Assembly (NCBI GenBank): GCA_018241765.1
Contig: JAFEDD010000004.1
Location: 195,672-255,733, forward strand
From: Pseudomonadota bacterium
GTDB taxonomy: Bacteria > Pseudomonadota > Gammaproteobacteria > Burkholderiales > Casimicrobiaceae
Length of the DNA stretch: 60,062 nt
Direction of reading: 5' to 3'
The notes below the pieces were generated by a model. That model ran no database searches and was not told the DNA's origin. It saw only the letters and a program-made list of their open reading frames with translations. The position numbers were made by a program, and so were the translations under genes. Shown here piece by piece: positions 1-60,062 of this stretch. The stretch's first letter is position 1, and each line of letters opens with the position of its first letter.

Positions 1-318
1 CCGGATTGCGACGCGCTCTTCGTCGGCGCGCGCGGCGAGCGCATCGCGCCAGCGGTGGTGCGTCGCGCGCTGAAGGCGCGCGCGCTGCAACAAGGCATCA
101 CGGCCGTGGTCTATCCCCACCGGCTGCGGCATTCGTTCGCCTCGCACCTGCTGCAAAGTTCGGGCGATCTGCGCGCCGTGCAGGAGCTGATGGGGCACGC
201 CAGCATCGCCTCCACTCAGGTCTACACCCATCTCGATTTCCAGCACCTCGCCCGGGTCTACGATCAGGCTCATCCGCGCGCCCGCAAACCGCGGCGTGGC
301 GGCGGCGGGACGGCCTGA
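1..318 (+). CDS. xerC: Tyrosine recombinase XerC, C-terminal part (5' end outside window)
   Basis: The reading frame is open from base 1 and ends at TGA 316-318, so only the last 105 residues are seen. They hold the catalytic end of a tyrosine recombinase: the [12 protein letters not shown] box (His-x-x-Arg), then [17 protein letters not shown] with the second His and the nucleophilic Tyr. The tail ([13 protein letters not shown]) matches XerC rather than XerD. XerC resolves chromosome dimers at dif together with XerD. The gene converges on the terC-family gene, whose stop lies 11 bp away. Confidence 0.93.
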
Positions 319-329
319 GCCGGGCGGCG

Positions 330-1031
330 TCAGCGCCGCTCGCCGTCGACCTCGGCCGCGCGCCGACGCTGGCGCAGTCGCAGCAGCCAGGCGCCGAGTA
401 TCGCGGCCGTCAGCACCGCGCCGCTCAGCTCATCGAACCACGAATGGGCGGGCAGCCAAGGCGCCAGCACCGGTTCGTCGAGAATCATCTGCACGGCCGT
501 CCAGATCAGCACACCCGCGCCGGCGGTCACGATCCACGGATGACGATCGACCAGACGCAGCACCAGCGTCGAGCCCCAGATCATGATCGGCACGCTGATC
601 AGGAGCCCGAGCACGACGAGCAGAAAGCTCCCCTGCGCCGCGCCCGCGACGCCGAGCACGTTGTCGACGCCCATCAGCGCGTCGGCGACGATGATCGTCT
701 TCAGGGCGCCCCAGAAGCCGTGCTTTGCTGCCGCCGTATCGCCTTCGTCGCGCGCGATCGGTTGCAGGAGTTTCCACGCCACCGGCAAGAGCAGCAGACC
801 ACCGGCCAGCATCAGGCCGGGGATCTTCAGCAGCCACACGATGCCGAGCGTGAAGAGGACGCGAACGACGATCGCGCCGAGGGTGCCCCAGAGAATGACG
901 CGGCGCTGCAGCGCCGAGGGCACGTTGCGCGCGGCGAGCCCGATGACGAGCGCGTTGTCGCCCGCGAGCACGAGGTCGATGACGACGATGGTCGCCAGGG
1001 GCAGCAGGAAGGAGGTCGAAAAGAGATCCAT
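330..1031 (-). CDS. TerC-family integral membrane protein, likely Mn2+ exporter
   Basis: A 233-residue polytopic membrane protein. The frame is open further upstream, but I start at ATG 1031 because TerC proteins begin with a short MDLFS-type leader followed at once by the first helix. Two acidic membrane motifs typical of the family are present, LAGDNALVIG at residues 22-31 and GVDNVLGVAG near residue 120. TerC proteins of the Alx/YkoY/MeeF type export manganese or metallate exported proteins. The leader on this strand carries a sequence that looks like a manganese-sensing yybP-ykoY riboswitch, which supports a manganese role. No other gene is in the unit. Substrate is inferred, not shown. 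Confidence 0.88.
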   Translation of the reverse strand: MDLFSTSFLLPLATIVVIDLVLAGDNALVIGLAARNVPSALQRRVILWGTLGAIVVRVLFTLGIVWLLKIPGLMLAGGLLLLPVAWKLLQPIARDEGDTAAAKHGFWGALKTIIVADALMGVDNVLGVAGAAQGSFLLVVLGLLISVPIMIWGSTLVLRLVDRHPWIVTAGAGVLIWTAVQMILDEPVLAPWLPAHSWFDELSGAVLTAAILGAWLLRLRQRRRAAEVDGERR

Positions 1032-1138
1032 GAAGCGAAGGGCGCCGGTTTGGCGGCAAAACGATGGCACAGCGATGCGCCAAGGGTGGCGTTCGCGCAA
1101 AACCGTTGAACCGTGGCGCCTTGGCGCGGGGCGGGCAG

Positions 1139-1179
1139 CTTCGCCGAACGCACGCCTGGCGTGCACCGTAACGGCGAAG
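1139..1179 (-). promoter_or_regulatory. Putative expression-platform hairpin of the terC riboswitch
   Basis: On the minus strand CTTCGCCG (1179-1172) can pair with CGGCGAAG (1146-1139), enclosing a second perfect stem GCACGCC/GGCGTGC. The 5' arm overlaps CCTTCG (1180-1175), which also forms the 3' strand of the aptamer closing helix, so the two folds exclude each other. There is no U-run after the hairpin, so control may act on translation or through Rho rather than by an intrinsic terminator. Confidence 0.6.
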
Positions 1180-1289
1180 GTCTTGCCCGACACTGGCCGC
1201 GTACGGTCAGTGTCCATCACGACCGGAGGCGCACCGCAAGCGATGCGCACTCGTACTGACGAGCGTGATGCGGGAGCTACTCCCCTTCG
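1175..1289 (-). promoter_or_regulatory. yybP-ykoY (manganese) riboswitch aptamer upstream of terC
   Basis: Read on the minus strand, this leader starts with GAAGGGGAGTAGC and closes with GGGCAAGACCTTCG, the two signature ends of the yybP-ykoY class (RF00080). The closing helix is CGAAGG (1289-1284) with CCTTCG (1180-1175). An internal segment TCAGTACGAG resembles the L1/L3 cross-strand region. This RNA class binds Mn2+ and commonly precedes terC/alx, mntP and P-type ATPase genes. It begins about 260 nt upstream of the terC start, leaving room for an expression platform. A covariance-model search was not possible. Confidence 0.85.
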
Positions 1290-1377
1290 AGAGGTTTAGT
1301 GTAATACGGACGGCCCACGCGCAGCCGCTTTGCATAGAATCCAAGCAGACACTCACACACCGGCTCCGCCCTTCCCC

Positions 1378-2262
1378 ATGCCCCTCTCCGCCGTTTCCGC
1401 GATCGATCGCGCGCGCGTTCTTGCCGATGCGCTGCCCTACATCCGCCAGTTCCACGACAAGACGCTGGTCATCAAGTACGGCGGCAACGCCATGACCGAC
1501 GCGACGCTGAAGCGCAGTTTCGCCTTCGACGTGACGATGTTGAAGCTGGTCGGCATGAACCCGGTCATCGTGCACGGAGGCGGGCCGCAGATCAGCGAAA
1601 TGCTCGACCGCACCGGCAAGAAAGGCACGTTCATCCAGGGCATGCGGGTGACCGATGATGAGACGCTCTACGTCGTCGAAGCCGTGCTCGGTGAGCTCAA
1701 TCAGGAGATCGTCGGCCTCATCAATCAGGCCGGCGGCAAGGCGGTCGGCATGAACGGCCAGGACGGCGCCTCGATCCGCGCCCGCAAGATGCTGGTCGAG
1801 AGCGAAACCGAGAAGGGCAAGATGCTCGACATCGGGTTCGTCGGCGACATCTGTCACATCGACCCGACGCTGATCCACCACCTCGATGCTGCCGACTTCA
1901 TCCCGGTCGTGGCACCGATCGGCGTTGGCGAGGACGGTCAGGCCTACAACATCAACGCCGATCTCGTCGCCAGCGAACTGGCGCAGACGCTGAAGGCGGA
2001 AAAATTGATCCTGATGACCAACACGCCCGGCGTGCTCGACAAGAGCGGCAAGCTCTTGACCGGACTCACCTACCGCGAAATCAACGCGCTGTTCGACGAT
2101 GGCACCATCAGCGGCGGCATGAAGCCGAAAATCCAGGGCGCGCTCGATGCCGTGCAGCACGGCGTGAAGACGACGCACATCATCGACGGCCGTGTCGAAC
2201 ACGCCTTGCTGCTCGAAATCCTCACTTCCGAAGGCGTGGGCACGATGATCCGCGCCGAGTGA
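1378..2262 (+). CDS. argB: Acetylglutamate kinase
   Basis: A 294-residue N-acetyl-L-glutamate kinase (amino acid kinase family), the second step of arginine synthesis: phosphorylation of N-acetylglutamate. Visible motifs are KYGGNAM with Lys33, VHGGGPQIS near 65-73 for the glycine-rich acyl-substrate loop, and the C-terminal [10 protein letters not shown] nucleotide region. I start at ATG 1378 ([19 protein letters not shown]), because the upstream in-frame ATG at 1330 adds residues not usual for the family. The gene diverges from terC and is followed by slmA 104 bp downstream. It stands apart from other arg genes here. Confidence 0.95.
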
Positions 2263-2366
2263 CGGCGGGACGCGCCGCATTGCGCCCGCGGTGCATCCTC
2301 GGTTAGAGTGACAGGTCCGCCGCGCAGGCGACGGGACCGAAAGAACGGCGCAACGGGGAGACAGCG

Positions 2367-2954
2367 ATGGCAAGAAAGCCGGGCGAGCGCAAGACGCAGA
2401 TCCTGCAGACGCTGGCGAGCATGCTCGAACAGCCACAGAGCGAAAAAATCACGACGGCGGCACTCGCCGCGCGCGTCGGCGTTTCCGAAGCGGCGCTCTA
2501 TCGGCACTTCGCGAGCAAGGCGCAGATGTTCGACGCGCTGATCGAGTTCATCGAAGAGTCGGTGTTCACGCTGGTCAACCAGATCACGCAGGCCGAGCGC
2601 GACGGTCGCGCACAGGTTCAGCAGATCGTCGCGATGCTGCTCGGCTTTGCCGAAAAAAACCCCGGCATGGTTCGCGTGCTGACCGGCGACGCGCTGGTGC
2701 ACGAGGACGGACGACTGCAACTGCGCATCAATCAGTTGCTCGACCGCATCGAGGCTTCGCTCAAGCAATCGTTGCAGGTCTCGGCGGTGCCCGGCGGCAC
2801 CGCGACGGCGACGAGCAACGCTTCGCTCGCGGCGGCACACGCGAACGCGCTGACCGCGTTCGTCATCGGTCGCTGGCAACTCTTCGCGAAATCAGGCTTC
2901 AAGCGCAGTCCGAACGAACACTGGTCACAGCAGGCGGCGCTGCTGCGTCTGTGA
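2367..2954 (+). CDS. slmA: Nucleoid occlusion factor SlmA (TetR family)
   Basis: A 195-residue TetR-type DNA-binding protein. The N-terminal helix-turn-helix (KITTAALAARVGVSEAALYR, about residues 27-46) and the following FASKAQMFDALIEFIEESV are close to enterobacterial SlmA, and NPGMVRVLTGDALVHEDGRL matches the SlmA dimer core rather than a ligand-binding TetR pocket. SlmA binds chromosomal SBS sites and blocks FtsZ assembly over the nucleoid. A good ribosome site (GGGGAG) lies 7 bp before the ATG. It is downstream of argB on the same strand and converges on the aldolase gene, 33 bp away. Confidence 0.9.
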   Translation: MARKPGERKTQILQTLASMLEQPQSEKITTAALAARVGVSEAALYRHFASKAQMFDALIEFIEESVFTLVNQITQAERDGRAQVQQIVAMLLGFAEKNPGMVRVLTGDALVHEDGRLQLRINQLLDRIEASLKQSLQVSAVPGGTATATSNASLAAAHANALTAFVIGRWQLFAKSGFKRSPNEHWSQQAALLRL

Positions 2955-2987
2955 GGGGCTGAACCGGGACGGCAAGCGACTCGGCAC

Positions 2988-3827
2988 TCACCCCTGCCCG
3001 CGCTGCGTGTCCGCGCCGATGATGATCTGGGTGGGTGGATCGTTCATCGGCGCGCCGGCCGCGAGGGTTTGAATCCGCTGCACCGCGGCGCGCGCCGAGG
3101 TGGCCAGCAGCCCGAGATCGCTGGCGTGGGCGACGAAGTTGTAGCCGACCGAATAGGCCCAGGCAACGCTCTCCGGCGTCGGCATGACGGTGCCGAGCGG
3201 CACGCCGGCGCGGCGACAGAAGCCGCCGACTTCGACCATGATTTCGCGCACCTGCGGATGCAGCACGTTGCCGCCGTGTCCGAGCGAGACGGCGAGATCG
3301 GCCGGCCCGACGTAGAGCCCGTCGATGCCGGGCACGCCGGCGATCTGCATGGCCGCACCCATGGCCTGCGCCGTCTCCAGTTGCGCGATGACGCAGACCT
3401 CTTTGTTGCTGCGCTCGAAGTAGTCGGCGATGGCGCCGTAGCCATTGCCGCGGTGCAGCGGCGCGAAGCCACGGTCGCCGAACGGGGGGTAGCGGCAGGC
3501 GCGCGCCACCGCGACGGCGTCATCGACGGTGTTGACCATCGGGAAAAAGAGCGTGACGGCGCCGAGGTCGAGCGCAAGCTTGACCTGCACGCGGTCATGC
3601 GAGGGCATGCGCACGACGACCGGCGAACCGGACACGCCGGCGGCGCGCAGCAGCGCGGGCAGATCGTGCGTGCTGGCGGGCGAATGTTCGAGGTCGACGA
3701 CGAGATAGTCGTAGCCGACTTGCGCCATCAGTTCGGCGACGGCGGGCGAAGCCGAAAGCAGCCAGCCGCCGGTGAGGCGCTCGCGATTGAGGAGCGCGTG
3801 CTTGAATGCGTTGTGCAGGGAAGGCAT
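2988..3827 (-). CDS. HpcH/HpaI family class II aldolase
   Basis: A 279-residue metal-dependent pyruvate aldolase of the HpcH/HpaI family, which cleaves or condenses 2-oxo acids such as 4-hydroxy-2-oxoheptanedioate. Seen are LEHSP (residues 46-50), the catalytic Arg in VVRMPSHD (Arg73), the metal-ligand Glu in QLETAQAM (Glu151) and GPADLAVSLG (174-183) with the second metal ligand. I chose ATG 3827 since family members start just before the first helix; the frame also stays open to MASSRG (3941) and an ATG at 3956 that would lie inside the palindromic repeat. The physiological substrate cannot be told from sequence, and no aromatic catabolism genes are nearby. Confidence 0.85.
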   Translation of the reverse strand: MPSLHNAFKHALLNRERLTGGWLLSASPAVAELMAQVGYDYLVVDLEHSPASTHDLPALLRAAGVSGSPVVVRMPSHDRVQVKLALDLGAVTLFFPMVNTVDDAVAVARACRYPPFGDRGFAPLHRGNGYGAIADYFERSNKEVCVIAQLETAQAMGAAMQIAGVPGIDGLYVGPADLAVSLGHGGNVLHPQVREIMVEVGGFCRRAGVPLGTVMPTPESVAWAYSVGYNFVAHASDLGLLATSARAAVQRIQTLAAGAPMNDPPTQIIIGADTQRGQG

Positions 3828-3939
3828 CGGATGAGGAAAAGCCGGCGCGGTGGACGATGCGCCATTGTGCCCGTTCGCAGCCGTCCGGCCAACATCCCGG
3901 TTATTGTTGTCACCATCGTCCCGGCCGCGAGAGGATGCC

Positions 3940-4062
3940 ATCAGCTTTTCTGTCAAATGGCGTCCACAACGGGCTTGCGGTGATGAAATGCTCGAAGTCG
4001 ATAATCAACTGAATTGCGCGCGAAGCCCATTATGGATGCGCCTTCCACCAAAAAGCTGTTGT
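3940..4062. repeat. Dispersed ~123-bp imperfect palindrome, copy 1
   Basis: The two arms are imperfect reverse complements: the left begins ATCAGCTTTTCTGTCAAATG and reaches ACAACGGGCTTG; the right arm reads GAAGCCCATTATGGATGCGC and ends AAAAAGCTGTTG. The centre carries GAAGTCGATAATCAACTGAA. The same plan recurs at 20099-20221 and, inverted, at 41085-41205. This copy fills the gap between the divergent aldolase and mutarotase genes and ends one base before the mutarotase ATG, so it forms that gene's entire 5' leader region. Confidence 0.8.
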
Positions 4063-4063
4063 C

Positions 4064-4942
4064 ATGAATGATTCGATTCCCGGTCTGCGCTTTGGCGAAT
4101 TTCAGGGTTTGCCGGCGCTGATCGTGCACACGCCGCACTCACGCGCGGCCGTCAGCCTGTTCGGCGGGCACGTGCTGTCGTGGGCGCCGCATGGCTTCGA
4201 CGATGTGCTGTGGCTGTCGCCGACCACCCGCCGCCCGCCCGACCCGATCCGTGGCGGCATTCCGGTGTGCTGGCCGTACTTCGCGCGTCAAGGGCAACCG
4301 GCGCAGGCGCCGATGCACGGGCTGGTGCGCACGATGCAGTGGCGGCTCAACCACGCCGAGCGCAGCGCCGAGGGCGACATCACGCTGGCGCTGATGCCAC
4401 CGGAGGTGCCCGACGTGCCGATGAGCGTCATGCTCACGATGCGCATCGGCGCCACGCTCGAGCAGGCGCTGACCACGGTGAATCTGAGCCGCGACCGGGT
4501 GCGCTTCACGCAGGCGCTGCATACGTACTTCCATGTCGGCGACGCCCGCACCATCAGCGTCGATGGCGTCGACGGCCTCACCTATGCCGACAAGTTCGAT
4601 GACTTCAACGAACATCGGCAACGCGGGGACTGGCAGCTCTTTGGCGACCGCGACGGCGGCCGCAGCGACCGCATCTACCGCGACACCGAGGGCCGCTTCG
4701 GGCTGCGCGATCCCGCCGCGCAGCGCCGCATCACGCTCAGCACGACGGGCAGCCGCGCGCTGGTCGTGTGGAACCCCGGCGCGGACGCAATCAAGACCTT
4801 CCCCGACCTGCCGGCCGATGCCTGGCAGCGCTTCGTCTGTCTCGAAGCGGCCAACTGCGGCGACGATGTCATCGAGCTCGGCCCCGACGACAGCCACGTG
4901 CTGCAACAAACCATCGCCTGCAACGCGCTCATCCAGCATTGA
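4064..4942 (+). CDS. D-hexose-6-phosphate mutarotase (YeaD-like aldose 1-epimerase)
   Basis: A 292-residue galactose-mutarotase-fold protein of the hexose-6-phosphate epimerase type, which interconverts the alpha and beta anomers of sugar 6-phosphates. Marks of the family are GGIPVCWP (64-71), MHGLVR (His85), the active-site stretch ALHTYFHVGD (151-160) and a late Glu in VCLEAAN as the likely base. The start at ATG 4064 sits directly against the palindromic repeat. The aroG gene starts 11 bp after its stop on the same strand, so the two may be co-transcribed. Confidence 0.88.
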   Translation: MNDSIPGLRFGEFQGLPALIVHTPHSRAAVSLFGGHVLSWAPHGFDDVLWLSPTTRRPPDPIRGGIPVCWPYFARQGQPAQAPMHGLVRTMQWRLNHAERSAEGDITLALMPPEVPDVPMSVMLTMRIGATLEQALTTVNLSRDRVRFTQALHTYFHVGDARTISVDGVDGLTYADKFDDFNEHRQRGDWQLFGDRDGGRSDRIYRDTEGRFGLRDPAAQRRITLSTTGSRALVVWNPGADAIKTFPDLPADAWQRFVCLEAANCGDDVIELGPDDSHVLQQTIACNALIQH

Positions 4943-4953
4943 CCCCACGCCCC

Positions 4954-6066
4954 ATGCCCATGACCACCGCCTCCGACCTCGCCACCCACGACACCACGCG
5001 CGTCGACGACACCCGCATCGCGCGCGTTCGGCCACTCATCACGCCCGCGCTGCTCGATGAAGCGCTGCCCATTCCCGAAGCGGCGGAGACGCTGGTCGAG
5101 ACGAGTCGCCGCGATATTTCGCGCATCCTGCACGGTGACGATGACCGTCTGCTGGTCGTCGTCGGCCCCTGCTCGATCCACGACCACGAGCAGGCGCTCG
5201 ACTACGCGCGGCGGCTGCTCGCCGATGCCCGCCGCCACGCGGCAGAGCTGCTGGTCGTCATGCGCGTCTATTTCGAGAAACCGCGCACCACCGTCGGCTG
5301 GAAGGGCTACATCAACGATCCGCGCCTGGACGGCAGCTTCGCCATCAACGACGGTCTGACGCGGGCGCGACGGCTGCTGCTCGACGTGCTCTCGCTCGGG
5401 CTGCCGGTCGGCACCGAGTTTCTCGATCTGCTGAGCCCGCAGTTCATCAGCGACCTGATCAGTTGGGGCGCCATCGGGGCGCGCACCACGGAGAGCCAGA
5501 GCCACCGGCAACTGGCGAGCGGCCTGTCTTGCCCGGTTGGCTTCAAGAACGGCACCGAGGGCAGCGTGAAGGTCGCCGCCGACGCCGTGCTCGCGGCACG
5601 CGCGAGCCACGCCTTCATCGGCATGACGAAGATGGGACAGGCCGCCGTGTTCGAGACGCGCGGCAACGACGACTGCCACATCATCCTGCGCGGCGGCAGG
5701 CAGCCAAACTACGACGACGCCTCGGTCGCCGCCGCGTGCAGCGCGCTCGAAGCGGCGAAACTCACGCCGCAGGTCATGATCGATCTCTCGCACGCCAACA
5801 GCGCCAAGCAGCACCGTCGGCAGATCGAGGTGGGCCATGACGTCGCGCGCCGCGTAGCCACCGGCGACCGCCGACTGCTCGGCGTGATGATCGAGAGCCA
5901 TCTGCACGAAGGGCGACAGGACATCGTGCCGGGCCAACCGCTCGCCTGGGGCGTCTCGGTGACGGACGCCTGCATCAGCTACGAGCAGACGCAGCCGCTC
6001 CTGGCCGAACTGGCGGCCGCCGTCGGGGCACGGCGCAAGCTACTGACCGCAAGCGTCAGGGCGTGA
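4954..6066 (+). CDS. aroG: 3-deoxy-7-phosphoheptulonate synthase (type I DAHP synthase)
   Basis: A 370-residue class I DAHP synthase, which condenses phosphoenolpyruvate and erythrose 4-phosphate in the first step of the shikimate pathway. The signatures VVVGPCSIHD (68-77) and FEKPRTTVGWKG (107-118) bind phosphate and PEP; GFKNGTEG and LSHANS are also present, the latter near a metal site. The N-terminal extension is the form that carries aromatic amino acid feedback sites, but whether Phe, Tyr or Trp is the effector cannot be read by eye. ATG 4954 is used; ATG 4960 is equally possible. The 3' end overlaps the stop of the opposing EF-hand gene by 11 bp. Confidence 0.92.
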   Translation: MPMTTASDLATHDTTRVDDTRIARVRPLITPALLDEALPIPEAAETLVETSRRDISRILHGDDDRLLVVVGPCSIHDHEQALDYARRLLADARRHAAELLVVMRVYFEKPRTTVGWKGYINDPRLDGSFAINDGLTRARRLLLDVLSLGLPVGTEFLDLLSPQFISDLISWGAIGARTTESQSHRQLASGLSCPVGFKNGTEGSVKVAADAVLAARASHAFIGMTKMGQAAVFETRGNDDCHIILRGGRQPNYDDASVAAACSALEAAKLTPQVMIDLSHANSAKQHRRQIEVGHDVARRVATGDRRLLGVMIESHLHEGRQDIVPGQPLAWGVSVTDACISYEQTQPLLAELAAAVGARRKLLTASVRA

Positions 6067-6382
6067 GGCCGGCCACCGCTTCCGGCGGACGCGTCACTCG
6101 CATGGCCTGACGCCACGCCCGGGCTTCCGCCGCCGTCACCACGCCATCGCCGTCACGATCCATCTGCAGGAAGCGACGACAGACGCGCGGCGTTCCGCCA
6201 GCGCAGGCCTGCGCCCGCGTCAGGCCGGCGTCCGCCTCGTCGCCAGCGTCGTTTTGGGACGCCGCGCCGAGCGCAGCCGGGGCGTGCGCCGCCGCGCTCG
6301 GCAGCAGCACGGACGCGGCCACCGCTGCGGCGGACAGGCCCGCCACCAGCGCCGTGCGAAACAAAACCGTCTTGACCGTCAT
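6056..6382 (-). CDS. Small exported protein with one canonical EF-hand
   Basis: A 108-residue protein starting at ATG 6382. Residues 1-33 look like a signal peptide with a long Ala/Val/Leu core. A single EF-hand loop, DRDGDGVVTAAE (residues 75-86), has acidic ligands at positions 1, 3, 5 and 12. Two Cys (60 and 68) could form a disulphide in the periplasm. It lies 16 bp downstream of the other EF-hand gene on the same strand, so the pair probably forms a small calcium-binding unit. No enzyme domain is visible; function unknown. Confidence 0.75.
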   Translation of the reverse strand: MTVKTVLFRTALVAGLSAAAVAASVLLPSAAAHAPAALGAASQNDAGDEADAGLTRAQACAGGTPRVCRRFLQMDRDGDGVVTAAEARAWRQAMRVTRPPEAVAGLTP

Positions 6383-6398
6383 GGGATCGGGGCGCCGC

Positions 6399-7031
6399 TC
6401 AGCGCGTGCGCCAGCCCGCCACTTCGTCACGACTCAGGCAACCGTCGTGGTTGCGGTCGATGAAACCGAAGTTGCGTTGCCAGTGGGGATACACCGCCGA
6501 CTCTTCGTAGGTGACGCAGCCGGTGCGGTCGATGTCGGCCACATCGAACGCGTCCATCGCGTCCGCGGCATCGGTGCCGTCAAACGGCGTCATGTCCACC
6601 GCCATCGGGCTCGCATAGCCAAAGCCCGCGCCCGGCGCGACGCCGTACGAGACGACCGGCGCCGGCACATAGTCGACCGTGGGCACCGCGTAGCCCGGTG
6701 CCGTCGCGGCGTAGGCGATGCCGCCGATCGTGGCGGCGATGAACACCGGAGCGATCCAGCGGCCACCCGACCAGTAGCCCGGCCGCCAATGCCCAGGGCG
6801 GTAATCGGAACCGTAGCCGGGGCCGTAGCCCGGCCGGTAACCAGGACGATGGCCGGGACCGTAGCCCGGCCGGAAATTGGACGCCGGCGCATAGCCGGAC
6901 CGGACGGCGGGAGCGGTCGGGCGATAGCCGTTCGTGCCGCGCCAGCCCTGTTGGCCGGGGGCGGCATCGGCTGTCGGAATCGCCAGTGCCACGATGGCAG
7001 CGGCGCCCAGTGCGATCAACTGTGTTTTCAT
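6399..7031 (-). CDS. Exported Gly/Tyr/Pro-rich protein with two C-terminal EF-hands
   Basis: A 210-residue protein with a clear signal peptide (cleavage probably after ADA at 21-23). Residues 54-86 are built from short RPGY/GPGY/RPGH units. A hydrophobic stretch near 93-108 may be a membrane segment. The C-terminus has two EF-hand loops: DIDRTGCVTYEE (166-177, slightly degenerate) and DRNHDGCLSRDE (192-203, canonical). A strong ribosome site AAGGAG lies 7 bp before ATG 7031, which fixes the start. The second EF-hand gene follows after 16 bp. A role in envelope calcium binding is inference only. Confidence 0.78.
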   Translation of the reverse strand: MKTQLIALGAAAIVALAIPTADAAPGQQGWRGTNGYRPTAPAVRSGYAPASNFRPGYGPGHRPGYRPGYGPGYGSDYRPGHWRPGYWSGGRWIAPVFIAATIGGIAYAATAPGYAVPTVDYVPAPVVSYGVAPGAGFGYASPMAVDMTPFDGTDAADAMDAFDVADIDRTGCVTYEESAVYPHWQRNFGFIDRNHDGCLSRDEVAGWRTR

Positions 7032-7345
7032 CGACGTACTCCTTGCTCGGATTCGACGGTTGGCCACCGGGGCGGGTTCAGCCGGCCCACCGGGGCGATC
7101 GACGGGTGCGCGCTGTCGCGCTTGCCCGCTTGGGTACCGGCACGTTCCACCGGAAGACCCGGCACGCGACGACGGTATCTGGATTGGACGCAATTCACGA
7201 CTACGACGCGACATCGAACCGCCATCGGCGGGCGGATCGATCCGCCGCGCGCCGCATGGACCGATGTCGTCCAAGGTCTGCATTTTACTGCCCGAAGTGG
7301 CAGGAAGTTCCTTAAAATCAATAGTTTCCCTGCACTAAAGACACC
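7032..7345. other. Intergenic region between EF-hand gene and prfC
   Basis: No gene is supported in these 314 bp, which separate divergent genes. They contain the AAGGAG ribosome site of the leftward gene (7039-7044). The AT-richer end near 7310-7340 probably holds the prfC promoter, but I see no convincing -35/-10 pair. A short CTGCC/GGCAG hairpin is present just before it. Confidence 0.5.
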
Positions 7346-8977
7346 GTGAGCGACACGCCCTACAGGGCGGAAGTGGCGCGCCGCCGCACTTTCGCCATCA
7401 TCTCCCACCCGGACGCCGGCAAGACGACGCTGACCGAAAAGCTGTTGCTGTTCGCTGGTGCCATCCACGTCGCGGGCAGCGTCAAGGCCCGCAAGGCATC
7501 GCGTCACGCCACCTCCGACTGGATGGAGATCGAAAAGCAGCGCGGCATCTCGGTCGCCTCGTCGGTCATGCAGATGCTCTACCGCGAGCGCGTCATCAAC
7601 CTGCTCGACACGCCCGGCCACCGCGACTTCTCCGAAGACACCTATCGCGTGCTGACCGCCGTCGACAGCGCGCTGATGGTCATCGACGCCGCCAACGGTG
7701 TCGAGGCGCAGACCAAGCGGCTGATCGAAGTCTGCCGCCAGCGCGACACCCCGATCATGACCTTCGTGAACAAGCTCGACCGCGAAGGGCGCGACCCGAT
7801 CGAACTGCTCGACGAGGTCGAAGCCGAACTCGGCATGCCCTGCGTGCCGATGACTTGGCCAGTCGGCCAGGGGCGCGCCTTCGCCGGCATCATCAACCTG
7901 CGCACGCAGACGATGCGGGTGTTCACGCCGGGCGAAGACACACTCGAAGCCTCGGCGGCCGAGGAACTGCCGCTGGCCGACCGCGCGGCGCTGGAGGCGC
8001 GCTTCGGCGACGACTTCCGGCACGCGATGGCGAACATCGACCTGTTGACCGGCGTCGCGCCCGCCTTCGATCGCGAGGCGTTCCTCGCGGCACGGCAAAC
8101 GCCGGTGTTCTTCGGCTCCGCAGTCAACAACTTCGGCGTGCAGGAAGTGCTCGACGCGCTGGTCGATCTCGCGCCGTCACCACACCCACGCTATTCGACC
8201 GGCACCGATGGCAAGCTCACCGAAATCGCGCCCGATGCCGAGGGCTTCTCCGGCGTCGTGTTCAAGGTGCAGGCCAACATGGACCCGCAGCACCGCGACC
8301 GCATCGCGTTCGTTCGCGTGTGTTCGGGCCACTACACCTCGGGCATGAAGCTGAAGGTGGTGCGCAGCGGCAAGGAGATGCGTCCCACCAGCGTCGTCAC
8401 CTTCCTGTCGCAACGGCGCGAGGCGGTCGACGAGGCGTACGCCGGCGACATCATCGGCTTCACCATCCACGGCGGCGTGCAACTCGGCGACACCATCACC
8501 GAGGGTGCAAATCTGCAGTACACGGGGCTGCCGTTCTTCGCACCCGAGCTCTTCCAGAGCGTCGAACTGAAAAACCCGATGAAGAGCAAACAGTTGCAGC
8601 AGGGCCTCGCGCAGCTCGGTGAAGAGGGCGCCATCCAGGTGTTTCGGCCACAACTGGGTTCGCTGATGCTGCTCGGCGCCGTCGGCCAACTCCAGTTCGA
8701 AGTGGTGCAGCATCGGCTGCTGACCGAGTACAAGGCGGAAATCGCGCTGAAGGGCAGCCAGTTCGTCGGCGCGCGCTGGGTTACCTGCGACGATCCGGTC
8801 GAGATGAAGAAGTTCATGGACTACAACGCCGCGAAGCTCGCTTGGGATGCGGCCGAAACGCTCGCCTACCTGCTCACGTCGAACTACGATCTGCGCCTGA
8901 CCCAGGAACGCCACCCGAAGGTACAGTTCCACCCGCTGCGCGAGCACGCCGGATTGCGGCTCGAACAGGCGGCCTGA
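7346..8977 (+). CDS. prfC: Peptide chain release factor 3
   Basis: A 543-residue translational GTPase. GTP-binding motifs are SHPDAGKTTLTEKLL (20-34, P-loop), the RGISV switch I box, DTPGHRDFSEDTY (about 88-100) and NKLDRE. These and KARKASRHATSDWMEIEKQR are typical of RF3, which recycles RF1/RF2 from the ribosome after termination, rather than EF-G. The start is GTG 7346. Downstream the CDF gene begins 48 bp after the stop on the same strand. Confidence 0.95.
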   Translation: MSDTPYRAEVARRRTFAIISHPDAGKTTLTEKLLLFAGAIHVAGSVKARKASRHATSDWMEIEKQRGISVASSVMQMLYRERVINLLDTPGHRDFSEDTYRVLTAVDSALMVIDAANGVEAQTKRLIEVCRQRDTPIMTFVNKLDREGRDPIELLDEVEAELGMPCVPMTWPVGQGRAFAGIINLRTQTMRVFTPGEDTLEASAAEELPLADRAALEARFGDDFRHAMANIDLLTGVAPAFDREAFLAARQTPVFFGSAVNNFGVQEVLDALVDLAPSPHPRYSTGTDGKLTEIAPDAEGFSGVVFKVQANMDPQHRDRIAFVRVCSGHYTSGMKLKVVRSGKEMRPTSVVTFLSQRREAVDEAYAGDIIGFTIHGGVQLGDTITEGANLQYTGLPFFAPELFQSVELKNPMKSKQLQQGLAQLGEEGAIQVFRPQLGSLMLLGAVGQLQFEVVQHRLLTEYKAEIALKGSQFVGARWVTCDDPVEMKKFMDYNAAKLAWDAAETLAYLLTSNYDLRLTQERHPKVQFHPLREHAGLRLEQAA

Positions 8978-9025
8978 CGAGCCTGCCCGCCAGCCCCGCG
9001 CCCCCCTCACTCACCCAACAGACCG

Positions 9026-9976
9026 ATGCGTGTCGCACAGCGCTCCCCCGACGACGACCACGAGTCGCCGGTTCCGTTCGCCGAGCGCGCTGCGGCTGCG
9101 TCGCGTTCGACCTGGATCAGCGTGTGGGTCAACGTCACGCTGTGCACGGTGCAGATCGTCGTCGGGGTGTTCGCCCGCTCGCAGGCGCTGATCGCCGACG
9201 GGCTGCATTCGCTGTCCGATCTGATCAGCGATTTCGTCGTGCTGGGTGCGAACCGCATCAGCGGCCGCAGCGCCGACGCCGCACACCCCTACGGCTATCT
9301 GCGGGTCGAAACCGCAGCTTCGCTCGTGCTCGGGTTGATTCTGCTCGCGGTCGGCGCCGGCATGCTGTGGTCGGCCGCGATGAAACTGGAAGACCCCTCC
9401 GCCGTCGCGCCCGTGCATGTCATCGCATTGTGCGTCGCGATCACGACGCTGGTGGCAAAGGAGGCGCTCTTTCGCTACATGCTCGCTGTCGCCAAGCGCG
9501 TCAAGTCGAGCATGCTGGTGGCCAACGCGTGGCATGCGCGCTCGGACGCTGCCTCATCGCTCGTGGTCAGCGTGGGCATCATCGGCAACCTGCTCGGCTT
9601 CCCGCTGCTCGACCCGATTGCGGCTGCGATCGTTGGTTTCATGGTCGCGCGGATGGGCTGGAGCTTCGGGTGGCAGGCGCTGCGCGATCTGATGGATCGT
9701 GCGGCCGACGAAGTGGAGATCGCCGCCATCCGCGCCACCATCGCCGACACGCCGGGCGTTCGCGCGGTGCATGATCTGCGCACCCGAAAGACGGGCGACA
9801 TGATCATCGCCGATGCCCACATCGAGGTCGACGCCACACTCTCCGTGGAGGCGGGCCACGCCATCGCGGTGGCGGCGCGCAATCGGGTTCTGCAGCGCCA
9901 TCGCGTGCTGAACCTGATGACCCACATCGATCCCTGGAAGCGCCCCGACGGCGACCACGAGTCACCCCCGGCGTGA
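9026..9976 (+). CDS. Cation diffusion facilitator family metal exporter
   Basis: A 316-residue CDF protein of the FieF/MamM type that exports divalent metals (Zn, Fe, Mn or similar) from the cytoplasm. Membrane metal-site motifs are IADGLHSLSDL (56-66) and NAWHARSDA (about 168-176), the paired HxxxD/DxxxD pattern. A cytoplasmic C-terminal domain of about 90 residues follows the last helix. Metal specificity cannot be read securely. It follows prfC on the same strand and converges on the MFS exporter gene. Confidence 0.9.
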   Translation: MRVAQRSPDDDHESPVPFAERAAAASRSTWISVWVNVTLCTVQIVVGVFARSQALIADGLHSLSDLISDFVVLGANRISGRSADAAHPYGYLRVETAASLVLGLILLAVGAGMLWSAAMKLEDPSAVAPVHVIALCVAITTLVAKEALFRYMLAVAKRVKSSMLVANAWHARSDAASSLVVSVGIIGNLLGFPLLDPIAAAIVGFMVARMGWSFGWQALRDLMDRAADEVEIAAIRATIADTPGVRAVHDLRTRKTGDMIIADAHIEVDATLSVEAGHAIAVAARNRVLQRHRVLNLMTHIDPWKRPDGDHESPPA

Positions 9977-10016
9977 CCGTCCTGCGCCGAACGGGCACGG
10001 CGACTGCAACGCGCTC

Positions 10017-11453
10017 TCAGCTCACCTCGGTCGAACGATCGGCATCGTGCCGCGGCGGATCGTGGTCGGGAGCGAGTTGCCAGAACACCCACGTCGACGC
10101 CATCGTCAGCACGCCGATGCCGAAGAAGGCGCCGCGAAAGGTGTCCAGCGTGTGGGCGGCGCCCGAACCGAGCCATTGCTCGAAGGTCGCGAGCAGCGCG
10201 GCGGCGGCCGTCACGCCCAGACTCATCGAGAGCATCTGCACCATCGAGAGCATGCTGTTGCCGCTGCTCTCGCCACCGCCGTGCAAGTCCTTGAGCGTCA
10301 CCGTGTTCATCGCCGTGAACTGCAACGAGTTGACGGTACCAAACAGCGCCAGCTGAAGCAGACGCACGACGAGCGGCTGCTCCGCCGTGGTCAGCGCGAA
10401 GCTCGCGATCAGCGCGCCGAGCAACAGCGTGTTACCGACCAGCACCCGCCGATAACCGAGCCAGGTGATGAGTCGCGTCGCCACGCTCTTGACCGCCATC
10501 GCGGAGATCGCCACCGGCAGCATCATCATGCCCGCTTGCAGCGGTGAGTAGCCCAGCGCCACTTGCAGCAGAAGCGGTATCAGGTAGGGCATGGCGCCGC
10601 TGCCGATGCGTGCGAAGAGATTGCCGAGCAGGCCGACGCGAAAGCTCTGCGTGGCAAATAGCGTCGGAGAAAACAGCGGCGCCGGATCGCGCAGCGCATG
10701 CAGCCAGTACGCGCTCAGCGCAGCCAGCCCCACCACCAGCAGCAGCACCACCGTCGTCTGTTGCAGCGCGAGGCCCGACATCGCATCGAAGGCAAGCGAG
10801 ATGGTCACCATGCCGGTCGCCAGCAGGAAGTAGCCGCCGAGATCGAAGCGGCCGACGGTTGCAACGCGCCCGTCCGGCATCAGGTAGACGGTCGCGATGG
10901 CACCGACGACGCCGACCGGAAGATTGATGAGGAAGATCCAGTGCCACGACAGTGTCTGCACGATCCACCCTCCCAACGTCGGCCCCAGCAACGGCCCGAC
11001 GAGACCGGGAATGGCGACGAAGCTCATCGCCTCCAGAAACTGCGCGCGCGGGAAGTGGCGCAACACGGCCAGCCGCCCGACCGGCAGCAGCAAGGCGCCG
11101 CCCGCACCCTGCACGACACGCGCCGCCGCCAGCTGGTGCAGATTGCCCGCCGCGGCGCAGGCGGCCGAACCCGCAGTGAACAGGACGATGGCGCCAAGGA
11201 ACACGCGGCGCGTGCCGAAACGATCAGCAAGCCAACCCGAGCAGGGGATGATCATCGCCATCGTCAACGCATAGGCGATCACCACCGCCTGCATGCGCAG
11301 CGGGCTCTCCCCCAGGCTCAAGGCCATGCTCGGCAGCGCCGTGTTGACGATCGTCGCGTCCAGCGTCTGCATGAAGAAACCGATGGCGACGAGCCAGAGC
11401 AGACGTCGATTCGGGAACGAGGCCGGTTGACCCGGAGAAGAGGCAGAAGACAT
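10017..11453 (-). CDS. MFS multidrug exporter, DHA2 (EmrB/QacA, MdtD-like) family
   Basis: A 478-residue drug:H+ antiporter with about 14 predicted membrane helices. LDATIVNTALPSMA near residues 31-44 is the DHA2 motif D1, and SGWLADRFGTRRVFL is the loop 2-3 motif A. Length and the HGGGESSGNSMLSM stretch resemble MdtD. The start is ATG 11453; the frame is open further upstream but without a membrane-compatible extension. No TetR/MarR regulator or membrane fusion protein is next to it, so the substrate is unknown. Confidence 0.88.
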   Translation of the reverse strand: MSSASSPGQPASFPNRRLLWLVAIGFFMQTLDATIVNTALPSMALSLGESPLRMQAVVIAYALTMAMIIPCSGWLADRFGTRRVFLGAIVLFTAGSAACAAAGNLHQLAAARVVQGAGGALLLPVGRLAVLRHFPRAQFLEAMSFVAIPGLVGPLLGPTLGGWIVQTLSWHWIFLINLPVGVVGAIATVYLMPDGRVATVGRFDLGGYFLLATGMVTISLAFDAMSGLALQQTTVVLLLVVGLAALSAYWLHALRDPAPLFSPTLFATQSFRVGLLGNLFARIGSGAMPYLIPLLLQVALGYSPLQAGMMMLPVAISAMAVKSVATRLITWLGYRRVLVGNTLLLGALIASFALTTAEQPLVVRLLQLALFGTVNSLQFTAMNTVTLKDLHGGGESSGNSMLSMVQMLSMSLGVTAAAALLATFEQWLGSGAAHTLDTFRGAFFGIGVLTMASTWVFWQLAPDHDPPRHDADRSTEVS

Positions 11454-11829
11454 GAGAGCGATGACAGGACGGCATGCGGAGCATAGCGGCCCGACTGCGG
11501 AAGCGGCGCCTGAGCGTTGCATCGGACGACCTACCTACTTCGGCACCCATCCGCCCGAAAATCCAGCGGGATACCAGCGTGCCGGCCAGTTTCCGTTCCC
11601 GCCTTGGCGCGGTGTGTTGCCTGACTCTCGATCAGCGATCGCCACGATACTGGGCGGGCGCCGCCCTCACACGCCCATCGTGCGACGCCGTGGCGAGCGC
11701 GAGCGACCGATACGCGGCGCCGGGCAAGTCACGCGTCAAGCGCTACGGATACAACGTTTCTCGTCTCGTCGCGTCATGATGTGCGAGCGGGCGTTGACGC
11801 CACGAATCACCCGCTTCGTGCACGCCCAA
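11454..11829. other. Intergenic region between collagen-like and MFS genes
   Basis: No credible gene is seen in these 376 bp, which lie downstream of the collagen-like gene and upstream of the MFS gene, both on the minus strand. A perfect 6-bp stem CACGAA/TTCGTG (11801-11806, 11815-11820) follows the collagen-like stop but has no U-run, so it is only a weak terminator candidate. The MFS promoter must lie in the right-hand part by position; I could not define it. Confidence 0.5.
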
Positions 11830-12639
11830 TCACTGGGCGCAAAGAACCGTCACCACCAGCGACCAACCCGCTGTCGTACCGCCTGATTGCGCGGTCTGCG
11901 CTGTGGCCGTCCATTGCGTTGCTGACGAGGGATAGCTTGCCGTCAGCGCGATCAGATCCGTCGCTGGCGCGCCATTGACGATGCGGGCTCCACCGCCAAT
12001 GGCGGACCCCGCGCTGCAATTCACGGTCTGGGTCTTCGGCGTAGCCCCGTCGCCTGCTGCCACCGAGAGGGTTGCCGACACGGTGGTCAGCGTGCCGATG
12101 CCACCGGATGTGCCGGCAGGGCCCTGGGGGCCGGCCGGGCCCTGGGGGCCGGTCGCGCCTGCGGTGCCGGCCGGGCCTTGCGGGCCGGTCGCTCCTTGCG
12201 CGCCCGCCGCTCCAGCGGGACCTTGGGGCCCTGTCGCGCCGGTGGGACCCGTTGGCCCTGCGGGGCCCGGTGCGCCGAGGTCCCCCTTGTCGCCTTTATC
12301 ACCTTTGTCGCCTTTATCGCCTTTGGCACCCACTGGGCCTTGCGGGCCAGCGGGACCCTGCGCACCGTACGTTGCAGGGCATTTCGCCAACTGACCGTTG
12401 GTGTCAAAGCAGACGACGCCGGCGTTCGCCACGGCACTGGCCGGAAGTCCGGGGATGCGCACGTTGCCAGCGCTATCGGCGGTCAATACCGTCACGCTGC
12501 CGTCGGCGTTTCGAATGACGACACGACCGCCGGCTGGTGGCATGATTTCGACATCCGCAGCTTGTGCAACGGCGCATTGCACGCCCAGCATCGCAACGAG
12601 CAGCGGTGTGAAGCGGAGGGACTTGGGCGAGATAGACAT
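11830..12639 (-). CDS. Exported collagen-like (Gly-X-Y repeat) protein
   Basis: A 269-residue protein with a signal peptide (cleavage likely after AQA, residue 27). Residues 92-178 are 29 uninterrupted Gly-X-Y triplets, including a run of GDK units and many GPQ/GPA units, which should form a collagen triple helix. The flanks are a short N-terminal beta-rich head and a C-terminal domain (about 180-269) with two Cys. The DNA of the repeat is locally repetitive, which allows length changes by slippage. It starts 4 bp after the stop of the IPTL-like gene, so the two are surely co-transcribed. Likely a surface or secreted fibre; its partner is unknown. Confidence 0.85.
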
Positions 12640-12643
12640 GCGT

Positions 12644-13396
12644 CTATTTCCTTTCTTTGAGAAATGGGCGGCGCGCGGTACGCAGCATCAGCCCTGTGCA
12701 TCCGAGGGCCAGCATCAGAACGAACAGCAATCCACGTTCGAGCGTTGGGACCACCGGAACCCCGAACCAGCGGTACACGTTGTCGTTGCTGCCAACGTAG
12801 AGGTTGGTCAACCCCAGCGCCAACCATTCGCCGGTGGCTCGCATGTCGTGAACGGCCAGCATGCTCATCCGCTGCACACCGTCGAGATGGACATTGCCCT
12901 GTTGGCCCGGCACGGTAGAGCCGATCTGCAACGGTGCGGACGCCGTGCCCTGGAGCGTGAGCGTGCGGATGACGCGCTGCGTGCTTCCGGCCTCGAACTG
13001 ATACGGCTTGCCGCTGCTGCTGACGATGCTCAGCGCAAAAAACGTGCTGCCGCCGCTGATCGTCGACGCGCTGGCGCAACCCGGGCCATCGACGAAGCTG
13101 ACACTACCGTTGCCCGGATCAAAAGCACCGCGGTTGCTCCAGTTTCCGGCCAGGGAAATGGTGGCAGCCCCACCCGCGAGGAGTTGCCCGCCGGCGCGAA
13201 TTTCAACATTGCGAACGCCTCGCAGCGCGCCGCCACCCAGATCGAAGACGCCCTCGACGATCACATCCGTACACCCGAGATCGGCAACGCCGCCGCCGAG
13301 CGACATGCGGTCGTCGGCGCCAACGACGATATTCGCGGCGGCGTTCAGGCTTGTGATCGCAAGAACGCCCGCGAGAAGTGCGGGGAGCGCACGCAT
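12644..13396 (-). CDS. Exported protein with IPTL-CTERM-like sorting tail
   Basis: About 250 residues: a signal peptide (first ~22), a beta-rich Gly/Ser/Val body suggestive of a beta-helix or adhesin-like domain with Cys residues, and a C-terminal tail with VPTLERG (216-222), a hydrophobic helix and a basic end (RTARR). This layout is that of the IPTL-CTERM putative sorting signal found in Gram-negative surface proteins. I use ATG 13396; a TTG at 13402 overlaps the stop of the preceding gene (TTGA) and would allow translational coupling. It sits tightly between a collar protein gene and the collagen-like gene. Confidence 0.72.
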
Positions 13397-13398
13397 CG

Positions 13399-13920
13399 TC
13401 AATCCCGGGAAGGGAAGATGCCCGTCAGCGCGATCGCATAGTTGACCACGAGATACGGTTGCATGTTGTTGTGCGCCTGCCCGCCGCCTGAGGTGACGAC
13501 CGCCGATGGGGCGAGCGTCGCATTGGCGGTGGTTGCATAGTTGTTGGTGCCCCGCGTCGAGGACTGAGCGAGCACATTGCCTGCCGGCGACGCATGATCG
13601 CCAACCGATGACGATGCGTTGATTGCGTGACTGTGCATCGGCATTTCGTTGGTGGTGAGCGTGTGCGCTTCTTCGCCCGCCGATTCACCCATGACGCGAC
13701 TGCTCAAACCCTGGCCCTGCCCCTGATGGATCGGCACGCGGCCGCGCAGATCAGGGAGACGGAAGTTGGTGGTTCCGTTGCCGCCAAATTGTGTGCCTAG
13801 AAGCGCGAAAAGCGCGCTGTTCTGCGCGATGGGCAACGTCTGTCCGTCGCAGTTGGCGTAGCCACGCGGCGCGAAGTTGAATCCGGTAGTGATGATCTGG
13901 CCGAGGAATGGTTCCGACAT
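13399..13920 (-). CDS. Tail-collar domain protein (MdpB-like), second copy
   Basis: A 173-residue protein with a phage tail-collar fold (PF07484-like): GQIITTGFNFAPRG at the N-terminus, LPDLRGRVPIHQGQGQGLS in the middle, MHSHAI, and the terminal IALTGIFPSRD. Such proteins occur widely as stand-alone bacterial genes (microcystin-dependent protein MdpB type) as well as in phage tails. It aligns without gaps over its whole length with the 173-residue upstream neighbour, with roughly half the residues identical, so the two arose by tandem duplication. No signal peptide is seen. No other phage structural gene is near. Confidence 0.85.
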   Translation of the reverse strand: MSEPFLGQIITTGFNFAPRGYANCDGQTLPIAQNSALFALLGTQFGGNGTTNFRLPDLRGRVPIHQGQGQGLSSRVMGESAGEEAHTLTTNEMPMHSHAINASSSVGDHASPAGNVLAQSSTRGTNNYATTANATLAPSAVVTSGGGQAHNNMQPYLVVNYAIALTGIFPSRD

Positions 13921-13936
13921 GAGGAGGTCCGTTTGT

Positions 13937-14458
13937 CTAGTTGCGCGGCGGGAAAAGGCCTTCGAGCGCGATGATGAAGTTGACGGTAGCTGACGGTTGC
14001 GTGTTCGCGTGCGGTTGACTGCCCCCCACCGCTTGCAGCGAACCGAGGGCCAGCGTGACATTCGCCGTCGCGGCAAAGTCGTTGGCGCCGCGCAGCGAGG
14101 CTGCCGCGAGCACACCACCGGCCGGCCCGGCTTGCGTGCCCGCGGATGTGCTCGCCGCGATCGAATGGCTGTGTAGTGGGATTTGTTGGGTGAGCAACGT
14201 CACCGTCTCGGTGCCGCTCTTTTCACCCATGACGCGGTTGGTCAACCCCTGACCCGTTCCTTGATGCACTGCCGCACGTCCGCGCAGATCCGGGACGGCG
14301 AATGTCTGCTGGCCGTCGCCCCCGTAGATGGTTCCGATCAACGCAAACAGCGCGCTGTAGTTCGATATCGGAAGCAACTGGCCGTGGCAAAGCGCCCACC
14401 CGCGCGGAGCAAAATTGAACCCGACCGCAACGATTTGACCCACATAGGGCTCAGCCAT
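13937..14458 (-). CDS. Tail-collar domain protein (MdpB-like), first copy
   Basis: A 173-residue tail-collar protein: GQIVAVGFNFAPRGWALC, YGGDGQQTFAVPDLRGR, HQGTGQGLTNRVMGE, LHSHSI and a terminal IALEGLFPPRN. A good ribosome site (AGGAG) precedes ATG 14458. The second collar gene begins 16 bp after its stop, in the same direction. Ligand, location and export route are unknown, since neither copy has a signal peptide. The lack of tail, capsid or lysis genes argues against a prophage remnant. Confidence 0.86.
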   Translation of the reverse strand: MAEPYVGQIVAVGFNFAPRGWALCHGQLLPISNYSALFALIGTIYGGDGQQTFAVPDLRGRAAVHQGTGQGLTNRVMGEKSGTETVTLLTQQIPLHSHSIAASTSAGTQAGPAGGVLAAASLRGANDFAATANVTLALGSLQAVGGSQPHANTQPSATVNFIIALEGLFPPRN

Positions 14459-14578
14459 GAGATTCTCCTGCTCGCAGAAATCCGAACCTGAGCCTCGGAG
14501 TTGCTTGTGTGAAGGGTTGCGACGACACGCATCGCTTCCCGCGGGGGCCGCATCGGCGGCCGACAGCGATCCTCATGC

Positions 14579-15703
14579 TCAGGCGCCGTAGGGTGAAAGC
14601 CAACCGGCTGCGCCCGCGCCTGGCCCGTGCAAACCGTTCGACAGCGCGGGGTGGTGCCAGCCACTGCCATCCAGTGGCGCCCAAAACGACGGCGTCTCGC
14701 GGCGGAGCGTCGCCCACGTCGGTCGAGGCAGCCCGCTCGCGACTTGCGCCGCGGATCGTCCGGCCTGTGCGGCCATCGAGTCGGTCGAGATCGTCGAACG
14801 CGTTGTTCCGACGTCGATCATCCGCGGTTGATACAGTGAGACCGCGCTCGATTCAGAAGACGCGAGACGCGGTGCGTCGCTGTCGCCGACGAGAGCAGCA
14901 AGCGCGCGTCCTTTCCAGCGATTGGCGCGCGATACCCAGAACGTGTGAAACCCTTCGATCTCGTGCGCCGAATGCAGGGACATGACGACATCCGGCGCAG
15001 CGCCTTGAACGGTGGTGTTCGCGCGCAACCATCCGGCGTCACCAGCCGACAGGTCAGGCGTGCCGGTGACGACGATCTCGTGCCGCTGCCCACCGCCGGC
15101 GCGGAACCCGCGCAGCGTGGCGTGCACGAGATCGAAGCCGCTTTCATAGTAGCCCGCGACCACAAGCATCGAACGCGCACCTCGGCGTGCCAAGTCATGT
15201 CCGGCAGCGAAGGCGTGTCGCCAGAGCTCCGGGCCGCAACGAACGACGTGCGCTTCGGCGCTCTTGCGCAGCGCCTTGGCCCCGAAGTCGGACAGCACCA
15301 GGCGGACACCATGGTCGGCAAGCGCGTGCTGATGTTCGAGGAGTTCGTTGCCGTCGCTCCAGGCCGCTACGAGACGCACCTCCTGCTGCAAGAGCGCGTT
15401 GACCGCCCCGCGTAGTTGGCTCGGTGTCGACGCGTGCTCGATCGCCATGGTGGGCGCAACACCTTGACGACGCAGTTCACTTTCGAACCCCTCCAGCCAT
15501 GCATGGCGAGCACCGGGAAACCGCTCACTCGCCGGCAGGATGACCCCGACACGCTCGTGGCCGCGCAAGGCGGTCGCACCGGCCCACGGCGAAACGCACA
15601 TCACGCTCGCGACCGCCGGGACGGCCATCAAGAAGGAGCGGCGCGGCGCGCAGTGCGATGTAGCACGCGCGCCTTCGCGCATGCGGCAAATGGTAGTCGT
15701 CAC
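14579..15703 (-). CDS. Exported periplasmic-binding-protein-like (type 1) protein
   Basis: A 374-residue protein. The N-terminus has APRRSFLMAVPAVASVM, a twin-arginine-like signal, with AGA as a possible cleavage site near 40-43. The rest resembles a type 1 periplasmic binding fold (as in amide/branched-chain amino acid binding proteins): VGVILPASERFPGARHAW, VRLVAAWSDGNELLEH, SMLVVAGYYESGFDLVHA. No ABC permease or ATPase gene is nearby, so a sensing role is as likely as transport. The start is GTG 15703, preceded by GAGGGA at a good distance. It is upstream of the collar genes with a 120-bp gap. Confidence 0.7.
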   Translation of the reverse strand: MTTTICRMREGARATSHCAPRRSFLMAVPAVASVMCVSPWAGATALRGHERVGVILPASERFPGARHAWLEGFESELRRQGVAPTMAIEHASTPSQLRGAVNALLQQEVRLVAAWSDGNELLEHQHALADHGVRLVLSDFGAKALRKSAEAHVVRCGPELWRHAFAAGHDLARRGARSMLVVAGYYESGFDLVHATLRGFRAGGGQRHEIVVTGTPDLSAGDAGWLRANTTVQGAAPDVVMSLHSAHEIEGFHTFWVSRANRWKGRALAALVGDSDAPRLASSESSAVSLYQPRMIDVGTTRSTISTDSMAAQAGRSAAQVASGLPRPTWATLRRETPSFWAPLDGSGWHHPALSNGLHGPGAGAAGWLSPYGA

Positions 15704-15819
15704 GAAAATCCCTCAACACACACACGCCCGGCGGCGAGCGCGAAGTCTAAACCAGAATTGATCTGAGTCAAGAGACTTTTCTGACGAAGAAAAGGTCACG
15801 CATCGCTTCGTCGGCCGGC

Positions 15820-16344
15820 TCAGACGCGGCTCGGGGGGTGCCAGACATAGTGACGAATCAACGCGTCGCCGCCGACGTGCATGAAACCCAGACGTTCGCA
15901 AAGGTGAGCGCTCGGGTTGCCGATCTCGACGTGCAGCGATACCCGTCGTTCGTCCTCGGCGGCCCAACGAAGGACCTCGCGCACGATGGCGGTACCGAGC
16001 CCGCCGCCCCGCAGCTCACGCTTCAGGGTCATCTCCATGAGGATGTCCTCGGGCTCCGTTCGCAGCCGCGCCCAATACAGCCGTCCGATCACCTGCGCGG
16101 CGATGGGCGTCCCGTCGCGATCGGCGACTCGCTCGATCATCCAGTACACGGCGGTCGGGTAGTGGCTACGGTAGTGCGAATGCTGCGCTTGGTATTGCAG
16201 GTCACAAAACACGGCCTTCTCAGCGTCCGTCCACGGTGTCATCGCAAGTTCGCGCTCCCGCGAACTCGCATACAACGCACCAAGTGCGGGTTCGTCGCTG
16301 GCGTCGGCGACGCGAAGGCGGAGGCCGGGAATGCTCAGTTGCAT
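15820..16344 (-). CDS. GNAT family N-acetyltransferase
   Basis: A 174-residue acetyltransferase. The acetyl-CoA pyrophosphate loop is RGGGLGTAIVREVL, preceded by the beta-4 strand EDILMEMTLKREL and followed by VSLHVEIGNPSAHLCERLGF, the usual end of the fold. I use ATG 16344; the frame is open further upstream, but the GNAT domain begins with LRLRVADASDEPAL just after this Met. It starts 25 bp after the stop of the DUF6916-like gene and probably shares its transcript. The substrate is unknown; modification of a neighbouring secreted protein is only a guess. Confidence 0.82.
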   Translation of the reverse strand: MQLSIPGLRLRVADASDEPALGALYASSRERELAMTPWTDAEKAVFCDLQYQAQHSHYRSHYPTAVYWMIERVADRDGTPIAAQVIGRLYWARLRTEPEDILMEMTLKRELRGGGLGTAIVREVLRWAAEDERRVSLHVEIGNPSAHLCERLGFMHVGGDALIRHYVWHPPSRV

Positions 16345-16369
16345 GGGCGTTGGCGTCAGCGGTGGCGCA

Positions 16370-16813
16370 TTACCGTTCGTTGGCGAAACCATCCGAGGCG
16401 TGAGGCGACGAACCATCGCCAACCGCTTCACGGACGATGCATGCTTCGTACCGCATCTGCTGCTCCGCATCGCGACCGACGGGAACGAGGAAAACCTCGG
16501 AGACCCCGAAGCGCTCACTCTGGATCGCGTAGCTTCCTTGCGCCAGGTCAGGCGCTTGGGGCCCCACGAACAGCGCGGCGAACTGCTCGTAGTTCGGTGG
16601 CGAAGGTTTTCGTGTCAGCGTCGCCAGCTTCAGGAAAACAACGTGCTCGGCGCCATCGTGTCCGAACGCCGTGACCTCGAAGCGATCGCCGAGTGCCGCA
16701 TCGAAGCGTGCATACGAAAAATCGTTGTCGCTGGTGCCGGCATGCATGGTGAGTTGAAATGCGGGTAACGAGAGGCGTTTCGTGGTCTGAGCCGCGCAGT
16801 GTAATGTCGGCAT
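16370..16813 (-). CDS. DUF6916-like small protein
   Basis: About 147 residues. The core has FDAALGDRFEV, then a beta-rich middle and the closing pattern FVGPQAPDLAQGSYAIQ ... VSEVFLVPVGRDAEQQMRYE. This resembles the DUF6916 family, whose members end with a FLVPVGRD-x-x-G-x-RYEA type motif; recalled from the motif, not checked. The start is uncertain: ATG 16813 is used, ATG 16747 is possible, and neither has a strong ribosome site. It lies directly upstream of the GNAT gene on the same strand, in the same block as the collar proteins. Confidence 0.62.
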   Translation of the reverse strand: MPTLHCAAQTTKRLSLPAFQLTMHAGTSDNDFSYARFDAALGDRFEVTAFGHDGAEHVVFLKLATLTRKPSPPNYEQFAALFVGPQAPDLAQGSYAIQSERFGVSEVFLVPVGRDAEQQMRYEACIVREAVGDGSSPHASDGFANER

Positions 16814-16956
16814 GTCGAATCGGCTCAGTGTCGCGCGCGCCCTCATCCCGCAAGTCGCGTCGATCCGGGTCGGTGGCTCGCCGTGGAACACGACTTCGGG
16901 CGATGATCGAACCAGCCCAAGCCCATCGCGCGAACCACACCCAACGGAGAGCCCTC

Positions 16957-17727
16957 TTGAACAAGCCATTCAGCCAATCGTCAAAGGAGCAGATCGAGGC
17001 ATACGTGTACGCCCTGGTCGATCCGCGCAACCGACGAATTTTCTACATTGGAAAGGGCAGGGCGAACAATCGTGCGTTCAGTCATCTGGCGCCGAGTGGC
17101 AGCGATCGACGAAAACAGCAATTGATCAAGGAGATTCGAGAGGCAGGGCTCGAACCTCGAGTGGAAATTCTTCGCCACGGGCTGTCGGTCCCGGTCGCCC
17201 ACGAAGTCGAGGCATCGCTCATCGACGCCATTGGCATCGAGAACCTCACGAATGAAGTGCGAGGACACGGCACTGCGCGTGGCCGAGTTTCGGCGACGGA
17301 CTTCGAACGCGTCCACGGCGCGCAGCCGGTGGCCATCACCGAACTCAGGGAGCGGTACATGCTGTTCTTCGTCAACCAGTCATTTTCAGCGTCCGCCAGC
17401 GAGGTGGAAATCTACGACAGTGTTCGGCAGTTTTGGCACAACGTTGCGGAAAGGACTCGAACTCCCGGCCCCGATGGTGCCCTGCCCTACCCAACGGCGC
17501 TGGCTCTGGTCGAGAGCGTCGTTGTACGCGCGTACACCATCCTGCAGTGGTATCGAGCAGGGGCGACGATGTCGACCAGGCGCTACGTCGATGGCGACGC
17601 TGCACGGCCCAAGTATGAATTCATCGGACAACTGCTTCCTGAACACGAATTGCTTGGCAAGCAGTTGGTGGATGCCGGTGGCGAGAAAATTCGTCACTCC
17701 CAGAAAGGGTACGGCTACATCAATTGA
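16957..17727 (+). CDS. GIY-YIG domain protein (LEM-3-like nuclease family)
   Basis: About 256 residues. The N-terminus VYALVDPRNRRIFYIGKG is a GIY-YIG nuclease motif of the type seen in LEM-3/COG3680 proteins; later come conserved Arg, His and Glu (HEVEASLIDAIG). The second half, with VRQFWHNVAERTR and VESVVVRAYTILQWY, looks like the SfsA-unrelated C-terminal domain of that group and has no clear catalytic motif. I start at TTG 16957 because GGAG lies 7 bp before it; ATG 16903 is the alternative. Base composition is slightly more AT-rich than the flanks. It diverges from the DUF6916-like gene and is probably a single transcription unit. Confidence 0.72.
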   Translation: MNKPFSQSSKEQIEAYVYALVDPRNRRIFYIGKGRANNRAFSHLAPSGSDRRKQQLIKEIREAGLEPRVEILRHGLSVPVAHEVEASLIDAIGIENLTNEVRGHGTARGRVSATDFERVHGAQPVAITELRERYMLFFVNQSFSASASEVEIYDSVRQFWHNVAERTRTPGPDGALPYPTALALVESVVVRAYTILQWYRAGATMSTRRYVDGDAARPKYEFIGQLLPEHELLGKQLVDAGGEKIRHSQKGYGYIN

Positions 17728-17891
17728 CTCGCCGCCGCCCCCTATCCACAGAAGGGAAATCCTCGCCGCACTCGGATACGACAAGGCACTTTTCCTGCGG
17801 TGGTGCCGCTCGATGGCGTGCCGGCGAGTCGTTGGTGCGCGTCTGCGGCGCGTTGCCGTGCGGAGCGACCGCGACGTGGCGGGCACCTATC

Positions 17892-17907
17892 GTCTAACGC
17901 GTTAGAC
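17892..17907. repeat. Perfect 16-bp palindrome
   Basis: GTCTAACGCGTTAGAC is a perfect self-complementary sequence, followed on the plus strand by six A residues and not by T, so it is not a plus-strand intrinsic terminator. It could be a protein-binding site or a remnant of a mobile element. It stands alone between the GIY-YIG gene and the tRNA terminator. Confidence 0.6.
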
Positions 17908-17963
17908 AAAAAAGTCGACTTGGGGCGGTTGCGCAGCGTCGCCGCGACCGCGTGCGGCGGAAA

Positions 17964-17993
17964 CAAAAAAGGCTCGGGTTTCCCCAAGCCTTT
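17964..17993 (-). terminator. Intrinsic terminator of tRNA-Lys
   Basis: On the minus strand AAGGCT and AGCCTT pair around a G/C-rich inner segment, followed by TTTTGTTT. The hairpin begins about 40 nt after the CCA end of the tRNA, the usual place for a tRNA terminator. Confidence 0.75.
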
Positions 17994-18033
17994 GATTTGT
18001 ATGAGATTTCTGCCGAAGCAGGCAATCGCAATT

Positions 18034-18109
18034 TGGTAGGACGTGGCAGGCTCGAACTGCCGACCAACGGATTAAAAGTCCGCTGCTCTACCGACTGAGC
18101 TAACGTCCC
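18034..18109 (-). tRNA. tRNA-Lys (anticodon TTT)
   Basis: Read on the minus strand, the sequence folds as a full cloverleaf of 76 nt: acceptor GGGACGT pairing with ACGTCCT (with a G-U first pair), D loop TCAGTCGGTAGA, anticodon loop CTTTTAA with anticodon TTT, T loop TTCGAGC, and an encoded CCA end. It is a single gene, not part of a tRNA array, downstream of folE2 on the same strand but with its own promoter. Confidence 0.96.
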
Positions 18110-18119
18110 GAAGCCTGCC

Positions 18120-18150
18120 ATTATAACCAGATTTCGGGGGGCACGAGCAA
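18120..18150 (-). promoter_or_regulatory. Promoter of tRNA-Lys
   Basis: A consensus -10 box TATAAT (18125-18120) ends 10 bp before the first base of the tRNA. A partial -35 box TTGCTC (18150-18145) lies 19 bp upstream of it. The perfect -10 fits a strong stable-RNA promoter. Confidence 0.7.
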
Positions 18151-18171
18151 GGCACGAAGCCGTGCGGGCGA

Positions 18172-19008
18172 TCAGGCGGCCGGCAGGCTGCCGTGTCCGT
18201 GGATTTCGGCGTAGGCCGAATGGTTGTGGATCGCTTCGAAGTTTTCGCTGGCGACGACGAAGGCGCCGATCTGCGGGTGACGCTGACAGCGAAGGGCGAT
18301 GTCGCGCACGAGGTCTTCGACGAATTTGGGGTTGTCGTAGGCCTGCTCGGTGACGTACTTTTCGTCGGCACGCTTCAATACGCCGTAGAGTTCGGCCGAG
18401 GCTTCGCGTTCGGCCATGTCGATCAGCGTGTCGATGCTGAGCGCGGGGCCGGCTTCGGCGCGCAGCGTGATGTGCGAGCGTTGGTTGTGCGCGCCGTAGT
18501 CCGAAATTTTCTTCGAGCAGGGGCACAGACTGGTGACTGGCGCGACGACTTCGATGGTGAGGCGGGTGCCGCGTTCGGCCGTGGTCTCGACGATGTAGCG
18601 GACGTCGGCATCGAGCAGGCTCTCGACGCCAGAGACGGGCGCCGCCTTGCGCCGGAAATACGGGAAGGCCATTTCGAGGTGGCCGCTGGCGGCTTCGAGG
18701 CGTTCGCGCATGCTGCGTTCGAACGCGACGACGCCCGCCGTGTCGAGCGGCGCTCGGTGTTCGTCGAGCACCTGGATGAAGCGCGACATGTGAGTGCCCT
18801 TGACGTGCTCGGGCAGCCCGACATACATCGCGAACGTGGCGACGGTGGGCTGCGCGGTGCCGTCGGCGGCGAGGATCTGCACGGGGTAGCGCAGGGACTT
18901 GATGCCGACCCGCTGGATGGGCAGGTGGCGGCCGTCGGGTTGCGATTGCGTGTCGTCGAGCGGCAAAGTGGGCGGCGCGGCGTGCAGCGCGCGGTCGATG
19001 GCGTTCAT
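18172..19008 (-). CDS. folE2: GTP cyclohydrolase FolE2 (type IB)
   Basis: A 278-residue GTP cyclohydrolase IB, which makes 7,8-dihydroneopterin triphosphate for folate synthesis. The signature VTSLCPCSKKISDYGAHNQR carries the metal-binding Cys and the conserved His of the FolE2/YciA group, and VGIKSLRYPVQI and the terminal HNHSAYAEI fit as well. FolE2 uses several metals and often replaces the zinc-dependent FolE when zinc is scarce; no Zur site was recognised here. The gene stands alone, upstream of tRNA-Lys, with a divergent diiron protein gene on its 5' side. Confidence 0.95.
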   Translation of the reverse strand: MNAIDRALHAAPPTLPLDDTQSQPDGRHLPIQRVGIKSLRYPVQILAADGTAQPTVATFAMYVGLPEHVKGTHMSRFIQVLDEHRAPLDTAGVVAFERSMRERLEAASGHLEMAFPYFRRKAAPVSGVESLLDADVRYIVETTAERGTRLTIEVVAPVTSLCPCSKKISDYGAHNQRSHITLRAEAGPALSIDTLIDMAEREASAELYGVLKRADEKYVTEQAYDNPKFVEDLVRDIALRCQRHPQIGAFVVASENFEAIHNHSAYAEIHGHGSLPAA

Positions 19009-19231
19009 GGTGATAGTTTAGAGGGTCTGTTCGCGGCAGCCGACGGACGCGCAACGTTCGTCGAGCCTCGTGCCAGCGAGGGACATGGGGGCGCGCGGGC
19101 CGGACACAACCGTGGGCGTGATCGCGGTGACTGCGGCGCGCGGCGCACAGCGGCTACACTATGGCGTTTGAAGCACGGCGCTACCGGGTCGGTCCGGCGG
19201 CGCCTTTTGTTTTGTTCCGGGGACGATCGAC

Positions 19232-20083
19232 ATGCTGTACGCCGAACTTTTTCACGATCTCGAGCGCGTGCGCTGGAACATGGCGACCGACGTGGCATGG
19301 GATCGATTCGACGCGACGAAGCTCTCCGACGAGCAGGCGCAGACGATCCGCCTCAACGCGATCACCGAATGGTCGGCGTTGCCGGCCACCGAAATGTTCC
19401 TGCGCGACAACCGTGGCGACAGCGATTTTTCGGCGTTCATGTCGATCTGGTTTTTCGAGGAGCAGAAGCATTCGCTGGTGCTGATGGAATACCTGCGCCG
19501 ATTCCGCCCGGAGATGGTGCCGACCGAGGCCGAGTTGCACAACGTGCGCTTCGAGTTCGACCCGGCGCCTCCGCTCGAGACGCTGATGCTGCATTTCTGT
19601 GGCGAGGTGCGGCTCAATCATTGGTATCGGCGGGCGGCCGAATGGCATACCGAGCCGGTGATCAAGCAGATCTACAGCCTCATCGCGAAGGACGAAGCAC
19701 GTCATGCGGGCGCCTACCTGAAGTACCTGAAACGCGCGATCGCCGAGGCGGCCTCGGGGCGCGTGAACGAGGTGAAGGCGGCGTTCGCGAAGATCGGCTT
19801 CCTGATGGCATCGAGCGGACGCTCGGGCAAACCGCTGCATCCGACCAACCTGCACGTCAACCAGACGCTGTTTCCGAATGACACGGTGCAGAGTCGGCTG
19901 CCCGACCCGGCGTGGCTCGAGCGCTGGCTCGACGTGCAGATCCAGTTCGACCGCGAGTGGGAGGGCAAGGTCGTGAAGATGATCCTGCACAACCTGTCGA
20001 GCCTGTTCGGTCGCAGCCTGGAGTCGCTCTCCGATCTGAACCGCTACCGCAAGACGTTGCTGAGCGCGCCGCAGGCCGGCTGA
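19232..20083 (+). CDS. Ferritin-like diiron protein, acyl-ACP desaturase-like
   Basis: A 283-residue helical protein with two diiron half-sites: FFEEQKHSLVLMEYL (ExxH, about residues 75-89) and LIAKDEARHAGAYLKYL (about 150-166), plus Glu in HFCGEVRLNHWY and an early helix Glu. The spacing and DEARH motif are those of acyl-ACP desaturases and related ferritin-like oxygenases, though the protein is shorter than plant-type desaturases. Substrate unknown. A GGGGA ribosome site lies before ATG 19232. The stop is followed by palindrome copy 2, which includes a terminator-like hairpin. Confidence 0.75.
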   Translation: MLYAELFHDLERVRWNMATDVAWDRFDATKLSDEQAQTIRLNAITEWSALPATEMFLRDNRGDSDFSAFMSIWFFEEQKHSLVLMEYLRRFRPEMVPTEAELHNVRFEFDPAPPLETLMLHFCGEVRLNHWYRRAAEWHTEPVIKQIYSLIAKDEARHAGAYLKYLKRAIAEAASGRVNEVKAAFAKIGFLMASSGRSGKPLHPTNLHVNQTLFPNDTVQSRLPDPAWLERWLDVQIQFDREWEGKVVKMILHNLSSLFGRSLESLSDLNRYRKTLLSAPQAG

Positions 20084-20098
20084 CAGCGCCATATGCGT

Positions 20099-20221
20099 AA
20101 TCAGCTTCTTGCTGCAAGCCGCATCAACAACGGGCTTGGCGGCTGAAAAGGCATAAAGTCGACATCAGGCGATTTCACGCGGCAAGCCTGTTGTGGATGC
20201 GCTTTTCCGCATAAAGTTATT
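20099..20221. repeat. Dispersed ~123-bp imperfect palindrome, copy 2
   Basis: Left arm AATCAGCTTCTTGCTGCAAG through ACAACGGGCTTGGCGG; right arm GCAAGCCTGTTGTGGATGCG to AAAGTTATT; the arms are imperfect reverse complements. The centre AAAGTCGACATCAG is shared with copy 3, and a variant of it with copy 1. It occupies the gap between the convergent desaturase-like and nudix genes. Confidence 0.82.
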
Positions 20222-20231
20222 GCGGATTTTT
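20207..20231 (+). terminator. Possible intrinsic terminator at the end of palindrome copy 2
   Basis: CCGCA (20207-20211) pairs with TGCGG (20221-20225) around a 9-nt loop, followed by ATTTTTA. The stem is short, so termination would be modest. It lies about 125 bp after the desaturase-like stop and partly uses the dispersed palindrome. Confidence 0.45.
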
Positions 20232-20257
20232 AGGTATTCGTGGCAACCGACGGCCGT

Positions 20258-20857
20258 TCACAGCGCGTTCGTGCGCCGCAACAGCTGCCACCGGCAGAAC
20301 GCGGTGATGGTCTTGCCGTCGGTGATGCGGCCGTCGGCGATCATCGCGGCGATCTCCTCGGGCGTGGCCGCGAAGAGCTCCAGGAATTCATCCTGATCGA
20401 GCCGCGCCTCGCCGGCGACGAGCCCGCTCGCGTGGAAGAGATGAATCACTTCGTCGGAATAGGCGATGACCGGATGCATCTCGCCCAGCGTGTACCACGC
20501 CCGCGCCCAGTAGCCAGTCTCCTCCTTCAGTTCGCGCTGCGCGGCGACCAGCGGATTTTCGTTGCGGTCGAGCTTGCCGGCGGGGAATTCGACCATCACG
20601 CGCCCGAGCGGGTAGCGGTATTGCCGCTCGAGCAGCAGGCGTCCGTCCTCGAACTCGGCGACGATGCAGGCGGCACCGGGATGCTTGATGTACTCGCGCG
20701 TGGCGGCGTGCCCGTTGGGCAGGCGAACGGTGTCGCGCACGACGTGCAGCAGACGCCCCTTGAAAATCTCTTCGCCGGAGACGAAGTCTTCGGCCAGATG
20801 CCGCTCGGCGGTGCCTGGAGCCGCCGCCGCGGCGGGTGTCGCGTCGTTCACAGCCAT
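20258..20857 (-). CDS. Nudix hydrolase, ADP-ribose pyrophosphatase type
   Basis: A 199-residue Nudix protein. The box [20 protein letters not shown] (start at residue 94, ending ETGY) has the full GX5EX7REUXEEXGU pattern, and the preceding [20 protein letters not shown] matches the NudF/ADP-ribose pyrophosphatase group, which hydrolyses ADP-ribose to AMP and ribose 5-phosphate. I use ATG 20857, which lies 10 bp inside the end of hemF; the overlap points to co-translation. It converges on palindrome copy 2. Confidence 0.88.
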
Positions 20858-21786
20858 GCCTTCGCCACGAGATAGTCGCTGAGCAGCGCCGCCTCCGGCG
20901 TGCCGGGTTCGGGCGCGTGGGCGTAGCGCCAGCGCACCTCCGGCGGCATGCTCATCAGGATGGCCTCGGTGCGGCCGTTGGAGTGCAGCCCGAAGTGCGT
21001 ACCGCGATCCCACACCAGGTTGAATTCGACATAGCGACCGCGCCGCAGGCATTGCCATTCGCGCTCGCGTTCGCCATGGGGCGTGCCGAGCCGGCGTTCG
21101 AGAATCGGCCGATAGCCGGGGATGAAATGCTCGCCGACCGAGCGCGTCAGCGCGAAGCTCGCCTCGAAGCCGAGCTCGTTGAAGTCGTCGTAGAAGGTGC
21201 CGCCGATGCCGCGCGGCTCGCCGCGATGGCGCAGGAAGAAGTAATCATCGCACTGCTTCTTGAACCGCGGGTACCAGTCGGGTCCGAAGGGCTCGAGCGC
21301 CGCCCGCGCGCACTGGTGCCAGTGCACGGCATCATCGCTGAAGCCGTAATAGGGCGTCAGATCCATGCCGCCGCCAAACCACCACACGGGCGCCGCATCA
21401 CGCGGCGTCGCCCGAAAGAAGCGCACGTTCATGTGGGTCGTCGGCGCGTAGGGGTTGCGCGGATGAATGACCAGCGACACGCCCATCGCTTCCCACGCCG
21501 CGCCGTTCAGTTCGGGCCGAGTGGCCGTTGCCGAGGCCGGCATCCGGGCGCCAACGACATGCGAGAAATTGACGCCGCCACGCTCGATGACGGCACCGCC
21601 CTCGGTCAGCCGCGTGATGCCGCCGCCGCCCTCCGGGCGCTGCCATTCGTCGCGCAGAAAGCGGCTGCCGGCCACCGTTTCGAGCGCATCGACGATCGAG
21701 GCTTGCAGCCCGATCAGGAACTCGCGAACGCGGCGGACGCTGGCATCGTCTGGCGTCGTGGGAGCGGGATGCGCGATGGCAGACAT
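20848..21786 (-). CDS. hemF: Oxygen-dependent coproporphyrinogen-III oxidase
   Basis: A 312-residue HemF, converting coproporphyrinogen III to protoporphyrinogen IX with O2 in heme synthesis. Visible are [37 protein letters not shown], the conserved [10 protein letters not shown] and [17 protein letters not shown] 21786 is chosen because GGAAGGA lies 7 bp upstream; the in-frame ATG at 21810 would include that ribosome site. The nudix gene overlaps its 3' end, and purD ends 75 bp upstream on the same strand. Confidence 0.95.
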
Positions 21787-21860
21787 AAGCGTTCCTTCCG
21801 GTGGTTCCATGAGGCCTCACGCACGCTGAGCGCGTCGTGCAAAGCATGCACGGCGTCGAC

Positions 21861-23141
21861 TCAAGCCTTTTTCAGTGCGCGCCAGCCGATGTCGCGCCGC
21901 AGCTGCATGCCGTCGAAGGCAATGGCGTCGGCCGCTTCGTAAGCGCGCTTCTGCGCGATTTTCACCGTGTCGCCCAGCGCCGTGACACACAGCACACGGC
22001 CACCGCTGACGACGACGGCACCACCGTCGCCCTCCGCGGTGCCGGCATGAAAGACATGAGCATCGTCGATCGCCGCCGCGCGTTCGAGGCCGTGGATCGC
22101 GTCCCCCTTGCGCGGCGCATCGGGATAGCCCTGCGCTGCAAGCACCACTCCGAGCGCGACGCGGCGATCCCATTCGGCGTCGATGCGATCGAGCGTGCCG
22201 TTGATGCCGTGCTCGATCAGCTCGACGAGGTCGCTCTTCAGGCGCATCATGATCGGCTGCGTTTCCGGGTCACCGAAACGGCAGTTGAATTCGAGCGTGC
22301 GCGGCCGACCCTCACCATCGATCATCACGCCGGCGTACAAGAAACCGCTGTAGGGAATGCCGTCCTTCGCCATGCCCGCCACCGTGGGCAGAATGATCTC
22401 GCGCATGATGCGGGCGTGGAGCTGCGGGGTGACCAGCGGCGCCGGCGAATAGGCACCCATGCCTCCGGTATTCGGTCCGTGATCGCCATCGAGCAGACGC
22501 TTGTGGTCCTGACTCGACGCCATCGCCAGCACATGCTGGCCGTCGACCATGACGATGAAACTCGCCTCCTCCCCGCCCAGAAAAGCTTCGACGACGACGC
22601 GCGCGCCGGCGGCCCCGAAGGCGTTGTCCGCGAGCATGTGATCGATCGCGGCGTGCGCTTCGGCAAGCGACATGGCGACGACGACGCCCTTGCCCGCCGC
22701 CAAGCCATCGGCCTTGATGACGATCGGCGCCCCCTGCGCCTCGACATGGGCGTGCGCGGCGGCGGCGTCGGTGAAGGTTGCGTAGGCTGCCGTCGGAATG
22801 CCGTGGCGCTGCATGAAGGCCTTGGCGAAGTCTTTCGACGATTCGAGCTGCGCCGCCGCGCGCGTGGGGCCGAAAATGCGCAACCCCTCGGCCCGGAACG
22901 CATCGACCACGCCGGCGGCGAGCGGCGCTTCGGGCCCGACCACGGTGAAGGCGACCTTCTCGTGGCGCGCCAGGGCGAGCCATTGCTCGACCGTGCTCGC
23001 CAGCGCGTTTTCGCAGTTCGCCTCGCGTGCGGTGCCCGCGTTGCCGGGGGCGACGATCACCTTCTGCACGCGCGGCGACTGCGCGAGCTTCCAGGCCAGC
23101 GCGTGTTCGCGCCCGCCGCCACCGATGACGAGAACCTTCAT
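21861..23141 (-). CDS. purD: Phosphoribosylamine--glycine ligase
   Basis: A 426-residue ATP-grasp enzyme making GAR from phosphoribosylamine and glycine in purine synthesis. MKVLVIGGGGREHALAW starts the N-domain, TGGMGAYSPAP and LEFNCRFGDPETQ are the GARS signatures, and IVIKADGLAAGKGVVVA is the ATP-grasp lid. ATG 23141 is the family start. It follows purH by 14 bp in the same direction, so both are in the dusB-fis-purH-purD unit. Confidence 0.95.
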   Translation of the reverse strand: MKVLVIGGGGREHALAWKLAQSPRVQKVIVAPGNAGTAREANCENALASTVEQWLALARHEKVAFTVVGPEAPLAAGVVDAFRAEGLRIFGPTRAAAQLESSKDFAKAFMQRHGIPTAAYATFTDAAAAHAHVEAQGAPIVIKADGLAAGKGVVVAMSLAEAHAAIDHMLADNAFGAAGARVVVEAFLGGEEASFIVMVDGQHVLAMASSQDHKRLLDGDHGPNTGGMGAYSPAPLVTPQLHARIMREIILPTVAGMAKDGIPYSGFLYAGVMIDGEGRPRTLEFNCRFGDPETQPIMMRLKSDLVELIEHGINGTLDRIDAEWDRRVALGVVLAAQGYPDAPRKGDAIHGLERAAAIDDAHVFHAGTAEGDGGAVVVSGGRVLCVTALGDTVKIAQKRAYEAADAIAFDGMQLRRDIGWRALKKA

Positions 23142-23155
23142 GCCGCTCGCTCCGA

Positions 23156-24730
23156 TCAATGGCGGAAATGCCGCGTGCCCGTGGTCACCATGGCCACGCC
23201 GCGCTCGTTGGCGGCGGTGATGACTTCATCGTCACGCATGCTGCCGCCCGGCTGAATCACGGCCGTGGCGCCGGCATCGGCCAGCACGTCGAGCCCGTCA
23301 CGGAACGGAAAGAAGGCATCGCTCGCCACCACCGAACCGGCCAGCGACAGGCCCGCATGCTCGGCCTTGCTGCGCGCGATGCGCGCCGAATCGAGACGGC
23401 TCATTTGACCGGCGCCGATGCCGAGCGTCTGTCCGTCGCGAGCAAAGACGATGGCGTTCGACTTGACGAACTGCGCCACCGTCCACACGAAGCGCAGGTC
23501 ACGCTGCTGCTGTTCACTCGGCGCCTTCGTCGTCACCACCGTCAACGCCGCCGCGTCGAGCCGCGCCGTATCGGCGCTCTGCGCGAGCAGGCCGCCGCCC
23601 ACGCGCTTCAGTTCCATCGCATTGGCGCTCGCGTAGAGCGACGCGAAGGGCACCCGCAGCACCCGCACATTGACTTTCTTGGCGAGCAACGCCAGCGCCT
23701 CCGGCGCATAGTCCGGTGCAATCAGCACTTCGAGAAACTGGGCGCTGACGGCCTCGGCGCATGCGGCATCGACGCGGCGATTGAACGCGATGATGCCGCC
23801 GAATGCGGAGGTGGGGTCGGTGGCGAACGCACGCTGATAGGCCAGGAGCGGCGCTTCGGCAAGCGCCACACCACACGGGTTCGCGTGCTTGACGATGACG
23901 CAGCAGCCCTCTTCGAAGGCACGCACGCATTCCCACGCGGCATCGGCGTCGGCCACGTTGTTGTAGGACAGCGGCTTGCCCTGCAACTGCTGGTAGCGCA
24001 CCAGCGTGCCTTCGGCCGGCGCCTCGTCGCGGTAGAACGCCGCGCCCTGATGCGGGTTCTCGCCGTAGCGCATGTCCTGCACCTTGCTCCATTGCAGCGT
24101 GAGCACATCGGGAAACGTCCGCACCGCGCCATCGAGTTCGCGCGCCGTCAGGTAATTGCCGATCGCGGCGTCGTAAGCTGCCGTATGCGTAAACGCCTTC
24201 CTGGCGAGCGCAAAGCGTGTCTTGCGCGACAACGCACCGTCGCCACCTTGCATCTCGGCGATCAGCGCGGGATAGTCAGCATGGTCGACGACGACCGCAA
24301 CGCCCTCCCAGTTCTTCGCTGCCGCACGAACCATGGTCGGGCCGCCGATGTCGATGTTCTCGATGGCGTCCTCGAGCGTGCAGCCCGGCCGCGCCACCGT
24401 TTCGCGAAACGGGTAGAGGTTGACGACGACGAGGTCGATCAGGCCGATACCTGCCGAACGCACCGCCTCCATGTGCGACGGCAGCAGCCGATTGGCCAGA
24501 ATGCCTCCATGCACCTTCGGGTGCAGCGTCTTGACGCGACCATCGAGCATTTCCGGAAACCCGGTGTAATCGCCGACATCGATGACCGCCAGACCCGCAT
24601 CTCGAATGAGCTTCGCCGTGCCACCGGTTGACAGCAGTTCGACACCCTGCGCGGCGAGCGCGCGTGCGAAGTCGACGAGGCCACTCTTGTCGGATACGGA
24701 GAGTAGCGCGCGGGCAAGTTTTCGGTTCAT
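23156..24730 (-). CDS. purH: Bifunctional AICAR transformylase / IMP cyclohydrolase
   Basis: A 524-residue two-domain protein for the last two steps to IMP. The N-terminal cyclohydrolase domain (about 1-200) has [29 protein letters not shown] and [19 protein letters not shown]. The C-terminal transformylase has the active-site [14 protein letters not shown] and [14 protein letters not shown], and ends [21 protein letters not shown]. Fis is encoded 66 bp upstream and purD 14 bp downstream, all on the minus strand. Confidence 0.96.
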
Positions 24731-24796
24731 GGTGTCGTTGCGGCGCCGTAGCGCCCAGGCAAGGAAGGATCGTCGCGGACGATGGCAGGGTGTGAC

Positions 24797-25060
24797 TCAG
24801 GACGGAGGCAGCTTGATCTTGTGCTTGTCGAGCTTGGCGCGCAGCGTGTTGCGGTTGATGCCCAGCATGCCGGCAGCCTCCGATTGATTGCCCTTGGTGC
24901 GCGCCAGAACATCGGTGAGCAGCGTCTTCTCGACGCTGCCGATGAACAGCTCGTACAGATTGTCGGCTGGCTCACCATCGAGCGCCGCCAGGTAATCGTT
25001 CAGCGATCGGCCGACCGCCTCCGCAATCCCGGAGTGTCCGTTCAGTTTGGCCCGTTTCAT
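24797..25060 (-). CDS. fis: DNA-binding protein Fis
   Basis: An 87-residue nucleoid protein. The C-terminal helix-turn-helix is NQSEAAGMLGINRNTLRAKL and is preceded by the dimer helices (VEKTLLTDVLARTKG). Fis bends DNA and activates stable-RNA promoters. It lies 30 bp after dusB, the conserved dusB-fis order of beta- and gammaproteobacteria, and upstream of purH. In this lineage fis probably shares control with purine genes through read-through, which would link nucleoid state and nucleotide supply; that link is inference. Confidence 0.94.
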   Translation of the reverse strand: MKRAKLNGHSGIAEAVGRSLNDYLAALDGEPADNLYELFIGSVEKTLLTDVLARTKGNQSEAAGMLGINRNTLRAKLDKHKIKLPPS

Positions 25061-25090
25061 CGTTATCGTTCCCGGTTTCTGGATAGGGAG

Positions 25091-26128
25091 TCAGTGCAGC
25101 GGCAGCATCGGCCCGGCGAGCTGCGCATAGGGCGTCAGCGGCAGGCGCGCATGTTGCTGCGCGAGCTGCGCGAAGTAGTCCCGCACGGCGAGCCATTGCG
25201 CTCGGGCATCGGTGAGTCGGTTGAGGGCATCACGAAAGCTCATCGCACCCGGCAGATTCTCGGTGTACCAACCGATGTGCTTGCGCGCGCTGCGCACGCC
25301 GGTGTCACTGCCGTAGAGGGTGTAGTGCTGTTCCAGATGAGTCGCCATCAGCTCGGCCACTTCGGTGGTGGTCGGCGCCGGCGGCACCTCGCCCACAGCC
25401 AAATAGTGCTCGATGTCACGAAAGATCCACGGTCGACCCTGCGCCGCGCGCCCGATCATGACCGCATCGGCACCCGTGAATTCGAGCACCGCCTTCGCCC
25501 GTTGCGGCGAATCGATGTCGCCGTTGGCGATCACCGGAATCGACACCGCCGCTTTCACGGCGCGGATGGTGTCGTACTCCACCGTGCCGACGGCGAAATC
25601 GCAGGCACGGGTGCGGCCATGCACGGTGATGGCCCGCACCCCGACCGCTTCGGCCAGTTGCGCGATGCGCGGCGCATTGCGCGTCAGCGGACTCCAGCCG
25701 GTGCGCATCTTCAGCGTCACCGGCACATCGACGGCGGCAACCACCGCTTCGAGGATGCGCGCCACCAGCGCCTCGTCGCGCAGCAGCGCCGAACCGGCGT
25801 CGGCGCGGCACACCTTTTTCTTCGGGCACCCCATGTTGATGTCGATGATCTGCGCACCGCGCTCGACGTTGAAGCGTGCCGCCTCCGCCATCTGCGCCGG
25901 ATCATTGCCTGCAATCTGCACCGCGACGGGCGCCTGCTCACCGTCGTGGTCGAGTCGTCGCATCGACTTCGGTGTCTGCCACAGCTCGGGACGTGAGGCG
26001 ACCATCTCGCTCACCGCATAACCGGCCCCCAGGCTCCGACACAACGATCGGAACGGACGATCGGTGACACCGGCCATCGGTGCCACGGCGAGCCGATTTT
26101 TGAGGGAATAAGGCCCAATGCGCAGCAT
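25091..26128 (-). CDS. dusB: tRNA-dihydrouridine synthase B
   Basis: A 345-residue FMN enzyme reducing uridine in the tRNA D loop. Marks are LAVAPMAGVTDRPFRSLCR (13-31), INMGCPKKKV with the catalytic Cys near 101, GRTRACDF, VIANGDIDSPQ and GADAVMIGRAAQGRPWIF. It is the first gene of dusB-fis-purH-purD; the promoter should lie in the 97 bp before ATG 26128. Confidence 0.95.
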   Translation of the reverse strand: MLRIGPYSLKNRLAVAPMAGVTDRPFRSLCRSLGAGYAVSEMVASRPELWQTPKSMRRLDHDGEQAPVAVQIAGNDPAQMAEAARFNVERGAQIIDINMGCPKKKVCRADAGSALLRDEALVARILEAVVAAVDVPVTLKMRTGWSPLTRNAPRIAQLAEAVGVRAITVHGRTRACDFAVGTVEYDTIRAVKAAVSIPVIANGDIDSPQRAKAVLEFTGADAVMIGRAAQGRPWIFRDIEHYLAVGEVPPAPTTTEVAELMATHLEQHYTLYGSDTGVRSARKHIGWYTENLPGAMSFRDALNRLTDARAQWLAVRDYFAQLAQQHARLPLTPYAQLAGPMLPLH

Positions 26129-26225
26129 CAGCGTGCAAGCAGAAAAACGTGGGGGAGCGAAATGCGAGCGTGCGATTATAGCGAGCGCAATGCCCGAAAT
26201 TTAGGCAACGCACGCACACGCTCGC

Positions 26226-26660
26226 TCAAGCGCCGACCGGGTGCTCGGCCAGCCAGGCCTCGGGCGTGCGCACCGGACACGGCGCGTGGCGCCGCATCTT
26301 CAAGAGCACGCGGTCATAGCTGAGGATGGCGTGGGCGCCGCCACAAAACGCAGTCTCCAGAAATTTCTGGTCGTCGCGGTCGCTGCATCGCCGCAACGCA
26401 GCGACCGCCGCAGCGTCGATGCTCACCCATTCGACGAACGGTTCGAGCGTGCCGAGCGCGACGGCGATGCGCTCGGCTGAAAGCGCGAACTGCGGATAGG
26501 CCAACACTCGTCGAAGTTCGTCGTGGGTCGCCGCCGACATCAACGGGACCAACGCGCGGGCCTGCCATCCGCGTCGCAGCACCTCATGACGCGGGTCGTC
26601 GTACACGAGCGCCGAAACCAGCACGTTGGTGTCGAGCACCAAGCGCGGCGACGCGCTCAT
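26226..26660 (-). CDS. PIN domain protein (putative VapC-like nuclease)
   Basis: A 144-residue PIN domain protein. Acidic residues fit the family: LVLDTNVLVSALVY (Asp10), a Glu in THDELRRVL, and the late pair SDRDDQKFLETA. The annotation would be 'putative toxin-antitoxin toxin component, PIN family'. No antitoxin gene of the AbrB, Phd or RHH type adjoins it: the gene begins 11 bp after the 3-hydroxybutyrate dehydrogenase stop and probably shares its transcript. ATG 26660 is chosen over the longer frame because the core starts just after it. Confidence 0.8.
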   Translation of the reverse strand: MSASPRLVLDTNVLVSALVYDDPRHEVLRRGWQARALVPLMSAATHDELRRVLAYPQFALSAERIAVALGTLEPFVEWVSIDAAAVAALRRCSDRDDQKFLETAFCGGAHAILSYDRVLLKMRRHAPCPVRTPEAWLAEHPVGA

Positions 26661-26671
26661 CGCGGCGCCCG

Positions 26672-27460
26672 TTACTGCGCCGTCCAGCCGCCATCCATCG
26701 AATAGGCGCTGCCGGTGATCGAACCGCCGGCATCGCTGCAAAGAAACAGCGCGAGCTCGGCCAGATGTTCCGGCGTCACGAAGCGCTCGCTGGGCTGCTT
26801 CTCGCCGACCAGCTGTCGTGTGGCCTCATCGATCGAACAGTGCTGCGCGGTGGCGCGGGCCTCGATCTGCTTGCGCACGAGCGGCGTGTCGACCCAGCCG
26901 GGGCAGATCGCGTTGCAGGTGATCTGCGCCTTTGCGTTCTCGAGTGCGGTGACTTTCGTCAGTCCGACGATGCCGTGTTTCGCGGCAACGTAGGCGCTCT
27001 TGTTCACCGATGCCACCAAGCCGTGTGCCGAGGCGATGTTGATGATGCGCCCCCAACCGCGCTGCTGCATGTCGGCCAACGCGATCTTGCTGGTGTGAAA
27101 CGCGCTGGAGAGGTTGATCGCGATCACGGCATCCCAGCGGTCGTCCGGAAAATCGGGAATGGCGGCAACGTGCTGAATGCCGGCGTTGTTGACCAGAATG
27201 TCGATACGCCCGCAGATGGCGATCGTCTGCTTGACCAGCGCCTGAGCCTCGGCCCCCTTGGCGAGATCGGCGGGAATGAAGTGCACAGGCGTTTTCGCCG
27301 ATTCGGCAATTTCTTCGCGCAGGCGATCGATGGCCGCCGGATCGCCAAACCCGTTCATGACGATTTCGGCACCCGCCTGCGCCAGACGCCGCGCCATGGC
27401 CAGGCCGATTCCGCTCGTCGAGCCGGTCACCAGGGCGACACGATGGTTGAGTTGAGTCAT
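26672..27460 (-). CDS. bdhA: 3-hydroxybutyrate dehydrogenase (SDR family)
   Basis: A 262-residue short-chain dehydrogenase. GSTSGIGLAMA (13-23) is the NAD loop, NNAGIQH the stabilising motif and Ser144-Tyr157-Lys161 the catalytic triad (SAYVAAKHG). The terminal SMDGGWTAQ and the segment QHVAAIPDFP are typical of D-3-hydroxybutyrate dehydrogenases, which make acetoacetate when stored poly-hydroxybutyrate is used. GGGAGGA precedes ATG 27460. It diverges from yqgE; the PIN gene follows on the same strand. No pha genes are in the window. Confidence 0.88.
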   Translation of the reverse strand: MTQLNHRVALVTGSTSGIGLAMARRLAQAGAEIVMNGFGDPAAIDRLREEIAESAKTPVHFIPADLAKGAEAQALVKQTIAICGRIDILVNNAGIQHVAAIPDFPDDRWDAVIAINLSSAFHTSKIALADMQQRGWGRIINIASAHGLVASVNKSAYVAAKHGIVGLTKVTALENAKAQITCNAICPGWVDTPLVRKQIEARATAQHCSIDEATRQLVGEKQPSERFVTPEHLAELALFLCSDAGGSITGSAYSMDGGWTAQ

Positions 27461-27566
27461 GGTCGTTCCTCCCGCTAACTGGGTTTGCTGCGCAGCATCA
27501 TAACCGAGCGCATCGGAGGCGACACGTCGGCCGATCGACCGGGGCGGCGAACGTAGAATATGGCGC

Positions 27567-28127
27567 ATGGAACCGAGCTCTCTCGCTGGTCACTTTCTGA
27601 TCGCCATGCCGGCGATGGAAGACCCCAATTTCAAGGGCACGGTGACCTATCTTTGCGAGCACAACGAGCGCGGCGCGCTCGGCGTCGTCGTCAACCGGGC
27701 GACCGACCTGACGATGGAGTCGCTGTTCGAACAAATCGAGATCAAGGTGCCCGATCAGGCGCTCGCGCAGCGTCGCGTGCGCTTCGGTGGCCCGGTGAGC
27801 GTCGAGCACGGTTTCGTGCTTCACCGTTCGCACGGCAGCTGGAACTCCTCGATCGTCGTCAGTGATGAGCTCTCGCTCACGACCTCGAAGGACATCCTCG
27901 AGGCCGTCGCCGAGGGCAACGGCCCCCGCGAGTGGCTGCTGACGCTCGGCTATGCCGGGTGGGGCGCGGGGCAGCTCGAAGAGGAAATCGCGGCCAACGC
28001 TTGGCTCACCGTGCACGCCGATGCCGATCTGCTGTTTGCCACCGAACCGGAAGCGCTGCTCGATGCGGCCATCGCGCAACTCGGCATCGACCGCTTTGCG
28101 CTCTCCAGTGTGGCCGGGCACGCGTGA
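27567..28127 (+). CDS. yqgE: UPF0301 protein YqgE/AlgH
   Basis: A 186-residue member of the YqgE/AlgH family: LAGHFLIAMPAMEDPNFKGT at the start, GALGVVVNRAT, RVRFGGPVSVEHGFVLHR and GYAGWGAGQLEEEI. Molecular function is not established; AlgH was first named for alginate gene regulation in Pseudomonas. A -10-like TAGAAT (27554-27559) ends only 7 bp before the ATG and I see no ribosome site, so the transcript may be leaderless. Its stop overlaps the ruvX start by 4 bp (GTGA). Confidence 0.93.
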   Translation: MEPSSLAGHFLIAMPAMEDPNFKGTVTYLCEHNERGALGVVVNRATDLTMESLFEQIEIKVPDQALAQRRVRFGGPVSVEHGFVLHRSHGSWNSSIVVSDELSLTTSKDILEAVAEGNGPREWLLTLGYAGWGAGQLEEEIAANAWLTVHADADLLFATEPEALLDAAIAQLGIDRFALSSVAGHA

Positions 28128-28555
28128 AACCACGCACCTATCTCGCGTTCGACTTCGGTGAACGCCGTATCGGTGTGGCCATCGGCAACGATCTGACCGC
28201 GACGGCACGGTCGCTGACCACGATCGAGGCGTGCGATGACGACGCGCGCTTCGCAGCGGTGAAGCGTCTCGTGAACGAGTGGATTCCCGACGCCTTCATC
28301 GTCGGCCGCCCGAGCCATCCCGACGGCACCGCCCACGAAATGACGGCGCGCTGTGAGCGTTTTGCGCGGCAGCTGCACGGACGCTTCGCACAGCCAACCT
28401 ATTTGGTCGATGAGCGCTACACCAGCGTCGACGCAGCGCAGGCGCTGACCGCGCATCGAAGCAAGGCGACACTCAAGAAGGCTGCCATCGATGCCGAAGC
28501 GGCAGCCGAGATTCTGCGTCGCTACTTCGCCGAAGGCGCGGTGGCGACCGCATGA
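28124..28555 (+). CDS. ruvX: Holliday junction resolvase-like pre-16S rRNA nuclease YqgF/RuvX
   Basis: A 143-residue RNase H-fold protein starting at GTG 28124. TYLAFDFGERRIGVAIG holds the first catalytic Asp, AFIVGRPSHPDG the mid motif, and LVDERYTSVDA and AIDAEAAAEIL the other acidic residues. YqgF is needed for 16S rRNA 5' end maturation and was earlier proposed as a resolvase. It is translationally coupled to yqgE and followed by pyrR 37 bp later, a conserved betaproteobacterial order. Confidence 0.93.
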   Translation: MKPRTYLAFDFGERRIGVAIGNDLTATARSLTTIEACDDDARFAAVKRLVNEWIPDAFIVGRPSHPDGTAHEMTARCERFARQLHGRFAQPTYLVDERYTSVDAAQALTAHRSKATLKKAAIDAEAAAEILRRYFAEGAVATA

Positions 28556-28592
28556 AGCGCGCACCGCGATCCCTCGCAGCAAGGCGACCCTC

Positions 28593-29105
28593 ATGAGCGA
28601 ACACCTCCTCCCCGACGCCGAACTCCTGTTCGCCACGCTGAAAGAACGCATGGCGCCCGCCATCGCCTACGACGCGCGTCTGGTGGGCGTCTACTCGGGC
28701 GGCGCGTGGCTTGCCGACCGGCTCGCCGCCGAACTCGACGGCGAGCATCCGGTCGGCTACATCGACGTCTCCTTCTATCGCGACGATCTCGCCACCAGCG
28801 GCCTCAAGGCCACGGTGCGGAGCACGCAGATTCCGTTCTCGGTGCAGGATGCGCACATCGTGCTGGTCGACGACGTGCTGTTCACGGGACGCTCGATTCG
28901 CGCCGCCGTCAACACGCTGTTCGACTACGGCCGCCCCGCCTCGGTGCAGCTCGCGGTGCTCGTCGATCGCGGCGGGCGCGAGCTGCCGATCGCGGCCGAC
29001 TACGTCGGCGCGCCGCTCATCGTGGCGCGCGAACTGATGCTCGCGCTCGATCGCCACGACGACGGAACGTTCGTGTTGACGACCGAACCGTGGAAGGCCA
29101 GGTGA
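28593..29105 (+). CDS. pyrR: Bifunctional pyr operon regulator / uracil phosphoribosyltransferase
   Basis: A 170-residue type I phosphoribosyltransferase with the PRPP loop [16 protein letters not shown] (about 90-105) and [13 protein letters not shown], as in PyrR. In Gram-positives PyrR binds pyr leader RNA and causes attenuation; in proteobacteria the RNA target is less clear. I see no obvious antiterminator stem-loop in front of it or before yqgE. Its TGA overlaps the pyrB ATG by one base. Confidence 0.92.
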
Positions 29106-30067
29106 TGCTTGCCCGAAAAAATCTGCAATTGAACGAGCATGGGGATCTGCATCACCTGCTCGCCATCGAAGGGCTGCCACGGCGCATCATCGAGCGCATT
29201 CTCGATACGGCGGAGAGCTTCGTCGGCATCAATGAGCGTGAGGTCAAGGTCGTGCCGCTGTTGCGCGGCAAATCCATCTTCAACATCTTCTTTGAAAACT
29301 CGACACGCACCCGCACGACCTTCGAAATCGCCGCCAAGCGGCTTTCGGCCGACGTCGTCAACCTCGACGTTGCGCGATCGAGCACCAGCAAGGGCGAGAC
29401 CATTCTCGACACGATCGCCAATCTGACGGCGATGCATGCCGACATGTTCGTCGTGCGTCACAGTGAGAGCGGCGCGCCGTACCTGATCGCACAGCACGCG
29501 GCGCCCCACGTGCATGTCGTCAACGCGGGTGACGGTCGGCACGAACATCCGACGCAGGGGCTGCTCGACATGTTCACGATCCGGCACTACAAAAAGGATT
29601 TCACGCGGCTGACCGTGGCGATCGTGGGCGATGTGCTGCATTCGCGCGTGGCTCGTTCGCAAATACACGCGCTGACCACGCTCGGCGTGCCGGAGCTGCG
29701 CGTCATCGGGCCGCGCACGCTGCTTCCGCTCGACGCCGAACGGCTCGGCGTGCGGGTGTTCGATTCGCTCGACGAGGGGCTCAAGGGCGTCGACGTGGTG
29801 ACCATGCTGCGCCTGCAAAATGAGCGAATGAGCGGTGCGCTTTTGCCTTCGGCCAGTGAATATTTCGCACGTTACGGTCTGACGCCGCAGCGGCTCGCGC
29901 TCGCCAAACCCGATGCCATCGTGTTGCATCCGGGGCCGATGAATCGTGGCGTCGAGATCGATTCCGCCGTTGCCGATGGCGCGCAATCGGTCATCCTGCC
30001 CCAAGTCACCTTCGGCATCGCCGTGCGTATGGCCGTCATGGCGATCCTCGCAGGAGCGACCCGATGA
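29105..30067 (+). CDS. pyrB: Aspartate carbamoyltransferase catalytic subunit
   Basis: A 320-residue transcarbamoylase for the committed step of pyrimidine synthesis. The carbamoyl phosphate motif [12 protein letters not shown] is at 63-74; the later [12 protein letters not shown] and [13 protein letters not shown] are typical. The ATG overlaps the pyrR stop, and the 3' end overlaps the next gene by 4 bp (ATGA). No pyrI regulatory subunit is present, consistent with the class A enzyme that assembles with the pseudo-dihydroorotase encoded next. Confidence 0.96.
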
Positions 30068-31326
30068 AGATCGCGATTCGCAACGGGCGATTGATCGATC
30101 CGGCCTCGGGCAGCGACCGCCAGGTCGATGTCTTCATCGCGGCGGGCCGCATCGTGGCCATCGGGGAGGCGCCGTCCGGCTGGCACGGCAATCGCGATAT
30201 CGATGCCTCGGGTTGCATCGTGGCGCCGGGCCTCGTCGATCTCGCCGTGCACGTCAAGCGCGGCACCCTCGCCACCGAGATGGCTGCCGCTGCCGCGGGC
30301 GGCGTGACGAGCATGGTCTGCTCACCCGACACCGACCCGGTGCTCGACGAGCCGGGCTTGGTCGACATGCTGCGCTGGCGCGCACAGTCCTTCCATGGCG
30401 CACGCCTGCATCCGCTGGGTGCGCTGACCAAAGAGCTGGCCGGTGAGCAATTGGCGGAGCTTTCGAAGCTTTCGCTGGCCGGATGCATCGCGTTTTCGCA
30501 AGCGGACAAGCCGATCGTCGATCACCAGGTGCTGCTGCGAGCCATGCAGTACGCGACCACCTTTGGCTTTGCCGTGTGGCTGCGCCCGGAAGAGACGCAT
30601 CTCGCCAAAGGAGGCGTCGCGCATGAGGGCGAAATGGCAACCCGACTGGGGCTTGCCGGCATCCCGTCGAGCGCCGAGATCATCGCTCTCGCCACGCATC
30701 TCGAACTCGCTCGCGTCACCGGCACGCGACTGCACGTCTGTCGCGTGTCGACGGCAGACGCGGTGGAAATGTTGCGCGAAGCCAAGCGCCGAGGCATTCG
30801 CGTCAGCGCGGACGTTGCCGTCCATCAGTTGCACCTGACGGACGTCGACATCGGCCATTTCGACACCCAATGCCGCCTGACGCCACCGCTGCGCAGCGCC
30901 CGCGACCGTGACGCCCTTCGCGCGGGCGTGCTCGACGGCACCATCGATGCGATCGTTTCCGATCACACGCCCCGCCCGGACGGCAGCAAGCAACTGCCGT
31001 TCGCCGAGGCCGCCCCCGGCGCCAGCGGACTCGAAACGCTTCTGTCATTGACGTTGCGATTTGCCGACGCGGTCGGCGTCGATCCCGCTCAGGCGTTGGC
31101 CTGGATCACGCAACGCCCTGCCGGTGTCGCGAACCTGTCGGCCGGCCGAATCGCCCTGGACGCTCCGGCCGATCTTTGCGTATTCGATGCAACGGCCTAC
31201 CGCATCGTCAATCGCGCTGGCTTGCGCAGCGCCGGCAAGAATTCACCGTTTCTCGGCTACGAGCTTCCGGGCGTCGTGCGCGCCACGGTGGCGGGTGGCC
31301 ACATCGCCTACGAGTTGGCCGCTTAG
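30064..31326 (+). CDS. pyrX: Non-catalytic dihydroorotase-like subunit (PyrC'/PyrX)
   Basis: A 420-residue dihydroorotase-fold protein that has lost its metal site. The HxH of active enzymes (DLHVH) is DLAVH here (Ala61, His63); the HPED/HCED His is replaced in WLRPEET; and the HVST His is Arg227 in LHVCRVSTA. The late Asp (IVSDHTP) remains. In pseudomonads such a protein is needed to assemble active aspartate transcarbamoylase with PyrB. Overlap with pyrB is 4 bp (ATGA). The stop TAG (31324-31326) takes its A and G from the start of the fold-back element. The catalytic pyrC must be elsewhere. Confidence 0.9.
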
Positions 31327-31485
31327 AACTTGTCCGTAAATAAGAGGGGATGGGCAACGCTGGCAGTTTTGTTGCAATCGAGGTGTCTTTTTCGCAACCA
31401 TGGCGGGGCTATGGTGAGAAAAAGCAACGAAGAGTGCGACGAAACTGCCCAATTGACCGCCCCGGTTTATTTACGGACAAGTTCT
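31325..31485. mobile_element. 161-bp fold-back (MITE-like) element with 19-bp perfect terminal inverted repeats
   Basis: AGAACTTGTCCGTAAATAA at 31325-31343 is the exact reverse complement of 31467-31485. The interior is also nearly symmetrical: TGGCAGTTTTGTTGCA on the left corresponds to the reverse complement of TGCGACGAAACTGCCCA on the right, and TTTTTCGCAACCATGG to the complement of CTATGGTGAGAAAAAGC around a short centre. No coding capacity. A clear target duplication is not seen. It lies between convergent genes and can act as a two-way terminator-like hairpin. Confidence 0.82.
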
Positions 31486-31602
31486 TGGTCCCGACGCACC
31501 GAAGGCGCGGGCCGCCGGGTCGATGCTCGTCGACCCGCTCCGCGAATGCCCGAGCCGAGGACGATGTCGCGCGACAATCGAGCGCCCGTCGGCGCCCGTT
31601 CC

Positions 31603-34173
31603 TCAGACAGGCGGCAGCAACTCGGCGGCGCTGACGTCGATGCGATCGGCGTAGAACGCGACGATCGCCTTGGCTTGCTCCGCAGCGAGGCGCTCCACGC
31701 ACGCGCGCGCCTGCAAACCGATGCGCGCGCGCAGCATGCCATCCTCCGCCAGACGTGCGAGCGTGGCCAGCGCATCGCCTTCGGTGGCGACACAGAAGCC
31801 ATTCACCCCGTGTTCGACAACCTCGGCGAAACCCATGATTTCTCCGATGATGACGACCGGAATCGCCATCGCCATGGCTTCGGCGATGACATTGCCGCCC
31901 GTCTCGTACCAGTAGGGATGCGCGCGGTACACGAAGCAGTCGAGTGACGCCAGAAAGTCGACGGCCGATTCCGACCCGGCCGCGATGACTTCGATGCGCT
32001 CCCGGCCGTCGCCACGCTCACCGTGCTGCAGCGCCGAAGCGATGACGCTCGCGCCCATCAGTCGCACCCGGTGGCCGGCTCGAGCGACCTCCCGAAAGAA
32101 CGCGGGATCGTTTGGATGATGTTTCAGGGGGTCGTCACGACAGTGACGCCCGACGGTGAAGGCCGTGCCAGCGCGTGAACGGTGCGGTTCGGATGGCCGG
32201 AAGCGCGCAAGATCGGGCATCGGAAGTTCGACCCCGCCCGACAACCCGACGCGAGCGCGAAACTGGGCCGACGGATAGCTGAAGTCCACCCGCAGCCGTC
32301 GTCCGCATCGCTCAATTTCGGTGAGTCGCTCCAGAACGGCTTGAGGCTGGTCGATGTTGTTGCGAATCACCAAACGGTGACAGCGCGTGTGCTGCAACCA
32401 TTCGCCCAACGCGACGAACTGACCGATCAGGACGATCGTACCGTCGGCCGGAAATCGGTGCGACTCGGCGTCGATGACCGTGGCGCCGCTTTCCCGCCAA
32501 TCCGGGTGAATCGGGGTGGTTGACCACAGCCGCACGGGCAGGTGCGGCGCGAGGATGCGTTGCAGATTGATGGCATGCCGCTCGGATCCGCCCACTTGGG
32601 CGAGATCGGCGACGATGTGCACGACGGCAGCATCCCCCGCTGTCGTCGCGACTTCGTCTGGCATCAGTCGTTCGCGAATACGCCCCACCTCACGGTACAC
32701 CGAGGCAGCAAAGATCGGCGCGTGTCGCCGCTCGGCGCATTGGTGCAATAGTGCGCCCGCCGGCGAATCGGGATCCCGTTGCAGCGCGCGAATGAGGAAC
32801 CGCTCCGCCTGCGCCTCGTCGCCCACGGCAAGCGCCAGCGCCCCCGCTGCGCCCGCTTGTACGGCATCGCTCAACTCCTCGACCACGATGCCGGCCAGAA
32901 GAGCGAGCGCGCGCGTGGACTCGCCCGCCCGCTGCGCCACGTTGGCCCGCTGCAAGGCGTCCACTTGCGCTGTCGGGGTTGCTGGCGCGACGGATGTCGT
33001 GGTCTTGATGCCGCCGAGCAGGCCGTGGCAATCCTTGTATCGGCGGCCACTGCCACAGGCACACGGGGCCAGTCGCCCCGGCTGCCGCGCCAATGACGCG
33101 GGCCGCGGCGGCGGCGATTCCGCGGGCAACCGGGATAGCCATGCGAGCGCATCATCGCGAACACGGGCGTCGCGCGTCGCACGACTTGCCGCAACACGCG
33201 CGGCGGCCACCTCCCCGATGGCGGCAAGCGTCTGTGCCAACGTCAGATGAAACTCGCCAGCATCCGGCATGATGTCGACGGCGCGTTCGATTCGCTTGCG
33301 CGCAGACGTCAGTTCGCCCGCTTCGAAATCGAGGCGCCCCAGTCCGTGCAGCGCATTCGGATCATCCGGATACTCCCTCAGTACCGCTTCGAACGTGGCG
33401 CGGGCGGCATCGCGGTCGCCCCGAAGGTAGGCGGCCACGGCGGCCCGACTGCCCATCGCCGCGCGAAGCGTGTGGTAGAGGCCGCTGCCCGCCCATTTGG
33501 CGCGCAGCAGCGCCTCGTAGGGGATATGTCGTTCGGGGTGCCGGTTGTCACCGACGGCGGTGCCCGACGTGCCGATAGCCGACCGATAGTTGAAGGCCGT
33601 CACGGGCACCATGATGAAGTCGTCGTGCTCGGCGATCTGGGCCAGGAAGTCACGATCCTCACACACGCTCAGCCGCTCGTCGAAGCGACACCCCAGCGCG
33701 ACGACGCGCCGATTGATGAGCGCCGCCGGCCAATAGAAGAGAGGGCCGCAGAACATCAGCGCCCGATTGAACGGAACGCCGAAGGTGCGAATCACGGACC
33801 CGTCCGGCGCCAACATCCGTGACGAGCCGTAGAACAGCAATCGGTCGGGCTGTTGACCGGCAAAGCGCAGCATCGACGACACGAAATCGGCGTCGTAGAA
33901 GTCATCATCGTCGAGAAAGCAGATCCACTCCCCGGTGGCACCAAGCAATCCAACGTTGGCGGCGTGCGGACGCGGCAGGCGCTGACCGCTGCCGAGCAGC
34001 CGGACGCTGTGCCCCGATCGCCATGGCAAATCCGGCAACGGAGGATGATTGCCGCCCGTGGCGTCGACGACGAGCACCTCGATCCGTGCGTGATCCTGCG
34101 CCACGAGGGAGCGCAGGGCGTCGCGGAGATACGGGCGCCCCATGCTGCGAACAACGACGGTAACCAGTGTCAA
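31603..34173 (-). CDS. Large glycosyltransferase with GT2, TPR, SEC-C and GT-B domains
   Basis: An 856-residue protein. Residues 1-230 are a family 2 glycosyltransferase (VTVVVRSMGRPYLRDAL; metal site FLDDDDF at 87-92). About 245-360 are TPR-like repeats (ALHGLGRLDFEAGELTSA). At about 369-384 sits a SEC-C zinc motif, CACGSGRRYKDCHG. A second TPR-like stretch follows, and the C-terminus (about 515-856) is a GT-B fold with VGGSERHAINLQRIL and YETGGNVIAEAMAMAIP. An in-frame stop just upstream and the early GT2 strand point to TTG 34173 as start; ATG 34143 is possible. Probably makes a surface glycan; the acceptor is unknown. It stands alone. Confidence 0.82.
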   Translation of the reverse strand: MTLVTVVVRSMGRPYLRDALRSLVAQDHARIEVLVVDATGGNHPPLPDLPWRSGHSVRLLGSGQRLPRPHAANVGLLGATGEWICFLDDDDFYDADFVSSMLRFAGQQPDRLLFYGSSRMLAPDGSVIRTFGVPFNRALMFCGPLFYWPAALINRRVVALGCRFDERLSVCEDRDFLAQIAEHDDFIMVPVTAFNYRSAIGTSGTAVGDNRHPERHIPYEALLRAKWAGSGLYHTLRAAMGSRAAVAAYLRGDRDAARATFEAVLREYPDDPNALHGLGRLDFEAGELTSARKRIERAVDIMPDAGEFHLTLAQTLAAIGEVAAARVAASRATRDARVRDDALAWLSRLPAESPPPRPASLARQPGRLAPCACGSGRRYKDCHGLLGGIKTTTSVAPATPTAQVDALQRANVAQRAGESTRALALLAGIVVEELSDAVQAGAAGALALAVGDEAQAERFLIRALQRDPDSPAGALLHQCAERRHAPIFAASVYREVGRIRERLMPDEVATTAGDAAVVHIVADLAQVGGSERHAINLQRILAPHLPVRLWSTTPIHPDWRESGATVIDAESHRFPADGTIVLIGQFVALGEWLQHTRCHRLVIRNNIDQPQAVLERLTEIERCGRRLRVDFSYPSAQFRARVGLSGGVELPMPDLARFRPSEPHRSRAGTAFTVGRHCRDDPLKHHPNDPAFFREVARAGHRVRLMGASVIASALQHGERGDGRERIEVIAAGSESAVDFLASLDCFVYRAHPYWYETGGNVIAEAMAMAIPVVIIGEIMGFAEVVEHGVNGFCVATEGDALATLARLAEDGMLRARIGLQARACVERLAAEQAKAIVAFYADRIDVSAAELLPPV

Positions 34174-34312
34174 GACAGTTCACGGCCGCCGCCCCGTTCC
34201 AGCGGCGGGCGACGACGGCACGATATGGCAATGGTCAAATGCTACGTCATCGGCATGTCCAGGGCACGATGAACATGTAGCGCCTGTTCCCGTCGGCCCC
34301 GCAATGCCTAGG

Positions 34313-35557
34313 CTAACGCGCGATGAGCAGGTCAGCCACCGCACAAGCGATGACCTGAGTCGCGCGACGCAGATCGTCGAGCAACAGATTCTCGTCGGCG
34401 CGCTTGGCGTTCGATTCCGGCACCGTGCGCGGCCCCGCACCGTAGAGCACCACGGGAATGCCAGCCTCGCCATAGAGTCGCGCGTCGGTGTAGAGCGGCA
34501 CGCCGACCGCCGGCAACACCTCGCCAAACACGCGTTCGCCATGGCGTTGCAACGCGGCGATCAGCGGCCGCTGCGCCGCTGACGGTTTCAGCGCCCGGGC
34601 AAGCAGCAGGCGCTTGATGTCGACGCGAATGCCGGTGCGGCCCGCAACCGCACCTTCGATGAGCGCGCGCACTTCCGCCTCGACGACGGCCGGGTCTTCC
34701 TCGGGAATCAGCCGTCGATCCATCTTCAGCACGACCTTGCCGGGCACCACATTGGTGTTGGTGCCACCGGCAATCTGCCCGACCAGCATCGTCGGCGAAT
34801 GGATGCCCGCGACCTGCGAACGAATCTTGGCCAGATCAGGCAGCTTGCCGTAGATTGCGTTCAGAATGGCGGTGGCCGCCTGCAACGCATCGTGCCCGGT
34901 CTCGGGCATCGAACCATGTGTCGCCGTGCCGTGCACGGTGATTTCGAACTGCAGGCAGCCATTGTGCGCGCTGACGATCGCGTAGCTGAAGCTCGCACCG
35001 ATGACGCAATCAGGATTCGTCAGTTTTTGCTCGAGCAGATACCCCGGCCCAAGCAACCCGCCGAACTCCTCGTCGTACGTCAGATGGAGTTCCACCGTCC
35101 CATCGAGGGGCGCGCCCTGTGCGGCGGCAGCCTTCAGTGCATCGAGAGCAAACGTGAAGCTCGCAATGTCGCTCTTGCTGACGGCGACGCCACGCGCGTA
35201 CATGCGGCCATCGCGGATTTCACCGCCGTACGGATCGACGCTCCACCCCTCGCCGGGCGGCACGACGTCACCGTGCGCATTGAGCGCGATGGTCGGACCG
35301 CGTCCGGAGCCGAAGGATTGGCGCACGATGAGGTTCGTGATCGATTGCATGCCGTAATCGCGCACGCGCTCGGATGGCACCACGTGGCGCTCGACGGTAT
35401 AACCCTTCGCCGTGAGCAGTGCGGCGGCCTGCTCGGCGGCGCGCGCGTTGTCCCCGGGTGGTGTGTCGGAGGGCACGCGCACGATCGTGCGCAGGAATTC
35501 GATCTGTTCGGGATGGTGGCGATCGACATGGTCGGTCAATGTCGCTTCGAGGTTCAT
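34313..35557 (-). CDS. M20 family metallopeptidase/amidohydrolase
   Basis: A 414-residue ArgE/DapE/ACY1-type enzyme. NAHGDVVPPGEGWSVDPY holds the first metal His and Asp, LTYDEEFGG the catalytic Glu pair, and HGTATHGSMPETG the dimerisation-domain His. It is translated with the allantoate amidohydrolase: its ATG overlaps that stop by 4 bp (ATGA). The coupling suggests it acts on a ureide, carbamoyl or N-acyl intermediate downstream of allantoate, but its specificity cannot be read from motifs and an N-acyl amino acid deacylase role is equally open. Confidence 0.82.
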   Translation of the reverse strand: MNLEATLTDHVDRHHPEQIEFLRTIVRVPSDTPPGDNARAAEQAAALLTAKGYTVERHVVPSERVRDYGMQSITNLIVRQSFGSGRGPTIALNAHGDVVPPGEGWSVDPYGGEIRDGRMYARGVAVSKSDIASFTFALDALKAAAAQGAPLDGTVELHLTYDEEFGGLLGPGYLLEQKLTNPDCVIGASFSYAIVSAHNGCLQFEITVHGTATHGSMPETGHDALQAATAILNAIYGKLPDLAKIRSQVAGIHSPTMLVGQIAGGTNTNVVPGKVVLKMDRRLIPEEDPAVVEAEVRALIEGAVAGRTGIRVDIKRLLLARALKPSAAQRPLIAALQRHGERVFGEVLPAVGVPLYTDARLYGEAGIPVVLYGAGPRTVPESNAKRADENLLLDDLRRATQVIACAVADLLIAR

Positions 35558-36837
35558 GGCGTGTCCGTGGGTTGGGTTGCGTGAGCGGCCGCAATCGCTC
35601 GCGTCGGGCTCTGGAAATGCTCGAAGAAGTGCAGCAGCACGAGCGTGGCGACTTCGGCGTCTTCGGCGCTGATGATTTCGTCGGGATGATGGCTGATGCC
35701 ACGATTGCCGCAACGCACGAAGAGCATGGCCATGGGCATGATGGCAGGAAACGCCATCGCGTCATGGCCGGCGCCGCTGGCCAGGTAACGCGGCGCGATG
35801 CCGTTCGCTTCGATCGCGGCGGCGACCTGTTGCTGCAACTCGGCATCGCAGCGGGCGGCCGCTTCGTCGTACAGCGTTTCGATGGCAACGCTCACGCGAC
35901 GACGTGCCCCGATTCGGCGGATGGCATCGTCGATCGCGGCGACGGCATCGTGGCGCCGGCGATCATCGCCCGAACGCAGGTCGATGGTGAAATCGACGTC
36001 CTGCGCGATGACATTGATCGCCCCCGGACGCACGGCGAGCCGGCCGACGGTGCCGACCAGCCCTTCGTGTTCCGTGCAGTGGCGCTCGATCGCGAGCACC
36101 ATTTCCGCGGCAGCCGCGAGCGCGTCCTGGCGCGCGCCCATGGGCACCGTGCCGGCATGACCGGCGAGCCCGGTGACGCGGACTCGCTGACGCGTCGCGC
36201 CAGCGATGGCGGTGACGACGCCGACCGCGAGGCCGGCATCGAGCAATACCGGGCCCTGCTCGATGTGGCTCTCGATGAAAGCGACGACGTTGCCGTGCGC
36301 GGCATGCCGGCGATCGAGCGCGCGCCAGCCCTCGGGGTCGCCGCCGAACGCGACGAGCGCGTCGCGCAGGCTCAGCCCCGACTCGTCCGTGCGGTCGAGC
36401 CAATCCGGATCGAACTGCCCGGTCATCGCGCGACTGCCGATCAGCGTTGCCGGGAAACGTACGCCCTCTTCATCGCCGAACGCGACGACCTCGATCGTGA
36501 TGGGCAGCCGCACGCCACGGCGATGCAGATCGCGCACACAGGCGATCGCTGAAAGGATGCCGAACAGGCCATCGTAGCGTCCGGCATTGCGCACGCTGTC
36601 CTGATGCGATCCGGTCATGACGACCGCGGCATCGGGTTGGGCGGCGGCGTAGCGGCCGACGATGTTGCCGAGCGCGTCGAACGACGCGCTCATCCCCGCC
36701 TCGCGCATGAGGGTGAGCAGGTAGTCACCGGCTGCCCGATGCTGCGGCGACAGGTACGTTCGGGTGATGCGCGGCGCGTCCTCGCTGAAGGTCGCCAGGA
36801 TGTCGGCTTGCCGCAGGATGTCGGGCCCGAAACGCAT
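35554..36837 (-). CDS. allC: Allantoate amidohydrolase (M20, hydantoinase/carbamoylase family)
   Basis: A 427-residue Zn/Mn amidohydrolase of the Zn-dependent hydantoinase/carbamoylase family. VMTGSHQDSVRNAGRYDGLFG has the first metal ligands, VVAFGDEEGVRFPATLIGSR the catalytic Glu, FIESHIEQGPVL another ligand, and SGAGHDAMAF the substrate site. Directly after allantoinase (stop of puuE 10 bp upstream), it should convert allantoate to ureidoglycine/ureidoglycolate with loss of ammonia and CO2. N-carbamoyl-amino acid hydrolase is the main alternative. ATG 36837 is chosen, since upstream residues in the frame overlap puuE. Confidence 0.85.
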   Translation of the reverse strand: MRFGPDILRQADILATFSEDAPRITRTYLSPQHRAAGDYLLTLMREAGMSASFDALGNIVGRYAAAQPDAAVVMTGSHQDSVRNAGRYDGLFGILSAIACVRDLHRRGVRLPITIEVVAFGDEEGVRFPATLIGSRAMTGQFDPDWLDRTDESGLSLRDALVAFGGDPEGWRALDRRHAAHGNVVAFIESHIEQGPVLLDAGLAVGVVTAIAGATRQRVRVTGLAGHAGTVPMGARQDALAAAAEMVLAIERHCTEHEGLVGTVGRLAVRPGAINVIAQDVDFTIDLRSGDDRRRHDAVAAIDDAIRRIGARRRVSVAIETLYDEAAARCDAELQQQVAAAIEANGIAPRYLASGAGHDAMAFPAIMPMAMLFVRCGNRGISHHPDEIISAEDAEVATLVLLHFFEHFQSPTRAIAAAHATQPTDTP

Positions 36838-36847
36838 GCTGGTCACG

Positions 36848-37786
36848 TCAGGCCGCGGAAGGCTCGGGATGCACCGCACGCCAGTGACGGGCGATGTCGA
36901 TGCGGCGTGCGACCCAAACGCGCTCATGGGTCTGCAGGTGATCGAGGAAGCGTTGCAGGCCGCGCAGCCGCGCCGGCTGCCCCAGCAGGCGACAGTGCAT
37001 GCCGACGCTCATCATCTTCGGCACTTCCTCACCTTCGGCGTAGAGCACGTCAAAGGTGTCGATCAGGCATTGCGCGAAGTCGGCGCCGGTGGCAAAACCG
37101 GCCGGAGAGGAGAACTTCATGTCGTTGACACTCAGCGTGTAGGGAACGATGAGCTGATGGCGGACCCTGCCGTTGCCCATCGCCACCGGGAGGTAGAAGG
37201 GTAGATCGTCGCCGTAGTGGTCGCTGTCGTACTCGAAGCCACCATGCTCGAGCACGAGGCGCCGCGTGTTCGGGCTGTCACGGCCGGTGTACCAGCCATA
37301 CGGCCATTGGCCTTGGGTCAAGTCGCGCAGCGTGCGCGTGGCAAGCGCAATCTGCGCGCGCTCTTCATCCTCGCTCATGTGCTGATGGTGAATCCAGCGC
37401 AGCCCGTGGCAGGCGATTTCATGTCCGAGCTCGGCGAATGCGGCCGTCGCGTCGGGGTTGCGTGCCAGCGCCGTCGCTACGCCAAATACGGTGAGCGGCA
37501 GCTGGCGGCGCGCGAACTCTCGCAGCAGTCGCCAGACACCGGCGCGCGAGCCGTATTCGTACATCGATTCCATCGACAGGTGGCGATCCGGGTAAGCGGC
37601 GGCGCCGACGATTTCGGAGAGAAAGGTTTCCGAGGCGGCGTCACCATGCAGCACGCAAGCCTCGCCGCCTTCCTCATAGTTCAGGACGAAGCTGACCGCG
37701 ATGCGCGCGCGGCCCGGCCAGTGCGCCTGTGGCGGCGTGCGGCCGTAGCCGATCAGGTCGCGGGGATAGTCGGTCGTCCAGGCCAT
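36848..37786 (-). CDS. puuE: Allantoinase PuuE (polysaccharide deacetylase-like)
   Basis: A 312-residue NodB-fold protein of the cofactor-independent allantoinase type, unrelated to AllB: YPRDLIGYGRTPPQAHWPG at the N-terminus, VLNYEEGGEACVLHGD, LGHEIACHGLRWIHHQHM and GWYTGRDSPNTRRLV. It opens the allantoin ring to give allantoate. It heads the leftward arm of the cluster (puuE-allC-M20), divergent from hyi-uraD-uraH-puuD. Confidence 0.93.
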   Translation of the reverse strand: MAWTTDYPRDLIGYGRTPPQAHWPGRARIAVSFVLNYEEGGEACVLHGDAASETFLSEIVGAAAYPDRHLSMESMYEYGSRAGVWRLLREFARRQLPLTVFGVATALARNPDATAAFAELGHEIACHGLRWIHHQHMSEDEERAQIALATRTLRDLTQGQWPYGWYTGRDSPNTRRLVLEHGGFEYDSDHYGDDLPFYLPVAMGNGRVRHQLIVPYTLSVNDMKFSSPAGFATGADFAQCLIDTFDVLYAEGEEVPKMMSVGMHCRLLGQPARLRGLQRFLDHLQTHERVWVARRIDIARHWRAVHPEPSAA

Positions 37787-37910
37787 GGCCGAGGAATGCT
37801 CACGAAGGAGCGTGCAGTCTAGCCGCTGTTGCAGCGCTCCCGTCGTCGCCGGCGCTTATACAGGGCATGCGCCGACAGCGAGGACCGCGTCGCACGACGG
37901 GGCATACTGC

Positions 37911-37930
37911 GCAACATTCACTGGTGTTGC
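37911..37930. promoter_or_regulatory. Inverted repeat in the divergent puuE-hyi promoter region
   Basis: GCAACA (37911-37916) and TGTTGC (37925-37930) form a 6-bp inverted repeat around 8 bp, just before the hyi ribosome site. As the only symmetrical motif in the 157-bp divergent gap it may be an operator for a purine-responsive regulator, but no regulator gene lies in the cluster. Confidence 0.35.
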
Positions 37931-37943
37931 GTTCGGAGTGCCC

Positions 37944-38723
37944 ATGCTTCGTTTTTCGGCCAACCTGTCGTTTCTGTTTCAGGAGCTACCGTTGCGGGAG
38001 CGGTTCGCGGCTGCGGCGGCGGCGGGTTTTCAGGGTGTCGAGTACATGTCGCCGTACGACGAAGATGCGAACGTGTTGCGCTCGCTGCTGCGAGGACACG
38101 GCCTGTCGCAGGTGTTGTTCAATCTGCCGGCAGGGGATTGGACGCGCGGCGAGCGGGGCCTCGCCTGCCTGCCCGATCGCGTCGTCGAATTTCGACAAGG
38201 CGTGGCGACGGCGCTGCGCTACGCTGCGGCGCTCGACTGCCCTCGTCTCAATTGCCTGGCCGGCATCGCCTCCCCCGACGTTGAGCCCGAGCGGGCGCGA
38301 GCAACGCTGATCGATAACCTGCGCTTCGCGGCCAGCGCATGCGAGGCGGCGGGCGCGACGCTGCTGCTCGAGCCGATCAACCGGTTCGATATGCCCGGGT
38401 ACCTCGTCCAGCGCACGGTGGATGCGCTGGCGATCATCGATGCCGTCGGCAGCCCGCATCTCCGGCTGCAATACGATGTCTACCACGCGCAGCGCACGGA
38501 GGGTGAACTCGCCGCCACGCTGAGGGCGCATGTCGGGCGCATCGGACACATCCAGATTGCCGACAATCCGGGGCGGCATGAACCGGGCAGCGGCGAAATC
38601 AACTACGGGTGGTTGCTGCGCCACATCGACGCGCTCGGGTACGAGGGCTGGGTGGGCTGCGAATACCATCCACGCACGACCACGGTGGCCGGGCTCGGGT
38701 GGATGCGCAACGTGGCACCGTAG
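37944..38723 (+). CDS. hyi: Hydroxypyruvate isomerase
   Basis: A 259-residue TIM-barrel protein of the Hyi/xylose-isomerase-like family: MLRFSANLSFLFQELPLRER at the N-terminus, LLLEPINRFDMPGY with the catalytic Glu, LQYDVYHAQ, and WVGCEYHPR with the second Glu. Hyi interconverts hydroxypyruvate and tartronate semialdehyde, the fate of glyoxylate after glyoxylate carboligase. Its place in the urate cluster suggests that ureide-derived glyoxylate is used this way; gcl and glxR are not in the window. GGAG lies just before ATG 37944. Confidence 0.9.
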   Translation: MLRFSANLSFLFQELPLRERFAAAAAAGFQGVEYMSPYDEDANVLRSLLRGHGLSQVLFNLPAGDWTRGERGLACLPDRVVEFRQGVATALRYAAALDCPRLNCLAGIASPDVEPERARATLIDNLRFAASACEAAGATLLLEPINRFDMPGYLVQRTVDALAIIDAVGSPHLRLQYDVYHAQRTEGELAATLRAHVGRIGHIQIADNPGRHEPGSGEINYGWLLRHIDALGYEGWVGCEYHPRTTTVAGLGWMRNVAP

Positions 38724-38878
38724 TCGCCGTCCGCGATGGCCCGTATAGCGGTCGCGTTATGACGGGAAGCGCCGCGACGGCTTATGCTGCAAGTCGCGCG
38801 GCGCGCTGTGACACTCGGGACTTGTCCCGGCGTGCAACGGAGGCGGCGGTGCAGCCCGTTGTTCGATCGACCCTTGCC

Positions 38879-39397
38879 ATGCCCACGCTCGACGAAATCA
38901 ATCGCTTCAGGCCTGCCGAGTTTTCCCGTGCATTCGGCGCCGTCTACGAGCATTCGGCGTGGATCGCGGAGCGCGCGTTCGCGCTGCGGCCGGCGACGGG
39001 CTTTGCGTCACGCGCAGCCGTGCATGCGGCGTTGGTGGCGACGGTGCAGGCCGCAGGCGCTGACGAGCAACTCGCGCTGCTCGATGCCCACCCCGAACTC
39101 GCTGGCAAGGAGGCGGAAGCGGGTGCGTTGACCGCGGCATCGCAACGCGAGCAATCCGCCGCGGGGCTGATCGGGCTGACGAGCGAGGAGACGCAGCGGT
39201 TGCGCGCCTTGAATGCGCGTTATCGTGATCGTTTCGGATTCCCGTTCATCATTGCCGCGCGCAACAACACCCGCGCGGCAATCTTCGGCGCGCTTGAAGC
39301 GCGTCTGCACAACACCCGCGCGATGGAGATCAACAACGCGCTGATGCAAGTCGGCGAAATCGCTCGGCTGCGTGTGTTCGACTTGATCGAGGCGTAG
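38879..39397 (+). CDS. uraD: OHCU decarboxylase
   Basis: A 172-residue protein of the 2-oxo-4-hydroxy-4-carboxy-5-ureidoimidazoline decarboxylase family, giving S-allantoin. LDEINRFRPAEFSRAFG starts the domain, LLDAHPELAGK carries the catalytic His, and RYRDRFGFPFIIAAR is the conserved C-terminal motif. ATG 38879 is chosen over upstream frames that overlap hyi. uraH follows 2 bp after its stop. Confidence 0.94.
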   Translation: MPTLDEINRFRPAEFSRAFGAVYEHSAWIAERAFALRPATGFASRAAVHAALVATVQAAGADEQLALLDAHPELAGKEAEAGALTAASQREQSAAGLIGLTSEETQRLRALNARYRDRFGFPFIIAARNNTRAAIFGALEARLHNTRAMEINNALMQVGEIARLRVFDLIEA

Positions 39398-39399
39398 GC

Positions 39400-39750
39400 A
39401 TGGGCAGACTTTCGACGCATGTGCTCGACACCGTTCACGGTACTCCGGCGGCCAACGTGGTCATCGAATGGTTCGCGATGGACGGCTCGCCGCGATTGCT
39501 GGGAACGGCGCGCACCAATGACGATGGGCGCACCGATGCCGCGTTGCTCGAAGGCGATCGCCTGCTTGTCGGGCGCTACCGATTGCTCTTTCATGTCGGT
39601 GACTACTTCCGCCGTCGTGGTCTGGTGCTGCCCTCCCCAGCGTTTCTCGATGTCGTGACGGTCGATTTCGGCGTCGCTGACGCGAGCGCCAATTACCACG
39701 TCCCACTGGTGTGTTCCCCGTGGACCTATGCCACCTATCGCGGAAGCTGA
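39400..39750 (+). CDS. uraH: 5-hydroxyisourate hydrolase (transthyretin-like)
   Basis: A 116-residue transthyretin-related enzyme: LSTHVLDTVHGTPAAN with the active-site His, a central Arg, HYHVPLV-like NYHVPLVCSPWTYATYRGS with the diagnostic C-terminal YRGS. It hydrolyses 5-hydroxyisourate to OHCU. It lies between uraD (2 bp) and puuD (75 bp), so the three steps after urate oxidation are encoded together. Confidence 0.96.
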   Translation: MGRLSTHVLDTVHGTPAANVVIEWFAMDGSPRLLGTARTNDDGRTDAALLEGDRLLVGRYRLLFHVGDYFRRRGLVLPSPAFLDVVTVDFGVADASANYHVPLVCSPWTYATYRGS

Positions 39751-39825
39751 GGCAGGCATGGCAACGCTGATTGCCGTCACATGGCGCGATAGCCGCTTGG
39801 TGAAGATTGCGCCGGTCCTGTTGCG

Positions 39826-41025
39826 ATGATGGAATCCTACGTCGCCGATTGGCTCAATCTGCTGCTGCGCTGGCTGCACGTGATCACCGGCATCGCGTGG
39901 ATCGGTTCTTCGTTCTATTTCGTTTGGCTCGACAACAGCCTGGTCAAGCCGACCGCACCCGAACTGAAGGAGAAGGGCGTCGACGGCGAACTTTGGGCCG
40001 TGCACGGCGGCGGGTTCTACAACCCGCAGAAGTACCTGGTCGCCCCGAAAGCGCTGCCCGAGCATCTGCATTGGTTCTACTGGGAGAGCTACTGGACATG
40101 GATGAGCGGCTTTGCGCTGTTCGTCGTGCTGTATCTCTTCAACGCCTCGACGTTTCTGATCGACGGCAAAGTCCATGCGTGGGGCTCGCCGGCAGCGGCT
40201 GTGCTCGCCTCGCTCGTCTTTCTGGTGATGGGGTGGGTCGTCTACGATGGCATTTGCCGGGCCTTTGGGCAGCGCGCCCACGGCGAGCGCATCGTTGGTG
40301 TTTTGGTGGCGATCTACGTCGTCGCCGCGACCTGGGTGGCCTGCCATCTGTTTGCCGGCCGCGCGGCGTTTCTGCTGACTGGCGCGATGCTCGCCACGGC
40401 TATGAGCGCCAACGTGCTGATGGTGATCATTCCGGGCCAGAGAAAGACGGTGGCGTCAATGAAAGCGGGCCGCACGCCCGACCCAATCCATCCGCTGCGC
40501 GCGAAGCAGCGTAGTGTGCACAACACCTATTTCACGCTGCCCGTGCTGTTCGCGATGCTGTCGAACCACTACAGCATGACCTATGGCGCGCCGCAAAACT
40601 GGCTCGTGCTGACGGTGATCATGCTTGCCGGTGCGCTGATCCGCCAATACTTCGTGGCGAGGCACAAGGGGCGATCGGACTGGGGCTTTTTTGCGGCGGG
40701 AGCCTTCCTGCTCATCGCCGTTGCGGCGTGGCTCGCGCCCGCATCCGACCGCGACGTGGCGCTCGATCGTGCGCCGACTCCCGGGGAGATTCGCGGCATC
40801 ATCGAAGTGCGCTGCCAGCCTTGCCATAACGCGCAGACGTTTTCGAAAAACATCCAGCTGCATACGCCGGAGTTGATTGCGCGTAACGCGCCGTCCATCT
40901 ACCAACAGGTGGTCGTCGCGCGCACGATGCCGCTCGGCAACGCGACCGCGATGACCGAGGGCGAACGCGCCGCACTTGCCGCGTGGGTTCGCGCGGGCGC
41001 CCCGATGGAGACGGCAGGGCACTGA
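39826..41025 (+). CDS. puuD: Urate hydroxylase PuuD (membrane protein with cytochrome c domain)
   Basis: A 399-residue protein with about eight membrane helices (WLNLLLRWLHVITGIAWIGS at the start) and a C-terminal mono-heme cytochrome c domain: RCQPCHN with Cys330, Cys333 and His334, and a later Met (TMPLGNATAMT) as likely sixth ligand. PuuD oxidises urate to 5-hydroxyisourate and passes electrons to the respiratory chain rather than making H2O2. It is the last gene of hyi-uraD-uraH-puuD; palindrome copy 3 follows. Confidence 0.93.
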   Translation: MMESYVADWLNLLLRWLHVITGIAWIGSSFYFVWLDNSLVKPTAPELKEKGVDGELWAVHGGGFYNPQKYLVAPKALPEHLHWFYWESYWTWMSGFALFVVLYLFNASTFLIDGKVHAWGSPAAAVLASLVFLVMGWVVYDGICRAFGQRAHGERIVGVLVAIYVVAATWVACHLFAGRAAFLLTGAMLATAMSANVLMVIIPGQRKTVASMKAGRTPDPIHPLRAKQRSVHNTYFTLPVLFAMLSNHYSMTYGAPQNWLVLTVIMLAGALIRQYFVARHKGRSDWGFFAAGAFLLIAVAAWLAPASDRDVALDRAPTPGEIRGIIEVRCQPCHNAQTFSKNIQLHTPELIARNAPSIYQQVVVARTMPLGNATAMTEGERAALAAWVRAGAPMETAGH

Positions 41026-41084
41026 ACCCGCCGAGCGACGGCCGCGCGAGCCGGAAGGCGCGCGTCCGTTGTCCATTCTCCGAT

Positions 41085-41205
41085 ACAACTTTTCTCGCAA
41101 ACGACGTCTATAACGGGCTTGGGGCGCGATTCGAGCTGATGTCGACTTTCGCTACTTTTTGCCGCCAAGCCCGTTGTGAACGCCATTTGAGCAAAAAGTT
41201 GTTGT
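41085..41205. repeat. Dispersed ~121-bp imperfect palindrome, copy 3 (inverted)
   Basis: In reverse complement it reads AACAACTTTTTGCTCAAATG, ACAACGGGCTTGGCGGC, then the centre GAAAGTCGACATCAGCTCGA and the second arm CAAGCCCGTTATAGACGTCG. The CAAATGGCGTnCACAACGGG block matches copy 1 and the AAAGTCGACATCAG centre matches copy 2. It lies between puuD and rnpB. Confidence 0.82.
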
Positions 41206-41248
41206 GAAAATTGGGGATGACTGCGCGGTGATTTATGCCCAAATGCCC

Positions 41249-41254
41249 GATAAT
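41249..41254 (+). promoter_or_regulatory. Candidate -10 box of rnpB
   Basis: GATAAT ends 7 bp before the inferred first base of the RNase P RNA, the expected distance. No good -35 hexamer is seen 16-18 bp upstream. Confidence 0.45.
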
Positions 41255-41261
41255 TGCGCCC

Positions 41262-41604
41262 GAAGCTGGCCGGGCAGTCGCTGGTTGCGCAAGCAACGGG
41301 AGGAAGGTCCGGGCTCCATCGAGCAGGGTAGCGGCTAACGGCCGCCCGCTGAAAGCCGCAAGGTACAAGGCGAGGAACAGGGCCACAGAGACGAGCGTAT
41401 TCAGTTACGGTGAAACGCGGCAACCTCTACCCGGAGCAATACCAAATAGGCACGCGCCGTGAGCGAGCGATCGCTCACCCAAGGCGGCTCGTCGGAGCGT
41501 GCGGGTAGGTAGCTAGAGCCCATCGGTAACGATGGGCCCAGAGGAATGACTGCTACGGCGGGGCAACCCGCCGACAGAACCCGGCCTACAGGCCAGCTTC
41601 CCTC
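41262..41604 (+). ncRNA. rnpB: RNase P catalytic RNA (M1 RNA)
   Basis: A type A RNase P RNA of about 343 nt. The ends pair (GAAGCTGGCC with GGCCAGCTTC). Universal core pieces are present: GAGGAAGGTCCGGGCTCCAT early, ACAGAGACGAG, GGTGAAACGCGGCAACC in the middle, and AGAGGAATGACTGCT with ACAGAACCCGGCCTACAGG near the 3' end. It processes tRNA 5' leaders with RnpA. It converges on chpA, whose stop lies about 30 bp further on. Confidence 0.95.
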
Positions 41605-41633
41605 AATTCAGGTCGCCGCAGCGCGCGCGGCGC

Positions 41634-44600
41634 TCAGGTCGGTTTGCCGGCGTGCTTGGCGATCAGCTCCAGCAGTTGATCATCCTGATACGGCTTGCCG
41701 AGATATTCGTCGACGCCCAGCTCCTGCGCGTGGCTGCGGTGCTTCTCGGCCGTGCGTGACGTGATCATGATGATCGGAATTCGGTTCTGCCGATCATCCG
41801 CCTTGATCGTTTTGGTGAATTCGAAGCCATCCATCCGTGGCATTTCGATGTCGAGCAAGATCACGTCCGGGTTGTGGTCGGCAAGGACCTGCAGGGCATC
41901 GAGGCCGTCTTTCGCCGTCAGCGCACGATAGCCTTCGCGCTCGAGCAGCCGCGTGGTGATCTTGCGCACGGTAAGCGAATCGTCCACGACGAGCACCAGC
42001 GGCGCACGCGGCTGGACTGTCTGCGGCGGTTCATCCAGCGGCCCCAGGGCGTCGTTCGCGGCGTGCGTTTCGGCCATGGCCGGCGTCGCCAACGGTTCGA
42101 CCGTGGGCGTCGGCGCGAAAGCAACGACGTCCGCCGCTTCGAGTGTCGGCTCCAATGGGTGATCGATCGTTGGCGCCAATTCATCGATGCTCGGTACCGA
42201 CGCCGCGACCAACGCATCCGCGGCGGACGACGAAGGCGTCTCGGCGCCAGCCTCGATCACCGCCGAAGAAGGCACCTCCGCTGCGCTCGGCGGCGTCACC
42301 AACGGCGTGCTCGCCGTCGCCGAGACGGTCGGCACGGGTGCAACGGTCACCCCAGCCTGCCGTTGCAGCGCCGGACGCGCCTCCTGCGCCAGCATCAGGT
42401 TGATGGGGTTCAGCAGCAGCGTGATCGTGCCGTCCGCGAGCACCGTCAGACCGGCGAGCCCGGGAACACGCGCCAATTGCGGCCCGTAGGGCTTGGCGAC
42501 GACCTCTTGGTTGCCAACGATGTGATCGACTTCGATGGCGACGCGCAGATCACCGGAGCGCAGGACCATCACCGGCCCGGTGCGCAATTCGCGCGGGGCG
42601 TGCGGCAGCCGCGTCATGGCGCCCAGCGAGCGGAACGCAAGCTGCTCACCACCATGCAGCAGTTGCCCGCTCGCCGCGGCGGCGGCTCGTTCGCGGCCCG
42701 GAATCTGGCGCACTTGTTCGATGATCGACGAGGGCACGCCGAACGTCGTTTTTCCGACACTGACCAGCAGCACCTGAGTCACGGCGAGCGTGAGCGGCAC
42801 CGCCAGCGTGAACGTCGTTCCCATGCCATCGACGGAGTGCGCTTCGACACGACCGCCGAGTGCGGTGACCTCATTACGCACGACGTCGGTACCGATGCCG
42901 CGGCCCGCCACGGCAGTGACCGTGTCGGCCGTCGAGAAACCCGGTTGAAAGATGAATTCCAGCAGTTCGGCCTGGCTCGCCGGTTGCGAGGCGTCGAGCA
43001 GCCCAAGTGCAATGGCGCGCTCGCGAACCTTGTCGAAGGCAACGCCACCACCATCGTCTGCCAGCGACATGACGACTTCGTTGCCCTGCTGGCGAACACT
43101 GAGCGTGATCTCGCCGATCTCAGGCTTGCCCAGATCGTGTCGTACCGCTTCACTCTCGATGCCGTGCACCAGCGCGTTGCGCACGAGGTGCTCGAGCACC
43201 GGTGTCAGGCGTTCGAGCACGCTGCGGTCGATTTCGATGCGTCCGCCGCGAATATCGAGGTTGGCGCGCTTCTTGAGGTCTTTCGCGGTTTGCCGCAAGG
43301 TGCGGTAGAGGCGGTCGGAGATGTTGGTGAACGGCACGGTGCGCAGCGTTTGCAGCCGCAGTTGCACCGAGCGCGACAGACGGGTCTGTACCGACAGCGC
43401 GTTTTCCGCATCGGCCAGGCTCTTCAGCAGGCTCTGCTGCACGGTGGCGACGTCGTTGACGCCCTCTGCGAGACCGCGCGTCAGCTCCTGGAATCGCGTG
43501 TAGCGATCGAATTCGAGCGGGTCGAACTGCGACTCCTGATCGAGCCGCGACTGAATCTGCGATTCGCCCTGGATCTCGATTTCGCGCAGTTGCGTGCGCA
43601 GGCGCACCACCGAGGCGGTGAGATCGAGCAGGCCCGCCTTCAGGTTGCGCATCTCCGCTTCGATTCGCGACCGCGCGATCGCGATTTCACCCGCCTCATC
43701 GGCGAGCGATTCGACGGAATCGCTGCGTACACGCAGGAAGCCGGCTGCCACCGCTTCGCCCGCAGTCGCCGTGGCATGCACCGCCGTGACGGGTTTGACC
43801 GCCAGGCGCTGGGCCAGCTCGGAAACCGATGCCCGCTCCGCGGCAACCGCTGGCGCACCCGGCACCTCCGGCGAAACGGAAACGGGTGCCACCGTCTCGG
43901 TGATGGCGTCGCCTGCAGCCTCCGCCACCGACTCCGGTTTCGCCTGATAACGCGGAAGCACGGCGTCGCGTTCACCGTGCGTCAGTCGCTCGAGGAGGAA
44001 CGCAATGTCGTCGAGTGATTCGTCGAACGCGTCGAACACGACGGGTGTCGGTTCGCCACCCACCTCGAGCAGACGGGTTTCGAAGCGGTGCGCCAACTCG
44101 CCCAGACGCATCGCGCCAGCCATGCGGGCGCTGCCCTTGAGCGTATGCAGCGTGCGCTTGAGTGCATCGGAAAAACTGCTGTCCGTGGGCTGACGGCGCC
44201 AACCGCTGACCTGTTCACTGGCGCGCGGGTAAAGCTCCTGCGCTTCTTCCAGGAAGATCGGCAGCACTTGTTCGTCGATGTCATCGCGAACGTCGGCCAG
44301 CGGATCTTCCTGCGCCGCCGTCGACACCGGCGCGGACGCGGGTGTCAGCATGGCGGCCGAGGCCGCCGCCCCATGCAGCGACGGCGTAGTGAGCAACACG
44401 GCCGCGCCGGTGGGGGCCGTCACGGGCGCTGCGGACGCAGCCGACACCGGGGCGCGCTCGGGTGCGGGCGACGGTTCCGGCGTTCGCCACAATGGCTGCG
44501 GCGCAGGTTGCGGCGCGATCCACGACGTTGTCGCAATGGTCGGCGCAGTCGCCGCAACGAATGCCGCCGTGGTCGTGGCCGCAGCGCCCAGCGCGAACTC

Positions 44601-47600
44601 TCCCAAGTGCAATGGGGGTTCCGATGCCGGCGAGTCGGCGCTGTCGGTGTGTCGCAGGTCCGGTGGCGCCAGCACCGGCTCCGACGCCGGAAGGGGCGCC
44701 GGTGGATGCTCAGGCTGCGCGGTCAGCTGCGCATTGGCAGGCACTTCCGGCGCCGTCGCGGCGACATCGTCGAGCGTCGGCTCGTCGAAAAGCACCTCAA
44801 TGGGCGCTGCCGTCGTCGGGACGGCTGCGCTGGCTACTGCGGGCGCAACGTCGATCGGCGGGAACGATGTGTCGAATTCGGATGCGCCAGCGGCCGTCGT
44901 GACCGGCGCGCTGGGCGCGTGATCCTCGGCATGGGAGCGTTCGAGCAGTTCGACCTCCACGCCACCGATCTCGCGAGCCCCGGTTTCCGCCATCAACGCA
45001 CGTAGCCTGGCCCGCGCCTCGTCTTCCTCGGCCGTCTCTTCGGGCGTCAAGGGTGACTGCGCCTGCAAGCGCAAGGTTGCGGTGCGCAGGCACTGAATGG
45101 CCGCTGCCAGCGTCGGCAATGTCTGCGCGGTCATTTCCGAGCGGCGAAGCGCCACCAATGCACTTTCAAGCAGACCGGCGAAATCGCCGATGTCACGGAA
45201 GCCAGCCGTTCGATGGATGCCGCAGAGCGTGTGGCTCGCGCGCACCATGTCATCGCTGGGCAACAGTGACGGATCAAATTGCAGCAGCGCGAGTTCGCTC
45301 TCGAGCGTCTGAAGATGCAGGCGCGTCTCGTCGGTCAGGATCGAGAACAGAGCGCGCGAAACGGGCACGCCACGGACATTCAGTTCGTCTGCAGCGAACG
45401 ACGGGGTGACCGCTTCAGGTGCGATCGTGAGGGAAGCGACGGGCGCGGCGCTCGAATCGTTCGCCGAAGGGGGGGAGCTCGGCAGCGGTTGCGCAAAGTG
45501 CTGCACTTCCGGGTGCTCGGGTTCCATGTCCACTTCAATGAGCGGCAACACCGAGTCGTACAGCGGCTCTTCGGGCGCCAGCGACATCGCGCCAGCGACC
45601 GTTGCAGCCGGCGGCGCCGGAGGAGCAACCTCGGCCTTCGGCGTTGGGGCCGGACGGTGCCCGCACGCGTCGAGCCACGTGTCGAGCGCCCCAACCTCTA
45701 CCGAGACCGAGCCATGATCGTGCAGCACCCCGACCCAACCCGTGAACGCTTCCGAGGCAGCCCCGATCAGACGCAGCTCCGCCTCACTCGGCGGGCGATC
45801 TTCCTCGATGGCTTCGTTGAGAACGCGCTCGACACGCCACGCCACTTCGGCCAGATCAGTCTGGCCCACCATGCGTCCACTGCCCTTCAACGTGTGGAAA
45901 GCGCGACGAATGTCGACGAGCAAGTCACGACGGCCGTGTTGCGCCTGAAGCAGTGCGTGGTTGTCGCGAATGGTTGCGGCAACCTCAGTCGCCTCCTCGA
46001 CGAAGATGTCGAGCAGCGCACTGTCTCGCTCGTCCGGCTGCGATTCAACGAGACGCGACGTTTCCTCCGATGTCGGAGGAATCGCCGCCGTGCCTCCGAC
46101 CACCGCGGCCACGGCGGCCGTCAGCGCCTCGGCATGACCGTCATCATGATCGAGCAGGCGCAGCGCCTCGCTCGAGGCCTGCGTGAGGCCCGCGTCGGAC
46201 AGCAACTCAGCATCCTGGCGAACCCCTTGGAGCGTCGAGCGCAGCGTGTCGCGAAGTCCTTCAAGTTCAGGTTGTTCGTGAATCGCCCGCGCCAACGGCC
46301 GCAGCATGCGCTGTCGCTCGGCGAGCGAACTCTCGACGCTCTCCTCGCTATCATCGCTGTCGACCTCGGCACCCACCTCGGTGCCGCCGAGGAACCGTCG
46401 CTTGAGCCCCGCGAGCACTTGGTCGGCATCGCGATCGCGACGTTCACGAACGTCGATGTAGAAGCTGAGGCCCGCAAGCACGTCAGCGAGCGAATCGATG
46501 TCTTGCGCGCTAAGTTCCGACTCGCTGCGCACCGCGTCGATCAAACGATCCGACGTCTTGGTGAGCAGTTCATTGGCATCGTTCCATCCGAGCATGCGCA
46601 TCGCGCCCGACACCTGCCCGAGCAGCGCGGGCACAGGTTTCAGCTCTTCGATCGCGCCACGGTCGCGGAACACGGCGTCGAGCGCCTGCTCGACGAGGCG
46701 CATGTTGGCGCGGATTTCACGCGCCACCTGCGATACCGTCTGTCGCTCCTGGGCCAGGCGGGTGAGCGAATTGTCTTCGACTTCGGCGCGCAACTCCACC
46801 GGAATCGGCGCGTTGCTGGCGGCGTGCTGCAATCGCCGCAACGCACGATCGACTTGACCGCGGAACGACGAGGGCAGCGCGGCAATGTGCTCGACCGCCG
46901 TTTCAATCAGAATCAGACTGGTAGCGAATTCGATGGATAGATCATCGCCAACCGCCTTGCCCTCGGCCACTGTTTGCGCTGCGGCCGCGATGCCTCGCCC
47001 GAGGTTGGAGAATTCGACCATGTGCAGCGCATCGCACGCCGCGGGCAGTTCAGCCGTTGCTTCGCGCAGCTTTCCGAACGCATTCGCGCGCCCCGCGTTG
47101 AACCCTGTCCATGCGTCCTTGCACCGGGTAACGATCGCATTGAGCGCGTCGATCGCCGGCTGCAGCGATACGACATCGATCTCGCGTGGCACGCGCTTCG
47201 GCACCAGCACATCGAGCTCGTAGAGGAGCTTGACTTCGTCGACCAAGGGGTTGCCGTTGCGCGAACGGGCGACGTGATAGAGCACCTCGCGACGCAGCCG
47301 GTCGGCGACCCGGGTCGAACCTTCGACAAAGCGCCGCATCTGCAGATCGATGCGTGCCAACAGTTGCTTGAGAGCGGTCGATGGCTCCACCATCCCGGTC
47401 TGCGTCGCCACGAGCAGTGCGTGCACGCTCCACCAAAACGAGCGTTGCGATGGCAGCGGATAAGCCGCCTCGATCTCGGATACCACGCGCCGCATCTGGT
47501 CCAACCCGGCATCACTGCCTCGTAACCACTGCAAAAGGCCAGTCTGGAAGTCCCGCCGCTGACGCAGCAGGAACATGGGCATGCGAGACGGCTCGGGCGG

Positions 47601-48059
47601 AACGGCGTCATGCAGTTTCGTCGGGCGGCGGGATAGATCAGGGAAAAACAGATCAGCCGGACCAAATTTGGCGTTACGCAGCTTTCCGAGCGCCAGGTAC
47701 TCGGGGATCAGTCGCAACGGCACGGGTGGCGACCCGCTCTCCATCTCCTTGAGATGGGACAACAGGCGACGACACCCCCGGTCGATCAGGTCGAGCGACT
47801 GCGGCCCGACGACCTCGACGTCGGCGCCGAAGTGACGCTCGAATTCCTGAACGAGTACGGCAAGCCCCTCGATTCCAACGAGCTCGAAGGCGCCCGCTAC
47901 GCGGTGCAGATCGGCGCGGACCCCGTCGCGCACGGCCGCCGACGGGGCGGCGCGCAGCTTCGCAATGCCATCGAGGGCACGGTACAACGCGCTGTCAATT
48001 TCCGCCTTCACCCAAGTGATGGGGCCACTGTCGAGTTCGAGCGGAATATCAATCGCCAC
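41634..48059 (-). CDS. chpA: Type IV pilus chemosensory hybrid histidine kinase (ChpA/PilL)
   Basis: A 2141-residue CheA-like kinase. In order: two weak Hpt-like regions (HRVAGAFELVG near 52 and a later one), Hpt with FHTLKGSGRMVG near 723, Hpt-like SHTLCGIHRTAG near 943, Hpt with LHTLKGSARMAG near 1306, a dimerisation helix region, the ATPase (HLVRNALVHGIES near 1633; GRGIGTDVVRNEV), a CheW domain from about 1756, and a receiver from about 2021 with phospho-Asp in VILLDIEMPRMDG near 2067. Long Pro/Ala linkers join them. It controls twitching and pilus-linked signalling with PilG/H. Start GTG 48059; 21 bp follow the pilJ stop. Confidence 0.94.
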   Translation of the reverse strand: MAIDIPLELDSGPITWVKAEIDSALYRALDGIAKLRAAPSAAVRDGVRADLHRVAGAFELVGIEGLAVLVQEFERHFGADVEVVGPQSLDLIDRGCRRLLSHLKEMESGSPPVPLRLIPEYLALGKLRNAKFGPADLFFPDLSRRPTKLHDAVPPEPSRMPMFLLRQRRDFQTGLLQWLRGSDAGLDQMRRVVSEIEAAYPLPSQRSFWWSVHALLVATQTGMVEPSTALKQLLARIDLQMRRFVEGSTRVADRLRREVLYHVARSRNGNPLVDEVKLLYELDVLVPKRVPREIDVVSLQPAIDALNAIVTRCKDAWTGFNAGRANAFGKLREATAELPAACDALHMVEFSNLGRGIAAAAQTVAEGKAVGDDLSIEFATSLILIETAVEHIAALPSSFRGQVDRALRRLQHAASNAPIPVELRAEVEDNSLTRLAQERQTVSQVAREIRANMRLVEQALDAVFRDRGAIEELKPVPALLGQVSGAMRMLGWNDANELLTKTSDRLIDAVRSESELSAQDIDSLADVLAGLSFYIDVRERRDRDADQVLAGLKRRFLGGTEVGAEVDSDDSEESVESSLAERQRMLRPLARAIHEQPELEGLRDTLRSTLQGVRQDAELLSDAGLTQASSEALRLLDHDDGHAEALTAAVAAVVGGTAAIPPTSEETSRLVESQPDERDSALLDIFVEEATEVAATIRDNHALLQAQHGRRDLLVDIRRAFHTLKGSGRMVGQTDLAEVAWRVERVLNEAIEEDRPPSEAELRLIGAASEAFTGWVGVLHDHGSVSVEVGALDTWLDACGHRPAPTPKAEVAPPAPPAATVAGAMSLAPEEPLYDSVLPLIEVDMEPEHPEVQHFAQPLPSSPPSANDSSAAPVASLTIAPEAVTPSFAADELNVRGVPVSRALFSILTDETRLHLQTLESELALLQFDPSLLPSDDMVRASHTLCGIHRTAGFRDIGDFAGLLESALVALRRSEMTAQTLPTLAAAIQCLRTATLRLQAQSPLTPEETAEEDEARARLRALMAETGAREIGGVEVELLERSHAEDHAPSAPVTTAAGASEFDTSFPPIDVAPAVASAAVPTTAAPIEVLFDEPTLDDVAATAPEVPANAQLTAQPEHPPAPLPASEPVLAPPDLRHTDSADSPASEPPLHLGEFALGAAATTTAAFVAATAPTIATTSWIAPQPAPQPLWRTPEPSPAPERAPVSAASAAPVTAPTGAAVLLTTPSLHGAAASAAMLTPASAPVSTAAQEDPLADVRDDIDEQVLPIFLEEAQELYPRASEQVSGWRRQPTDSSFSDALKRTLHTLKGSARMAGAMRLGELAHRFETRLLEVGGEPTPVVFDAFDESLDDIAFLLERLTHGERDAVLPRYQAKPESVAEAAGDAITETVAPVSVSPEVPGAPAVAAERASVSELAQRLAVKPVTAVHATATAGEAVAAGFLRVRSDSVESLADEAGEIAIARSRIEAEMRNLKAGLLDLTASVVRLRTQLREIEIQGESQIQSRLDQESQFDPLEFDRYTRFQELTRGLAEGVNDVATVQQSLLKSLADAENALSVQTRLSRSVQLRLQTLRTVPFTNISDRLYRTLRQTAKDLKKRANLDIRGGRIEIDRSVLERLTPVLEHLVRNALVHGIESEAVRHDLGKPEIGEITLSVRQQGNEVVMSLADDGGGVAFDKVRERAIALGLLDASQPASQAELLEFIFQPGFSTADTVTAVAGRGIGTDVVRNEVTALGGRVEAHSVDGMGTTFTLAVPLTLAVTQVLLVSVGKTTFGVPSSIIEQVRQIPGRERAAAAASGQLLHGGEQLAFRSLGAMTRLPHAPRELRTGPVMVLRSGDLRVAIEVDHIVGNQEVVAKPYGPQLARVPGLAGLTVLADGTITLLLNPINLMLAQEARPALQRQAGVTVAPVPTVSATASTPLVTPPSAAEVPSSAVIEAGAETPSSSAADALVAASVPSIDELAPTIDHPLEPTLEAADVVAFAPTPTVEPLATPAMAETHAANDALGPLDEPPQTVQPRAPLVLVVDDSLTVRKITTRLLEREGYRALTAKDGLDALQVLADHNPDVILLDIEMPRMDGFEFTKTIKADDRQNRIPIIMITSRTAEKHRSHAQELGVDEYLGKPYQDDQLLELIAKHAGKPT

Positions 48060-48080
48060 GGTTTGAGTTTCCCGGTTGGG

Positions 48081-50276
48081 TTAGACCTTGAAGCCGGCCA
48101 CCGAACTGCGCAGCGTTTGTGCCAGACGCCCCAGTTCTTCGATGGAGACGTTGGTCTGCTGCGTACCCCTGGACGTCTCTTCGGTCACCGCGAGAATGTC
48201 CTGCATGCCGCGCGTAACCTCCGAAGCCGAAGCCGATTGGCCTTGGGTTTGCACCGAAATGTTGCTCACGAGACCGGCGAGATCGCGCGACACACGTCCG
48301 ATTTCGGTCAGCGCCTGACCTGCGGCGTCGGAAAGCCGCGTTCCCTCCACCACGCCCTGCGTCGTCTTCTCCATCGCGTTCACGGCGTCCTGGGTGTCCG
48401 CCTGAATCGCGCGAACGAGCGCTTCGATCTGTTTCGTTGCCTCAGCCGAGCGTTCCGCCAATCGCTGCACCTCTTCCGCAACCACCGTGAATCCGCGTCC
48501 CGCTTCACCCGCGGAGGCGGCCTGAATGGCTGCGTTCAGCGCGAGAACGTTCGTTTGCTCGGTAATGTCGGAAATCAGCTCCACGATTTCGCCGATCTCC
48601 TGGGAGCTTTCGCCAAGCCGCTTGATTCGCTTCGAGCTTTCCTGGATCTGCGCACGGATTTCGTTCATGCCCGCGATCTGGTTCTGCACCGCGAGGGAGC
48701 CTTTTTCCGCCACGCTCAGTGATTGTTCCGCGACCTTCGCACCTTGCGTTGCTGAGGCAGACACCTCGCCGATCGACTGCGCCATCTGCAGCACGAGCGC
48801 ACTGGAACGCTGGATCTCACCGGACTGGCGCTGCGACGCTTGATACAGTCGCTGCGAAATGGCTTGCGCAGCTTGCGTCGCGCTGGTCACTTCGCCGGTC
48901 GTCGCGTTGATGTCCGACACCACCTTGCGCAATTCGTCGACCGTGAAGTTGATCGAATCGGCGATCGCCCCGGTGACGTCCTCGGTCACGCTCGCCTTGA
49001 CCGTCAGGTCGCCATCGGCGAGGGTGCCCATCTCGTTCAGCAGGCGCAGAATCGCCTCTTGGTTTCGTTGGTTTTCACGCTCGTTCTCGGCGGCGCGGAC
49101 CCGTGCTTCGTTCAGGAAGAGGTAGCCCAAGGCAACGCCGAGCAGCAATGACAGCACACCGAAGAGCGCGGCGAGGTAGATCGCGAACGTCGCGGTTGCA
49201 CCGGCCCCCTCGTACGCGGCGGTCAGTGTTTGCGCGTCTTTCATCAACGGTTCCGCCTGCGACGTGATGACCTTCGCCGCCTGCTTGCCCGCCAGCAGGC
49301 GAGGCATCGCTCGCAACACTTCGACGAGGCGCTTTTCCGTGTCCTGGAAGCGTGCCCCGAGCTCGGTGAGCGTCTGCCGTGCGTCGCCGTCGCGGATGGC
49401 GCTTACGCGCAGTGCATCGCTGCCTTGCAGTAGTCCGTTCACGATATCGCGGAATGTTGCCGTGTCTTTTCCGAGCAGAAAGGCCACGTCGGAATCAACC
49501 TCATCACCGACCAGGGCATTGGCGTTTTTGGCAATGCGCTGCGTCAGCATGACCAAGTTGTTTGCCAGCGCAATTTCCCGTCCGCTGCCGGATGCCAGTT
49601 GCGTCGCAAGCTGCTCGGCAAGCTCCAGAAGACCTTGGTTACCCTGGTTCACGTTACTGACCGCCTGCGACAGTGACGTGAGAATGCCGCGCGCCGCCAG
49701 CAGTTCATCGACCTTGGCGTCGACGGTTGCCCAGCCCTTTTCAACGCTGCCCATGGCGCTGCGAACGGTTTCATTTTGCGGTTCGCTGACTGTCACTCCG
49801 TGATAGTCGCCGCCACTTGCCAGCGCCTTGAGGTTGGCCCGAAATTGGTCGCGGCTGGACTGCAGAACGTCGAACCCGGTGGCGCCGCCCAGCTCCGATT
49901 GCGCGGCACCGCGCGCCAACCGCTGCGCCAACATCTGCATTTCGTTGGCAGCGTCACGCTGCGCCGCGTTTTTGCGCGCTTCAAGGGCGTACCAGCCAAA
50001 AAGCAACAGCATCAGAATGAAGCAAACGGCCAGCGCTCCCGCGAGGTACTGGAACTGCTGGTTGGTCGGCAGATGTCCGATCAGCGGGAGTTGGCGAGCC
50101 GATTTGTTACCGCGCGCCGCGACGCGCAGTTGCTCGACGACCGACACCGCGCGCGTCGGATCGTAGGCATTCGCCATCCCGGTATCGCCGGCGAGCGGTG
50201 CCGCGACGACAGTTGGAATGTCCGGCGCCGGCTCCGACCCCTTGCCCTTGAACACCTTTCCCAGTTTCAGCTTCAT
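48081..50276 (-). CDS. pilJ: Type IV pilus methyl-accepting chemoreceptor PilJ
   Basis: A 731-residue receptor. One membrane helix lies near 83-103 ([20 protein letters not shown]) and a second near 365-390; between them is a periplasmic all-helical PilJ-type sensor domain. HAMP and the signalling domain follow, with the hairpin tip [20 protein letters not shown] and [22 protein letters not shown] 50276 is chosen because the frame upstream overlaps pilI. It passes pilus tip or surface contact to ChpA via PilI. Confidence 0.94.
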
Positions 50277-50295
50277 AGCCTCATCCCATCCATAC

Positions 50296-50811
50296 TCAGC
50301 GAACGATCTGCACGAAATCGCCATCCACCGCGAGTCGCTCCAGATCAACCTCGATCCAGGGCGTCCCATCGCGGTCAAGCCAGGTTCCCGCCTCCCAAGC
50401 GGCCGCATGCGCTGTGTCCTGCGGTCGCATCTCATCCAATTGGCGCAGCCCGATCACGCGTGTGACCACGACACCGGCGCGCGCTCGACTCAGTCGCTGC
50501 CCGAGCAGCACGAGTCGTCGCGCGGCTAGATCGGACTTGACCCGCAACCCGAGCCATGCCGCAATGTCAGATACCGCATACAGCGTGCCGCGCACGTTGG
50601 TGACACCGAGAAACCAGGGTTGCGTCAGCGGGACGGCCGTGATGTCGCCCAAAGGCAGCACCTCGGAAACGTCGTCGAGATCGAGCAAGTAGCCGCGGTC
50701 ACCCACTTGGACCGCGAGCCGCGAATGACGCTTGGGCAATTCCGCAGCCTGCCGCAGTCGCTTGGCAAGCGCCTCCTGAAAGTCCCTCAGTCTGTTCTTG
50801 TCGCGCGCCAC
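50296..50811 (-). CDS. pilI: CheW-like adaptor PilI
   Basis: A 171-residue CheW-domain protein ([39 protein letters not shown]). It couples PilJ to the ChpA kinase. The start is GTG 50811 with AAGGGGG upstream. It lies 19 bp before pilJ and 74 bp after pilH. Confidence 0.92.
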
Positions 50812-50885
50812 CCAGCGCCCCCTTCATTCATTTGCTTGACCGGATACATCGCCGCGCTCACCGCATGGGTGAACGATGCGATGAC

Positions 50886-51254
50886 CTACCCCCCCAGTCG
50901 CGTGATCTTCTCCAAAAGGTCACTGGCTACGATCGGCTTGACGATGTAGTCGCGTGCCCCTTGGCGCAGCCCCCAAATCTTGTCGGTTTCCTGGCTCTTC
51001 GTGGTGCAGATGATCACCGGAATGTGCTTTGTCGCTTCGTCGCGCGCAATGACGCGCGTCGCCTGAAACCCATTGAGCCCCGGCATCACCACATCCATCA
51101 GGATCAGGTCGGGCAGGACAGTCTTCGACTGGGCGACTGCCTCCTCACCGCTGTCGCACGTGACGACTTCGTAGCCCGCTTTGATGAGCATCTCCGAGAG
51201 GACGTGTCGTTCCGTCGGGGAGTCATCGACAACCAGAATCTTCTTTATCGGCAT
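50886..51254 (-). CDS. pilH: Response regulator PilH
   Basis: A 122-residue single-domain receiver: ILVVDDSPTERHVL with the acidic pair, LILMDVVMPGLNGFQATR with the phospho-Asp, ICTTKSQETD and VKPIVASDLL with the switch Lys. AGGAAG precedes ATG 51254. PilH opposes PilG in controlling pilus motors. It is 12 bp after pilG. Confidence 0.93.
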   Translation of the reverse strand: MPIKKILVVDDSPTERHVLSEMLIKAGYEVVTCDSGEEAVAQSKTVLPDLILMDVVMPGLNGFQATRVIARDEATKHIPVIICTTKSQETDKIWGLRQGARDYIVKPIVASDLLEKITRLGG

Positions 51255-51266
51255 AGCGCTTCCTGT

Positions 51267-51671
51267 TTACTCGGTACGTTCGCGACTGGCGAAGGACGCG
51301 ACCGCCGAGATCAATGTCTCCTTGGTGAATGGCTTCGTGAGGTACTGATCAGACCCGACCATGCGGCCACGTGCTCGATCGAACAGTCCGTCCTTCGAGG
51401 AAAGCATGACGACCGGCGTCGACTTGAACTTGGCATTCTTCTTGATCAACGCGCAGGTCAGATAACCGTCGAGCCGCGGCATCATGATATCGACGAAGAT
51501 GACGTCGGGCCGGTGGTCGGCAATTTTGGCCAGTGCATCGAAGCCGTCTTCGGCGAGGATGACATGGCAACCAGCCTGCAACAGAAAAATTTCCGCGCTT
51601 CGGCGGATCGTATTGCTGTCATCGATGACCATGACCTTCAGGCCGTCGACGTCCGATGCTTCCTTGCTCAT
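51267..51671 (-). CDS. pilG: Response regulator PilG
   Basis: A 134-residue receiver: VMVIDDSNTIRRSAEIFL, VIFVDIMMPRLDGYLTCALI and VMLSSKDGLFDRARGRMVG, then LTKPFTKETL. The DSNTIRRSAE sequence and SSKDG tail are PilG-specific. First gene of pilG-H-I-J-chpA; its promoter should be in the 194 bp after the ilvA stop, where a short direct repeat (ATGCCATCAG / ATGTCATCAG on the plus strand) is seen at about 51687-51709. Confidence 0.93.
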   Translation of the reverse strand: MSKEASDVDGLKVMVIDDSNTIRRSAEIFLLQAGCHVILAEDGFDALAKIADHRPDVIFVDIMMPRLDGYLTCALIKKNAKFKSTPVVMLSSKDGLFDRARGRMVGSDQYLTKPFTKETLISAVASFASRERTE

Positions 51672-51865
51672 TGCTGCTGCCCGGTTGTGTATGCCATCAG
51701 TATGTCATCAGAATGGGAGAATTTCCGTGCAAGTGTGCCACGCGAACCCTCGGTTTGCATCGATTGCCAAGCCAAAACAGCGCAAATTCATAGGTTTGTC
51801 GACGCTTTGCAACGTAAGCCCTCAATATTAAGGTCTCACCAAGGGCGCTCTGTGGGATTGTTGCC

Positions 51866-53392
51866 TCACCGCTGATTCAGGCCGAGGAACAGGCGATATG
51901 CAACATTCTTCGTCTCCTCAATCCACGCGTAGCCCAGCGACGCGACGCGTTGCAGAAAGCGCTCGAGTTCGGCGTCTTCCCCCTGTGGAACCTGTATCCC
52001 TGCGAGTACGCGACCCGTATCTGCCCCATGGTTGCGGTAGTGGAACAGCGTGATGTTCCAGTCATCACGCATGACCAGCAAAAAATGCGCCAGCGCGCCT
52101 GGGCGTTCCGGAAAATCGAATCGAAACAGACGTTCGCCGGCAGCACCAGGCGCGTGGCCGCCGACCAAATGGCGGATGTGCAGCTTTGCCATCTCGTTGT
52201 CGGTCAAATCGACGGCCGCCATGCCAGCGCGCTTGAATTCCCGCACGAGCTCGGGTGTATCTCGTTTGTGTGAGACCTCGACGCCGACAAAGACGTGCGC
52301 TTGCTCGCCGCCAGCGAATCGATAGTTGAACTCGGTCACGGAGCGCGGACCGAGCACTTCGCAGAACGCGCGGAAGCTTCCTGCGCGCTCCGGAAGCGTG
52401 ACGGCGAGAATCGCCTCACGCGCCTCCCCGATCACGGCCCGCTCAGCGACGAAACGCAGGCGATCGAAGTTCATGTTGGAGCCGCATGCGACCGCGACCA
52501 GCGTCTTCCCCTTCAACCGGTGCCGCTCGGCGTATTTCTTGAGCCCGGCGATCGCTGCGGCGCCACCCGGCTCCAGCAGTGACCGACAGTCCGTATAGAC
52601 GTCTTTGATCGCCGCACAGATTTCGTCCGTCGTCACCAAAATCGTGTCATCGACGTACTGCTGGCAGAGCCGAAAGGTTTCCTCGCCCACTTGTTTGACC
52701 GCAATGGCATCGGCGAATAAACCCACCGTCGGCAAAGTGACGCGCCGCCCGAGACGAAGTGACTCCACCATCGCGGCGGAGTCGGTCGGCTGAACAGCAA
52801 TGATTCGCGTCTTTGGGCGCACTGCCTTGACATACGAAGCTATGCCAGCAATCAGCCCGCCGCCGCCCACCGCGACGAATATGGCATCGATGTCCGCCTG
52901 ATGCTGCCGCAGGATTTCCATGCCGATCGTCCCTTGGCCGGCAATGACATCGGGATCATCGTAGGGGTGAATGAACGCCTTGTTTTCCGTTTTGACGAGT
53001 TGCTGGGCGCGCTCATACGCATCGGAGTACGACTCACCGTGAAGCTCTACCCGCGCCCCTCTCGCCTTCACCGCGTCAATCTTGATCGCTGGCGTCGTGG
53101 TCGGCATCACGATCGTCGCCTCCACGCCAAGCCGCTGTGCCGCGAGCGCGACACCCTGCGCATGATTGCCGCTGCTGGCAGCGACGACGCCCCGTGCAAG
53201 CTGCTTCGCCGGCAGATGCGCCATCTTGTTGTAAGCGCCCCGGAGCTTGAATGAGAAGACGGGCTGTTCGTCTTCTCGCTTGATCAGCACGTGATTATCC
53301 AAGCGCGCCGACAACACGGGCGCCGGGGTCAGCGATGTTTCGACGGCAACGTCGTAGACCTTCGCGTTCAGGATGCGAATCAAATAGTCCAA
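51866..53392 (-). CDS. ilvA: Biosynthetic threonine ammonia-lyase
   Basis: A 508-residue PLP enzyme making 2-oxobutyrate, the first step of isoleucine synthesis. SFKLRGAYNKM (47-57) has the PLP Lys, ASSGNHAQGVALAA the substrate loop, and VGGGGLIAGIA the phosphate-binding loop. Two ACT-like regulatory domains follow (FCEVLGPRSVTEFNYRF; PERPGALAHFLLVMRDDWNI), the form inhibited by isoleucine. The start is TTG 53392 with GAGGA upstream. It diverges from rpiA. Confidence 0.95.
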   Translation of the reverse strand: MDYLIRILNAKVYDVAVETSLTPAPVLSARLDNHVLIKREDEQPVFSFKLRGAYNKMAHLPAKQLARGVVAASSGNHAQGVALAAQRLGVEATIVMPTTTPAIKIDAVKARGARVELHGESYSDAYERAQQLVKTENKAFIHPYDDPDVIAGQGTIGMEILRQHQADIDAIFVAVGGGGLIAGIASYVKAVRPKTRIIAVQPTDSAAMVESLRLGRRVTLPTVGLFADAIAVKQVGEETFRLCQQYVDDTILVTTDEICAAIKDVYTDCRSLLEPGGAAAIAGLKKYAERHRLKGKTLVAVACGSNMNFDRLRFVAERAVIGEAREAILAVTLPERAGSFRAFCEVLGPRSVTEFNYRFAGGEQAHVFVGVEVSHKRDTPELVREFKRAGMAAVDLTDNEMAKLHIRHLVGGHAPGAAGERLFRFDFPERPGALAHFLLVMRDDWNITLFHYRNHGADTGRVLAGIQVPQGEDAELERFLQRVASLGYAWIEETKNVAYRLFLGLNQR

Positions 53393-53525
53393 AGTATCCT
53401 CATGCGGGCCGAGCTCACGCTCGGGTGACGTGTGATAGCCTGATGCAGATTAGCGAGCCGGCGGCTCGCATTCTAGACTTGAGCGCACGGAGTGAATCTG
53501 CGCGTTCACGTCGCTGATCGCAACG

Positions 53526-54209
53526 ATGGACGCAACCACCCAAAACGCACGGAAACTCGCCGCTGCCCGCGCGGCACTTCGCTTCGTCGTTCCCGACGCG
53601 ATACTGGGCGTCGGCAGCGGCAGCACCGTCAACGCGCTGATTTCTCTGTTGCGTACGAGCGAATTGAACATTCGTGGCGCCGTTGCCGCTTCGGAGACAA
53701 GCGCGGCCGCGCTGCGGCTCGCCGGGATCGCGGTTCTTGATCTCAACGAAATCGACAGCCTCCCCGTCTACATCGATGGCGCCGACGAAGTCGATGCCGA
53801 TCTTTGCATGATCAAAGGGGGTGGTGCCGCCTTGACTCGGGAGAAAATTCTTGCCCATGCCGCCACGCAATTCGTATGCATCGTTGACGAATCAAAATGC
53901 GTCACCCGTCTCGGTGCGTTTGCGCTTCCGCTCGAAGTCCTGCCGATGGCCGTGGCGCTAACGCTGCGATCCATTGAGCGCTTGGGCGGCACGGCACAAA
54001 TCCGTGCCGATGTGATCACCGATAACGGCAATCGAATCATCGACGCTCGCGGTCTCGATTTTTCGAATCCGTCGGCACTCGAGTCGGACTTGAACCAGTG
54101 GCCCGGAGTCCTGTGCAACGGGGTGTTCGCACGGCGACGCGCCGACATTCTGGTGTGCGCGGGCGCGTCGGGCATCGTGGTAACGGGACGGGAAGCGGCG
54201 CAACCGTAG
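53526..54209 (+). CDS. rpiA: Ribose-5-phosphate isomerase A
   Basis: A 227-residue RpiA interconverting ribose 5-phosphate and ribulose 5-phosphate. ILGVGSGSTVNALI, VYIDGADEVDADLCMIKGGG with the catalytic Asp/Glu region, LTREKILAHAA and FVCIVDESKCV are all present. It diverges from ilvA across 133 bp and converges on dnaQ. Confidence 0.95.
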   Translation: MDATTQNARKLAAARAALRFVVPDAILGVGSGSTVNALISLLRTSELNIRGAVAASETSAAALRLAGIAVLDLNEIDSLPVYIDGADEVDADLCMIKGGGAALTREKILAHAATQFVCIVDESKCVTRLGAFALPLEVLPMAVALTLRSIERLGGTAQIRADVITDNGNRIIDARGLDFSNPSALESDLNQWPGVLCNGVFARRRADILVCAGASGIVVTGREAAQP

Positions 54210-54336
54210 CAAGTGGAGCCGCAGCTACGGTAAAAAAGACCTGCCATCGGGACGTGCGCCGCGACGACGGGTTCCTGCGCGCCGGGAACTACGACAAACG
54301 CCTGCAGCAACCCGGTGGTGGTGCGCTGCGACTCGT

Positions 54337-55044
54337 TCACCAGGCGCCGGGACGGCCTGTTTGCTGAGCAAGGCGGTTCAGATAGGCCGCGTGTTCTGCC
54401 AGCGCGTCACCGGACGGGGTGATCGGCCGCAGGGGGGTTGTTTCATCAGTCACATCGCGCTCAATCGTTGGGGTGAGGTGGGCGACGACGACAGGCGCCT
54501 CCATGTCAAAGGCACCCTGCCCGCGCGTCAACGCGAAGTAAACCTCCGCCAGCAGTCGCGCGTCAAGGAGCGCTCCGTGAAGCGTGCGTTGTGTATGGTC
54601 GATGCCGAACCGATCGCACAGAGCGTCAAGCGTATTGCGTTTGCCCGGATATTTTTCTCGCGCTAACGCCAGCGAGTCGACGATTGTCAGGCCGTGGGCC
54701 GTGACAGTCGGTCGGCGCAATCGCGCAAGCTCCTGGTCAAGGAAGGAGACATCGAAGCGCGCATTGTGAATCACCACCTGCGCGCCCGACAGAAAGGCGA
54801 TCAGTTCATCCACGACGGCCGCGAACTTCGGCTTGCCCTTCAAATCATCCCATGTGTAACCATGGATGGCGGTGGCCCCCGCGTCGACATCCCGTTCCGG
54901 ATCAAGATGGTAGTGAAAGCGCCGCCCCGTCAGGTCACGGCCGATTGCCTCTATGCCAGCGATCTCGATGAGTCGGTGGCCGAGCTTCGGCTCCAGGCCG
55001 GTCGTTTCGGTGTCGACGAAAACGATCCTCTCATTTGCTTCCAT
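54337..55044 (-). CDS. dnaQ: DNA polymerase III epsilon subunit (3'-5' exonuclease)
   Basis: A 235-residue DEDDh proofreading exonuclease: IVFVDTETTGLEP (Exo I), VIHNARFDVSFLDQEL (Exo II) and HGALLDARLLAEVY (Exo III with His). The C-terminal tail would bind the alpha subunit. Its 5' end overlaps the 3' end of the PP2C gene by 14 bp, so it is likely translated from a transcript that begins with the kinase gene. Confidence 0.94.
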   Translation of the reverse strand: MEANERIVFVDTETTGLEPKLGHRLIEIAGIEAIGRDLTGRRFHYHLDPERDVDAGATAIHGYTWDDLKGKPKFAAVVDELIAFLSGAQVVIHNARFDVSFLDQELARLRRPTVTAHGLTIVDSLALAREKYPGKRNTLDALCDRFGIDHTQRTLHGALLDARLLAEVYFALTRGQGAFDMEAPVVVAHLTPTIERDVTDETTPLRPITPSGDALAEHAAYLNRLAQQTGRPGAW

Positions 55045-55960
55045 GGCGATTCAGTGTGTCCTGGATCTCTTTGATGGCGAGCTCGATCTCGGCGTCACTC
55101 AAAACCCTGCGGCCAGTCGCCGGTTCAACCAGCGTAATGGTGCGGTCCATTTGGGTGCTGAATTCGCCCATCGCGAGGGTTTCCGTATGCGTCGTCGTGA
55201 CGGTATCCGACCATTCACCGTGGCTCCCGGCCCAGCGGATGGCAATGACGCTGAGGTTGTCGCAGTCAACACCGGAACGTTTTTCGGCGTCGTTGAGCAA
55301 CTCCGTCGTCGCCTTGCCAAGCTCCGACTGCGCCATGCGCGACACCAGTTCGCCGTCTGTGTACGAACTCCAAAGCCCGTCAGTGCACAAGACGAGCACA
55401 TCGTTTCCAAGCAGCGGAACACGTGGCGAAAAATCAACGGTGGGTTCGAAAGCGCCGCCAAGGCAGCTGAACACCTTGTTTCGATCTGGGTGCCGCCCCG
55501 CTTCAACCGCCGAAATGACGCCATTGTCAAGCAGATACTGCACCTTCGAGTGGTCCCGGGTCCTGGTTTGCAGTGCGCCGCGGCGCACATGATAGAGACG
55601 CGAGTCGCCAGCATGCGCCCAGTACGCGGCGTCATCCTGTATCACGCAGGCTACACAAGTGGTTCGCGGCGTATCGACCAGTCGAAATCGTTGCGCGTAG
55701 TCGCCAAGAGCAGCGTGCGCAGCCTTGAACGCATTCTGAAGGAAGAGCACGGGCGACGCGAGCACGGGCTTCGCCTCCTGCTCAAAACGCTCCAGCAGGA
55801 GTCGGACAGTGATGTGCGCCGCGATCTCGCCACCCACATGCCCCCCCATTCCGTCGGCGACGACTACGAACAGCGCGTCGCGCGTATAGATGTAGCCGAC
55901 GCGATCTTGGTTGACCTTGCGTCCACCTCGTCGCGTTTCCTGAAATATCGAAAATTCCAT
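55031..55960 (-). CDS. PP2C-family Ser/Thr protein phosphatase
   Basis: A 309-residue PPM phosphatase. RGGRKVNQDRVGY, VVADGMGGHVGGE (about 34-46), YWAHAGDSRLYHVRRG, LVLCTDGLWSSYTDGEL and DCDNLSVIAIRW are the metal and catalytic motifs. About 60 residues follow the domain, without a membrane segment. ATG 55960 is chosen since the domain starts right after it. The kinase gene ends 59 bp upstream; the pair should act on common substrates. Its stop overlaps dnaQ. Confidence 0.9.
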   Translation of the reverse strand: MEFSIFQETRRGGRKVNQDRVGYIYTRDALFVVVADGMGGHVGGEIAAHITVRLLLERFEQEAKPVLASPVLFLQNAFKAAHAALGDYAQRFRLVDTPRTTCVACVIQDDAAYWAHAGDSRLYHVRRGALQTRTRDHSKVQYLLDNGVISAVEAGRHPDRNKVFSCLGGAFEPTVDFSPRVPLLGNDVLVLCTDGLWSSYTDGELVSRMAQSELGKATTELLNDAEKRSGVDCDNLSVIAIRWAGSHGEWSDTVTTTHTETLAMGEFSTQMDRTITLVEPATGRRVLSDAEIELAIKEIQDTLNRHGSK

Positions 55961-56019
55961 GATGTTGTTTGGTCCGCGCGAGGGGGGCACCCCTCGCGGG
56001 CGCGGTCATGCTGTGTCCA

Positions 56020-56979
56020 TCATGCACGTCGCTTCGTATTGCTGGATTTGAAGCCCAACTTGTCGGCGATCGTCGCGAGCCATGGGCGCTTTACCGGTTC
56101 GGGGGCGGCTAGAAGCATTTTTTGCACCTGATAGACCGATTGCGGTCGCTGCAACGGATCGAGCTTCAGGCATTGATCCACGAGATCGAGCAGGCGCGGG
56201 GAATACTTTCCCGACCACAGCTTTGTTGCGGAAACATAGTGGTCGTCCTTGACCCGACTGTCTGCCGCTTGCGGCGCGAAGGCCGCGAAACACGCGAACA
56301 GCGAAGCGCCCACACCGTACAGATCCGTCCAGGGCCCCAAACGGTCAGAGTCGCCCTCACGGTATTGCTCGGGCGCGGCGAAGCCGGGCGTATACATCGG
56401 CGTCATGCGACTGCCGCGGGAGGCGAGAACCTGTCGCGCCGCGCCGAAATCAAGCAGCACCGGGGATCCATCGGTACGGATATAGATGTTGGCGGGCTTG
56501 ATGTCCAGATGCAAAAGGCGTCGCGAGTGCACTTCGCGAAGCCCATTGAGCAATCGCGAGAAGACGTGTCGAATCAGTCCCTCGGGGAGCATCCCCTGAT
56601 TGCCTTGGATGTACTGCTGCAGCGTGCGGCCGCGCTCGTACTTCATGACCATGTACACGGTTTCGTTTGCGCGGAAGAAATTGAGGACGCGAACGACATT
56701 GGGGTGGTTGATGGTCGCGAGCGATTTTCCTTCGTCGAAAAAGCACTTCATGCCGAAGCGAAAGGAATCTAGGTTTTCGATCGAACTCGCGTGCACACGC
56801 GAACCTTCCGATCGCAGCACGAGGCCGCTCGGGAGGTACTCCTTGATTGCCACGACCGTCCCATTGTCATCGACCGCACGATAGACGATGGAGAAACCGC
56901 CGCGGCTGATGGCGCGGTCGATGCGGTAGTTGTGCAGCTTATACCCTTGCGGGAGGGCGCGGTTGGCGACGACCGCCAT
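56020..56979 (-). CDS. Soluble Ser/Thr protein kinase
   Basis: A 319-residue Hanks-type kinase: glycine loop AISRGGFSIVYRA (23-35), VAIKEY with Lys46, HLDIKPANIY (157-166) with Leu in place of the usual Arg, DFGAARQ (177-183) and an activation segment with MTPMYTPGFAAPEQY. It therefore belongs to the non-RD kinases. No membrane helix, FHA or PASTA domain is present. AGGAG lies before ATG 56979. It is the first gene of kinase-phosphatase-dnaQ. Confidence 0.9.
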   Translation of the reverse strand: MAVVANRALPQGYKLHNYRIDRAISRGGFSIVYRAVDDNGTVVAIKEYLPSGLVLRSEGSRVHASSIENLDSFRFGMKCFFDEGKSLATINHPNVVRVLNFFRANETVYMVMKYERGRTLQQYIQGNQGMLPEGLIRHVFSRLLNGLREVHSRRLLHLDIKPANIYIRTDGSPVLLDFGAARQVLASRGSRMTPMYTPGFAAPEQYREGDSDRLGPWTDLYGVGASLFACFAAFAPQAADSRVKDDHYVSATKLWSGKYSPRLLDLVDQCLKLDPLQRPQSVYQVQKMLLAAPEPVKRPWLATIADKLGFKSSNTKRRA

Positions 56980-57288
56980 GCGTCAGCTCCTGCGCACCGT
57001 AGTGACAGCCGGTCCGCTGCGAGCCTTCGGCAGCGTTGTCGGGGTAGACGGTTTGCGTTGCATCGGGAGAGCATACATCAAGATGAACGAGGTTCCGACA
57101 TTCCCGGCGAACTGTTCGACGCGCCATTGGGTGGCATCGGGAACGACACCGTGGCGCGCGCCAGTATCCCGCGTGCCGCTGTGTTGATTTGATCGCGCAC
57201 ACGAATCGCATTCCCGACGCCCGCTCAAACGATTGTCGTTGCGCTAAAATGGCAGGCCATATCGAAAATCAACGTGTCCGAGGTTCTC
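56980..57288. other. Divergent promoter region between kinase gene and rpoZ
   Basis: No gene is supported in these 309 bp. The left end carries the kinase ribosome site. On the plus strand TAAAAT (57245-57250) is a possible -10 box for rpoZ, without a convincing -35. Confidence 0.45.
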
Positions 57289-57498
57289 ATGGCCCGCATC
57301 ACCGTGGAAGATTGTTTGCCGAACATCGGCAATCGGTTTGAGCTCGCTTTGGCTGCCGCCGTTCGCGCTCGGCAGTTGGCAGGTGGACATCAGCCTTTGG
57401 TTGAAGCCGGAAGGCGAGACAAGCCGGTCGTCGTTGCATTGCGTGAGATTGCGGGCCAAAAAGTGGACAGATCCGTCTTGAAGAAAATCGGCCTTTGA
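57289..57498 (+). CDS. rpoZ: RNA polymerase omega subunit
   Basis: A 69-residue omega subunit: [19 protein letters not shown], then [13 protein letters not shown] and [14 protein letters not shown] 57289 gives the universal start; an in-frame upstream start at 57274 would add five residues. Omega helps fold and hold the beta' subunit and binds ppGpp in proteobacteria. Its stop is 21 bp from the SpoT-like gene, the usual gene order. Confidence 0.95.
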
Positions 57499-57519
57499 TG
57501 GGTCGGCTCTGATCGCCCA

Positions 57520-59619
57520 ATGGGGCTTGCCCCGTTATTCGAAGAGTTTTTCGCCCGCGTTTCGATTTCGCTCGATTCACGCAGTTTGGATCGTGTACGC
57601 GACGCGTGGCAGGTCGCCGAAGCCGCACATCACGGACAGCTGAGGCAGTCCGGTGAGCCTTACGTTACGCATCCGCTTGCGGTCGCCGGCATTTTGGTCG
57701 ATCGCCTCGAACCTGATGTCGATGCGTTGTGCGCGGCGCTTTTGCACGACGTCGTCGAGGACACCAACGTCTCCCTTGAGGACATCGAAACTCGGTTTGG
57801 TGGCGATGTCGCACGAATCGTCGACGGTGTGTCCAAACTCGATCGTGCCGCGAGCGGTGCGAGCGGGCGCGAAGAGACGCTTCGCAAGTTGATTGCTGCC
57901 GGGGGGCGGGATTGGCGCGTGTTCGCCGTCAAGCTCTGTGACCGACTTCATAACATGCGCACGCTCGGCGCGACGAGTGTGTCCAAACAGCGGCGCGTTG
58001 CACGCGACACGCTTGATGTTTTCTTCCCGCTCGCTCGGTACGTCGGGTTCAGCGGAATTGCCCGTGAACTTGAGGCGCTTTGCCTGCGGCACCTTCACCC
58101 GTGGCGTTGGCGCGTCGTGGAACGATGGATCGGGTACAAGGAGCGCGTCGACAGGGCGCGGCTTGGCTCGGCGATTCGCGAACAGTTGGCGGATATTGGC
58201 TGTGGCGGCGCGACCGCGCTGGCATCGGATCAATTGGACGAGGCGATCAACGGCGGTTTTCGTTCAATCCGGGAAGATCGCGCCTCGCGTGCGCTGTTTG
58301 GACTGCCGAAAATTCACGTCATCTGCGATTCGTTGTCGCTGGCGTACGAACGGCTTGGCGCGCTTCACTCCACCTTCGTGCTGGTTCCCGCGAGTTTCGC
58401 GGCGGAGGTGGGCGACGGCTTGCTGCGAACCCGCGTGCAGTTGGACCGGCGTGGCCTTGTAGCTGAATTTTTTCTCTGGTTTCCGCGTGTCGCGCGCGCG
58501 AGCTGGTCTCGCGCGATCGTCGACGAGTCGGCGACGGAGGACTTTCTTGCCGTTGCGCACGAGGGCGCGCGCGAAGGCGATTTCACACGGGTGCTGCGGA
58601 ACCTTGTATCGGGCAATACGATTGAGGTGTTTTCCCCGAAAGGACGAAGGGTCGCGCTCCCGCCGGGCTCGAGCGCGTTGGACTTTGCCTTTTCGATTCA
58701 CACGGACGTCGGCCTTCACGCGGTATCCGCCCGCGTCAACGGTGTCTTGACCTCGATCGGTGCGGAAATTCGCTCGGGCGACATTGTTGAAGTTGTCACG
58801 GATGATGCGGTGCACGCGCGTGCGGAGTGGGAGGCTTTTCTGCGTTCTCCGCGCGCGCGCAGCAAACTTCGCCTCTGGTTGCGAGATGCCGCGCGTGCTG
58901 AAGTCGTTCAGCTCGGGCGCAAGCTGGTCGAGGGTGCGCTCGGAGAGCACGATCTCGATCTCTCGCTGGCGTCGGCGAGCGGGCTGGCTACGCTGCAGGC
59001 GCTTGGAGTGGCGGCACCCGTCGATCTATTTCGGCTGGTCGGTAGCGGGCAAGTCTCGGCGTTCGTCGTCGCTTCGCAGCTGCGGGGTGACGACTATCAC
59101 ACCGTGCTGCGCGATACTCAAGGAATGGACCTGCGCAGCCATGTCATTCTTGACGGGCGCGACCGCGCCGGATTCACCTACTGTGCGCGGTGCCTTCCGC
59201 TGCCCGGCGACGATGTGGTTGCGGTCGCTTCGGTGGACGGGACGACAATCCATCGGGTGGCCTGTGACCTGAGCGGGGAGGTGCGGGCCTCGATGCACAC
59301 GTTCATTCCCTATTGGGCGGACCGGCTGGCCTCGCCGCTCGCGGGTGATGTTCTTGTGTCCGCCCGCGATCGCAAGGGCCTGCTGGCCGATTGTGCAACG
59401 GCCATTTCCAGCGCCAATATCAATGTCGTCGGCGCGTTGAGCCAATCCTACCTCGACCCTTCTGGCGAGCACATGGCAAGTCTTCGATTCACGGTGTTGA
59501 TCGCGAAGCGGTCGGCTCTTGAGCGTTGCCTGCGGCAGATCGAGTCGGTGCCGGGCGTCGCGCGCGCGGTCCGCGCGGGGCCGCGTGCTGGGGCAGAGGC
59601 TACGAGCCCGCCCGTTTGA
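57520..59619 (+). CDS. spoT: SpoT-like (p)ppGpp hydrolase with degenerate synthetase region
   Basis: A 699-residue RelA/SpoT homologue. The N-terminal HD domain is intact: GEPYVTHPLAVA (His51), LLHDVVEDT (His76, Asp77) and KLCDRLHNMRTLG (Asp141). The synthetase region (about 235-345) keeps only LAYERLGALHSTF; the RFKDYIAxPKxNGYQSLHT loop and the EVQIRT motif of active enzymes are missing. TGS (from about 366, NTIEVFSPKGRRVALPPGSS) and the C-terminal ACT (about 615-690) are present. So it should hydrolyse but not make (p)ppGpp. It follows rpoZ, as spoT does elsewhere, and overlaps the end of grxD by 20 bp. Confidence 0.88.
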   Translation: MGLAPLFEEFFARVSISLDSRSLDRVRDAWQVAEAAHHGQLRQSGEPYVTHPLAVAGILVDRLEPDVDALCAALLHDVVEDTNVSLEDIETRFGGDVARIVDGVSKLDRAASGASGREETLRKLIAAGGRDWRVFAVKLCDRLHNMRTLGATSVSKQRRVARDTLDVFFPLARYVGFSGIARELEALCLRHLHPWRWRVVERWIGYKERVDRARLGSAIREQLADIGCGGATALASDQLDEAINGGFRSIREDRASRALFGLPKIHVICDSLSLAYERLGALHSTFVLVPASFAAEVGDGLLRTRVQLDRRGLVAEFFLWFPRVARASWSRAIVDESATEDFLAVAHEGAREGDFTRVLRNLVSGNTIEVFSPKGRRVALPPGSSALDFAFSIHTDVGLHAVSARVNGVLTSIGAEIRSGDIVEVVTDDAVHARAEWEAFLRSPRARSKLRLWLRDAARAEVVQLGRKLVEGALGEHDLDLSLASASGLATLQALGVAAPVDLFRLVGSGQVSAFVVASQLRGDDYHTVLRDTQGMDLRSHVILDGRDRAGFTYCARCLPLPGDDVVAVASVDGTTIHRVACDLSGEVRASMHTFIPYWADRLASPLAGDVLVSARDRKGLLADCATAISSANINVVGALSQSYLDPSGEHMASLRFTVLIAKRSALERCLRQIESVPGVARAVRAGPRAGAEATSPPV

Positions 59620-59938
59620 GAAGTGCCGCCATTTCGCCGTTTCCGTGCATTTCGCGCATGATGTCGGCGCCACCGATGAATTCACCCTGGACATAGAGCT
59701 GCGGAATCGTGGGCCATGACGAGTAGGCTTTTACGCCCTCGCGAATATCCTGATCCTCGAGCACGTTCACGTGAGCGTACTCCGTGGCTCCATTCAGCTC
59801 GAGAATCTTGGCTGCCGTCGCGCTGAAGCCGCACATCGGAGCCACTGGGGTCCCTTTCATGAAGAGGACGATGCGATTGCTCGTCACGAGCCGCTGGATA
59901 CGATCCTGGACAGCGTTGGATGTGTCCTTTTGCGTCAT
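59600..59938 (-). CDS. grxD: Monothiol glutaredoxin Grx4/GrxD
   Basis: A 112-residue monothiol glutaredoxin that carries 2Fe-2S clusters: VLFMKGTPVAPMCGFSATAA with the CGFS active site, WPTIPQLYVQGEFIGGADI for glutathione binding. ATG 59938 is chosen because GGAGAC lies 8 bp upstream; ATG 59944 leaves only 2 bp. The stop lies within the 3' end of the SpoT-like gene on the other strand. Confidence 0.94.
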   Translation of the reverse strand: MTQKDTSNAVQDRIQRLVTSNRIVLFMKGTPVAPMCGFSATAAKILELNGATEYAHVNVLEDQDIREGVKAYSSWPTIPQLYVQGEFIGGADIMREMHGNGEMAALLKRAGS

Positions 59939-60062
59939 TATCATGTCTCCGGTTGGTGAGGAAGTAGGGCGGACTGACCCGGAAGGGGCGAGCGCAATGC
60001 GGTCTTATGGCCGAGGAGGTTCGCGCGTATAGCGCGGAGCCGCGCACACGCCGTCCCAACCG

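Follow-up and report, generated by a model that had tools for sequence, protein, structure and literature searches.

Does a bacterial gene block that sets two phage-type tail-collar proteins beside a collagen-like protein encode a surface structure, or is it the remainder of a prophage tail? Stand-alone bacterial collars go by the annotations "tail fiber" and "microcystin-dependent protein", and what they do is poorly understood. We address this question for a block of seven genes in a 60,062-nucleotide stretch of DNA (hereafter the window) from a member of the Burkholderiales.

Gene Content and Recurrence of the Block

All seven genes lie on the minus strand. In transcription order, the first encodes a DUF6916 protein of 147 residues (16370..16813; Pfam PF21880, 1.6e-19), the second a GNAT acetyltransferase of a subfamily that accompanies collars (15820..16344; Acetyltransf_1, 5e-9), and the third a periplasmic binding protein of LivJ-like type, assigned by profile and motifs, whose signal is twin-arginine-type (RRSFL) and whose C-terminal sequence is GWLSPYGA (14579..15703). 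Collar A (13937..14458; PF07484, 1e-27) and collar B (13399..13920; PF07484, 2e-27, and Gp10_C, 1e-6) are fourth and fifth; both comprise 173 residues with an HxH motif and without an apparent signal peptide. The sixth gene encodes a beta-rich IPTL-like protein with a signal-like start and a tail of VPTL, helix and basic residues (12644..13396), which has a counterpart in a genome of the same genus (G011). The seventh encodes a collagen-like protein with a signal-like start, Gly-X-Y triplets and a conserved C-terminal domain (11830..12639; PF01391, 2.4e-14). The signal-like starts of these last two proteins were judged by eye. Neighboring genes are separated by 25, 116, 120, 16, 2 and 4 bp. 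Coordinates and Pfam assignments confirm the run of seven genes reported in the preliminary description. A chance neighborhood is unlikely because the same neighbors are found again in dozens of genomes.

The expectation that these genes would recur in related genomes was borne out. G011 contains, in order, DUF6916, binding protein, two collars, IPTL-like and collagen-like protein, with GNAT further along the contig. In another genus, G003 holds six of the seven families together (collagen, binding protein, two collars, GNAT and DUF6916). All seven families occur together in the window and, with insertions, in G011 only, which we counted against the explanation preferred below. Within the family, 19 of 64 genomes have collars and precisely these 19 have DUF6916, and in an order-level sample 24 of 26 DUF6916 genomes contained collars, versus 5.1 expected. 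Loci with three collars occur in Pseudomonadota, Deinococcota, Bacillota and Bacteroidota, and in the first three of these phyla GNAT is present as well.

GNAT proteins of one subfamily are encoded in 40/42 mapped loci, as are collars (40/42), these loci having been chosen by DUF6916. Among the 29 DUF6916 loci of a phylum-level sample, 25 have a collar within 1.5 kb of DUF6916, 22 have GNAT, and 27 have either. The proposal that GNAT and DUF6916 are accessory factors is thus well supported as an association. The partners are not present everywhere: GNAT is missing in 5/14 and DUF6916 in 8/14 plasmid loci, and the two Bacteroidota loci lack both. We counted these gaps against the explanation preferred below.

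From these observations we conclude that four of the window genes, those for the two collars, GNAT and DUF6916, make up a single copy of a module conserved in bacteria, for which we found no description as a multi-gene collar module in the open-licence papers searched. Its usual form is three collar paralogues with one giant adhesin-like protein. The window is a collagen-type variant with two collars, in which the IPTL-like and collagen-like proteins replace the giant and a binding protein is added.

Collars, GNAT and DUF6916

Both window collars exceed the Pfam cut-off for PF07484 (95 and 96 bits versus 24). Their HxH motif follows a conserved proline (PLHSH in collar A, PMHSH in collar B), and the collar N-terminus is conserved as M-[AS]-[EDQ]-P-[FY]. 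Exactly three collars are present in 41/54 loci. In these three-collar loci HxH is retained in 122 of 123 copies (41/41, 41/41 and 40/41 by position), the single miss being a truncated copy. One-collar loci retain it in 7/10 cases, and two of the misses are full-length proteins; this, too, was counted against the preferred explanation, as was the lack of an apparent signal peptide in the window collars.

In the collar tree, sequences from each of the three positions fall mostly into clades of their own, with 27 label changes versus 76 in shuffles. The window collars fall outside the three-collar clades, in a group (support 91) where one-collar loci predominate, so an argument for heterotrimers is not directly applicable to them. 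The monomer model of collar B is confident for the first 60 residues and poor for the remainder, a pattern that an intertwined trimer could produce. This model resembles a cyanophage tail fiber (8kec, 4.5e-4) and T4 gp12 (1ocy, 1.9e-3). In three genomes, a single protein has both a signal peptide and a PEP-CTERM tail and contains three collar domains whose order is circularly permuted, an arrangement that hints at a closed three-fold unit located outside the cytoplasm. These fusions back a surface or secreted role, as the preliminary description had proposed, while the assembly that it envisaged remains our inference.

The solved structures nearest to the GNAT protein include N-terminal acetyltransferases, with mostly the acetyl-CoA half alone aligning. 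DUF6916 is predicted to form a small six-stranded beta barrel (block pLDDT 81-92 over residues 31-130), for which Foldseek returned no match at E 0.001 in the PDB or among viral models. Looser matches were many small barrels (MotI 8.1, MrkH 8.0, norovirus protease 8.0). Since this barrel arrangement is common, no function can be read from these matches, and we rejected assignment of a function from the fold.

IPTL-like, Collagen-like and Binding Proteins

The putative sorting tail of the IPTL-like protein consists of VPTLERG followed by a membrane helix and basic residues. In this protein IPTL-CTERM is recognized by neither Pfam nor NCBIfam, as the tail has diverged too far for their models; its G011 counterpart in the same place, with which it shares 41% identity, reaches IPTL-CTERM at 0.02, under the cut-off. 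The window genome encodes the matching exosortase XrtH (TIGR04177, 194 bits versus a cut-off of 86, contig C27) and three IPTL-CTERM matches above the cut-off. The IPTL-like protein is probably sorted by XrtH. The exosortase is present in 9/10 genomes checked. The exception is G003, a collagen genome, and we counted its absence there against the preferred explanation.

The collagen-like protein contains 31 uninterrupted Gly-X-Y triplets (53 bits versus a Pfam cut-off of 27) and is 47% identical to its G011 counterpart. Its gene is the only one in the window genome that matches the collagen family. A giant adhesin-like ORF lies within 3.5 kb in 43/54 loci and in none of three collagen loci; in these 3/3 cases, all from related genomes, collagen stands where the giant would otherwise be. 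In phage-like contigs, collagen and collar are joined in single chains.

By itself, the window binding protein matches Peripla_BP_3 at just 0.0047, under the Pfam cut-off. A three-sequence profile (A1) matches LivJ-type solved structures at 1.1e-15, and the related protein of G003 is a Peripla_BP_6 member at 2.4e-27, so that by sequence the window protein is assigned to the LivJ-type family. Alignment A4 shows RR and GW to be invariant in 7/7 collar-associated binding proteins; the GW..Y/F terminus occurs in all seven versus 0/28 ordinary relatives. Deinococcus, too, has such a binding protein with collars; the profile recognizes it in three records, and position and motif identify it in a fourth. 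A scan of genome contigs for the binding protein returned one locus, the G011 contig JACMNN010000246.1 (Burkholderiales bacterium LF-bin-172), identical to the G011 sequence over the compared stretch. In the binding-protein tree all seven collar-associated proteins lie on one side of one branch. That tree has saturated branches, and its long branches join one another, so the grouping rests on the C-terminal motif and position instead. TAT-like ORFs are more common inside collar loci (32/2093 versus 11/3242). They were found in just 30/54 loci; we therefore rejected TAT hitch-hiking as a general rule and counted this number against the preferred explanation.

Discussion

The explanation that we prefer, and to which we give about an even chance, is that the block belongs to a widespread bacterial collar module as its collagen-type variant, with the collars as the knob on an adhesive or ligand-capturing fiber. 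The collars would fold as trimers centered on a metal bound by HxH, made of three different paralogues in three-collar loci and of two kinds or one kind in the window. They would reach the cell surface and act there as the ligand-binding knob, with the giant protein as fiber shaft elsewhere and the collagen-like protein in the window. In the cytoplasm, GNAT would modify the conserved collar N-terminus, probably as a dedicated N-terminal acetyltransferase. DUF6916 may be a helper in assembly or export that handles the signal-less collars together with GNAT, and the binding protein may either present a small ligand or escort folded, signal-less collars via the TAT route. Physical assembly, export and acetylation are steps that we infer.

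The collagen stalk with a collar knob, as first proposed, is supported indirectly by the collagen-collar single chains of phage-like contigs and by the presence of collagen in place of the giant. It is less easily reconciled with IPTL-collagen pairs that lack nearby collars, found in 4/14 other collagen loci fetched (L154, L155, L159 and L160); in one genome with such a pair (G014), collars are missing from the entire match list. Because these pairs exist, the pair in the window may adjoin the collars by chance. Two independent cassettes would then share a transcript at most, one comprising collars, GNAT, DUF6916 and binding protein, the other an exosortase-sorted IPTL-collagen fiber in which the collagen-like protein has a conserved C-terminal domain of its own. 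We consider this rather unlikely, since gaps of 2 and 4 bp separate collar B, IPTL-like and collagen-like genes, the gene order is preserved in G011, collagen again stands beside binding protein and collars in the other genus, and the giant is missing precisely where collagen is present (three related genomes only). A ligand-sensing or uptake unit without any fiber, built around the LivJ-like protein with the collars as periplasmic scaffold or receptor, would fit the Deinococcus records, in which the binding-protein family again accompanies collars, and the GW motif common to this family. This reading is improbable given that the binding protein is present in 3/42 mapped loci, so that most collar loci lack it, and that a Pfam scan of ten window proteins (9026 to 17727) found no ABC permease or ATPase.

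Leftover tail fibers of a degenerate prophage are a further alternative, as both collars and also the collagen-like protein match PHROGs tail families (and one head family). In a scan of 20 window proteins lying from 2.4 kb to 24.7 kb, these three are the only PHROGs structural matches. The closest collars found are bacterial: a plasmid record is 56% identical to collar B over its full length, whereas the 12 phage matches listed reach 37-40% identity and none of the 221 phage records attains 60%. Partner families are absent or nearly absent in the phage sets searched. DUF6916 has no match among 50,697 phage records, and of the best 80 of 532 viral-contig collar loci, 78 lack both GNAT and DUF6916. 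The module is, moreover, maintained across families and phyla. We thus saw no sign of homology to a degenerate prophage tail module, which the preliminary description had named as a refutation, and rejected this very improbable origin. Prophage-finding tools should not score such loci as tail remnants.

A broader proposal is possible, although we hold it with less than even confidence: bacteria of at least four phyla may have domesticated the phage collar, turning three ancient paralogues or one circularly permuted chain into a heterotrimeric surface head on a swappable shaft (giant beta-repeat protein or collagen). The papers searched describe no surface organelle of this kind. In three of these phyla the head would be prepared in the cytoplasm by GNAT as a dedicated N-terminal acetyltransferase, often with the DUF6916 barrel. 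If true, such a head would account for many COG4675 proteins. With a conserved non-phage module and a fused form bearing export and sorting signals at hand, the collar role becomes testable through trimer composition, surface location and N-terminal acetylation.

Comparison with Known Systems

COG4675 "microcystin-dependent proteins" (MdpB) and RhiB of the Rhizobium leguminosarum rhiABC operon are, like the window collars, bacterial non-phage tail-collar proteins. Passages of the respective sources state that RhiB contains the collar domain (PMC13133039) and belongs to COG4675 (PMC6969944), that rhiABC has a LuxR-type regulator and is active in the rhizosphere (PMC5793154), and that a soil metaproteome contained COG4675 proteins (PMC5579227). 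Unlike the window, the 10.3-kb stretch with a collar gene of R. leguminosarum (L247), which may or may not be rhiB, gave no match to GNAT or DUF6916.

T4 gp12 and the tail fiber of cyanophage A-1(L) share the collar fold and the HxH motif with the window collars. In gp12, HxH binds metal at the trimer axis, and in both phages the collar is the end of a long fiber chain. The window collar, in contrast, is a stand-alone protein of 173 residues with a conserved N-terminus of its own. Exosortase-sorted proteins (PEP-CTERM, IPTL-CTERM, XrtH) provide another parallel, in that the three triple-collar fusions carry PEP-CTERM and the window genome has XrtH; the tail of the IPTL-like protein, in contrast, is so divergent that the IPTL-CTERM models miss it. 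The mosaic adhesive trimer fibers of Bdellovibrio are phage-fiber-like trimers on a bacterial surface, formed by single long fiber proteins, and we know of no three-paralogue collar set, GNAT or DUF6916 in that system. What they have in common with the proposed function of the window block is the use of phage-fiber-like trimers at the bacterial surface.

Conserved Module of Collars, GNAT, and DUF6916

The seven minus-strand genes at 11830..16813 and the gaps between them are present as first described, as checked by gene positions. Family searches also returned the families proposed for them, apart from the IPTL tail; in transcription order the genes encode DUF6916, GNAT, a LivJ-like binding protein, collars A and B, an IPTL-like protein, and a collagen-like protein. 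The four genes for collars, GNAT, and DUF6916 represent a core module. Of 64 genomes of the family, the same 19 hold both DUF6916 and collars, and no other genome has either. In the order sample of 399 genomes, DUF6916 was found in 26 and collars in 79; both are present in 24 of the 26 DUF6916 genomes against 5.1 expected, with P values near 1e-16 that take no account of relatedness. The two genomes without a collar match, G183 and G223, are both incomplete, and a collar fragment lies at a contig edge of the latter (L106). Among 42 mapped loci, chosen by DUF6916 and including the window, one GNAT subfamily occurs in 40 and collars in 40; the collar-free loci, L032 and L105, are short contigs. 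GNAT and DUF6916 are separated by 4 to 8 kb in L024, L025, and L105. In the phylum sample (DUF6916 in 36 of 299 genomes) 40 match places were listed, from which 29 loci were examined, excluding the window and with L123 and L131 repeating order-sample genomes; within 1.5 kb of DUF6916, 25 contain a collar, 22 contain GNAT, and 27 contain either. Collars without DUF6916 are frequent (55 of the 79 collar genomes of the order sample), and part of these are probably phage genes. Some DUF6916 proteins carry their own twin-arginine-type signal (L086, L087, L090, L093, L106, L108), sometimes with a second signal-less copy alongside.

The collar also matches 73 plasmid records at E 0.01. We opened 14 plasmid loci, ten picked by collar and four by DUF6916 matches, from Rhizobium, Comamonas, Pontibrevibacter, Ruegeria, Aliiroseovarius, Azospirillum, Deinococcus (five), Paenibacillus, Spirosoma, and Hymenobacter. 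Profiles detected three collars in 12 of the 14, GNAT in 9, and DUF6916 in 6. In the Paenibacillus locus, GNAT and three collars are accompanied by an Ig-like giant protein; in the Spirosoma and Hymenobacter loci the collars adjoin large proteins, and neither GNAT nor DUF6916 was found. Collar matches in Rhizobium leguminosarum and Sinorhizobium medicae are weak, and GNAT and DUF6916 were found in neither locus. The R. leguminosarum collar protein (L247:4728-5333) has an apparent Sec signal peptide and no GNAT or DUF6916 match nearby. Alongside the collar triplets of Deinococcus QL22 (L114:10989-13583) and Azospirillum TSH100 (L120:5900-16291) are genes annotated as lasso-peptide-type B2 protein, PqqD, or asparagine-synthase-related.

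Collar Triplets as a Proposed Unit

Among the 54 collar-bearing loci, exactly three collars occur in 41, one in ten, two in two, and six in one. At three-collar loci the HxH motif is found in the first and second collar of all 41 and in the third of 40, the sole miss being a truncated copy in L031; it also occurs in 7 of the 10 one-collar loci. A tree of 141 collars groups them by position: labels change 27 times along it, against a mean of 76 in shuffles. Support is only 80-95 on many of its branches, and some rows are misplaced. Three genomes from two families (G092, G340, G293; two are close kin) encode a single polypeptide in which three collar domains stand between a signal peptide, recognized by eye, and a PEP-CTERM tail (L249:7032-8576, L250:6777-8240, L251:3553-5001). 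The order within these chains is circularly permuted: a collar C-terminal strand opens the mature protein and is missing from the third collar. The motif pattern for permuted strands missed the third strand of L251, where it is nevertheless visible. We read this arrangement as a ring closed within one chain. None of the three fused loci gave a profile match to GNAT or DUF6916, which fits an action of these two proteins in the cytoplasm on signal-less collars.

Collagen-Containing Variant

Giant-type ORFs (at least 600 codons, rich in S/T/G/N/V/A/D, poor in Arg, within 3.5 kb of collars) occur in 43 of the 54 loci, and the three giants scanned (from L024, L025, and L034) carry cadherin, Ig, Calx-beta, or fn3 repeats. 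Among the 11 filter-negative loci, Deinococcus L109 and L113 contain a protein of ~900 aa that the filter missed. In the window, L028, and L031, the three loci with collagen, no giant ORF was found (P = 0.007, from three related genomes).

The families of the block recur together in relatives. L031, from the same genus (G011), contains DUF6916, binding protein, two collars, IPTL-like, and collagen-like genes in the order of the window, with an additional IPTL-like piece between the collars; beyond the collagen-like gene follow an APS kinase, a 3' collar remnant, the TAT-signal protein F2, and GNAT. L028, from another genus (G003), holds collagen-like, binding protein, two collar, GNAT, and convergent DUF6916 genes together, and no IPTL-like match was found there. 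Within-pair collar identity is 80% in L028 and 79% in L031; judged by sequence, these pairs are recent duplicates. They group with the collars of the window and of mostly one-collar loci (support 91 in the 141-collar tree). In all seven collar-associated binding proteins (Burkholderiales and Deinococcus, with QL22, one of four from Deinococcus, included by position and motif without a profile match) an RR near the start and a GW near the end are invariant. None of 28 ordinary relatives has the GW..Y/F end, and in 29 ordinary binding-protein loci no collar, GNAT, or DUF6916 gene lies within 1.5 kb.

The claim of an IPTL tail needs correction: the tail consists of a divergent VPTL motif, a helix, and basic residues, and no IPTL-CTERM model match to it was found in Pfam or NCBIfam. 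The window's genome contains the exosortase XrtH (194 bits) and, elsewhere, three IPTL-CTERM matches above cut-off. Its two Collagen family matches both lie within the block's collagen-like gene. Divergent from the block, 16894-17727 (+) encodes a LEM-3-like GIY-YIG protein, also assigned to a PHROGs family without known function. Giants in L165 and L166 contain an IPTL-like segment near the N-terminus, with membrane segments, before the repeat body.

Alternative Explanations

Several observations stand against parts of the module reading. In 4 of 14 other collagen loci (L154, L155, L159, L160) an IPTL-like beta-protein gene precedes the collagen-like gene as a two-gene cassette, without any collar; the last two genes of the block may therefore be a mobile pair. 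A search of G003 for XrtH found none. Signal-less collars such as those of the window would need some other route out of the cell, a point against the surface or secreted assembly proposed initially. The solved structures nearest to GNAT include N-terminal acetyltransferases among others, and mostly the acetyl-CoA half alone aligns. Among 143 collar N-termini, residue 2 is A/S in 99, residue 3 is E/D/Q in 103, and residue 4 is P in 98, a pattern consistent with, but not proof of, N-terminal acetylation.

A prophage remnant was rejected because phage collars are distant, the partners are near-absent from the phage sets searched, and no other phage structural gene turned up among the 20 window proteins scanned. 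Collar B matches 221 of 50,697 phage records, all below 60% identity (12 rows listed at 37-40%), and plasmid records at up to 56% over its full length. DUF6916 (L023 query) has no match in phage records at E 0.01. No match was confirmed in viral contigs, a search of limited reach since viral contig L171 does carry DUF6916, beside GNAT and collars and adjoining an integrase-like gene (named by eye); L171 resembles host DNA bordering a prophage. GNAT and DUF6916 are both absent from 78 of the best 80 of 532 viral collar loci. The initial observation that phage genes are missing nearby stands for 20 window proteins (2.4 to 24.7 kb), none with a phage structural match outside the block. One 5.5-kb viral contig, L169, contains nine consecutive collar frames.

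Comparison with Known Systems

In the openly licensed literature searched we found no description of the collar/GNAT/DUF6916 module. According to published work, the collar domain is present in RhiB (PMC13133039), RhiB corresponds to COG4675 (PMC6969944), rhiABC becomes active in the rhizosphere (PMC5793154), and soil metaproteomes contain COG4675 proteins (PMC5579227). Collagen repeats and a collar share one frame in 7 of the best 80 of the 532 viral collar loci (Pfam confirmed the three scanned, and several resemble copies of one phage), and these frames provide a precedent for a stalk-knob chain.
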